From: Armatimonadota bacterium
GTDB lineage: Bacteria; Armatimonadota; UBA5829; DTJY01
Length of the DNA stretch: 39,315 nt
Assembly (NCBI GenBank): GCA_025358205.1
Contig: JANYKG010000192.1
Location: 1 to 39,315, forward strand
Reading direction: 5' to 3'
Shown here: piece after piece, positions 1-39,315 of the stretch
Position numbering within the stretch: the stretch's first letter is position 1
Layout of the letters: every line of letters starts with the position of its first letter
Notes under the pieces: generated by a model
What the model was told of the DNA's origin: nothing
Database searches by the model: none
The model's input: the letters and a program-made list of their open reading frames with translations, nothing else
Made by a program: the position numbers and the translations under genes

Positions 1-258
1 AAGAGCCTGTTCGCGGTGGCTGAGGCATATCCTGACCTGAAAGCGAATCAGAACTTCCTAATGCTTCAGGAGGAGTTGTCCGGCACAGAGAGCAAAATCG
101 CCTATGCGCGGCAGTTCTACAATGACACGGTGATGTCGTTCAACACGCTGATCCAGTCGTTCCCCGCGAACATGATAGCCGGGTCATTCGGCTTCACGCA
201 GCGAGATTACTTTACGATGGAAGAAGCTGCCCGCGAGCCGGTGAAGGTGCAGTTCTAG
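1..258 (+). CDS. lemA: LemA family protein, C-terminal part
   Basis: The reading frame is open from the first base of the window, so the N-terminus lies outside it. The visible 85 residues match the conserved end of LemA proteins: a helix with the AEAYPDLKAN motif, the GTESKIAYARQFYND motif, then IAGSFGF and a closing REPVKVQF. LemA is a small protein with one N-terminal membrane helix and a coiled helical domain exposed outside the cytoplasmic membrane; its molecular role is not settled. The gene ends 100 bases before htpX, and lemA-htpX neighbourhoods are common in bacteria, which supports a membrane-protein quality-control context. The gap between the two genes is filled by an inverted repeat element. 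I am confident of the family; the upstream end cannot be judged. Confidence 0.93.
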   Translation, partial: KSLFAVAEAYPDLKANQNFLMLQEELSGTESKIAYARQFYNDTVMSFNTLIQSFPANMIAGSFGFTQRDYFTMEEAAREPVKVQF

Positions 259-262
259 AATA

Positions 263-353
263 CCAGGGATCGAGGGAACAAGGGGCCGAGGGACCAGGGA
301 AACATACCGGTCCGGATATCTTGCCCCCTCGATCCCTTGACCCCTTGAGTCCT
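263..353. repeat. Inverted pair of period-8 repeat arms between lemA and htpX
   Basis: The left arm (about 265-300) is a run of 8-base units beginning AGGG, such as AGGGATCG and AGGGAACA. The right arm (about 323-353) has units ending in CCCTT, such as GATCCCTT and GACCCCTT, and is roughly the reverse complement of the left. A spacer of about 20 bases separates them, so the RNA or single strand could form a long imperfect hairpin. It fills the whole gap between the lemA stop and the htpX start. Confidence 0.75.
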
Positions 354-358
354 TTTCT

Positions 359-1240
359 ATGTACAATCAAATTTCCTCAAACGTCTGGCGGTCATACGGC
401 TTCATGTTTCTCTTCATCATCCTCCTCGGAGTTGTGGGGTGGGCATTTGGCGAGTACACCGGGTATCACTACATCCTTCCCATAGCGGTGGTGGTTGCCG
501 TATTCACCAGTATCGGGAGCTACTACTACAGCGACAAGATCGTGCTGGCGATGTCATCTGCACGCCCGGCGACCCGTGAAGAGAATGCTTTTCTGGTCAA
601 CTCCGTGGAAGGACTGGCGATGGCGGCGGGCATACCCGTGCCGAGGATATATGTCATTGACGATACCGCGCCGAACGCATTCGCGACAGGCCGTGACCCT
701 GCTCATGCCGTTATCTGTGTTACGAGCGGAATCATGCAGAAACTCAATCGAGTGGAACTGGAAGGCGTCATCGCACACGAGATGTCGCATATCAAGGGTT
801 ACGACATCCGTCTTTCCGCCATTGTAGCGATACTGGCGGGGACGATTGTGCTGGTCTCCGACTGGCTGCTCAGGAGCATGTGGTGGGGTGGAGGCCGACG
901 CCGGAGTCGCGACGATAACGGAAACCCGATCATGCTAGTGGTTGCGCTTGTTGCGGCGATTCTGGCTCCGATCATCGCGACCATGATGAAGCTGGCGATA
1001 TCCCGGCAGCGGGAGTTTCTGGCGGATGCTCAGGGGGCGATGCTGACCCGGTACCCGGACGGACTGGCCAGCGCTTTGGAAAAGATCGCCCTGGACCCGG
1101 AGCCGCTTGAAGCCGCTAACAAGGCTACTGCGCACCTGTACATCAGCAATCCCCTGAAGCAGCACGGCGGCATGCTTAACGCGCTCTTCAGCACTCATCC
1201 GCCGACCGAAGAGCGGATCAAACGGCTGCGGGCGATGTAG
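359..1240 (+). CDS. htpX: Membrane zinc metalloprotease HtpX (M48)
   Basis: This 293-aa protein has the HtpX layout. Two hydrophobic helices lie near residues 14-30 and 37-53, the zinc-binding helix HEMSH is at residues 140-144 (ligands His140 and His144, catalytic Glu141), two more membrane segments lie near 153-172 and 190-211, and the third zinc ligand is Glu219 in the REFLAD motif. HtpX degrades misfolded or damaged proteins of the cytoplasmic membrane with its active site facing the cytoplasm. The length is normal for the family. A short glycine/arginine-rich insertion (WWGGGRRR) sits between the third and fourth membrane segments. It follows lemA and is only 4 bases ahead of an MFS gene, so the three may be co-transcribed. 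The ATG at 359 has no clear ribosome site because the repeat element runs up to it. Confidence 0.95.
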   Translation: MYNQISSNVWRSYGFMFLFIILLGVVGWAFGEYTGYHYILPIAVVVAVFTSIGSYYYSDKIVLAMSSARPATREENAFLVNSVEGLAMAAGIPVPRIYVIDDTAPNAFATGRDPAHAVICVTSGIMQKLNRVELEGVIAHEMSHIKGYDIRLSAIVAILAGTIVLVSDWLLRSMWWGGGRRRSRDDNGNPIMLVVALVAAILAPIIATMMKLAISRQREFLADAQGAMLTRYPDGLASALEKIALDPEPLEAANKATAHLYISNPLKQHGGMLNALFSTHPPTEERIKRLRAM

Positions 1241-1244
1241 CGGC

Positions 1245-2540
1245 ATGCCACCCAAGAACGATACGGTTGAAGTTGTTGATAGCCACGAGTACAACCCTAT
1301 CGAAGTGCGGCGGTCGTTTCGGCTGCTCAGCGCTGACGTAATCTGCTACATCTGCGGCCTCGCCTTCCTTGATTCATCAACTGTAGTCCCTGCGTTCCTT
1401 TCCACGCTCACCAACTCCTCACTCGCAATAGGCTGCATCATGGCTATCAGACCTCTGGGCATATTCCTACCGCAGCTTTGGACGGCGCATTACGTGCGGG
1501 GCAGGCGGAATCTGAAGTCGTTCCTAATGAAGGACGCCGCGATCTCCCGTGTGGCTATGACGCTGTTTGCGGCGGTGTTGTTCATCGCCCAGCCCGGTCA
1601 GAAGACGTTGATGCTCTGCGTTTTCATGTGTGCTTATGCAGCATTCTGGTTCTCAGAGGGTGTGGCCGGGGTACCGTGGACCGATCTCGTGGCTAAAACC
1701 ATACCCGAGCGATTGAGAGGCAGGCTGTTCGGCTTCACCCAGCTTGGCGGTGGGGTGCTGGCTCTGTTCGCGGCAACCTTCATCACAAGAATGCTCTCCA
1801 GGAATGGGCCGGGATTTCCGCTCAATTACGCCCTGCTCATGTGTACTTCGGCGGCGTTCTTCTGGGCAAGTTGGCTGAGTCTGCTCGGCGTGCGTGAACC
1901 TGACGGTGAACCGGAGGAACACGAGGGCGGGTTCCTGGACTACGCTAGGAGCATCGGCAGAATGTTGGCGCAGCATGCTCGGCTGAAGAGGATGCTGGCC
2001 ATTCAACTGCTGATGGGCGTATTTGGAATGTCCATGCCGTTCTTCATCCTGTATGCCACTCGTCAAGCTGCGGATGGTCATGCGGCGATACGTACCGGCG
2101 CACTCGTCGGGACACTGCTGCTGGCCCAGACAGTCGGGAGCATCATCCTGAGCGGAGTCTCCGGCTATGTCAGCGACCATCTTGGACCAAAGTGGGCGAT
2201 AGTGCTGTCACTCCTCTGCGGCGTCACTGCCTCGATCCTCGCGCTGACGATACACGGTTTTTCGATATGGCTTTATGGGCTGGTGTTCTTCGCGATTGGC
2301 GGGTTGAACGGCAGCTCATGGATAGGTCTGACGAACTTTCTGCTGGAGTCGGTGGATGCAGGTGAGCGCAGGTCGTCCATCGGCATCATGAACACGGCCA
2401 ACGCGCCGACGGTGCTCTTCCCCATACTCGGCGGACTGGTCGTGCAGGCGGTTTCGTACCGGGCGGTCTTTGCCATCACCGCCCTTGCGCTCTGTATCGC
2501 ACTTGTCCTCGCACTCTGCATTCGTCGGCATCGGGACTAG
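1245..2540 (+). CDS. MFS transporter
   Basis: This 431-aa protein is hydrophobic over most of its length with about 12 predicted membrane helices, typical of the major facilitator superfamily. The loop with ERLRGRLFGFTQLGG near residue 155 resembles the charged MFS motif A region; a longer polar loop near residues 215-240 divides the two six-helix halves. The N-terminal 25 residues are charged and cytoplasmic. It starts 4 bases after htpX stops and is followed about 80 bases later by a secreted glycosidase on the same strand, so it may take up sugars released outside the cell. The substrate is an inference from neighbours; nothing in the sequence fixes it. A second MFS gene at 22548 stands beside another glycosidase. 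Confidence 0.85.
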   Translation: MPPKNDTVEVVDSHEYNPIEVRRSFRLLSADVICYICGLAFLDSSTVVPAFLSTLTNSSLAIGCIMAIRPLGIFLPQLWTAHYVRGRRNLKSFLMKDAAISRVAMTLFAAVLFIAQPGQKTLMLCVFMCAYAAFWFSEGVAGVPWTDLVAKTIPERLRGRLFGFTQLGGGVLALFAATFITRMLSRNGPGFPLNYALLMCTSAAFFWASWLSLLGVREPDGEPEEHEGGFLDYARSIGRMLAQHARLKRMLAIQLLMGVFGMSMPFFILYATRQAADGHAAIRTGALVGTLLLAQTVGSIILSGVSGYVSDHLGPKWAIVLSLLCGVTASILALTIHGFSIWLYGLVFFAIGGLNGSSWIGLTNFLLESVDAGERRSSIGIMNTANAPTVLFPILGGLVVQAVSYRAVFAITALALCIALVLALCIRRHRD

Positions 2541-2605
2541 CGGAAATATTTGCACCAGTTGCGTTGTTGTGCTATCTTTCTCTCAACACTGGCCGTACTT
2601 TGCTC

Positions 2606-2612
2606 AGGGAGG
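2606..2612 (+). promoter_or_regulatory. Ribosome binding site deciding a GTG start
   Basis: AGGGAGG lies 6 bases before the GTG at 2619. It selects this codon over an in-frame ATG at 2550, which has no such site and would put a cysteine-rich extension ahead of the signal peptide. Confidence 0.8.
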
Positions 2613-2618
2613 TCTGTC

Positions 2619-5600
2619 GTGAATACATGCACTCTTCTCTCCGCCCTTTGTATCATCTTGATTGTGCAAACCTCGTCAACCGCGGTGAACAACCTTGCGG
2701 CAAAAGATGGGAGTGTCGGCAATGTGGTCATACTTTGCGACGGGTTTCCAGCCGCGCCGTCAAATGCCGATCCACTGGCGCTTGCGGATGAACTGACCAA
2801 GCACGGGTACGGCGCCACACTAGTCAAGGCCGCCGCCCTTGACTCCACCATACTTACCTCAGACCATTTCGACTGCGTGGTACTCCCATACGGCGCGCGC
2901 TATCCAAAAGCTGCGGATGGCGCGATCAGGGCCTACCTAAAATCAGGCGGCAGTTTTGTTCAGATGGGCGGTTACGCGTTCGACTCGCCGTGCGCGGCGG
3001 ACGGGTCGGGCAAACTGGTTTCGCTGGCGGATTCCAAGGAACCGGGTCTGAATACCCGGCACGGCAAGCCCGGCGACACGATGGGCCTGAATCCCGATCA
3101 GATCGGCGTCTTCGATCCGACATATCACCTCAACAATGCGGTCGGCTTCCGTGCCGCACCCATGCAGTCAGTTGTTCCTGTGGCATTGAAGGTGAAGATT
3201 CCAGTGACCGGCTATGCCGCGTGCTCCTTACTCGGAAGCAACAACCCGGTGTTCCCCGAGAAGTGGGGCAGGCACATAGCCATCGCCAACGCATACGACA
3301 AGTATGGCCGGTTGGTCGGCCCCATCGGCTCCATCGCGCACAACTACGCGGGGCCGTATGCCGGTTCAAGTTGGGCGTTCTTCGGCGTCACTAGCACGGA
3401 TCTTTTCGCGAAGGGCGGCCCGTTGCTGCCGAGTCTGAGCGCAATCGTTGACGCCGTGACCCGCAAGACCTACCTTCACTCGCTGAAAACCGACATGGCG
3501 TGCTACAAGAACGGCGAGTGGGCGGTCATCTCGGTCAAGCTCGCGAACTTCGGACGCAAGCCGGTCAGCGGAAAGGTGACCTTCTCGATCTACGACCAAA
3601 ACGGCAAGTCGCCGATCAGCATTCCGCCGGTGAGTGCTGAGGTAGAACCGGGCGGAACCACCGACTTGGAGACCGAGTGGCGTCCGCTGAAATTCGACAG
3701 CGACCTCTACCGCGTGGTGGCCCAACTCAGCATCGGCGGTAAGGTCGTGGATACCCTCGATACCGGGTTCGCCGCGAGCAATCCCAAGGTCATCGCGGGC
3801 GGTCTGAAGCTCAACTTCAAGGACAACTATTTCCGCGACGGCGACAGGCCGATCCTGCTCTCCGGCACGAACGCCACCGGCGCGATTCTCTACTCCGCGA
3901 ACGAGAACCCGCTGGTCTGGGACCGCGATCTGGCGCACATGCAGGAGAGCGGCGTGAACATCCTTCGCGTGTTGCACTTCTCGCCGTTCGTCTCAGAGAA
4001 CCCGGCTGCAATGACCACTAAGCCGCTCGACCTGGCGATTGACGAACTGCCGATCTCCACCGAACGCAAGCTCGATGCCCTGGTCCAGCTCTGCCAGAAG
4101 CACAAGGTGGCGCTATGCCTAACTCTTCACGACTGGATGGGCGTTGAACTGACCGACGAGGAACTGGCCGCACAGCGCAAGTTCGCGAAACTCATCGCCA
4201 CTCGCTACAAGGACGCGCCCGGGTTCATGATAGACATCCAGAATGAGCCTCAATCGCCGCGCAACTCGGATTTGCCGCACGTCACCAAACTGTGGAACGA
4301 CTGGCTGAGTGACAAGTACAAGACCGATGAGGCACTCAAGGCCGCCTGGCGCGTGACCCCGCCGGAGAAGCCGCTGGGCGAGATTGCGTACAAGCCCGGC
4401 ACGAACGCTTGGGAAGACATGCGGACTTTCGACGCGGATGCTTTCCGAAATTTCCTGGTCAATCGCTGGGTTGAAGCGAACAAGGCAGGCGTCAGGGCAG
4501 GGGACCCGACCATGCCGGCGACGGTCGGCTTTCTGCAGGAGTACTTCGCGCTGAACAAGCTGATGTGCGTCGGCAACCTGGACTTCGCGAACATGCACAG
4601 CTACAACGACATTAACACCCTTCGCGCCGACCTGAAGCTCTTCGACCGGCGGTTTGAGGGGAAGTCGGTGAGCCTCGGTGAGTTCGGCTCGGTGGTTGAC
4701 CATCAGAAACGCGTTGACGGGGTGGACAGCGAGACCCAGGACTGGAACCGATTCCTGCAGACCGGGCACTACGTCTTCGGCGAGGGCGGCTCCTTCCTGG
4801 CGAATTGGTGCTGGAAGGACATGGACGATGTGATCTTCCCCTGGGGCATCAACTATCCGAACGACGGCCCGCGCAAGGACATCCTGAAGGCCTACCGCAA
4901 CCAGAGCCTGCTCTTCCGCCAGGTTCGACCGGTATACAAAGCGCCTGATACCTTCCTCGTCATCCCGACGAATATGATGTTGGGTGGTCAGGCGGACAAG
5001 AGTATCAAGATGTTCTACCAGATCGCGAGAACGATGATGGACAGCCAATGGCGGTTCGGTGTGATTGACGATGAACACTTGGACAAGCTGCCTGCGTCTA
5101 CCGAAACTCTGGTCTATCCGATGCCATTTTGCATTCCTGACAAGGCCTATGAACAGATCAAATCGTTTGTGCGCAAAGGTGGCACGCTCTTGGTCACAGG
5201 CGACATCAGCTATGATGCCAACCGACATAGAACCCACACTGATCGCTTGGAAGAACTTTGTGGAGTTCGCTTCGTTTCCGAGAATTACCCCGGTATGAGC
5301 GGAGCTGCCAAGCCGGGTACTTGCATCAGCGTTGAACGTACAACCGCGGATGCGCCGTACCTTGGCTGTTACAGTATTTCCCTGGGCGCCGGCAGAGTGG
5401 AGTATTGTCCTGACCCCGGGGCGTGCATGCCGGAGGGCGGTTCACTGTTCGATATTGCGCCGGAATCAGACACTGGCAGTCCATGGGGTCTGCAACTTGC
5501 GGAGAGTCAAGGTTCCTGTACATATGTAGTCGCAAATCAATCTGAGAACCGTCAGATTATGGACGCGGGCGGAAACGGCGCGCTTGTCTTGGATGCCGGT

Positions 5601-6059
5601 GGAACCGGTCTGGTTCGATATGGACAGCAGGACAGGGCGCTCTCCGTGGAGTCTCAGGGGTCGATAGCTTTTGGCAACAAGACAATCCCCATGAAGGGTC
5701 ACTGGGCGCTGATGGCGTGCGATGGGAAGGATATCACCGAATCGCGGGAGATGATCGTGCTGCCGTTTGAGGGAGGGGAGATTGACCTGGGGAACGAACA
5801 TCGAACATCGAACGCCGAACATCGAACATCGAACCAGAAAGCCATCAGCCATGAACCATCAACCATTCCCTCCGCCTTGGTCGTTCAGACCGGCGATGTG
5901 GTGAACGGCAAGTGGGTGGTGCTTTCGGAGTCAACTGACCTGAAGATCAAGGCATCCGGCGCAGACGCGTTTGACATACGCATCATCGCACCGCGGAGCA
6001 GGCTGAAGGCGCTGGGAGATTACGTGGCGAGCGAACTCATGCTGACGACGGAGAACTAG
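2619..6059 (+). CDS. Secreted GH5-like (clan GH-A) multidomain glycosidase
   Basis: From the GTG at 2619 the product is 1146 aa and opens with a signal peptide. Domains, approximately: a flavodoxin/ThuA-like alpha-beta domain at 35-290 with a long insertion; an immunoglobulin-like sandwich at 300-390; a clan GH-A barrel at 400-750; a second amidotransferase-like domain at 770-930, as in the trimerisation domain of GH42-type enzymes; and a beta-rich tail. In the barrel, the Asn-Glu-Pro motif places the acid/base at Glu543, and LGEFGS places the nucleophile at Glu688. The preferred sugar linkage cannot be read from the sequence. The tail contains a repeat-encoded segment at about residues 1059-1083, with HRTSN appearing twice, which is foreign to the domain. 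It follows an MFS gene and may form a uptake/degradation pair with it. Confidence 0.82.
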   Translation: MNTCTLLSALCIILIVQTSSTAVNNLAAKDGSVGNVVILCDGFPAAPSNADPLALADELTKHGYGATLVKAAALDSTILTSDHFDCVVLPYGARYPKAADGAIRAYLKSGGSFVQMGGYAFDSPCAADGSGKLVSLADSKEPGLNTRHGKPGDTMGLNPDQIGVFDPTYHLNNAVGFRAAPMQSVVPVALKVKIPVTGYAACSLLGSNNPVFPEKWGRHIAIANAYDKYGRLVGPIGSIAHNYAGPYAGSSWAFFGVTSTDLFAKGGPLLPSLSAIVDAVTRKTYLHSLKTDMACYKNGEWAVISVKLANFGRKPVSGKVTFSIYDQNGKSPISIPPVSAEVEPGGTTDLETEWRPLKFDSDLYRVVAQLSIGGKVVDTLDTGFAASNPKVIAGGLKLNFKDNYFRDGDRPILLSGTNATGAILYSANENPLVWDRDLAHMQESGVNILRVLHFSPFVSENPAAMTTKPLDLAIDELPISTERKLDALVQLCQKHKVALCLTLHDWMGVELTDEELAAQRKFAKLIATRYKDAPGFMIDIQNEPQSPRNSDLPHVTKLWNDWLSDKYKTDEALKAAWRVTPPEKPLGEIAYKPGTNAWEDMRTFDADAFRNFLVNRWVEANKAGVRAGDPTMPATVGFLQEYFALNKLMCVGNLDFANMHSYNDINTLRADLKLFDRRFEGKSVSLGEFGSVVDHQKRVDGVDSETQDWNRFLQTGHYVFGEGGSFLANWCWKDMDDVIFPWGINYPNDGPRKDILKAYRNQSLLFRQVRPVYKAPDTFLVIPTNMMLGGQADKSIKMFYQIARTMMDSQWRFGVIDDEHLDKLPASTETLVYPMPFCIPDKAYEQIKSFVRKGGTLLVTGDISYDANRHRTHTDRLEELCGVRFVSENYPGMSGAAKPGTCISVERTTADAPYLGCYSISLGAGRVEYCPDPGACMPEGGSLFDIAPESDTGSPWGLQLAESQGSCTYVVANQSENRQIMDAGGNGALVLDAGGTGLVRYGQQDRALSVESQGSIAFGNKTIPMKGHWALMACDGKDITESREMIVLPFEGGEIDLGNEHRTSNAEHRTSNQKAISHEPSTIPSALVVQTGDVVNGKWVVLSESTDLKIKASGADAFDIRIIAPRSRLKALGDYVASELMLTTEN
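5795..5867 (+). repeat. Period-7 repeats inside the GH5-like coding sequence
   Basis: Six 7-base units based on CGAACAT (5795-5834) are followed after a few bases by four units based on GCCATCA/ACCATCA (about 5840-5867). The frame stays open, so the repeat is translated. The same unit families appear between genes elsewhere in the window, for example at 33876 and, in reverse complement, at 33978 and 9080. Confidence 0.9.
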
Positions 6060-6061
6060 CA

Positions 6062-6214
6062 TAAGCACGAAATTCGAAATCCGAAGCACGAAACAAGAGA
6101 CAAACCGGGAAATGGGAAATGGTCGAAACAAATGCACTAGTCCCGGTGTTTTGGAATTGTCTTTTCGAGCATTTGGCATTGTTTCGAATTTCGATATTCG
6201 AATTTCGGATTTGC
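6062..6214. repeat. Hairpin-type element with period-7 arms
   Basis: The left arm (6064-6105) has units such as AAATTCG and AAATCCG; the right arm (6180-6213) has TTCGAAT and TTCGGAT units, in inverted orientation. Inside, TCGAAACAAATGC (from about 6123) pairs with GCATTTG and TTGTTTCGA on the right. The element fills the gap between the convergent GH5-like and DUF1015 genes and may act as a terminator, although no T-run marks it as one. Confidence 0.75.
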
Positions 6215-6218
6215 CGCC

Positions 6219-7511
6219 TCATCTGCTTGCATCCAGCCTCGGCATCACGCGCATGAGGATGCCGGTGAGCAGCTTCGGGTAGAAGAACGTGGATTTCTGC
6301 GGCATTCGGTCGCCCGCCGCCGCAACCGCCTTCACCTCGTCAACCTTGGTGGGGTTCAGGAGGAAGAACGCCTGGTACTCGCCGTCGTCCACGCCCCGCA
6401 TCGCCTCTGCCGGGTTCCGCGAGTATGAGAGGTTCGATTGCGTGGCCATCTGCTGCACGCCGATCCCCAGGATTCGGTCCAGAATCAGCGAGTGCAGCAC
6501 GCTCACGTCCAGCCTCTTCAGCGCGTCGGACCCCGGTGTGGTGATCATGGACTCCGGCTTCAAGCCGGGCTTCAGCTTGATGACGTAGGACTTGCCCCTC
6601 AGATGCAGGCCGAACGAATGCGCGCCGGCCTGAGCCACCGCGTCAACCATGCCGTCGTCCGCCACCTCGCGGATGTCGAACAACTCCCCGAGTTTTGCGA
6701 GGAACCCCGCTGCCTCAAACGTCAAAACCCCGCGAACCAGCCTGTGCGTGGGCAACACTACCAGCCCCGGGTCTTCCATACTGACCATCGTCATCATCAC
6801 GTAATCGTACGGCGCGTCAGATTCCTCGCCCGGTTTCAGTCCGGCGATTCTGCGCATCTCGTTGCGGTAACTCAACGCCGCAGTGTATCGGTGGTGCCCA
6901 TCTGCTATGACCACGGATTCACCTTCCAACGCCGCGGTCAGTGCAGCGATGGCGGTCGAATCGTCTATCTTCCACAGGGCGCTGGTCACACCGTCCTTGT
7001 CCACGGCGGAGGCATCCGGCTTACCTGCGATGAAGGGCGCGAGGATGCTGTTCACCTTGCCGTCCCTGAACAGCCCGAACACCGAGTCGAAGTTCGCTCG
7101 GGTTGCGCGGGTCAGGTTCAGTCGGTCTTCCAGCGGTTTGGCCAGCACATTCTCATGCGGCAGCACGCCGTGACCGAAGTCCTCAAGCTTGATGAGGCAC
7201 GTGAACCCGGTGCGCGTGAGCCGCTGACCAAGCGCGTCGAACGTCTGTTGGTAGGCGTACAGCGCAGGCTTTTCGTCCTGGGTCAGCACAGTCTCTCGCA
7301 GCCATCCGCGCAGGGCGGCCGCCGACGCGACGTACTTGTTGTCCGGGTCGTCAGGCAGAATCAGGCGCACGACGTTGTTCTCATGGCGGTCGAGATACCA
7401 CTTCTTGTCATCCGCCGAGATGACGTCATAAGGCGGCGCGATCACGGCGCTCAGATCGCCGACCACAGCCGTGTTGTATCTCATTCCCTTGAAGGGTCGA
7501 ATCGTCGCCAT
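6219..7511 (-). CDS. DUF1015 family protein
   Basis: The 430-aa product has the marks of DUF1015: the opening MATIRPFKGMRYN, the IAPPYDVIS motif near residue 25, HENNVVRLILP soon after, and the strongly conserved DGHHRYTAALSYR motif near residue 203. It is cytoplasmic, with no signal or membrane segments. The biochemical role is not firmly established; a link to serine-related phosphotransfer has been discussed for distant relatives, but I do not assign it here. The start has a GAGG sequence a few bases upstream. It lies downstream of the GH38 gene on the same strand, separated by a 97-base repeat element, so co-transcription is possible. The length is normal for the family. Confidence 0.9.
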   Translation of the reverse strand: MATIRPFKGMRYNTAVVGDLSAVIAPPYDVISADDKKWYLDRHENNVVRLILPDDPDNKYVASAAALRGWLRETVLTQDEKPALYAYQQTFDALGQRLTRTGFTCLIKLEDFGHGVLPHENVLAKPLEDRLNLTRATRANFDSVFGLFRDGKVNSILAPFIAGKPDASAVDKDGVTSALWKIDDSTAIAALTAALEGESVVIADGHHRYTAALSYRNEMRRIAGLKPGEESDAPYDYVMMTMVSMEDPGLVVLPTHRLVRGVLTFEAAGFLAKLGELFDIREVADDGMVDAVAQAGAHSFGLHLRGKSYVIKLKPGLKPESMITTPGSDALKRLDVSVLHSLILDRILGIGVQQMATQSNLSYSRNPAEAMRGVDDGEYQAFFLLNPTKVDEVKAVAAAGDRMPQKSTFFYPKLLTGILMRVMPRLDASR

Positions 7512-7530
7512 AGTTCCTCGCTCTCGCTCG

Positions 7531-7615
7531 TCATGATGAGTGATACGTGATACGTGACCTGTTCCCGGAGGTTAAGCAGAACCGTGGAGCCGGTTCACTC
7601 ATCACTCATCACGTG
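7531..7615. repeat. Inverted period-7 repeat pair overlapping the GH38 stop codon
   Basis: The left arm (about 7534-7559) has units like GATACGT and GATGAGT; the right arm (7592-7615) has CACTCAT units in inverted orientation, with about 32 bases between. The right arm contributes the TGA stop of the GH38 gene (7609-7611) and its last residues. Confidence 0.78.
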
Positions 7616-10470
7616 TTTCGCCTCTCCGCCACCAGTGTTTTGATCTTTTTCGCACCAATGTGCAAGACCACTCTATTATCGCCGATTGGGGCGGCGCTTG
7701 CAAGTTCCTCGTTCAGGTCCGCCTCGAATATCTTGTCCGCGCCGTCTATGCTGATGCCGCAAGCGTTCGCGGCGGTCTCCGTGATGTTGAACACACGCGC
7801 CGTGATCTTGTCCTCGCGGTCGGCCTTCTTGAGGGCGCTCAGAACCACCTCGGGCGCATCTATGCCCACGAAGCTCTTGGAGAGCGGCAGGTCGCCCGCG
7901 TGGATGCTGGTCTGAACCACGCGCATCGGGACGTTGTGCGCCCAGGCCTCGCGCCAGACCTGTGCCTGCTGCCAGTCGCCCTTGTGCGGGTAGACGGCAT
8001 AGCGGAACGTGTGCTTGCCGAGGAGTTGCCCCTGCTCCTGGCTCCTCGGGCTGTCCATCCCGCCGATGACCCCGCGCAGAAGAGTGAGGGCGATGGTATG
8101 GTCAACATCGTCCTTTACCTCGAACTCCTGGAGTCCTTCATTGATAACAGACAGACCGCCCCCGTCTTGATCGCTCACGTCCACGAACGATTTCTGCGGA
8201 TGAGTCGTCGGCATCGGCTCCTTCCAATCTCGGCACTCAGGAGTCTTGATCGGTCTCGTCACCACGTCGTACAGGCTCTCGGCGTTCGAGAATTCGCCTT
8301 GCGATGTGCCGGGGAACAGCACACGGAGCCGGTGGTCGCGCGCTGTGTTGTCCACTTCCGTAACAATGTCCACCCGCCCGGAACCTCTGTTCAGCGTCAG
8401 ATAGCTGGTGATGGGCAGCTTGGTGTCTTGCTTGCTGCGTTCCATTCCATTCGAATGCATCCGTGTCGGGACGTTCATTACCAAGTCGATCTTGACTGTA
8501 GTGCGGATGGGACCGTCATGGACTATGGATACTTGGGCATCATTGGACGAGCTGTACACCACTGTATCCGTCTGAGGCTTTCGGTAGTTCCATCCGTCAC
8601 CGAAATCACCACCATCTTCGAAGGTCATCCAGAACCTGACGGGGAGTTTGTCAATCGTCCCCACGGTACATATTGTGCCGTTGCCTTCAAAGGCCACATC
8701 TATTATGTCGTTTCCTGCCATGCCGGTTGCTAAGATCATGCTTCCCGGTGTGCGGTAGGGGTGATCCAGCGCCTTGACGTAGAAGGTCTTGTAGCCCACG
8801 GACGGGACGCCTTCCGCCAGGAACGCGATTCTGCGCTTGTGGGTGCCGCTCCACTGAGGGATGTCGTGCCATTCCTGGTAGAACGACCCGCCGCTGCCGA
8901 CCTCCAGCACCTGGAACGGAACCTCGTTTCCGTCCGCATCGGTGACGATAAGCCCCTGCGCCGGCCAGTTGTGCGGAATATTCACCTCCGCCTCCACGAC
9001 CTCCGACCGCTCCCAGGAGAGAGAGTTGAACACCACAAGGGCCAGTGAATGCGGATTTCGGATTTCGGATTTCGGATTTTCCGGCATGTTGGAAGGTGGA
9101 AGTTGAGCGTTGGACGTTGGATGTTCGTCTCCCCCTGTCTCCCCGTCCGCTTGTCCCTTCGTCGCCGTGTCTATCCTGTCGCAGACGTACAGAAGGCTCT
9201 TCGTCGCGACAGGCTGGGCGATGAGGCGCGCCTGGTCGAACCGGTAGACCATATCCTTATGCACCTGGTCCACACTGCAGCCGCAGATCGAGTCGTGTGG
9301 ATGGTTCTGAAGCACGTACTTCCACGCCAGCTCGATGTAGCTCGTCGGGTGCTCCTTGCCGAGGGTCCACGCAATCGCGCTCCACGGCTCGGCCCACTTC
9401 TCCAGCAACGTCTGAAGCTCGTGGTTCGCCTGCTTCAGGTGAACTCGCGAGGACATCACGCCCGCCAAAACCGCCTGCAGCTTCCACTTCCTGTTGCTGA
9501 TCCTCAGTTCGCCCTCGACCGTCTGCAGGTTAGGGTTCGCAGCTTGGACCGCCTTCACGAACTCCGGCAGCGTGCTGTGGACGAGCGTGCCCAGGTCAAG
9601 GTTCTTGTTCGCGTCCTTGATGATCGCCGGGACCATCGGGTTCGCGAAGATGTGGTCCACGCCGTCCATGAACAAAAGGTTCTCCGTCGTAGGCCGCTCA
9701 TTCACGCAGTCGTTGACCAACTCGGCGATCTGCTCTCTTGCCTTCTGGAACCATTCCGGGCTGTTCACTGTTGACTGTTCACCGTTCACCGGCAGCCCGA
9801 ATCCTTCCCACGTGCCAATCCGGTCGGTCACCGTGTCCCCGCGTCGCCCCGTCCCCGCGTCGTAGACGTCTCCCGTCGGCTTCACCGACGAGAGCGCTTC
9901 CCTCAGTTTGTAGTAAAAATTCGAGTACGCATTATCGTCCGGCATCTTCACGCACAAGATCTCCGACCCGTCCGGCGAGCGCCACGTGAACTCGCTCTTC
10001 ACCTGGTCCGCCGTGATCCCTCGGAACAGCGCCGCGTTGTCTATCCCGAACCCGCGCATGATCTGCGGGAACTGCGAGATGTGCCCGAAGCAATCCGGCA
10101 CGTAGCCGATTCGCATCCAGTTGCCCCAGTCGTCGCCCATCCGGCGGCCCAGCGCCAGGTTCCGCACCATCGCCTCCGCGCTCACCAGGAACTCGTCCGG
10201 CTGGTTGTACCACGGGCCGATGAGAATGCGCCCCTCCTTCACCAGCTTGCGGAGAATCGCCTCGTTCTCCGGGCGGATTTGCAGGTAATCGTCCAGCATA
10301 ATCGTCTGCCCGTCGAGGTGAAAATACCGGTAGTCCGGGTCGGTTTCCATAAGGTTGATCAGGTGGTCAATCAGGTCCACCAGCCGCGTGCGGAAGTGCT
10401 GAAACGATCGGTACCACTCCCGATCCCAGTGGGTGTGGCTGATGACGTGCATGGTGTACTTGTTACTCAA
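7609..10470 (-). CDS. GH38 alpha-mannosidase
   Basis: This 953-aa cytoplasmic enzyme opens with HTHWDREWY, the metal-binding motif of GH38 (zinc ligands His14 and Asp16), followed by VPDCFGHISQ, where Asp126 is the expected nucleophile and zinc ligand. A further HPHDSICGCSVDQ motif near residue 393 belongs to the helical bundle that completes the zinc site. The rest is the usual three-helix bundle and beta-sandwich C-terminus. The start is a TTG, chosen because GAGGAG stands 7 bases upstream. Bacterial relatives cleave alpha-mannosides or mannosylglycerate; the substrate is undecided. Two segments look alien: residues about 203-236 and 434-474 are encoded by period-7/8 repeats and are rich in Asn, Pro, Ser and Glu. 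The second lies between LLYVCDRID and ALVVFNSLSWERSEVV, where homologues run almost directly on. Confidence 0.92.
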   Translation of the reverse strand: MSNKYTMHVISHTHWDREWYRSFQHFRTRLVDLIDHLINLMETDPDYRYFHLDGQTIMLDDYLQIRPENEAILRKLVKEGRILIGPWYNQPDEFLVSAEAMVRNLALGRRMGDDWGNWMRIGYVPDCFGHISQFPQIMRGFGIDNAALFRGITADQVKSEFTWRSPDGSEILCVKMPDDNAYSNFYYKLREALSSVKPTGDVYDAGTGRRGDTVTDRIGTWEGFGLPVNGEQSTVNSPEWFQKAREQIAELVNDCVNERPTTENLLFMDGVDHIFANPMVPAIIKDANKNLDLGTLVHSTLPEFVKAVQAANPNLQTVEGELRISNRKWKLQAVLAGVMSSRVHLKQANHELQTLLEKWAEPWSAIAWTLGKEHPTSYIELAWKYVLQNHPHDSICGCSVDQVHKDMVYRFDQARLIAQPVATKSLLYVCDRIDTATKGQADGETGGDEHPTSNAQLPPSNMPENPKSEIRNPHSLALVVFNSLSWERSEVVEAEVNIPHNWPAQGLIVTDADGNEVPFQVLEVGSGGSFYQEWHDIPQWSGTHKRRIAFLAEGVPSVGYKTFYVKALDHPYRTPGSMILATGMAGNDIIDVAFEGNGTICTVGTIDKLPVRFWMTFEDGGDFGDGWNYRKPQTDTVVYSSSNDAQVSIVHDGPIRTTVKIDLVMNVPTRMHSNGMERSKQDTKLPITSYLTLNRGSGRVDIVTEVDNTARDHRLRVLFPGTSQGEFSNAESLYDVVTRPIKTPECRDWKEPMPTTHPQKSFVDVSDQDGGGLSVINEGLQEFEVKDDVDHTIALTLLRGVIGGMDSPRSQEQGQLLGKHTFRYAVYPHKGDWQQAQVWREAWAHNVPMRVVQTSIHAGDLPLSKSFVGIDAPEVVLSALKKADREDKITARVFNITETAANACGISIDGADKIFEADLNEELASAAPIGDNRVVLHIGAKKIKTLVAERRNT
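9048..9172. repeat. Composite repeat block inside the GH38 gene
   Basis: Three repeat types are joined end to end. GGATTTC units occur about four times (9053-9079). A period-7 run has units such as GTTGGAC and GTTGGAT (9088-9127). A C-rich run contains GTCTCCCC-type units (about 9127-9165). The block is in frame and is translated on the minus strand as an extra loop of about 40 residues. Confidence 0.88.
9761..9862. repeat. Second repeat block inside the GH38 gene
   Basis: Four 7-base units based on CTGTTCA/CCGTTCA lie at 9761-9790. A C-rich run with two copies of CCCCGCGTCG lies at 9836-9862. About 40 bases of less repetitive sequence separate them. The frame is maintained. Confidence 0.75.
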
Positions 10471-10495
10471 GGTGGTGCTCCTCTCCGGGCAAGAT

Positions 10496-10562
10496 ACTCG
10501 ATTCTTGATTCTAGATTCTCGATTCCGACATCCGCATTCCGCAATCCGAAATCCGAATTGCG
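10496..10562. repeat. Period-7 repeat tract upstream of the GH38 gene
   Basis: About nine consecutive 7-base units drift from GATTCTT/GATTCTA through CATTCCG to AAATCCG, each differing from its neighbour by one to three bases. It lies directly upstream of the GH38 start. Confidence 0.9.
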
Positions 10563-10581
10563 CAGACTCTTACTCTCTCCG

Positions 10582-10653
10582 ATGGTGATGATGGTCACAT
10601 GGTCCTATGGTCAGATGGTCATTCCGCAATCCGACATCCGCAGTCCGCAACGG
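10582..10653. repeat. Joined period-8 and period-7 repeat tract
   Basis: Units based on ATGGTCAC (period 8) occupy 10582-10620 and switch without a gap to units based on CATCCGC (period 7) at 10621-10653. The tract is about 130 bases upstream of the PIN-GNAT gene and forms the left edge of the island. Confidence 0.88.
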
Positions 10654-10782
10654 CATAAGTATCTCCTGAAGAGAGTGGATGTGTCAAGAAGGTAGGAACT
10701 AACAAAGGGAGGAACGAACAGAGGTGTGTAGAATATCACAATAGTGTCGGAAGTAACCGCTCTATACTTGTGGGAGATACAT
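10654..10782. other. Upstream region of the PIN-GNAT gene
   Basis: These 129 bases are the non-repetitive remainder of the 312-base gap between the divergent GH38 and PIN-GNAT genes. They are AT-richer than the neighbouring genes and probably hold the island promoter, but I could not pick a convincing -35/-10 pair. GGGAG at 10772-10776 is the ribosome binding site for the ATG at 10783. Confidence 0.5.
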
Positions 10783-12543
10783 ATGCAGACATTCGTTGTG
10801 GACACAAACGTTCTGTTGCCTCTACTTAAGGAACATGACGAGCGCGTGACTGCTTTTCTGTCTGCAACACGCTTGCGAACCGATCTCGAGTTCCTCATTA
10901 CCGAAGCTCTTCACTTGGATTTGCAGACAGATAGGGATACCGAGCGGCGGAGAGTTCACCAGTCACTTATATCCACACTTCAGACTATCAATGCGCCCAC
11001 CGAAGCGCAAAGGGATAATATCGGTGAAGAATGGCTGCAGCATCTTTTCCCCCTTTCCGTACCTGGCTCAAGAACCTACGATCATAATCGCAGAGATGCA
11101 TTGCATGTCGGCTTGTCAGTTAGTCGTGGTGCTGATTATTTCGTAACAGAAGACCAGGCACTTCTCAAGAAGTCGAACTGCAGTCCTTTGGGCGATACTC
11201 AGTTGATAAGTTTTGACAGTATGTTGAAGGTGCTTACGGAGTCTACACGAGCCAAAGCTGACAATTGGATTAATTATATTGCCGGGCAGACGGCATACAT
11301 TCGCTCATACAGGCCAGAGGACCGTACCCGCATTGAAGCCATTGCGCTGGAACTCAGCAATGTCTACCCCGGAGTACTCAAATGGCTGTCTGGGAAGCTT
11401 GATATCGCGGACAGGATGGCGCGGGGTTGCGACGAACCTGAACCAGTGCGCATCTTCCTTCCATTCATTGGCGATGCTATAGCTGGCTATGCTTTGTATA
11501 CTAATCGCAAAGATGGCAAGACAGCGAAGTTGGGTACATTCTACTTACTGGAGGGGTATCGCCAGCTTAGCATCGGCTATCATCTCCTCTACCATCTGCT
11601 GCAGCAATGGGATGCGGAAGGTGTGGAGTCCGTTCATGTGACTTTCACAAAGGAGTTGCATGGAAGACTGATGCCCATATTCGACCGCTATGGCTTCGAA
11701 TTGGTGGGCCATGTCCCGGAGGCGTATCGCCCTGGGACTTCCGAATTAGTTGCACGTAAGCGTTTCATAGGTCAGGTCATCTACGAGCATGATTTCGCCG
11801 ACTTCGTCCGTTCCCACTACATTTCCGCTCTGCCAGCAGACGTGAACGAAATGGGCGGTGATAGATTTCAGGTACACGATTACCTAAGAAATGCGACAGA
11901 CACTATTGGCGTCCGGATACAGTCTGATGCAAACGATGATCCACAAGTGGAGAGAATGATATGCATGTGCCCCACGCCAGAACCGGATAATCGGATCGTA
12001 GACGGTTTGATGCTGGAAAGGATGCTATACCCTCTGGAGATTCGGTGGCCTGACCGTCAGCCATTCCTTATACCCATCAGAGAGGAGTACGCGAAAGGGT
12101 TTTTCCAGTTTGTCGACAAGCAGCTTGCTCTGCTTCAGCCCACTGAGGATGAGATGAAGAGGCTGCTAAGGCCGGACAATATCTTCTTCAAAGCCCCAAA
12201 CAGTCGCATAAAGCGAGGTGATATCGCAATATTCTACGTGTCTAGTCCTAGGCGACATCTGATTGGGGAGGCTGTTGTGACGGAAGTGGAGGTCGGTGCG
12301 CCAAGTTGTCTGTACGCCAAGTTTGGTGCAAAAGGGGTGCTGAGTATGGAGGAAGTGGAGGCTTACGCACGGAAAGGTAGAGTGTTGGCATTTCGATTTG
12401 ACTTTTTTCGAAGATATCGACGGGCAGAGCGAATGGACTTCAAATATGTCAAAAAACTGGTGCCATCTTTCAACCCGATAACCTACTACGCAATCCCGTA
12501 CGAAACTCTGGATAAGATACGGGAAGATGGAGAGAGGCTGTAA
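10783..12543 (+). CDS. PIN nuclease-GNAT acetyltransferase-PUA-like fusion protein
   Basis: The 586-aa product starts at ATG 10783, 6 bases after GGGAG. Residues 1-150 form a PIN domain: FVVDTNVLLP carries Asp7, with further acidic candidates Glu41, Asp105 in RRDALHVG, and Asp118/Asp124 in GADYFVTED, so the metal site looks intact. Residues about 170-335 look like a GNAT domain, with YIRSYRPEDR at its start, an acetyl-CoA-loop-like YRQLSIGYHLL, and a closing YGFELVGHVPEAY. After a less clear linker, residues about 455-586 resemble a PUA-like (ASCH/EVE) fold, with RIKRGDIAIFYV and LIGEAVVTEVE. PIN domains cut RNA, GNAT domains acetylate amines, and PUA-like domains bind modified nucleic acids; the combined role is unknown. 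Base composition is visibly less GC-rich than neighbours. Its stop overlaps the next start (TAATG). Confidence 0.75.
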   Translation: MQTFVVDTNVLLPLLKEHDERVTAFLSATRLRTDLEFLITEALHLDLQTDRDTERRRVHQSLISTLQTINAPTEAQRDNIGEEWLQHLFPLSVPGSRTYDHNRRDALHVGLSVSRGADYFVTEDQALLKKSNCSPLGDTQLISFDSMLKVLTESTRAKADNWINYIAGQTAYIRSYRPEDRTRIEAIALELSNVYPGVLKWLSGKLDIADRMARGCDEPEPVRIFLPFIGDAIAGYALYTNRKDGKTAKLGTFYLLEGYRQLSIGYHLLYHLLQQWDAEGVESVHVTFTKELHGRLMPIFDRYGFELVGHVPEAYRPGTSELVARKRFIGQVIYEHDFADFVRSHYISALPADVNEMGGDRFQVHDYLRNATDTIGVRIQSDANDDPQVERMICMCPTPEPDNRIVDGLMLERMLYPLEIRWPDRQPFLIPIREEYAKGFFQFVDKQLALLQPTEDEMKRLLRPDNIFFKAPNSRIKRGDIAIFYVSSPRRHLIGEAVVTEVEVGAPSCLYAKFGAKGVLSMEEVEAYARKGRVLAFRFDFFRRYRRAERMDFKYVKKLVPSFNPITYYAIPYETLDKIREDGERL

Positions 12544-12959
12544 TGTGCGAACCGATTCTCTCGATTCACCCTCAGTACGCGGAGGCCATCTTTGCAGGAA
12601 CGAAGACCGTGGAGTTCAGACGGCGGGCTATCTCAGTACCCGAGTCTTCTCGTGTTTGGGTCTATGCGACCCAGCCGGTTGGGGGCATCGTAGGATATTT
12701 CGAGATCAGCGAGACAGTATGCGATACGCCTGACGCTTTGTGGAGGGAATACTCCTCCGTGGGAGAGATAGAGAGAAGCAAGTTCGAGCAGTATTTTGAT
12801 GGTTGTTCAGTCGGACACGCAATCGTACTCCGCGAAGCTGTCGAACTGCCATCGCTGTTGCCTCTAGAGGAAATAAGGGAAACCTGTCCGGAGTTTAGGC
12901 CCCCTCAGTTCTACATACGAAATATCCCCCTATCGCTGGCTGCGCTACTAGCCCGATAG
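12543..12959 (+). CDS. ASCH domain protein
   Basis: A 138-aa protein that is essentially one ASCH domain: LSIHPQYAEAIFAGTKTVEFRRR near the start contains the G-x-K-x-x-E-x-R signature of the family, followed by strands VWVYATQPVGGIVGYFEI. ASCH domains have a PUA-like fold and are thought to bind RNA; some act on modified nucleosides. Its ATG overlaps the stop of the PIN-GNAT gene by one base, so the two are translationally coupled and made together, which suggests a shared complex or pathway. No membrane segment or signal peptide is visible. It could be an accessory specificity or immunity subunit, but that is inference. Confidence 0.85.
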   Translation: MCEPILSIHPQYAEAIFAGTKTVEFRRRAISVPESSRVWVYATQPVGGIVGYFEISETVCDTPDALWREYSSVGEIERSKFEQYFDGCSVGHAIVLREAVELPSLLPLEEIRETCPEFRPPQFYIRNIPLSLAALLAR

Positions 12960-12988
12960 CCGTTAAGCAAGCATGAGAGTTCGTTGCT

Positions 12989-13372
12989 ATGTCCATCATG
13001 CAGCTATCCATGTTCGAAAGCGAAAACACCGGACCCATCAAGGCGCTGTCGGTCAGGCAACCGGCGGCGAACAAGATCGCGGCTGGTGAGAAGACCATCG
13101 AAATCCGCACGTGGACCACGCATTACCGGGGCGATCTGCTGATCGTCTCCTCCGCCTCCCCGAAGATCGCGCCCGCCGGGTGCGCGCTGTGCATCGTCAG
13201 GCTGGCGGACGTCCGGCCAATGACAAAGGACGACGAAGCTGCCGCTTGCTGTTCCTGGGACCAGACCTACATCTCATGGGTGCTGACCGATATCCGCCTC
13301 ATCGAGCCGTTCCCCGTCAAAGGCAGGCTGGGGATCTACGAAATCCAGTTACCAGTAAGCAGTGATCGGTGA
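12989..13372 (+). CDS. Second ASCH domain protein
   Basis: A 127-aa protein with a second, distinct ASCH domain: IKALSVRQPAANKIAAGEKTIEIRTW has the G-x-K-x-x-E-x-R signature near residues 36-43, followed by YRGDLLIVSSA and CALCIVRLADVRPM strands. It resembles the ASCH group that begins with SxRQPxA, different from the group of the gene 29 bases upstream, so this is not a simple tandem duplication. The ATG at 12989 has no strong ribosome site. The last residues (about PVSSDR) and the stop codon are encoded by a period-7 repeat, so the original end of the protein may have been replaced. It sits at the right edge of the island and its base composition is closer to the chromosome than that of the PIN-GNAT gene. 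Confidence 0.82.
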   Translation: MSIMQLSMFESENTGPIKALSVRQPAANKIAAGEKTIEIRTWTTHYRGDLLIVSSASPKIAPAGCALCIVRLADVRPMTKDDEAAACCSWDQTYISWVLTDIRLIEPFPVKGRLGIYEIQLPVSSDR

Positions 13373-13410
13373 TCAGTCGGATAGTCATCAGTGATCAGTG
13401 AGTGGCTGAT
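13353..13410. repeat. Period-7 repeat tract across the ASCH stop codon
   Basis: Units such as CAGTGAT and CGGTGAT repeat with a period of 7, with a slip in the middle. The first part is coding and contains the TGA of the second ASCH gene (13370-13372). Confidence 0.85.
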
Positions 13411-13412
13411 AT

Positions 13413-13547
13413 GGAGTGCGAACGCGGAATCCGCCGTAGGTCGCTCCGCTGTCGCGGACGACCGGAGTAGGATGAGCTTTCGCTGTGGATGGTATTTCAC
13501 GGCAAGCCAAAGCGGCAGCTTCGTCTACGACTCCGCGTCCGCACTCC
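13413..13547. repeat. 135-bp MITE-like element with terminal inverted repeats
   Basis: The left end GGAGTGCGAACGCGGAATC (13413-13431) and the reverse complement of the right end (13529-13547) match at 17 of 19 positions. No transposase is encoded. Open frames run through it on both strands, as expected for GC-rich DNA, but none resembles a protein. A related left end, TATGGAGTGCG, recurs at 20434. Confidence 0.8.
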
Positions 13548-13599
13548 GACACCGTGCTGCTTTCTGCGACGCGCCGCGGACATGCCACCGCCGTTCTCC

Positions 13600-13674
13600 C
13601 GCAGATGCTTGCCTCTGCGGAATCCCCGGAAGCAAGCTTCCGGTCCCAAGGCGGGAGCAACCTCCACGCACTCC
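13600..13674. repeat. GC-rich repeat block with palindromes
   Basis: CCGGAAGC-AA-GCTTCCGG is a perfect hairpin at 13626-13643, followed by GGGAG-CAA-CCTCC and a GCACTCC end (13668-13674) identical to the right end of the neighbouring inverted-repeat element. It looks like a second insertion sharing the same end sequence. Confidence 0.65.
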
Positions 13675-13689
13675 TAAGGTCAGGTATCG

Positions 13690-13815
13690 TGACCCTCATC
13701 CTCGGTCCCTGTCGTCGCGCACTGCGCGTCTGTCGGGCACGGCCTTCTCCCTTTCGCCGCGCACAACCCCCACGCGGCTTGCGGGTGCGACCCAATAATG
13801 GGAGAAGGATGGGCT
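13690..13815. repeat. Putative dispersed GC-rich repeat
   Basis: CTTCTCCC near 13744 and GGGAGAAGG near 13799 are inverted copies about 50 bases apart, in a C-rich context starting CCTCATCCTCGG. The arrangement resembles the inverted intergenic repeats found in many GC-rich bacteria. No protein-like frame is present. Confidence 0.5.
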
Positions 13816-14275
13816 GGACTCGACCATCTCCACAGCGGGCGAGAAGGACAATCCGCCGCGCACAACGAACTCGCTTATCAACAGAGTGCAGGCCTCAGGA
13901 TGGGGGCCGATGTGGAGGTTGGCAGTTTTGAACCTTTTTGACTTGCCCGAGGGTTCTCGGTCGAGCTGCTTCTGCCGAACTGCCCGTCTTTCTGCATCGC
14001 ATACCTGGGCGCCGACCCCACCGGTATTCATCCTCCTGCATTCCTGGTTTCCTTATAGATCATCCCGGTGATTTGGAAACTGCGCACCTTAAGTACGATA
14101 CGTTATAAAACACGGTCGCGCCGAAAGACGGGAGCGTCGCGGATTGACGGAATGTTTGCACATGAAATGATTGTGGAAACATATTGGCGAAAAAACCCGT
14201 CATAGAACAAGGAGGAATTACCTCCGGCGCCGTGGAACACACGGTGGAAGACTGTGAAAGCGAGGGGAGCTACTA
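13816..14275. other. Non-coding stretch and leader of the secreted protein gene
   Basis: I see no gene in these 460 bases. The last 200 bases are AT-richer and include TTATAAAA (14103-14110), a possible promoter element without a good partner, and two small hairpins, GGAGG-AATTA-CCTCC near 14210 and CCGTG-GAACA-CACGG near 14230. I tested the region by eye for common riboswitch cores and found none. AGGGGAG at 14263-14269 is the ribosome site for the GTG at 14276. Confidence 0.5.
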
Positions 14276-14926
14276 GTGGTAACCAGAAGCAGGCTGTTGT
14301 CCGCAGGTATGGCAATGGCCATAATTTGTTTGTCCGCATATTCCGTATCCGCTGCCGAACTTCAGTTGGCCGGCATTAAACTCGGCCGATCCGCGATGAC
14401 TATCATCCAGAAATACGGCAATCCCACTGAGATCCGCGTCGGCCAGGCCGCCAGCGTGGAGCAGGTTGGCGCACCGTTGCCCACAACATCCACTATGACG
14501 GGAATGCCCGGAGCCGACATGATGCCGGGTCAGATGCCCGGAGACATCTCCGGTGGACAGCCCGGCATGAACGCGCCGGACATCCAGATGACCGCCAGGC
14601 GCGGGCCTCAGGAGGTCACGTGGAAGTACAAGTTTCCCAAGAACAAGACCTTGGAGTTCATCATCAATCCAGACGGCCGAATCATGCAAATAGCGGCGTT
14701 TGGCACTGACTGGCCTACGCTGAAGACTTCCAAGGGCATCGCTCTCGGAGTCAGCACATACAAGGACCTCCTAGGAAAATACGGGTTCCCGGAGGGGCAG
14801 GATGTTTCCGGCAACAACCTTGTCATGCGGTATGTGAACAAGCACCGAGTCATCTTCACGCTATTGGGAATGCCCGGCAAGATGCCTTACACGGTAGTCG
14901 GTGTGACGATAGGTCTGATGGACTGA
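14276..14926 (+). CDS. Secreted protein with duplicated SmpA/BLIP-like fold, function unknown
   Basis: The 216-aa product starts at a GTG 6 bases after AGGGGAG and carries a clear signal peptide ending SVSA-A. The mature part shows an internal duplication: GIKLGRSAMTIIQKYGNPTE near residue 35 and GIALGVSTYKDLLGKYGFPE near residue 160 are two copies of a helix-turn motif seen in small SmpA/BamE or beta-lactamase-inhibitor-like domains. Between the first helix and its strands is a linker of about 45 residues rich in Met, Gly and Pro (GMPGADMMPGQMPGD and similar). I do not recognise a named family. It is probably periplasmic or envelope-associated and stands alone ahead of a strong hairpin, so it is likely a single-gene transcript. 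Confidence 0.7.
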   Translation: MVTRSRLLSAGMAMAIICLSAYSVSAAELQLAGIKLGRSAMTIIQKYGNPTEIRVGQAASVEQVGAPLPTTSTMTGMPGADMMPGQMPGDISGGQPGMNAPDIQMTARRGPQEVTWKYKFPKNKTLEFIINPDGRIMQIAAFGTDWPTLKTSKGIALGVSTYKDLLGKYGFPEGQDVSGNNLVMRYVNKHRVIFTLLGMPGKMPYTVVGVTIGLMD

Positions 14927-14956
14927 TATTGCCGAATCCATCGAGTGAGTTTTGGT

Positions 14957-14989
14957 GAGGCTTCGGCCAAGTAAACGGGCCGAAGCCTC
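14957..14989 (+). terminator. Rho-independent-like hairpin after the secreted protein gene
   Basis: GAGGCTTCGGCC pairs perfectly with GGCCGAAGCCTC around a 9-base loop. The T-run is weak (TACTTATTGT). It separates the secreted protein gene from dnaG. Confidence 0.75.
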
Positions 14990-15000
14990 GTACTTATTGT

Positions 15001-16815
15001 ATGTTTGTGGTTTTGGGGTCCCTCTGTTTGGCTATTTCACGCGAAGCGCTTAAGGAAGAAATACGGCTGCGGATCAACGTCACCGACGTTGTATCCGAAT
15101 ACGTAGCGCTAAAGCCAGGCGGCAAGAGCCTGAAGGGCTGCTGTCCTTTTCACGCCGAAAAAACCCCTTCGTTCACCGTCAGCGAAGAGTTCCAGTCATG
15201 GCATTGCTTCGGCTGCGGCGAACACGGCGACATCTTCTCTTTCCTCATGAAGATCGAGAACCTCACGTTCCCAGAGGCCCTCGAACGTTTGGCCAAGCGC
15301 GCCGGGCTGGAGGTGGAGAAGTATGAAGGCGGTCAGCAGATCAGCCGCAAGGACACGCTGGCTCATCTGAACAGCCTGGCTGCGGCGTACTACTCGGGGC
15401 TGCTACGGCGGTCCACCATGGCCGGGGAATACCTGAAGAGCAGGGGACTGGCGGATGAGACCGTGGAGCAGTTTCGGCTGGGCTACTCGGCGCCCGCGTG
15501 GGACGGGCTAGTTCGTCACCTGACGGAGAGGCGCGAGAGTCTGGATGCGGCTGCCGAAGCGGGCCTGCTGATCAAGAAGGACCAGGGCGGGTATTACGAC
15601 CGGTTCAGGAACCGTATCGTCTTTCCCATCGTAGACGTACAGGAGCGCATCATCGGATTCGGTGGGCGGGCGATGGGCGACGATCAGCCGAAGTACCTGA
15701 ACTCGCCGGAGACGCCGCTCTTCAGCAAGACGCGCTCGCTTTATGGACTGAACACGGCGAGGAAGAGCATAGCGGAGGGTGATCGCGCTATAGTGGTTGA
15801 AGGCTACATGGACGTGATCTCGGTTCATCAAGCCGGGTTCACAAACTGCGTCGCCACGCTGGGCACGGCGCTGACGCCTGAGCATATCACCATTTTGTCC
15901 CGATACACTCGGAAGGTGATACTCGCGTATGACGCCGATTCCGCAGGCATGAGCGCAGCGCTCAAGGGTGCGGCGATGTTTGACGATGCGGACTGTGATG
16001 TGCGCGTGGTGCGGTTCCCCGGCGGAGATGACCCGGATAGCGTGCTGCGGGCGGGCAGGGTAGCGGAGTTCGGCGCGGCGATTGATAATGCGCTTCCGAT
16101 AGTGGATTACAGGCTTGCGGTGCTGATGGATCGGCACGATCTCACGACACCGGTGGGGCGAACGGCCATGCTGAAGGAAGCAGTGCGCATGTTGGCCGAT
16201 CTGCGCACCGGCATGGAGCGGGAAGTTTACATAACGCAGTTGGCGAGGTATCACCCGAATTTTCAGTCGGGTACCACGCGCGCTGAAGAGATAATTCGAA
16301 ATGATATTGATCAGCTTGCGAGGCGGCATCACGGCAGCAATACGGCGGTCGGGATAGTCGGCTCCATCAGCGGCCAGGTAAAGGCGGAGCGCGCGGTACT
16401 CAGAGTGATACTGAGAAATGAAGACGGATCGGTGTTTCTGCTCGAATCACTTGGGCCTGAGGACTTCACCACCGAACTGACCAGGGCAGCCGCAAATGCG
16501 GTGTATGAGATGTTTGAACGCAAGCGGGGAATAAACCTAGCGGAACTAGTGGAGTCAGTCGAAACAAGTTTGGGAGCTTTTCTTAGTGAAATCGCCATGA
16601 GAGAGTCTTCCGAGCCGGTAAATGAAATTGTTTTGCAGGATTATGTGCATAGGATAAAGAACTCAAGAGTGAAACAAATGCGCACATCGAGCGTCCTGTC
16701 GCAGCATATGAGCGAAGGTACTATTAACCCGGAAAGTTGGGCGCGTACAGGCAACGCGGAGGAATACGAAGAGTTCTTGAAGAAGTCTGGAAGGAAACCC
16801 GGAGAACAAACGTGA
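15001..16815 (+). CDS. dnaG: DNA primase DnaG
   Basis: The 604-aa protein is a bacterial primase. The N-terminal zinc-binding domain has [11 protein letters not shown] and CFGCGEHGD (ligands Cys48, His51, Cys69, Cys72), followed by the primase core and a TOPRIM domain with Glu267 in VEGYMD and Asp311/Asp313 in DADSAG. The C-terminal helicase-binding domain is less conserved. It makes RNA primers at the replication fork together with DnaB. The annotated ATG at 15001 has no ribosome site; the TTG at 15028, which begins [11 protein letters not shown] and is preceded by GGGG, aligns better with other primases and may be the true start. Its stop overlaps the rpoD start (GTGA), the compact dnaG-rpoD arrangement found in many bacteria. 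Confidence 0.95.
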
Positions 16816-17939
16816 CCGTGGAAGAAGTTAAAGATCACATCGAAGTACGCAAGTTGCTCGAAGAGGGCAAGCGAAAAGGCGTACTTACATACGACGAGAT
16901 AAATGACGCACTGAGTCAGCAAGAGGACCTTGATGCCGAGCGTATCGAGGAAGTTCTTCAGACCATTGCGGACGAAGGAATTCGCGTGGTCGGCAAGGCA
17001 AAAGACGGCGAATTGCTGGATGTAGTTCCCACCGTTGAGGATGATGAAATCGTTGCGGAGGCCGATGCCCCGGACGAGGAAATCGCCGCGATGGAGGGCC
17101 TGCCGATTGACGACTCGGTCAGAATGTGGCTGAGAGAGATCGGCAAAACCCCGCTCCTCACCATGAAGCAGGAGATCGAGCTCGCCAAGAGTATCGCGGA
17201 AGGTCGTCCCAATGCGGACGAGGCCAAGAGCAACCTGATTCAGGCGAACCTGCGGCTGGTGGTCAGCATTGCCAAGCGGTACAGCGGACGCGGCATGTCG
17301 TTCCCTGATCTGATTCAGGAAGGCAACATGGGCCTGATCCGCGCGGTAGAGAAGTTCGACTACAAGAAGGGCTACAAGTTCAGCACATATGCCACGTGGT
17401 GGATACGCCAGGCCATAACCCGAGCCATAGCCGACCAGGGGCGCACCATACGCATACCGGTTCACATGGTGGAGACCATCAACCAGTTGATAAAGACCCA
17501 GAGCCACCTGCTGCAGGAACTGGGACGCGAGCCGACGCTGGATGAGCTGGCGAGGGAGATGTGCCTGCCGGTGGAGCGCGTGAGCGAGATTAAGCGCATC
17601 GCACCGGAGCCGCTTTCGCTGGAGACGCCCATCGGCGAGGAGGAAGACAGCCACCTTGCGGACTTCATCCAGGACCAGGAGTCGGTGTCGCCGGACGATG
17701 CGGCATCTCAGCAGTTGCTTCGTGAGCGCATCGTGGAGGTTCTCTCCGAGCTGAGCAACCGCGAGCGAGACGTTCTGCGCATGCGGTTCGGCTTGGATGA
17801 CGGCTATCCTCGCACGCTTGAAGAGGTGGGCCGCCACTTCGCGGTTACTCGTGAGCGTATCAGGCAGATCGAGGCGAAGGCGATCAAGAAGCTGCGCCAC
17901 GCCAAACGCCGCAAGAAGCTCGAAGAATACCTGATCTAG
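16812..17939 (+). CDS. rpoD: Primary RNA polymerase sigma factor RpoD
   Basis: From the GTG at 16812, whose last bases overlap the dnaG TGA, the product is 375 aa. It has a short region 1.1 (residues 1-60), an acidic linker, region 1.2 ([17 protein letters not shown]), region 2 with [15 protein letters not shown] near residue 187 that melts the -10 box, region 3, and region 4 whose helix-turn-helix ([18 protein letters not shown], near 334-352) reads the -35 box. This is a housekeeping sigma factor, shorter than the proteobacterial type because the non-conserved insert is missing. An upstream in-frame ATG at 16737 would extend it into dnaG and gives unconserved sequence. A hairpin terminator follows. 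Confidence 0.95.
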
Positions 17940-17946
17940 TAGGAGG

Positions 17947-17977
17947 CGCGAGTCTGGCTTAGTACAGTCTCGCGTTT
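17947..17977 (+). terminator. Terminator after rpoD
   Basis: CGCGAGTCTG pairs with CAGTCTCGCG with one mismatch, around an 8-base loop, and is followed by TTT. Confidence 0.7.
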
Positions 17978-18037
17978 CTCTGCGTTGGTTCGCATTCTCA
18001 CCTGTCCAGCCGGTTGGGTCCGCAAGGAGATACTGAA

Positions 18038-18361
18038 GTGCCAGACAAATTCCTGCTATCGCGATTAGTCCGCACCGCCGCCTCCGAGGTCTACGTGATC
18101 TGGGAAGGCGAGACCCGTGTCGGCCAACTGCATCTCCACTTTGCGCACTACACCATCCATGTCACGATCATGCTTGAGGTGGACATCTCGCTTACAGACG
18201 AAGAGGAACTGGTCGCGCAGATAGACGAGGATATCGTGTCCTCCTACCTGCCCAGCTTCGACCGCGAGGAGATGCTGGTGACGATCTTCCGAGGCGAGGA
18301 GATCAGCGCATTCAGCTATTCGCCCGCCGACCTCGAGGAGATGGAAGACGGCGACGAGTGA
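18038..18361 (+). CDS. Small acidic protein, function unknown
   Basis: I do not recognise this 107-aa protein. The GTG at 18038 is chosen because AAGGAG stands 8 bases upstream; the open frame extends further up but without such a site. The sequence alternates strands and helices (VYVIWEGETRVGQLHLHF, TIHVTIMLEVDI, LVAQIDEDIVSSYLP) and ends in a strongly acidic tail. There is no signal peptide or membrane segment, so it is probably a small cytoplasmic domain. It follows rpoD after a terminator and is likely transcribed on its own or by read-through. Codon use looks like its neighbours, which supports a real gene. Confidence 0.7.
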   Translation: MPDKFLLSRLVRTAASEVYVIWEGETRVGQLHLHFAHYTIHVTIMLEVDISLTDEEELVAQIDEDIVSSYLPSFDREEMLVTIFRGEEISAFSYSPADLEEMEDGDE

Positions 18362-18380
18362 TCCGTTCCGGAGCCTCCTA

Positions 18381-18411
18381 GCCATAGACCATTTGACCAT
18401 CTGACCATTTC
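18381..18411. repeat. Period-8 repeat between convergent genes
   Basis: Three units based on GACCATTT/GACCATCT follow GCCATA. The tract lies between the small acidic gene and cstA, whose ends converge. The same unit recurs at 33893-33912 and, in reverse complement, resembles ATGGTCAC at 10582. Confidence 0.85.
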
Positions 18412-18419
18412 CTGTTCCC

Positions 18420-20360
18420 CTAGTCGCTCACGTCTATCCCCTCGGCCAGCGCCATCAGATCACCCTCAGGTTCGTGCTCGTCGGACGATCTCTTCGGACG
18501 CACCCAGTCCAGTACGCACGTCACGATGATAACCACCGCCAGCAGCATCATGATACTCGTCAGCACCGCGTTCACCCGGCTGTTCACGATCGCCCCGTGG
18601 ATGAACCCCAGCGGTTCCTTGCCCTCCGCAAACCCCGGCAGCTTGTTCGCGGTCTCCAGCAGCTTCACCGCGCTCGGACTGCTCGCCAGTGTCGCCGCCA
18701 GCGTGCTCGCGTTCCCCAGCATCTTCTGCACAAACAAGTAGCCCGCAGTGAAGATCGTCACCGACAGCGCCGTGAATGGCAGGAACGTGGTCAGCGCGTA
18801 CACCCGCTTGGCCGACCGCTTGAGGATGAAGCTTGTCCCTATCGCCAGCGCGATCACCGCCAGTAGTTGGTTAGCAATGCCGAACATCGGCCAGATCGTC
18901 TGAATGGACCCCGCCTTCAGCAGGTAGTACCAGGCGTAGGAGACCATGAAGCTGGTGATAATCACTCCCGGCAGGTACGTCCCGCTGGAGAGCTTCTTGG
19001 AGACCGGTCGCAGCATCTCCTGAAGGATGAACCGCGCCACCCGCGTGCCGGTGTCAATGGTCGTGAGGATGAAGAGCGCTTCGAACATGATCGCGAAATG
19101 GTACCAGTAGGCCATCAGGTTTTTCATGCCGGGGATGCCGCTGAAGATGCGCGCCATGCCGACCGCCAGTGTCACAGCGCCGCCCGTTCGCCCGGCCAGT
19201 GTCTGCTCGCCGACCATCTTTGTCAGCATCGGCAGGTCCGTCACGTTCGTGCTGAACACGGTGCCGAGCTTGGCGTTGATGGCGAAGTAGTCGTTCGGGT
19301 GCAGGCTGCACGCGGCGATCAGTGCGAGCATGCTGACGAATCCTTCAACCAGCATCGCGCCGTAACCGATCGGCTTGATGTCCATCTCGTTGCTGATCAT
19401 CTTGGGCGTGGTGCCGGAGCCTATCAGCGTATGGAACCCGGAAATCGCACCGCATGCGATGGTGATCATCACGTAGGGCCACACCGGGCCGGGGATGATC
19501 GGTCCGCCGCCGCTGATGAACTTGGTGGTCGCGGGCATCAGCAGGTCGGGGTGGACGAACACGATCCCGACGGCCAGCAGCGCCACCGTGCCCAGCTTCA
19601 TGTAGGTGGATAGGTAGTCGCGCGGGCAGAGGAGCATCCACACCGGGAGCACGGCCGCGATGAACCCGTAGAGTGGGAGCGCCGTCTTCAGCGCGTCCGG
19701 GCTGAGCGTCAGGTATTTCGCGAAGGCACTGTGCGAGATCGGGTTGCCGAACAGCACTGCCGCGATCAGCAGCGCCACGCCGACCACGGTCGTCTCACCC
19801 ACTCGCCCAGGCCTGATCTTATAGAGCCACAAGCCCATCAGCAGCGCGATTGGTATGCTGCATGCAATGGTGAACACGCCCCACGCGCTCTCCTGCAGGG
19901 CGTTGACCACCGCAACCGCCAGTCCCGCCAGCGCCACGATGATGATGAACAGCACCGCGAAGGCCGTACACCACCCGGCAACCGGCCCCAGGTACCGGTG
20001 CGCGATTTTGGAGATGGATTCGCCCTCGTTCCTGACCGAGGCGTATAGAATGATGAAGTCTTGAACCGCTCCGGCGAAGACCGAGCCGACCAGTATCCAC
20101 ACCGCGCCCGGCAGGTATCCGTACTGCGCCGCCAGCACCGGACCTATCAACGGACCCGCGCCCGCGATGGCCGCGAAGTGATGGCCGAACAGCACGTACT
20201 TGTTGGTGGGGTGATAGTCCTTGCCGTCACGGTGTTCGAATGCAGGGGTGCGCCTCTTGGGGTCGAGCACGGCGACCTTGGCCGCCATGAACGCGCCGTA
20301 GTAGCGGTAGGCCAGCGCGAGAACGCACAGCGAAATCGTAAGAAGTGTAAGAGAATTCAT
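18420..20360 (-). CDS. cstA: Carbon starvation protein CstA family transporter
   Basis: This 646-aa protein has about 16 hydrophobic helices and the conserved CstA start: a first helix, then GKDYHPTNKYVLFGHHFAAIAGAGPLIGPVLAAQYGYLPGAVW in segments near residues 46-90. CstA-type proteins import pyruvate or small peptides when preferred carbon runs short. The ATG at 20360 follows AGGTGGG. It is a single gene between two convergent/divergent neighbours, with a repeat at its 3' end. Nothing in the sequence separates the peptide from the pyruvate function; the related BtsT/CstA group covers both. The length is normal for the shorter family members. Confidence 0.93.
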   Translation of the reverse strand: MNSLTLLTISLCVLALAYRYYGAFMAAKVAVLDPKRRTPAFEHRDGKDYHPTNKYVLFGHHFAAIAGAGPLIGPVLAAQYGYLPGAVWILVGSVFAGAVQDFIILYASVRNEGESISKIAHRYLGPVAGWCTAFAVLFIIIVALAGLAVAVVNALQESAWGVFTIACSIPIALLMGLWLYKIRPGRVGETTVVGVALLIAAVLFGNPISHSAFAKYLTLSPDALKTALPLYGFIAAVLPVWMLLCPRDYLSTYMKLGTVALLAVGIVFVHPDLLMPATTKFISGGGPIIPGPVWPYVMITIACGAISGFHTLIGSGTTPKMISNEMDIKPIGYGAMLVEGFVSMLALIAACSLHPNDYFAINAKLGTVFSTNVTDLPMLTKMVGEQTLAGRTGGAVTLAVGMARIFSGIPGMKNLMAYWYHFAIMFEALFILTTIDTGTRVARFILQEMLRPVSKKLSSGTYLPGVIITSFMVSYAWYYLLKAGSIQTIWPMFGIANQLLAVIALAIGTSFILKRSAKRVYALTTFLPFTALSVTIFTAGYLFVQKMLGNASTLAATLASSPSAVKLLETANKLPGFAEGKEPLGFIHGAIVNSRVNAVLTSIMMLLAVVIIVTCVLDWVRPKRSSDEHEPEGDLMALAEGIDVSD

Positions 20361-20433
20361 AATCCCACCTGTGGCTTCATCGGTAGTCTGACAAAGATAT
20401 TATGCTCGTGTTGTGCGGTTGTGTCAACCTTCT

Positions 20434-20545
20434 TATGGAGTGCGGTCGCAACCCGGGAGCGTGGGTGTCCTCACCCGCTTCTTTCCGCGAACGGGATCCC
20501 GCCGCGGCGGGCGCTCCCAACGAACGAAACGCCTCCGCAGTCAAC
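20434..20545. repeat. Structured GC-rich repeat element upstream of cstA
   Basis: The element starts TATGGAGTGCG, the same 11 bases as at 13410. GGGAGCG (20455-20461) pairs with CGCTCCC (20512-20518), enclosing GGGTG-TCCT-CACCC and the perfect palindrome CCCGCCGCGGCGGG (20498-20511), so nested hairpins are likely. It occupies most of the divergent gap between cstA and the small membrane protein gene. Confidence 0.7.
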
Positions 20546-20617
20546 AGAGGCGATCCAGCCCTCTCTCGCGAATATAGAAATGTCACTCATATCCATTCTG
20601 CACATAAGGAGATCGGG

Positions 20618-20971
20618 ATGACCGGCAGCACAAGAGCATCGAGAGCATATGCAGTAGTCCTCACGCTGACGGTGCTGAGCATAGTGCTCCTACCCATAGG
20701 CATATTCAACATTTGTAATCCATCGGAGTGCATCTGGGCCGGGTTCGATCTGGGTGCGAGTCGGCTTTTCCGCCTCGAAGTGTTCGGCGCTGAGTTGGCG
20801 GCGATGATATACTTCGCGCGGCGGCATATCGGCAACACATACGTGAATCTTGTGACAATCACAATCCTTGTCGTACTTATCGCAGCCGGTTTCGCCTTTG
20901 CCTGGGATAGCTGGCATGCGCATCTGGGCGGTCGCCACATCTGCACCGGCAGTCCCCCAGGTCTGCTATAA
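20618..20971 (+). CDS. Small membrane protein, function unknown
   Basis: A 117-aa protein starting at ATG 20618, 6 bases after AAGGAGATCGGG. Hydrophobic segments lie near residues 10-29 and 79-98, with a weaker one around 45-67, so it has two or three membrane helices. I recognise no family. A pair of cysteines in the first periplasmic loop (ICNPSEC) could form a disulfide. It ends in a TAA that lies inside the -10 box of the next gene, and the downstream neighbour is also a small membrane protein, so the pair may be functionally linked. Confidence 0.65.
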   Translation: MTGSTRASRAYAVVLTLTVLSIVLLPIGIFNICNPSECIWAGFDLGASRLFRLEVFGAELAAMIYFARRHIGNTYVNLVTITILVVLIAAGFAFAWDSWHAHLGGRHICTGSPPGLL

Positions 20972-20972
20972 T
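20964..20972 (+). promoter_or_regulatory. Extended -10 promoter
   Basis: TGCTATAAT is a perfect extended -10 element (TGn-TATAAT). No -35 match is seen 17 bases upstream, as expected for this promoter type. Transcription would begin near 20979, ahead of the AAGGAG and TTG start of the next gene. Confidence 0.65.
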
Positions 20973-21005
20973 ACCTGTGAGGTGTTTTTCAGCAAGGAGC
21001 CAGAA

Positions 21006-21566
21006 TTGCGCATACGTATTCGCAATATCATACTCACTCTTCTTGTGATCGCAGTCATTGTGATGCTCGCCCAGGTGTTTCGTCCGGCGCCGGTGGTTGT
21101 GATTGGAATGAAGACCACTCTGCCGGATGGTGATGTGCTTGCATACGGGTGGACATCCGAATATGTGTACGGACTGATACGAGGTGGATACGCCGAGTAC
21201 TATTCCTTTCTGGATTGGCAGCATGACAGTAAGACCGAGCGATGCAATGTCTTGCTTGACGACCATCCTCTCTACACGCGAACAGGCGCTATCGAACTGC
21301 GTGCGACCCCTGACCGAAAACGAACATGGCTTGTGGACACCGAGCATAACCAAGTACTTGCGAGCCTGGATAGAAACACCGGTGAGTTTCACTGCAGCCT
21401 GTCGCCGTCACGGTCGTCAGAAGGGAATCCGGACCAGCCGAATATCAAGATGGGCGAATACCCGGCTTGGGCAACACCGGGCGGTGGCAGAGTGTTGGCG
21501 CGCATGACCGGAGACGACTATCAGATGGTGACCCGTGACTACTGGCGTCGACGCGGAAGCCACTGA
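21006..21566 (+). CDS. Membrane-anchored protein, function unknown
   Basis: The start is taken as TTG 21006, 6 bases after AAGGAG at 20994-20999; the frame is open further upstream but only inside the preceding gene. The 186-aa product has a basic N-terminus (RIRIRN), one membrane helix near residues 8-25, and a soluble domain outside. The soluble part has short strand-like segments and ends with RDYWRRRGSH. I do not recognise the family. An extended -10 promoter directly upstream suggests its own transcript. It lies 33 bases before the endonuclease IV gene. Confidence 0.65.
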   Translation: MRIRIRNIILTLLVIAVIVMLAQVFRPAPVVVIGMKTTLPDGDVLAYGWTSEYVYGLIRGGYAEYYSFLDWQHDSKTERCNVLLDDHPLYTRTGAIELRATPDRKRTWLVDTEHNQVLASLDRNTGEFHCSLSPSRSSEGNPDQPNIKMGEYPAWATPGGGRVLARMTGDDYQMVTRDYWRRRGSH

Positions 21567-21599
21567 CGGATTCCGGAGTGTCAGTCTGAAAGGAAACAA

Positions 21600-22451
21600 A
21601 TGAAAATCGGTGCACATGTTTGGCGGGAGAAGAGCCTGGAGAACTCCGTGCGGATGTTCGCGGATGCGGGATGCGAGGCGATTCAGATATTCGCCGCGAA
21701 CCCGAACGCCTGGCGCTCGTCCGAGATCACGGAAGAGGCAGGCGACGCGTTTTGGTCGCTGACCGAGGAGCTTGGCATCAAGCCGGTCGTCATCCACACC
21801 CAGTACCTGCTGAACCTCGCCGCACCGGACGCGGAGATACTCAGCAAGTCACGCGCCGCGCTTGACGACAACATGCTGAGGGCCGCTCGCCTGGGCGCGG
21901 ATTTTGTGGTCACGCACATCGGTAGCCACAAGGGCACCGGGCTGGACGCGGGCATCGAACGCATATGCCAGAGCGTGGCCGAGACGCTTGACCGCGCGAA
22001 ACCGGGGACCATGCTGCTGCTGGAGAACTCGGCGGGCGGCGGCAACTCCGTCGGCTCCTGTTTCGAGGACATCGCGGCGATTCTCTCATGCCTCCCATCC
22101 TATTCCGACCGGCTTGGCGTCTGCCTGGACACGGCGCACCTCTACGGCGCGGGCTTCGACCTCTCGTCCGCTGAGGCAGTGGCCCAGACCTTCGACGAGT
22201 TCGACCGAATAGTCGGCTTCGACCGGCTGAAGCTGCTGCACCTCAACGACACGAACGTGGAGCTTGGCTCCAAGCGCGACCGGCACGCGAACATCGGCAC
22301 CGGCAGGATAGGGGAGGCGGGTTTCAGCGCGGTCGTCAACCACCCTGCGCTGCGGAACCTGGCAGGCATCATCGAGGTGCCGGTCAGCGGCATCGAGGAA
22401 GAGCGCAGGGACATGGACATCCTCAAACGCCTCGACGATTCACGAGCCTGA
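21600..22451 (+). CDS. nfo: Endonuclease IV (AP endonuclease)
   Basis: This 283-aa protein is a xylose-isomerase-like barrel with endonuclease IV marks: MKIGAHV at the start, VIHTQYLLNLAAP near residue 62, HIGSHKGTG near 108, LLENSAGGGNSVG near 141, CLDTAHLYGAG near 174, LHLNDTNVELGSKRDRHANIGTG near 217 and GIIEVPVS near 257. The histidines and acids in these motifs hold three zinc ions. The enzyme cuts DNA 5' to abasic sites and removes 3' blocking groups in base excision repair. The ATG has AAAGGA upstream. It precedes an MFS gene by about 100 bases on the same strand, although no functional link is evident. Confidence 0.93.
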   Translation: MKIGAHVWREKSLENSVRMFADAGCEAIQIFAANPNAWRSSEITEEAGDAFWSLTEELGIKPVVIHTQYLLNLAAPDAEILSKSRAALDDNMLRAARLGADFVVTHIGSHKGTGLDAGIERICQSVAETLDRAKPGTMLLLENSAGGGNSVGSCFEDIAAILSCLPSYSDRLGVCLDTAHLYGAGFDLSSAEAVAQTFDEFDRIVGFDRLKLLHLNDTNVELGSKRDRHANIGTGRIGEAGFSAVVNHPALRNLAGIIEVPVSGIEEERRDMDILKRLDDSRA

Positions 22452-22547
22452 CCCCACGAAAGAGGAAGCTCAGCCATTGGTGTGGAATACGCATGGTACA
22501 CGCGGCATGGGTGCCAAACGCTTTCTCACTACACGCAGGAAGGGCCG

Positions 22548-23957
22548 ATGACGACCAAAGACGAGAATCCTGAACTGATCGCCGAGGAATCCGAGTGCGT
22601 TGAGGCCATCATTGAAGAAGAGGCCCTCGAAGGCGTAGGCCCGATGCCGGACGTGGATATCCGCCACAACCTCAAGGCCATCGTCATGCTGGACGTCATC
22701 TGGGCGATGGGTTCCAAAGACATCCAGCTCGCCATGAAGCCGCTGCTGGTCTACCTGGGCGCATCCAACTTCCTGATCGGGGCCATCACACACCAGAAGT
22801 GGATGGCGCTTATCGGCATGTTCCTCACACCGTGGATCACGCGGAAATTTCCTCGGAAGAAGTGGTATCTGTTCCTCGTCAACGTGCCGTACATCGCCAC
22901 CATGGGAGTCCTCGGGTTCGTGATTCTGCAGTCGGCCCGGCTGGACCTGATGCACCACGTGTGGTCCATGAAGCTCAACCTGCCGTTTGGGCTGAATATC
23001 GACCTGACGCTGCCGTTCCTCCTGATGTTCGCAGGGGCAATGGCAATAGCACAGCAGTTTTTCGCGGGGTTCGTGGCGCTACCGCACAATGAGTACATAG
23101 CGGGCTGCATACCCACAAGCCACCGAGGTCGCTACACCGGGTACAGCATTTCTTTCGGCCTGATATTGGGGATTGGTTCGACAGCGCTGGGCGGTTGGAT
23201 AATCAAGCACATCCCCGCGCCCATGAGTTTCGGCTACCTGTTCGTCCTGGCATGGGGAATCTGGCAGTCCGGCTACCTGGCGGCGCTATTCGCACGCGAG
23301 ACTCCGACGCCGGTGGATAAGTCGCCTAGACCGTGGTCCAAGGCCATGCTCTCCGCCGCATGGAACGACAAGGGCTACCTGCGCGTGGTGATGCTGTTCT
23401 CCGTGCTTGGCATCTTCACTGTCGCCGGGGAGTTCATAGACGTTTACGCATTCAAGGGGCTGCACATCCCGCTGTACTACAAAGCCATCTTCATGCAGAT
23501 CGGCATTATCATCGGGATTCCCACCTACTACTTCGGCGGGAAGATTGTGGATCGGCTGGGGCCGAAGCGCATCGTCACATGGTGGTCGTTTGGGATCATG
23601 CTTTCGTATCTGCCCGTTATACTCATCCCTGTTCTCATTAAGCATCATATCGCCCCGATCTGGGGAATCTACGGTCACTTGGCCCTAGGCCAGCCGCTCC
23701 TTGCGCTGTGGACGATGGCGGATAGGGTGCTGCTGTACGGACTTCCCAAGCCTGAGAACCGAGCCGGGCACTATACGCTGCAGCTCATGATCGCCTACGC
23801 GACTTCATCCATCGGCGGCATGCTGATGGGGTACGTGCTGGATCGTGTGGAATACCTTACCGTCTTCACCGCCGTTCCTCTGTTGGCTTTGGTCTGCTAT
23901 CCTTTGACAAAATGGGCTGTCCGAGAGGTGGCCGACGACCCGAAAGCCTATCACTAG
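22548..23957 (+). CDS. MFS transporter
   Basis: From ATG 22548, preceded by AGGAAGG, the product is 469 aa with an acidic 45-residue cytoplasmic tail and about 12 membrane helices. The loop TSHRGRYTGYSISFGLILGIG near residue 188 is the charged loop typical of MFS proteins. It is followed after 26 bases by a secreted GH2 glycosidase, the same pairing as the first MFS gene with the GH5-like gene, so it probably takes up the released sugar. The specific substrate is not visible. An in-frame ATG at 22482 lacks a ribosome site. Confidence 0.85.
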   Translation: MTTKDENPELIAEESECVEAIIEEEALEGVGPMPDVDIRHNLKAIVMLDVIWAMGSKDIQLAMKPLLVYLGASNFLIGAITHQKWMALIGMFLTPWITRKFPRKKWYLFLVNVPYIATMGVLGFVILQSARLDLMHHVWSMKLNLPFGLNIDLTLPFLLMFAGAMAIAQQFFAGFVALPHNEYIAGCIPTSHRGRYTGYSISFGLILGIGSTALGGWIIKHIPAPMSFGYLFVLAWGIWQSGYLAALFARETPTPVDKSPRPWSKAMLSAAWNDKGYLRVVMLFSVLGIFTVAGEFIDVYAFKGLHIPLYYKAIFMQIGIIIGIPTYYFGGKIVDRLGPKRIVTWWSFGIMLSYLPVILIPVLIKHHIAPIWGIYGHLALGQPLLALWTMADRVLLYGLPKPENRAGHYTLQLMIAYATSSIGGMLMGYVLDRVEYLTVFTAVPLLALVCYPLTKWAVREVADDPKAYH

Positions 23958-23983
23958 CGCTGAGGGAGGAATACCGACCACGT

Positions 23984-26929
23984 ATGCGAGAACACTCCAG
24001 GATGAACCTTCGAGCGAATACATTTGTAGCCCTTTTTGTGTTATCACTACTCTGCGGGATGGTCTTGCCATCCGCGTCCGCAGGAGGATTTCCAATGAAG
24101 AACCTCGCATCGGCTGAGTCGGGAGCGATATTCCTTAGTAATGAAGAGCGTCTTCAAGCTCGTACTTCGGATGGTCAGCAGATTGACCTCACCGGCAAGT
24201 GGCTGATGGCCGGTCGCGATACCGACGCGAACCCCATCGGTTCCGGCAAGCCGCGTGCGTATCCCGACATGAAGGGCTGGCAGTGGCATGATGTCTCCGT
24301 GCCGGGATCGGTCCGCTCCGGGCTGCTGGAGGCCGGTGTCATCGAGGACCCATATTGGGACCAGAACGCCGGCAAGTCGCTCTGGACCGAGAAGATGGAC
24401 TGGTGGTTCAAGAAGTCTGTGGTGATACCCAAGGACTGGTCCGGCAAGAAGATAAAGCTAGGGTTCGACGGCGTGGACTACAACGCAAGCGTCTGGATCA
24501 ACGGCCATTTCCTCGGCGATCACGAGGGGATGTACGGCGGCCCGGTGTATGATGTGACACCGCTCATTCGCTTCGGCAAGCCGAACGAAGTCTTGGTGCA
24601 GATACATCCCGGCGGAACGGATGAACCGGGCAAGGTCTTCAAGGGCTACATCTTCATGAAGTGGCACTACCAGACGGACATCAGCCCGCGAGGAATCTGG
24701 CGGGGGGTCAGGCTGGTGGCAACCGGCCCGGTGCGGCTTGAGAATCCCTTCGTGAAGACGCTCAGCATCAGCGACAAGGAAGCGGTACTGGAGGTCACTG
24801 CGGATGTGTTCGACCCGGGCGGCGCGAAGCAGGCGCTGGTCATCGGCATGATCGCAGGAGAGAACTTCAAGGAAGAAGAGCAACGCTTCTCAGTTCCCGT
24901 GACGCTTGCGAAGGGCGGGCAGACAATAAGGTGCAGGGTGCGGGTCGCGAACCCCAGGCTCTGGTGGCCTCACGGGATGGGCGATCCGAACCTCTATCGC
25001 CTCACGCTCAGCGCGAGGGTACACGAGGAGGCTTCGGACAGCATCTCCACCACTTTCGGCATCCGCACACTGGAGTTCGACGCCAACCCCGGCCTGGAAT
25101 CGGATGTGAACAGCCGATTTATGTGCAAGGTCAACGGCACGCTGATCTCCATGCGCGGCGCGGGCGGCTTCGGGTGCCACGATCAAATCTACCGGTTCCA
25201 TGACCGCAAGGACGCCTGGTTCATCAAGGCCGCTCAGAACCTGAACTTCAACTTCATACGGGTACATGGCTCCGGCATCATCGCGACCGACGAGTTCTAC
25301 AACCTTTGCGACCGCATGGGCATGATGGTCTGGCAGGAGTTCATGGTCTCCAACATGAGCATCTCGGGCGAGAGCCCCGATGTCTGGCGCGCCCAAACCG
25401 TGCAGTCCATCCTGCGGCTGCGAAACCGGCCTTCGCTCATCTACTGGTGCGGCGGCAATGAGTTCAACCCCGACTCCACGACCGATGACAACAAGATGAT
25501 CGTGGACATGTTCGAGGAATCCGTCGCCAAGTACGACGGGACGCGGCTGTTTGCCCGTGCGGCGCAGTACGTGAACGACCCGCACTACAACGATGAGAGC
25601 GGCGGATACGGAGGCCTCAGTCCTGCCGCATGCACGGAATATGGTGGCGCTTTCGACGCGAATATCCTGAGTAAAAGGTCTCTCAAGATGTTCCTGCCCG
25701 AGGCGGACGTTAAGCGCTGGCCTCCCACAACCAAGGAGAACCTGGCCTCGCTTCTGCCGCCTGACAAACTGGATGGCTGGGACAACTCTCGCCGAGGGGC
25801 GTTCCTCTTCCACACGGCTCTTACCGGGCGGTGCGAAGGGTGGGGTTGGCCGGGTGACCTGACCGTCCTGCTGCCGCAGTGGCTGCTCGTCGGCGTCCCT
25901 AGCACTATGGACGAGGCATTCCAGGTTTCTCAGGTCTACGGCGGATACACAGCGAGTTACACGGTAGAGACCTTCCGCTCCCGCTGGCCGCATCCCAGCC
26001 TCTACGCCTCGTGGGATTATGCGCCGATCTGGCCCATGTCCATCATCTACGGGCCGGTGGACTACTATGGCGTCGTGCTGCCCAGCGCCTACTACTACAA
26101 GCGCGCGCAGGCCCCGCTGCATGTGTTGATGCAGTACGCGCCCAGTGAAGTTATCAAGACCCCGGTCGTCCCGCTGAACGCATTTCCGAAGATCTATCAA
26201 CCGGGCGACCAGTTCCAGGGGCACGTGTTCGTGGCAAGCGATCTGAACCACTCGATTGGCGCGCACTCCGCCCAGGTGCAGGTCTTCGACTCGAAGCTTG
26301 ACCTCGTGCATGAGGGAATCATGAAGTTGGATGGGATGGCAAGCGGCCCGGCCTCTCTGCCGCTAGGGACGTTTACATGGGATATCCCGTCGTCCATGCC
26401 CAATCAGGTGGCTTTGGTCAGCGTGTCGCTCAGGAATGAGAGTGGCGAACTGGTCTCCCGCTCAGTCTACCCGATCTGGATTAGCTCGGAGCGCGCCAAG
26501 CTCATCAGCGATGTGTATGTTCGCCGAGACGACGGGCCGTGGCTTACCGACCTGAAGAAAGCGCCGACCAAGCTCAGTATTACGCCGGTCACCACGCGCG
26601 TCAGCTTCTCAGGCAAGGACTACCTCCCGTCAGGCACGCAACGGTGCGCGAAGGCCGTTCTGGAGGTCACCAACATCGGCGACAAACCGGCTTTCCACAC
26701 CGGCATAGAGATCACCAACGCCGACTGCCGCTATGTATGCGATGACAACTACTTCTTCTTGATGCCCGGCGAGTCAAAGCGAGTGACGTTCGAGATAGAC
26801 CGGAGTATTCAGCCGTTCTACGAGTACGTGAAACCGGGGCTTATTCAACCGGTCGGCTCTCAGTTGGAGTTTACCGCCACCGCATGGAATGCCCCAGCGG
26901 AGTCCGCCGTTATCGCAGTGGGAAAGTAG
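23984..26929 (+). CDS. Secreted GH2 family glycosidase (beta-mannosidase/exo-glucosaminidase-like)
   Basis: The ATG at 23984 gives 981 aa with a signal peptide ending near SASAGG; GGGAGG lies 14 bases upstream, rather far, and the ATG at 24002 is an alternative. Domains: a GH2 sugar-binding jelly roll (WWFKKSVVIP, VDYNASVWINGHFLGDHEG), an immunoglobulin-like domain ending in the LWWPHGMG motif, a TIM barrel, and further sandwich domains. In the barrel, GGNEF places the acid/base at Glu493, and CTEYGG suggests Glu552 as the nucleophile. The spacing and flanking motifs look most like beta-mannosidase and exo-beta-glucosaminidase branches rather than beta-galactosidase. It is the last gene of an apparent nfo-MFS-GH2 string and ends at a bidirectional hairpin. 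Confidence 0.85.
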   Translation: MREHSRMNLRANTFVALFVLSLLCGMVLPSASAGGFPMKNLASAESGAIFLSNEERLQARTSDGQQIDLTGKWLMAGRDTDANPIGSGKPRAYPDMKGWQWHDVSVPGSVRSGLLEAGVIEDPYWDQNAGKSLWTEKMDWWFKKSVVIPKDWSGKKIKLGFDGVDYNASVWINGHFLGDHEGMYGGPVYDVTPLIRFGKPNEVLVQIHPGGTDEPGKVFKGYIFMKWHYQTDISPRGIWRGVRLVATGPVRLENPFVKTLSISDKEAVLEVTADVFDPGGAKQALVIGMIAGENFKEEEQRFSVPVTLAKGGQTIRCRVRVANPRLWWPHGMGDPNLYRLTLSARVHEEASDSISTTFGIRTLEFDANPGLESDVNSRFMCKVNGTLISMRGAGGFGCHDQIYRFHDRKDAWFIKAAQNLNFNFIRVHGSGIIATDEFYNLCDRMGMMVWQEFMVSNMSISGESPDVWRAQTVQSILRLRNRPSLIYWCGGNEFNPDSTTDDNKMIVDMFEESVAKYDGTRLFARAAQYVNDPHYNDESGGYGGLSPAACTEYGGAFDANILSKRSLKMFLPEADVKRWPPTTKENLASLLPPDKLDGWDNSRRGAFLFHTALTGRCEGWGWPGDLTVLLPQWLLVGVPSTMDEAFQVSQVYGGYTASYTVETFRSRWPHPSLYASWDYAPIWPMSIIYGPVDYYGVVLPSAYYYKRAQAPLHVLMQYAPSEVIKTPVVPLNAFPKIYQPGDQFQGHVFVASDLNHSIGAHSAQVQVFDSKLDLVHEGIMKLDGMASGPASLPLGTFTWDIPSSMPNQVALVSVSLRNESGELVSRSVYPIWISSERAKLISDVYVRRDDGPWLTDLKKAPTKLSITPVTTRVSFSGKDYLPSGTQRCAKAVLEVTNIGDKPAFHTGIEITNADCRYVCDDNYFFLMPGESKRVTFEIDRSIQPFYEYVKPGLIQPVGSQLEFTATAWNAPAESAVIAVGK

Positions 26930-26940
26930 AGACATGCCAA

Positions 26941-26969
26941 AAGGCCTGCGCTAGTTATGCACAGGCCTT
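26941..26969. terminator. Bidirectional hairpin after the GH2 gene
   Basis: AAGGCCTG pairs with CAGGCCTT across a loop of about 13 bases, with extra pairing of CGC with GC inside. It lies between convergent genes. Confidence 0.7.
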
Positions 26970-27001
26970 CGTGATTCAATAATGGCTATGAGGATCGCGG
27001 T

Positions 27002-27217
27002 TCAGCTCGGCAGGCGGTACTTTGTCTGTTTCTGAAGCGCGCGTTCCAGTTGGTCAATGCTCAGTGTGCCGGTCTTTACCATCAGTGTACCGAGAGGCAT
27101 CGGATCAAGGCCGCAGCGGTGGATCTCGGTCTGCTTGTTCAGGCAATCCACGATTATCTCGCGCGACGCAAGCCCCATCTCCACCAGAATCTCGCCGATC
27201 AATTTATGATGCGCCAT
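27002..27217 (-). CDS. Stand-alone MshEN/GspE-N-like small protein
   Basis: The 71-aa product contains two copies of a motif found at the N-terminus of type II secretion and type IV pilus ATPases: LIGEILVEMGLASREIIVDCLNKQT and PLGTLMVKTGTLSIDQLERALQKQT. In those ATPases tandem copies form the MshEN domain, which in some proteins binds cyclic di-GMP. Here there is no ATPase attached; the gene is complete, with GGAGG before its ATG and its own promoter. It may be a free signalling adaptor, but cyclic di-GMP binding needs specific residues that I cannot confirm. The downstream side is a shared terminator with the GH2 gene. Confidence 0.7.
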   Translation of the reverse strand: MAHHKLIGEILVEMGLASREIIVDCLNKQTEIHRCGLDPMPLGTLMVKTGTLSIDQLERALQKQTKYRLPS

Positions 27218-27237
27218 CTCACAACACCTCCGAGTAC

Positions 27238-27266
27238 ATTGTCCTACTAATCCGAACGAAAGTCAA
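27238..27266 (-). promoter_or_regulatory. Promoter of the MshEN-like gene
   Basis: Read on the minus strand, TTGACT (27266-27261) and GACAAT (27243-27238) are 17 bases apart, matching the housekeeping sigma consensus at 5 and 4 of 6 positions. Confidence 0.55.
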
Positions 27267-27320
27267 CTAGTATATTGACTAGATTTACGCCGCCCCAGCA
27301 TCCGGTAATCTAGGCGGAAT

Positions 27321-27944
27321 TCACTGACTAGCGCGTTCCTTCTTCAACTCGATCACTTTCAAGCGGGCGGCGTTTATGTCGGCCACCAGTGAGGCGCGCG
27401 CGGACTTGTCTGTCTGCGATTCCAACCGTAACACGTACGACGGGTGAAACGCCGCAATGGCCTTCTCCGCGTAGGGCGTGTCGAAGAACTGGCCGCGCTC
27501 CTTGGTTATACGAAAGTCCGTGTGGATGATCGTGTTGGCGGACGGCGCGCCCAGGCAGAGGATGACCCGCGGTTTGATGATCTCAAGCTGTTTCGTCAGC
27601 CACGGCAGGCAGGTGGCCATCTCGTCGGGTGAGGGCGGCCTGTTTCGCACGCTGCCGTTTTCGATGGAGGTTGGTCGGCACTTCACGGTGTTGCAGATGT
27701 AGACGTGTTTGCGGGTGATGCCGTTCTCCAGCAGCGCCGCATCCAGCAGTTGACCCGCGCGCCCGACAAACGGCCTACCGGTGGCGTCCTCATTCGCGCC
27801 TGGTCCTTCGCCCACTATCACCAGCGGCGTCTCGGGGTTGCCTTCGCCGAAGACTACGTTCTGCCTGTTCTCGCACAGCCCGCACAGTCTGCACGTTGAC
27901 GCCTCGGTCTTCAGCGCCTCTATTCGTTCCACTATGTCCGACAA
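27321..27944 (-). CDS. Type 4 uracil-DNA glycosylase
   Basis: This 207-aa protein is a family 4 uracil-DNA glycosylase, an iron-sulfur enzyme that removes uracil from DNA. It shows the CRLC pair (Cys18, Cys21), further candidate cluster cysteines at 84, 89 and 112, motif A VGEGPGANED (residues 44-53) and the HPSYVLR motif (167-173). The start is a TTG that lies 1 base after the HIT stop, with GGAGG inside the end of the HIT gene. It is the last gene of the ligA operon and probably acts with the ligase in base excision repair. The motif A residue after GE is Gly where Ala is usual, a mild change. Confidence 0.92.
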   Translation of the reverse strand: MSDIVERIEALKTEASTCRLCGLCENRQNVVFGEGNPETPLVIVGEGPGANEDATGRPFVGRAGQLLDAALLENGITRKHVYICNTVKCRPTSIENGSVRNRPPSPDEMATCLPWLTKQLEIIKPRVILCLGAPSANTIIHTDFRITKERGQFFDTPYAEKAIAAFHPSYVLRLESQTDKSARASLVADINAARLKVIELKKERASQ

Positions 27945-27945
27945 G

Positions 27946-28437
27946 TCAACCCTCCAGCTCTTCGATCTTCGCCTTCAGCTTATCGTAGGTCGCCGAAAGA
28001 CTCTCCGGCAGCACCTTCGTGTCAGCCAGCACCGGCATGAAGTTCGTGTCGCCGTTCCAGCGTGGGACGATGTGCCAGTGCATGTGGTCAACTATCCCCG
28101 CTCCGGCGGTTCGCCCCAGGTTCACGCCGAGGTTGAAACCCTCGGGATGCATGGTTTCAGTGAGAACCTTGACCATAAACCGCACCGTCCGCTGTACATC
28201 CAGAAGCTCATCGTCACCAAGCTCGTACATATCAGCGGTGTGCGTGTACGGCACAACCATCATGTGGCCGGGGTTGTACGGGAAGTTGTTCAGCATCACA
28301 AAGCACTTCTCAGCCCTGTGCAGAATCAGGTTGTCCCTATCGGCGTCCTGTGCCGGGAACGTGCAGAAGATGCACCCCTCCACCTTGTCAGCCGTGTTGA
28401 TGTACTGCATGCGCCAGGGCGCCCAAATCTGATCCAT
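27946..28437 (-). CDS. HIT family nucleotide hydrolase/transferase
   Basis: The 163-aa protein carries the HIT signature HMHWHIVPRW, with His118, His120 and His122, where the last is the usual nucleotidylated residue. Cys22 and Cys25 (CIFC) are the usual N-terminal zinc ligands. The opening MDQIWAPWRMQYI is typical of the branch related to Ap4A phosphorylase, which cleaves dinucleoside polyphosphates. AGGAGA stands before the ATG. It lies in a five-gene operon between a DUF1844 gene and UDG, with close spacing on both sides. The exact substrate is not certain. Confidence 0.92.
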   Translation of the reverse strand: MDQIWAPWRMQYINTADKVEGCIFCTFPAQDADRDNLILHRAEKCFVMLNNFPYNPGHMMVVPYTHTADMYELGDDELLDVQRTVRFMVKVLTETMHPEGFNLGVNLGRTAGAGIVDHMHWHIVPRWNGDTNFMPVLADTKVLPESLSATYDKLKAKIEELEG

Positions 28438-28457
28438 TGTATCTCCTGTTTGAGAAG

Positions 28458-28868
28458 TCAGTTGCGCGAACTCTGCTGCACAAAGTTGATCCGCAGGTCG
28501 CTGAGCAGGCGCTGAAGCTCGTCTCTCTCGGCCTGGGTTACCTTGGGTTCCAGCACTTGCACCATCGCCGCAATTGTGTCAATCGCCGTCTTCGCCTGGT
28601 CCAGATCCTGCTCGATGTTGCCGGTCGCGGGGTTCTTCACCAGCCCCATCCACTGCCAGGACTGCGCGCTCAGCATGCTCATGAAGTACCGTATAAGCGA
28701 GAGGATATCTACCGGCGGCAGTCCGCTCAGATCGGGGCCTTCCTCCTCAGCCGCCTGCTCGACTTCTGTCTCGTTCTCCGGGTGGGTGTGAATTTCGCCC
28801 TCCTCGTCCATCGTCACCTTTCGTTTGTCCACAACCTCAAAGCCTTTTTCCTCGTCGGAATCAGTCAT
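28458..28868 (-). CDS. DUF1844 family protein
   Basis: The ATG at 28868 is preferred because GGAGG stands 8 bases upstream; it gives 136 aa. An earlier ATG at 28883 lacks a site. The first half is strongly acidic and disordered (Glu/Asp-rich), and the second half is the conserved helical DUF1844 core: DILSLIRYFMSMLSAQSWQWMG, then NIEQDLDQAKTAIDTIAAMVQVLEPKVTQAERDELQRLLSDLRINFV in sequence. The function is unknown in the family. It overlaps the vanZ-like gene by 8 bases and is followed by the HIT gene, so it is made as part of the ligA operon. Confidence 0.85.
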   Translation of the reverse strand: MTDSDEEKGFEVVDKRKVTMDEEGEIHTHPENETEVEQAAEEEGPDLSGLPPVDILSLIRYFMSMLSAQSWQWMGLVKNPATGNIEQDLDQAKTAIDTIAAMVQVLEPKVTQAERDELQRLLSDLRINFVQQSSRN

Positions 28869-29246
28869 TCCTATTTCCTCCATTCGTGCGGATTCGTGCG
28901 TAGATATAGTAGATCGCCAGTGCGGTCAATAGCCCAATGATATCCGCCAGCCAATCGTGGCCGCTCATCGTTCGCCCAGGTACGAAGCTCTGGTGCCACT
29001 CGTCGGACGCACCGTACAACGTGCCTATCACTAGTGTTTGTACCCACATCATGCGCGAACCTCTGCTCGCTCTGATAAGCAGCAGCCCCATCACCATATA
29101 GGCCAGCGAGTGCTGCAGCTTGTCCCAACCCAGCAAACCCGGTGGGGTAGGCAGTGACGACTGCGCGGACAGCCAGAAGATGAATCCCATGTAGGCGACC
29201 GCAGGCCACCACGCCGAGACCGCTTGACGCGCACGAATGTTTGGCA

Positions 29247-29247
<1 letters not shown>
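28861..29247 (-). CDS. VanZ-like membrane protein
   Basis: The 128-aa protein has four hydrophobic segments and the VanZ-like marks WDKLQHSLAYMVMG near residue 41 and SDEWHQSFVPGRTMSGHDWLADIIG near residue 81. VanZ-like proteins sit in the cytoplasmic membrane; the founder gives low-level teicoplanin resistance, but most are of unknown function, so I claim only the fold. Its ATG overlaps the ligA TGA by one base (TGATG), so it is translationally coupled to ligA. Its C-terminal residues RIRTNGG are encoded by a short direct repeat of the sequence family that lies between other genes. Confidence 0.88.
28881..28900. repeat. Short period-10 direct repeat at the end of the VanZ-like gene
   Basis: ATTCGTGCG occurs twice with a period of 10 bases. 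It encodes the C-terminus of the VanZ-like protein and lies just before the DUF1844 start, close to its ribosome site. Confidence 0.6.
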
Positions 29248-31361
<2,114 letters not shown>

Positions 31362-31437
31362 TCAATGCAGAATTCTAACGCCGCGCCCAACCTTTGTCAA
31401 ACAAATGGTTGCATGTTCTCCAAACTATTTTGTTTTC

Positions 31438-31451
31438 TTGACCCAGATCAA
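31438..31451 (+). promoter_or_regulatory. FNR/HcpR-type operator upstream of hcp
   Basis: TTGACCCAGATCAA is a near-perfect inverted repeat of the CRP/FNR superfamily type (TTGAy-N4-rTCAA). If TATTAT (31474-31479) is the -10 box, the start point falls near 31486 and the site centres at about -41.5, the classical activating position. FNR-like or HcpR regulators control hcp in many anaerobes. No such regulator gene is in the window. Confidence 0.72.
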
Positions 31452-31473
31452 GCACAGCGACGCCGTATCGGGG

Positions 31474-31484
31474 TATTATACAAT
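31474..31484 (+). promoter_or_regulatory. Possible hcp -10 region
   Basis: TATTAT and the overlapping TACAAT are both plausible -10 boxes. No -35 is present, which is in keeping with activation by the upstream FNR-type site. Confidence 0.5.
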
Positions 31485-31498
31485 AGAAGACGAACCAG

Positions 31499-31529
31499 CC
31501 TGGATTATTCGTGAACTGAATAATCCAGG
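31499..31529 (+). promoter_or_regulatory. Perfect 12-bp hairpin in the hcp leader
   Basis: CCTGGATTATTC pairs with GAATAATCCAGG across a 7-base loop (GTGAACT). It lies just after the predicted start point and about 80 bases before the hcp ATG. No T-run follows, so a terminator is unlikely; an operator or an mRNA-stabilising stem is more likely. Confidence 0.7.
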
Positions 31530-31607
31530 GCCTTCAGAGCATTTTTCACGTTGTTCGTGGATAATGCGGACTTGTTTTCGATGATAATACACCAAGGAGG
31601 CTGTGAA

Positions 31608-32927
31608 ATGACTGAAACGGGAACACTCGATATGTTCTGCTACCAGTGCTCGCAGACGGTGCGCGGCACGGGATGCACCATGAAAGGCGTGTGCGGCAAA
31701 CCGCCGACCGTCGCCAAACTTCAGGACAATCTGACTTTCGCAATGAAGGGCATCTCCGCCTACGCCCACCACGCAAGGGCATTCGGCAAGAGCGACCCCG
31801 AGGTAGACGCTTTCCTCGCGGATGGCCTGTATTCCTCGCTTACCAACGTGAACTTCAATGCAGGTGACTTTGTCGCCCTCGCGCTCAAGGCCGGGCAGAT
31901 GAACCTCAAGGCCATGAAGATGCTGAAGCAGGCGCACATCGAGGCGTTCGGCGAACCCGTGCCGACAGTTGTGCAGACCGGAACCGTGAAGGGCCACGGA
32001 ATCCTTGTCACCGGGCACGACCTGAAGATGCTGGAGGAACTGCTGAAGCAGACCGAGGGCACGGGCGTCAACGTCTACACCCATTCCGAGATGCTTCCCG
32101 CGCACGGCTATCCCGGCCTGAAGAAGTACAAGCACCTGGTCGGCAACCTGGGTTCGGCATGGTGGGACCAGAAGCAGCTATTCGCCCAGCACTCGCTTGC
32201 CATTCTGGTCACCACGAACTGCGTGCTGCTGCCGAAGGACGACTACTCGGACCGCCTATTCACCGCCGGGCCGGTCGGTCTGCCGGGTGTGCCGCACATT
32301 GACGGGTACGACTACTCCGCCGTCATCGCGAAGGCGAAGTCGCTGCCGGAACTGCCGGATGCGCCGGGCGAGACCACGCTCACAACCGGGTTCTCCTCGG
32401 GCGTGGTGCTCTCACTGGCAGGAAAGATCAAGGAACTCGTGACCGCGGGCAAGATCAAGCGGTTCTTCCTGGTTGGCGGGTGCGATGCGCCCCTGAAGAA
32501 GAGCAACGAATACTACCGCCAGTTTGTGCAGAAGCTGCCGGCGGACACGGTTATCCTCACCCTTGCATGCGGCAAGTTCCGCTTCAACGATCTGGACCTG
32601 GGCAGCATCGAGGGCGTTCCCAGACTGCTCGACCTAGGCCAGTGCAATGACGCAATCGTCGCTATCGAGATCGCTTCGGCGCTCGCTGACTTGTTCGGCG
32701 TGGGTGTGAACGACCTGCCGCTGACGCTGGTGGTGAGCTGGATGGAGCAGAAGGCTGTGGCTATTCTGTGGACGCTGCTCGCGCTCGGCATCAAGGGCAT
32801 CTACCTCGGCCCGATCGCACCTGCGTGGGTGAACGAGGATATCCTGAATGTGCTGGTGGACAACTACGACATCAAGCTGATCACCGAACCGGATGACGAT
32901 ATCAGGCAGATGATGGCCGCTGGTTAG
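31608..32927 (+). CDS. hcp: Hybrid cluster protein Hcp, short form
   Basis: The ATG at 31608, 7 bases after AAGGAGG, gives 439 aa. The N-terminal cysteines follow C-X2-C-X8-C-X5-C (Cys11, 14, 23, 29), the spacing that holds a [4Fe-4S] cluster in anaerobes. Hybrid-cluster motifs follow: [41 protein letters not shown] and [10 protein letters not shown]. Hcp reduces nitric oxide and hydroxylamine and protects against nitrosative stress. At 439 aa it is about 100 residues shorter than the common form and belongs to the short class lacking part of the N-terminal helical bundle. It is a single gene with its own FNR-type site and terminator; the reductase partner Hcr is absent here. Confidence 0.94.
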
Positions 32928-32949
32928 TAAGCCGAAGCGCCGTACACGT

Positions 32950-32986
32950 GAAGAGGGCCACCCGTATTGCGCGGATGGCCCTCTTC
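32950..32986. terminator. Terminator after hcp
   Basis: GAAGAGGGCCA pairs perfectly with TGGCCCTCTTC, with further CCG/CGG pairing inside the loop. It lies between convergent genes and can serve both. Confidence 0.82.
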
Positions 32987-33020
32987 AGTTATGTTTTAAC
33001 CTTTTCCTGTTCCTTGGTTC

Positions 33021-33710
33021 TTATCTTCGTCGTTTCGCAACCACGCCGCAGAGTCCGAACAGTCCGGTTGCAAATGCCACGAGGGCAGACGGCTCAGGCA
33101 CGCACGCGGTGCTCGTGAACACGCTGTCCACCAGGCATCCGCCCCCTGCGGGGACGTAGCATGTCCACGTTATCTCTTCCCACGTAGGGTTCGGGTGGAT
33201 GCTCCACAGCCCGTTCACGAGGATGCCACCGTCCACGGGTTGGTCGTGCTCATTCGTTACCCAGAACGACGATCCCTCGGGCACACCTGGGATGACCGCT
33301 CCCTCAGAGCCGCCCCACGTGGTCAGCGTCCCCTCGAACCACACCTTCTTCACGGGGTTTGGCGTCGTGTAGTTGTTGATGTGCATTTTGAACCAAATGG
33401 TCTGCCCGGTCTCGCCGTTGGTGTTGTCCAACCCGATCATCCCGAAACGTCCAGCCCAATGATCGTTCGTGCCGAACCACTGCAGGTTGCTCGAAAAGGT
33501 GACGTCGTCGCACGTCCAGTCGCCGGTGTCCCAAGTGGGGCCGACGAGCGTGTACGGTGTCTGCCAACTGCCCTGCGAGAAGTCCCAGAACATCGTTCTC
33601 TGCGCTTCGAACGGCGGCGGGTTCACATACCCAATCATGCTGGCCGAAGCCGCGGAACCTAGAACCACAAGCAACACTGCGCACACAAAATACTTAACGG
33701 TAGCTTTCAT
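33021..33710 (-). CDS. PEP-CTERM sorting domain protein
   Basis: The ATG at 33710, directly after AAGGAGG-type sequence, gives 229 aa. It has a signal peptide (KYFVCAVLLVVLGSAASAS), a beta-rich middle with many aromatic residues (likely an extracellular sandwich domain), and a C-terminus VPEPSALVAFATGLFGLCGVVAKRRR: the PEP motif, a membrane helix and a basic end. PEP-CTERM proteins are cleaved by an exosortase and exported, often with exopolysaccharide. No exosortase is in this window. The body is not a family I recognise. It ends at the terminator shared with hcp. Confidence 0.9.
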   Translation of the reverse strand: MKATVKYFVCAVLLVVLGSAASASMIGYVNPPPFEAQRTMFWDFSQGSWQTPYTLVGPTWDTGDWTCDDVTFSSNLQWFGTNDHWAGRFGMIGLDNTNGETGQTIWFKMHINNYTTPNPVKKVWFEGTLTTWGGSEGAVIPGVPEGSSFWVTNEHDQPVDGGILVNGLWSIHPNPTWEEITWTCYVPAGGGCLVDSVFTSTACVPEPSALVAFATGLFGLCGVVAKRRR

Positions 33711-33875
33711 TGTCCCAACCTCCTTTGGATTCTCGTGTTTGTTCACGATGCCACAGGGAAAGTGACTTATCGCATCGTTTGCCCTGTTGTCGAGCAATCC
33801 CTGACAACTATACCTGCAAGAATCGTGCCATTCGCGCACATATCGGCATGAATTTGCCCGTGCCTGTGCGACTAT
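33711..33875. other. Leader region of the PEP-CTERM gene
   Basis: This part of the 364-base gap contains the ribosome site for the PEP-CTERM gene (AAGGAGG in the minus strand near 33719-33725) and presumably its promoter. I see no gene or repeat in it. Confidence 0.45.
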
Positions 33876-34054
33876 CAGCCATTAACCATTTTCCTGACCA
33901 TCTGACCATTTCCTTGACGACCATCTCCCTCTCATCTGCGTTTATCCGCGTACATCGGCGGCTGGCCTTTCCACCCGTGTTCGATGTTGGACGTTGAGAG
34001 TTCAGTGTTCGATGTTCGCTCCTCCCACACGCCCATACCCCCATGCTCCCCCGG
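33876..34054. repeat. Composite repeat block upstream of mnmG
   Basis: Four repeat types stand end to end: GACCATCT-type units of period 8 (33876-33929); CATCTGCGTT/TATCCGCGTA units of period 10 (33933-33962); TGTTCGA/TGTTGGA units of period 7 (about 33977-34019); and CCCATACC-type units of period 8 (34023-34052). The block stops immediately before the mnmG -10 box. Confidence 0.88.
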
Positions 34055-34056
34055 CA

Positions 34057-34065
34057 TGGTATAAT
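34057..34065 (+). promoter_or_regulatory. Extended -10 promoter of mnmG
   Basis: TGGTATAAT matches TGn-TATAAT. Initiation would occur near 34072, only about 3 bases before the ATG at 34075, so the mRNA is probably leaderless. Confidence 0.65.
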
Positions 34066-34074
34066 AGCCCAACG

Positions 34075-35916
34075 ATGGTCAACACATATCAGTACGATAT
34101 TATAGTAGTCGGGGCAGGGCACGCGGGCTGCGAGGCTGCGTTGGCGGCGGCTCGCATGGGCAGCCGGGTGCTCCTCCTCACCATAAACGCTGACACTGCG
34201 GCGCTGATGCCGTGCAACTGCAGCATAGGCGGCCCGGCGAAGGGGCACCTGGTCCACGAGATTGATGCGCTGGGCGGTCAGATGGCGCTGACCACCGACG
34301 CCTCCTACACCCATATCCGCATGCTCAACACCGGCAAAGGCCCCGCGGTTCAGGCACTGCGCGCCCAGGCCGATAAGAAGCTCTACAAGGACAACATGCG
34401 CCACGTGCTGGACGCGCAGGACGGCTTGGACTTCAAGCAGGCAATGGTCGAGGAGATACTCCTCACTGGCGACCGGGTGACCGGTGTGCGCGTTCAGACC
34501 GGCATCGAGTACCACGCTCCGGCGGTTATCCTGACCACAGGCACATTCCTGCGCGGGCTGATCCACATCGGCGAGCTGACCTACGAGGCGGGCAGGGCAG
34601 GGGAGTTCCCCTCGAACAAGCTGTCCGAGTCGCTCAGGTCAATCGGCTTCGAACTTGGCAGGCTGAAGACCGGCACCACCCCGCGTGTGGACAAGAACAG
34701 CATTGACCTCTCCAAGACCGAACTCCAGCCGTCCGATCAGCGCCCGATGGCATTCTCGTTCCTCTCACCCCGTGAGAAGCGCGAGGGGCTTTTGCCGTGC
34801 TGGCTGACATGGACGACGGATGATACCAAGGACGTGATACTGAAGAACCTCCATCGGTCGGCCATGTACTCCGGGCGGATCGAGGGCGTGGGGCCGCGCT
34901 ACTGTCCGTCCATAGAAGACAAGCTCGTGAAGTTCCCGGACAAGGAGCGGCATCAGGCGTTCCTGGAGCAGGAGGGCTGGCACACGAACGAGATCTACGT
35001 GCAGGGGATGTCCACGAGCCTGCCGGAAGAAGTGCAGCTTGAGTTCCTGCGCACCATGCCTGGGCTTGAGAACGTGCGGATGATACGCCCAGGATACGCG
35101 GTGGAGTATGACTTCGCGCCGCCGACCCAACTGAAGCCGAGCCTGGAGACGAAGCTGGTGTACGGTCTCTTTTTTGCGGGGCAGATCAACGGTACGTCCG
35201 GGTACGAGGAGGCGGCGGCACAAGGGCTGATGGCGGGAATCAACGCGGCGTTGAGTCGGCAGGGCAGGGATCCGCTGGCGCTTGACAGGGCGCAGGCATA
35301 TATCGGGGTGATGATAGACGATCTAGTGACTAAGGGTGTGGACGATCCGTACAGGCTGCTCACCTCGCGCGCGGAATACCGGCTGCTACTTCGGCAGGAC
35401 AACGCGGACTTGAGGCTGACACCGGTGGGCCGTGAGATCGGGTTGGTGAGTGACGAGCGATGGGCGACGTACCAGCGGAGGTCGGCGCTCATTGATACTG
35501 AGATGGCGCGTGTGGCCGGGACTTTGGCCGATGACGGTGACGAGCGCCGAACCCTGCTGGCGGACATGCTGCGTCGGCCCGGAGTGGGGTATGCGCAGAT
35601 CGCCGAGATGAGCGCCCCGCCCTGCGCCCTGCCGGACGATGTGACGGAGCAGGTGGAGATTCAGGTTAAGTACGCGGGATACATCAGCCGAGAGACCGCG
35701 CGGGTGGACAAGCACAAGCGGATGGAAGCGCTGCGCCTGCCGGAGGATTTCGACTACAGCTCGGCGACCGCGATTTCCAGAGAAGGCCGCGAGAAGCTCG
35801 CCCGCGTGAGGCCTGCGTCTATCGGCCAAGCTGCGCGCATACCGGGGCTGACACCCGCCGATATCTCGATACTGCTGGTATTGATCGAGCGCGACCGCCG
35901 GAACGCCACCTCCTGA
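34075..35916 (+). CDS. mnmG: tRNA uridine modification enzyme MnmG (GidA)
   Basis: The 613-aa protein starts [22 protein letters not shown], with the FAD-binding GAGHAG loop at residues 13-18, then [43 protein letters not shown], the LKTGTTPR motif and a C-terminal helical domain that binds tRNA and MnmE. With MnmE it installs the carboxymethylaminomethyl group on the wobble uridine of several tRNAs. An in-frame ATG at 33994 lies inside repeat DNA and gives unconserved sequence, so 34075 is the start. There is no ribosome site, which fits the leaderless promoter directly upstream. MnmE is not in this window. A perfect palindromic terminator follows. Confidence 0.95.
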
Positions 35917-35924
35917 CACGAAAA

Positions 35925-35952
35925 GAAGGCGTCCGCCGCGGCGGACGCCTTC
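35925..35952. terminator. Bidirectional terminator, perfect 28-bp palindrome
   Basis: GAAGGCGTCCGCCG is followed by its exact reverse complement, with AAAA on the left and GGAGTTATTC on the right. It lies between the convergent mnmG and GHL10 genes and serves both. Confidence 0.85.
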
Positions 35953-35981
35953 GGAGTTATTCTCTAACTGGATTCACTACT

Positions 35982-38900
35982 CTAATGCCACGGCTGCGGC
36001 ACGTCTGTGTCGGCCCTCGGAAGGATGATGGGGGTGACTACTGCGCCGGATTTCTCCGTAGAGACTATACCCGTCACCTTCACGAACTGCCCGACTCCTG
36101 GAATCGTGGTCAACCTTGCCGTGCTGACCTTGATCGGAATGGAACCGTCGTTCAGCATGAAGTAGCCTGTGCCGGGGTTCTCCACTTTTCCGACGATGGT
36201 CACCAGCACGCCGATGTTCTGTGTGCCCGAGCCGTTCGTAATCCCCGGTGTGGAGTTCAACGACTCTCCTCCGACAGCCTTGCCGATCATGAAGATCGGG
36301 ACAAGTATGCCTGCGCTGGATTCTGTACCAAACTCGGGATTCTGGATCACCCACTCGCCATTGACGGATCGAAGGATACCGGACACATTTCTCTTGTGAC
36401 CTTCAGTGCAGGCCCCGTCAACCCTGATTCCAGAAGTGCGTTCGTCGGTTTCACTATCGCACATGTAGCACACAGATCCAAGATTCGCACTTACAACTCT
36501 ATCCGTGAGCATCAAAGCGTCACCGTCACTATGAGATTTTGCTGTAAGAATTGAATCTACAGCCAACGCCGCGGTAATTCCATCCGAGTTTATCGGACTG
36601 GACCACGTGCCCGCTCCGTTGCGCGCCTTGACTGTGAAGTAGTATTTCGTGTTGGCTGCAAGAGTCAGTCCGGTGGTCGTGACCGAGGGTGTTGTTGTCG
36701 TACTGGTCCATCCGCGTATATCCGTGCCGCCTTGGGTAGTGCCGATTGCGTACTGGTATTCGGCCACACCGGAGTCCGGATCGTCGCCGGTCCAGGATGC
36801 ATGAAGTTGACCGGCCGCATTTGTGTACATGCCGTCATCAAGCAAGTTTGACACTACAGGGGCCGAACCGTCATACAGGTACGGGCCGTAAGTGCATTCA
36901 CCGTTCTCCACTCCATCGCCGTTGTAGCCCTTGACATGGAGGAACCAGTATCCGGCGCTCGGTGCGGTCAGGTTGAGGAATCCGTTGCTCCACTGGGTTT
37001 CGGTCCCAGTCCAAGCATGGTTGTCATCATCCGTAAACGCATACCGATAGTAGGTCACCTTCATGGGGCCAAATCCGTTGGTGGATGTGAACTTGAATGC
37101 CGGGGCGGTCTGCCACGTATTGACTGCTTTGTCGCACGTTACGCTTGCGGCATCCGGTGGCACGGACATCGTATACCGAGTCACTGTAGCGCTGGCGTCG
37201 GAAAGGTTGCCCACATTGTCATATGCCTTGATGTAGTAGCTGTAGACCGAGTTCTTGTTGACCGCCGTGTCATTGTACCAAGTGGTGGTGATGTCAGCTT
37301 TCTGGACACCGTTTTTGAATATTCGGTACCCCGACACACTGCCGCCAGGGTCGGTTGATGCATTCCAGGTAACATATAATTGATTGGTTGACAACGCCGC
37401 TGCAGTAACATTTGACGGCGGCGTTGGCGGCTGGTCGGTGGAGTACACGAGCTTGACGGCGTCTGCTATTACGTTCTGAGTGGACGACACCCCGTTGTTG
37501 CTGAGTTCGACGTAGGCGCTATTATAACCAAGCGCGAACGGCACCGTGGTTTTGAGAAGCTGGAAGATTCCATTGTTAATCTGCTGGTTGACGGTTACGG
37601 TCTCGGAGCCACCATTCCAGGCAATCTTGTATGGAGCTACGGTGGTGCGGTTGCTGCCAGCGACCCATCGCGCATAGACGTCGTAGTTGCCGGAGACGAT
37701 TATATTCGGCCGCCATGTGGCTAACTTCCCACCGACCGCGCCGGAGGTGTAGTAGTAGCCTGAGACGGTGCTCCATGCCCCAGTGAGCACGAAATAAGGC
37801 GATCCTGAACTGCTGTACGTGTAGATATCGGCGACCACATCCCTGGCGCCGGTTGTGAATGTGTAGTCGCTGGAAACACTCACATTTCGCACCACGTCAT
37901 AGGATCGCACTCTGTAATGGTAAAGCGTGCTCGCTTCCAATCCTACCAACTGAACTGTATGAGCTACGACGCGCAGCATATCTTCGGACGTCGTGCTGCC
38001 GTATGCCGTGGTCTTGCCATAGTCTACCTGGCTGGTGGATGCCTCATCAGTATTCCACAGTATCTGAACATTGGAGGCCTGAACGTTGGCTGTGTGAACA
38101 CTGGTGATCACCGGAGGCGTGGTGTGGGCGGTGAGAGTGATGTTGACGTCCGATACTTGTCCCGCTGTTATTGTAACGGGCGTATCAACTGTATTGTACC
38201 CAGAAGCGGTGGCGCGCACGGTGCGAGCGCCGGTACTTACGTCAACAAAACCGTAGAAACCCGTGCCAGTGTTCTTAGTCGTTGCGCTTGGGCTGAGAAT
38301 GGAAACTGTAGCCGGATAAACCGGGTTGCCATTTTGATCTTTTACAAACCCCTTGATATAGCCTAAGTTGGGTGTATCGAGCCACGGCATGCCCGGTGTG
38401 TTTACGAAGGTAGGAAACGGGCCGGAGACCAGCGCACTTTGGAGCGCCGGCCTATTCGGGATTGAGTTGTATGCATAGAGACCCAGCCCGGAGAATCCGT
38501 GTGAACGAACCAGGTTAATCTGCGGTATAACGTTACCATTGATATCATTTGACTCGTCTATCAGTGGGTAAACGTGTCTGCCGTACTGCCTGCCCTGGTA
38601 GTCATCCAACCAGCTATTATAGGTAGAGTTGCTTGATGTGTAAGACATTGGGTGAACGAAGTCCACCCAATGGTTCTGCATCCACTTGTTCCAATCCTGG
38701 AAGTAGGCAGTGTTACCGCTGCTCCAGGAGTTCCAGACATCTGCGCTGAGTTTGACCCATGGTTTTGCTGCCTTGATTTCGAGATAAAGGCGTTTGACTA
38801 GATTGGTGACCTGATCTCTTCGCCAATCTTGCCAAGTTGAATCGCCCGAGTTTGGATTGCCGCTACGTCCATACTCCGAGTTGAAACGCTGAACTGCAAC

Positions 38901-39315
38901 TGCGTTGTAGCCCCAGTTGGTGGCAGGGTAGCGGATGTAGTCCAGGTTGAGACCATCTATATCGTAGCTGTTCACCATCTCCATGAAAACGCTGATGAGA
39001 TAGTTTTCTACGGCCGGATGTCCAGGATCGAGGTTGGAGACTCCACCGTATGACCAAGCTCCGGTGTCGCTACGCATTGTCCAGTCCTGTGCGGGATCAG
39101 TGTTACCGGGGCCGTGGGTGTACCAGACGTGTTCTGGTGACATATGTGACGGGGCGGTGTCTGAGGTCCATATACGGAATGTTACCATCCATGGGTGGAC
39201 TTCCATACCCACCGCATGAGCTTTAGTAATCATGTCCGCCAGTGGGTCATATCCGCCGCTCATAGCCACGCCGGTGCCGGCTGGCACAATTGATGAGCTA
39301 TAGTATGCGTCTGAC
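35982..39315 (-). CDS. GHL10-type multidomain glycoside hydrolase, N-terminus outside the window
   Basis: The frame is open to the right edge, so the gene is incomplete; about 1110 residues are visible. From the N-terminal side: a GHL10 (DUF187-like) barrel down to about 38420, with DAYYSS, GMEVHPWMVTFR, DGLNLDYIRYP and WVDFVHPMSY; a carboxypeptidase-regulatory-like domain (about 38370-38130); a fibronectin-III-like domain (38120-37850); a golvesin/xanthan-lyase-type carbohydrate-associated domain (37840-37440); a fibronectin-III domain (37430-37170); an Ig-like domain (37160-36870); another fibronectin-III domain (36860-36570); and a C-terminal OB-like domain (36560-36000). The acids in GLNLDYIRYP suit a GH role. 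It is surely exported, probably acting on polysaccharides at the cell surface. The substrate is unknown. Confidence 0.85.
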   Translation of the reverse strand, partial: SDAYYSSSIVPAGTGVAMSGGYDPLADMITKAHAVGMEVHPWMVTFRIWTSDTAPSHMSPEHVWYTHGPGNTDPAQDWTMRSDTGAWSYGGVSNLDPGHPAVENYLISVFMEMVNSYDIDGLNLDYIRYPATNWGYNAVAVQRFNSEYGRSGNPNSGDSTWQDWRRDQVTNLVKRLYLEIKAAKPWVKLSADVWNSWSSGNTAYFQDWNKWMQNHWVDFVHPMSYTSSNSTYNSWLDDYQGRQYGRHVYPLIDESNDINGNVIPQINLVRSHGFSGLGLYAYNSIPNRPALQSALVSGPFPTFVNTPGMPWLDTPNLGYIKGFVKDQNGNPVYPATVSILSPSATTKNTGTGFYGFVDVSTGARTVRATASGYNTVDTPVTITAGQVSDVNITLTAHTTPPVITSVHTANVQASNVQILWNTDEASTSQVDYGKTTAYGSTTSEDMLRVVAHTVQLVGLEASTLYHYRVRSYDVVRNVSVSSDYTFTTGARDVVADIYTYSSSGSPYFVLTGAWSTVSGYYYTSGAVGGKLATWRPNIIVSGNYDVYARWVAGSNRTTVAPYKIAWNGGSETVTVNQQINNGIFQLLKTTVPFALGYNSAYVELSNNGVSSTQNVIADAVKLVYSTDQPPTPPSNVTAAALSTNQLYVTWNASTDPGGSVSGYRIFKNGVQKADITTTWYNDTAVNKNSVYSYYIKAYDNVGNLSDASATVTRYTMSVPPDAASVTCDKAVNTWQTAPAFKFTSTNGFGPMKVTYYRYAFTDDDNHAWTGTETQWSNGFLNLTAPSAGYWFLHVKGYNGDGVENGECTYGPYLYDGSAPVVSNLLDDGMYTNAAGQLHASWTGDDPDSGVAEYQYAIGTTQGGTDIRGWTSTTTTPSVTTTGLTLAANTKYYFTVKARNGAGTWSSPINSDGITAALAVDSILTAKSHSDGDALMLTDRVVSANLGSVCYMCDSETDERTSGIRVDGACTEGHKRNVSGILRSVNGEWVIQNPEFGTESSAGILVPIFMIGKAVGGESLNSTPGITNGSGTQNIGVLVTIVGKVENPGTGYFMLNDGSIPIKVSTARLTTIPGVGQFVKVTGIVSTEKSGAVVTPIILPRADTDVPQPWH

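Follow-up and report, generated by a model that had tools for sequence, protein, structure and literature searches.

The window analyzed here comprises positions 1 to 39,315 of contig JANYKG010000192.1 of an Armatimonadota bacterium (assembly GCA_025358205.1). Three consecutive genes lie downstream of an alpha-mannosidase (GH38) gene and upstream of a gene of unassigned function (g14276), dnaG and rpoD. The first encodes a fusion protein with PIN, GNAT and EVE/PUA-like parts, and the other two encode ASCH proteins, ASCH1 and ASCH2 (Table 1). The original prediction joined all three genes into a single RNA-directed system of defence, toxin or RNA quality control. All three open reading frames proved genuine. 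The predicted translational coupling between the fusion and ASCH1 was borne out by the sequence, where the TAA stop codon of the former (12541-12543) and the ATG start codon of the latter (12543-12545) share one base. ASCH1 and ASCH2 are separated by 29 bases.

Table 1. Coordinates of the features at the locus and of examples of the related 700-aa proteins.
Feature	Position	Strand	Assignment or remark
PIN-GNAT-(disordered linker)-EVE/PUA fusion, 586 aa	10783..12543	+	PADLOC PDC-M11A
Domains of the fusion (residues)	PIN ~1-145; GNAT 170-330; linker 353-404; EVE-like 410-586		AlphaFold2 model
ASCH1, 138 aa	12543..12959	+	PADLOC PDC-M11B; closest solved structure ZmASCH
ASCH2, 127 aa	12989..13372	+	Other ASCH subgroup; resident gene, outside the system; nearest solved structure, ASC-1 ASCH domain
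Dispersed intergenic repeat	10490..10670	.	Outside the system; separates the cassette from the alpha-mannosidase gene; matched at 27 places genome-wide
700-aa proteins (range L036-L115), examples	L058:5911-7974; L040:3953-6022; L060:5387-7543		GNAT-PIN-GNAT*-EVE

Sequence profiles, an AlphaFold2 model and Foldseek together recovered the PIN, GNAT and C-terminal PUA-superfamily domains that had been proposed for the fusion. The GNAT domain scored above the Pfam cut-off (PF00583, 5.3e-6), the PIN domain gave a weak, sub-threshold Pfam match (PIN_3, 0.013), and the PADLOC model PDC-M11A matched at 1.4e-23, best over residues 3-330, which comprise PIN and GNAT, and over a second stretch. The AlphaFold2 model, built from a 50-sequence alignment, had a mean pLDDT of 78.5, with values mostly between 75 and 95 in the PIN, GNAT and C-terminal domains; it contained a low-confidence linker and, C-terminal to it, a beta-barrel domain. 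The fold of the middle and C-terminal parts was a check set beforehand. Among the best 50 Foldseek matches in the PDB, the middle of the protein matched GNAT enzymes and the C-terminus matched ZmASCH, with TM scores of 0.80 to 0.85 by target length, so that both the GNAT and the PUA-like fold were recovered. No PIN structure was found among these 50 matches; the PIN call thus rests on the sequence profiles and on the secondary structure of the model. The acidic residues of the PIN site (D7, D46, D105 and D124) are all present. Across 42 relatives the columns of D7 and D124 do not vary, and the aligned relatives shown also carry acidic residues at the positions of D46 and D105. The fusion itself scored below the Pfam EVE threshold. 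We call its C-terminal domain EVE-like because aligned relatives reach that cut-off (5.7e-6 for L036 and 8.3e-5 for L029).

Pfam ASCH was found in both downstream proteins. ASCH1 matched the PADLOC model PDC-M11B (PDLC04425) at 9.5e-35, and ASCH2 received no such assignment (0.054). The closest solved relative of ASCH1 is ZmASCH (1.6e-20), a Zymomonas mobilis protein (PDB 5gus and 5guq) that binds nucleic acid and weakly cleaves single-stranded RNA, with no nuclease activity seen on DNA or double-stranded RNA (PMC5615036). Its cleavage involves Tyr47, Lys53 and Ser128. The tyrosine is kept in ASCH1 as Tyr41, but the lysine and serine are replaced by Gly47 and Phe123, and we rejected a single-stranded RNA nuclease of the ZmASCH type on that ground. 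Other full-length relatives lack a conserved lysine at this place too, and the residue varies through the family. Since ASCH1 retains one of the three named residues and the lysine is so variable, we take ASCH1, from its sequence, for a binding protein and not a nuclease. Another ASCH protein, E. coli YqfB, acts in nucleoside catabolism as an ac4C amidohydrolase with the triad K21, T24 and E74. ASCH1 keeps K21, but a motif alignment (K21-T-V-E) puts Glu24 at the place of the YqfB nucleophile Thr24, and activity of the YqfB type is therefore not expected.

The fusion and ASCH1 differ from their surroundings in base composition. Their GC contents are 0.50 and 0.54, respectively, as opposed to 0.58 for the window, and their GC3 values are 0.53 and 0.58, as opposed to 0.80 for the neighboring alpha-mannosidase gene of the host. 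The composition of ASCH2, by contrast, is that of the host (GC 0.60; GC3 0.80, as in the alpha-mannosidase gene), and thus the claim of a composition unlike the chromosome held for the first two genes but not for the third. The family's four other genomes all have g14276 next to dnaG. In two of them, whose contigs reach several kb further upstream, neither the cassette nor ASCH2 could be traced upstream of this gene pair, and none of the four gave a match to the fusion. Across the phylum, a full-length M11A protein was found in 6 out of 291 genomes, the window's own excluded, and none of the 291 contained a close relative of the window fusion. Direct searches of viral contigs, phages, plasmids and a collection of 84,980 species genomes likewise returned no close relatives of the fusion. 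Relatives of the module at large occur in many phyla, on plasmids and on viral contigs. The sparse distribution, the foreign composition and the spread over phyla, plasmids and viral contigs form the pattern of a mobile conflict module. The fusion and ASCH1 are an imported two-gene unit.

A scan with sequences of the ASCH1 type, based on a three-sequence ASCH alignment, yielded 80 loci from a wide range of phyla, and together with loci collected earlier the classified set came to 98. All 98 carried an M11B-type ASCH gene and were sorted by what adjoins that gene. A recognizable fusion partner was present at 78 of them: 45 encoded proteins of about 700 aa with a GNAT-PIN-GNAT*-EVE order, 24 encoded PIN-GNAT-EVE proteins of about 490 aa, and 9 encoded shorter proteins, which were counted as GNAT-EVE although one of them (L027) is a split PIN-bearing protein. 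The remaining loci were contig ends, fragments or unrecognized. In 34 of the 38 testable pairs of the 700-aa kind, the two genes overlap or nearly abut. Most relatives share the window's order of a fusion gene and an M11B-type ASCH gene, and ASCH2 is not part of what is kept.

Several loci in this set depart from the common arrangement. In L064, L065, L067, L069, L072, L106, L111 and L025, the ASCH gene lies upstream, not downstream, of the PIN-GNAT-EVE gene; the ASCH protein is often longer in these loci, with an annotated helix-turn-helix in L025. In L009 (G066:C4), the M11A gene is broken by one TAG and possibly inactivated. A Streptomyces branch (L068, L073, L077, L083-L086, L093, L094 and L098) lacks the Asn of the PIN DxN motif (e.g., VDHGVF and VDHSVF), a possible loss of nuclease activity, and keeps the gene pair. 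Because these members retain the pair without the Asn, cleavage by PIN may not be universal.

The 98 related loci contained no ASCH2-like neighbor; the only hits were cross-matches to M11B proteins and one marginal match, a 107-aa open reading frame in L114 (E 0.03). A copy of ASCH2 with 88% identity lies on another contig of the same genome (C45:368-727 of G000). Relatives with 56 to 57% identity occur in two genomes of the class (G244 and G240), not beside M11A but between genes that, judging from their translations, encode an HflX-like GTPase and a DegT-like aminotransferase; the M11A gene of G240 is on a different contig from its ASCH2 relative. The absence of such a neighbor at related loci, the location of its relatives elsewhere and its host-like GC3 led us to reject ASCH2 as a third component and to define the imported unit as two genes with ASCH2 as a bystander. 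Of the two ASCH proteins that the original prediction coupled to the fusion, the second exists and does belong to a different subgroup, but only ASCH1 is a partner. The repeat clusters thought to border the cassette on both sides did not hold up as island borders, being dispersed, intergenic and genome-wide: the left repeat recurs as listed in Table 1, and on the right a 65-base stretch (14003-14067) recurs on contig C45. The left repeat is of the CATTCCGCAATCCGA type.

The domain content, C-terminal fold, gene pairing, foreign composition and clade membership of the window pair, all established directly, can be compared with known systems. According to Bell et al. 2020 (PMC7641849), who cite an earlier description by Iyer et al. 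2013, EVE domains occur on the C-terminus of GNAT proteins, often with an N-terminal PIN domain; an ASCH gene is almost always present and an AAA_17 ATPase gene often, and the genes are found near restriction-modification (RM) and CRISPR systems. That paper predicts (PIN)-GNAT-EVE + ASCH operons to be toxin-antitoxin or defence systems and states that no module in them has been characterized by experiment; our search of the literature likewise found no experimental work on any member. The window pair has the same PIN-GNAT-EVE order and an ASCH partner. In PADLOC, both genes match the candidate anti-phage system PDC-M11 (PDC-M11A + PDC-M11B), and they are coupled in the order found in most relatives. 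The pair thus combines a GNAT domain, a C-terminal EVE-like domain, an N-terminal PIN domain with its acidic site, and a coupled M11B-type ASCH protein. There are also differences. The fusion is just 19 to 23% identical to typical M11A proteins of 484 to 493 aa and is longer in the linker that joins GNAT to EVE (residues ~330-415); it falls outside the PIN-GNAT-EVE/GNAT-EVE clade in the EVE tree, and no AAA_17 ATPase gene was seen beside the window pair. The system is therefore of a known kind, not a new one, and the window pair is a genuine, very divergent member of it.

The 700-aa proteins consist of a canonical N-terminal GNAT domain, a PIN domain, a GNAT-like region mostly undetected by Pfam and an EVE-like domain. 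Their 45 loci come from Planctomycetota, Verrucomicrobiota, Actinomycetota, Acidobacteriota, Bacillota, Pseudomonadota and Cyanobacteriota, among other groups. For a 687-aa member, the AlphaFold2 model (pLDDT 84) showed the same series of domains, with PDB matches to GNAT and ZmASCH, and the PADLOC M11A models match these proteins only in part. We did not find this type described; the words GNAT-PIN do not occur in the text of Bell et al. 2020 (PMC7641849), whose figures may depict it.

Two trees connect the window pair with these proteins. In the EVE-domain tree, one side of the main split holds the ~490-aa and GNAT-EVE proteins, and the other unites the window protein with those of ~700 aa (SH-aLRT 100 for the split). 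In the ASCH tree, ASCH1 belongs to a group in which every recognized partner is a 700-aa protein (SH-aLRT 92). Both window branches are long, and their exact placement is unsure. The window shares with the 700-aa type the EVE domain, the ASCH partner group and a linker motif that reads LERMLYPLEI in the window and ER..WPaK in the family. Unlike the 700-aa proteins, in which a GNAT domain precedes PIN, the window protein has a single GNAT after PIN, and no coding sequence for an N-terminal GNAT was found upstream of position 10783. This GNAT scores best, if weakly, against the ~490-aa type (21.0 bits) rather than against GNAT1 (14.3 bits) or GNAT2 (7.9 bits) of the 700-aa family. In domain order the window protein thus follows the known type, but in its EVE domain, linker and ASCH partner it goes with the 700-aa proteins.

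This link to the 700-aa proteins, drawn from sequence comparison, is what may be new here. One tentative reading, less likely than not in our view, takes the window protein for a surviving intermediate that links the described PIN-GNAT-EVE defence proteins to the large GNAT-PIN-GNAT*-EVE family, itself apparently undescribed. In the 700-aa proteins, the N-terminal acetyltransferase would then be active and the one after PIN would have degenerated into a scaffold, and both lineages would work with the same ASCH partner, EVE and ASCH serving as the two readers of a sensor by which two different RNA-attacking enzymes are licensed.

As to the function of the window pair, the best explanation, which we regard as probable, is a horizontally acquired two-gene module of the (PIN)-GNAT-EVE + ASCH kind (PDC-M11), toxin-antitoxin-like or acting by abortive infection. 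The idea of a defence or toxin module that senses modified nucleic acid agrees with the prediction of Bell et al. 2020 (PMC7641849) and with PADLOC PDC-M11, except for its reliance on two ASCH proteins. The neighbors of the related loci include Hma, Lamassu, DISARM, type IIG RM, AbiD, SoFic, DUF499 and AAA_17 proteins, a qualitative result, as a small set of ordinary genes (methyltransferase, DnaG) also gives PADLOC matches. The window pair stands alone among housekeeping genes, which counts against the defence reading; location in a defence island is a common trait of these systems, not a defining one.

For the target, the trigger, toxicity and an antitoxin role of ASCH1, we infer the following scheme. 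A flipped-out modified base would be bound in each of two pockets, one in the EVE domain of the fusion and one in ASCH1, and ASCH1, produced in a coupled ratio, would hold or license the fusion. The trigger would be a marked nucleic acid that appears or changes during infection, with tRNA or another RNA as the likeliest candidate. PIN would then cut the marked nucleic acid, and/or GNAT would acetylate it or its aminoacyl group, and translation would be stopped during infection.

The strongest competitor, although an unlikely one, is a defence directed at modified DNA, in which the EVE domain and ASCH1 would recognize a modified base of phage DNA, as EVE proteins of type IV restriction are thought to do, GNAT would modify DNA or a DNA-bound protein, and PIN would serve as a downstream suicide RNase. 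The paper by Bell et al. 2020 (PMC7641849) mentions ASCH-HsdS and HTH-ASCH fusions, proximity to type I RM, a suggestion that ASCH proteins in such operons bind modified DNA, and DNA-base acetylation as proposed by Iyer et al. 2013. At least one alphaproteobacterial relative is paired with a helix-turn-helix/ASCH protein, but no HTH is fused in the window. A preprint reports that the ASCH-fold protein BapA is a 5hmC DNA glycosylase defending against T-even phages, whereas ZmASCH acts on single-stranded RNA. The retention of a ribonuclease-type domain in every PIN-bearing architecture found here also points to RNA.

A host enzyme of RNA quality control or stress, rather than a conflict system, would suit the solitary position of the pair in a housekeeping neighborhood and the precedent of YqfB. 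We consider it improbable given the loss of the YqfB nucleophile in ASCH1, the rarity of full-length M11A in the phylum, the foreign composition and the occurrence in many phyla, on plasmids and on viral contigs. A decayed or inactive remnant, to which the very long branches of both proteins and the retention of Tyr41 alone might point, is very improbable, as the reading frames are open and coupled, the PIN acidic residues are intact and the folds are confident, and the loss of a lysine that other full-length relatives also lack is no mark of decay.

The preferred reading, a toxin-antitoxin-like or abortive-infection module, concerns a widespread group: (PIN)-GNAT-EVE + ASCH modules are found in defence neighborhoods, on plasmids and in prophages. 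The survey suggests that many of the M11B-type ASCH partners belong to the 700-aa branch that PADLOC covers partly, and such systems may therefore be under-counted. With its true partner ASCH1 told apart from the bystander ASCH2, the window pair, only two genes in size and intact in its PIN site, lends itself to experiment.
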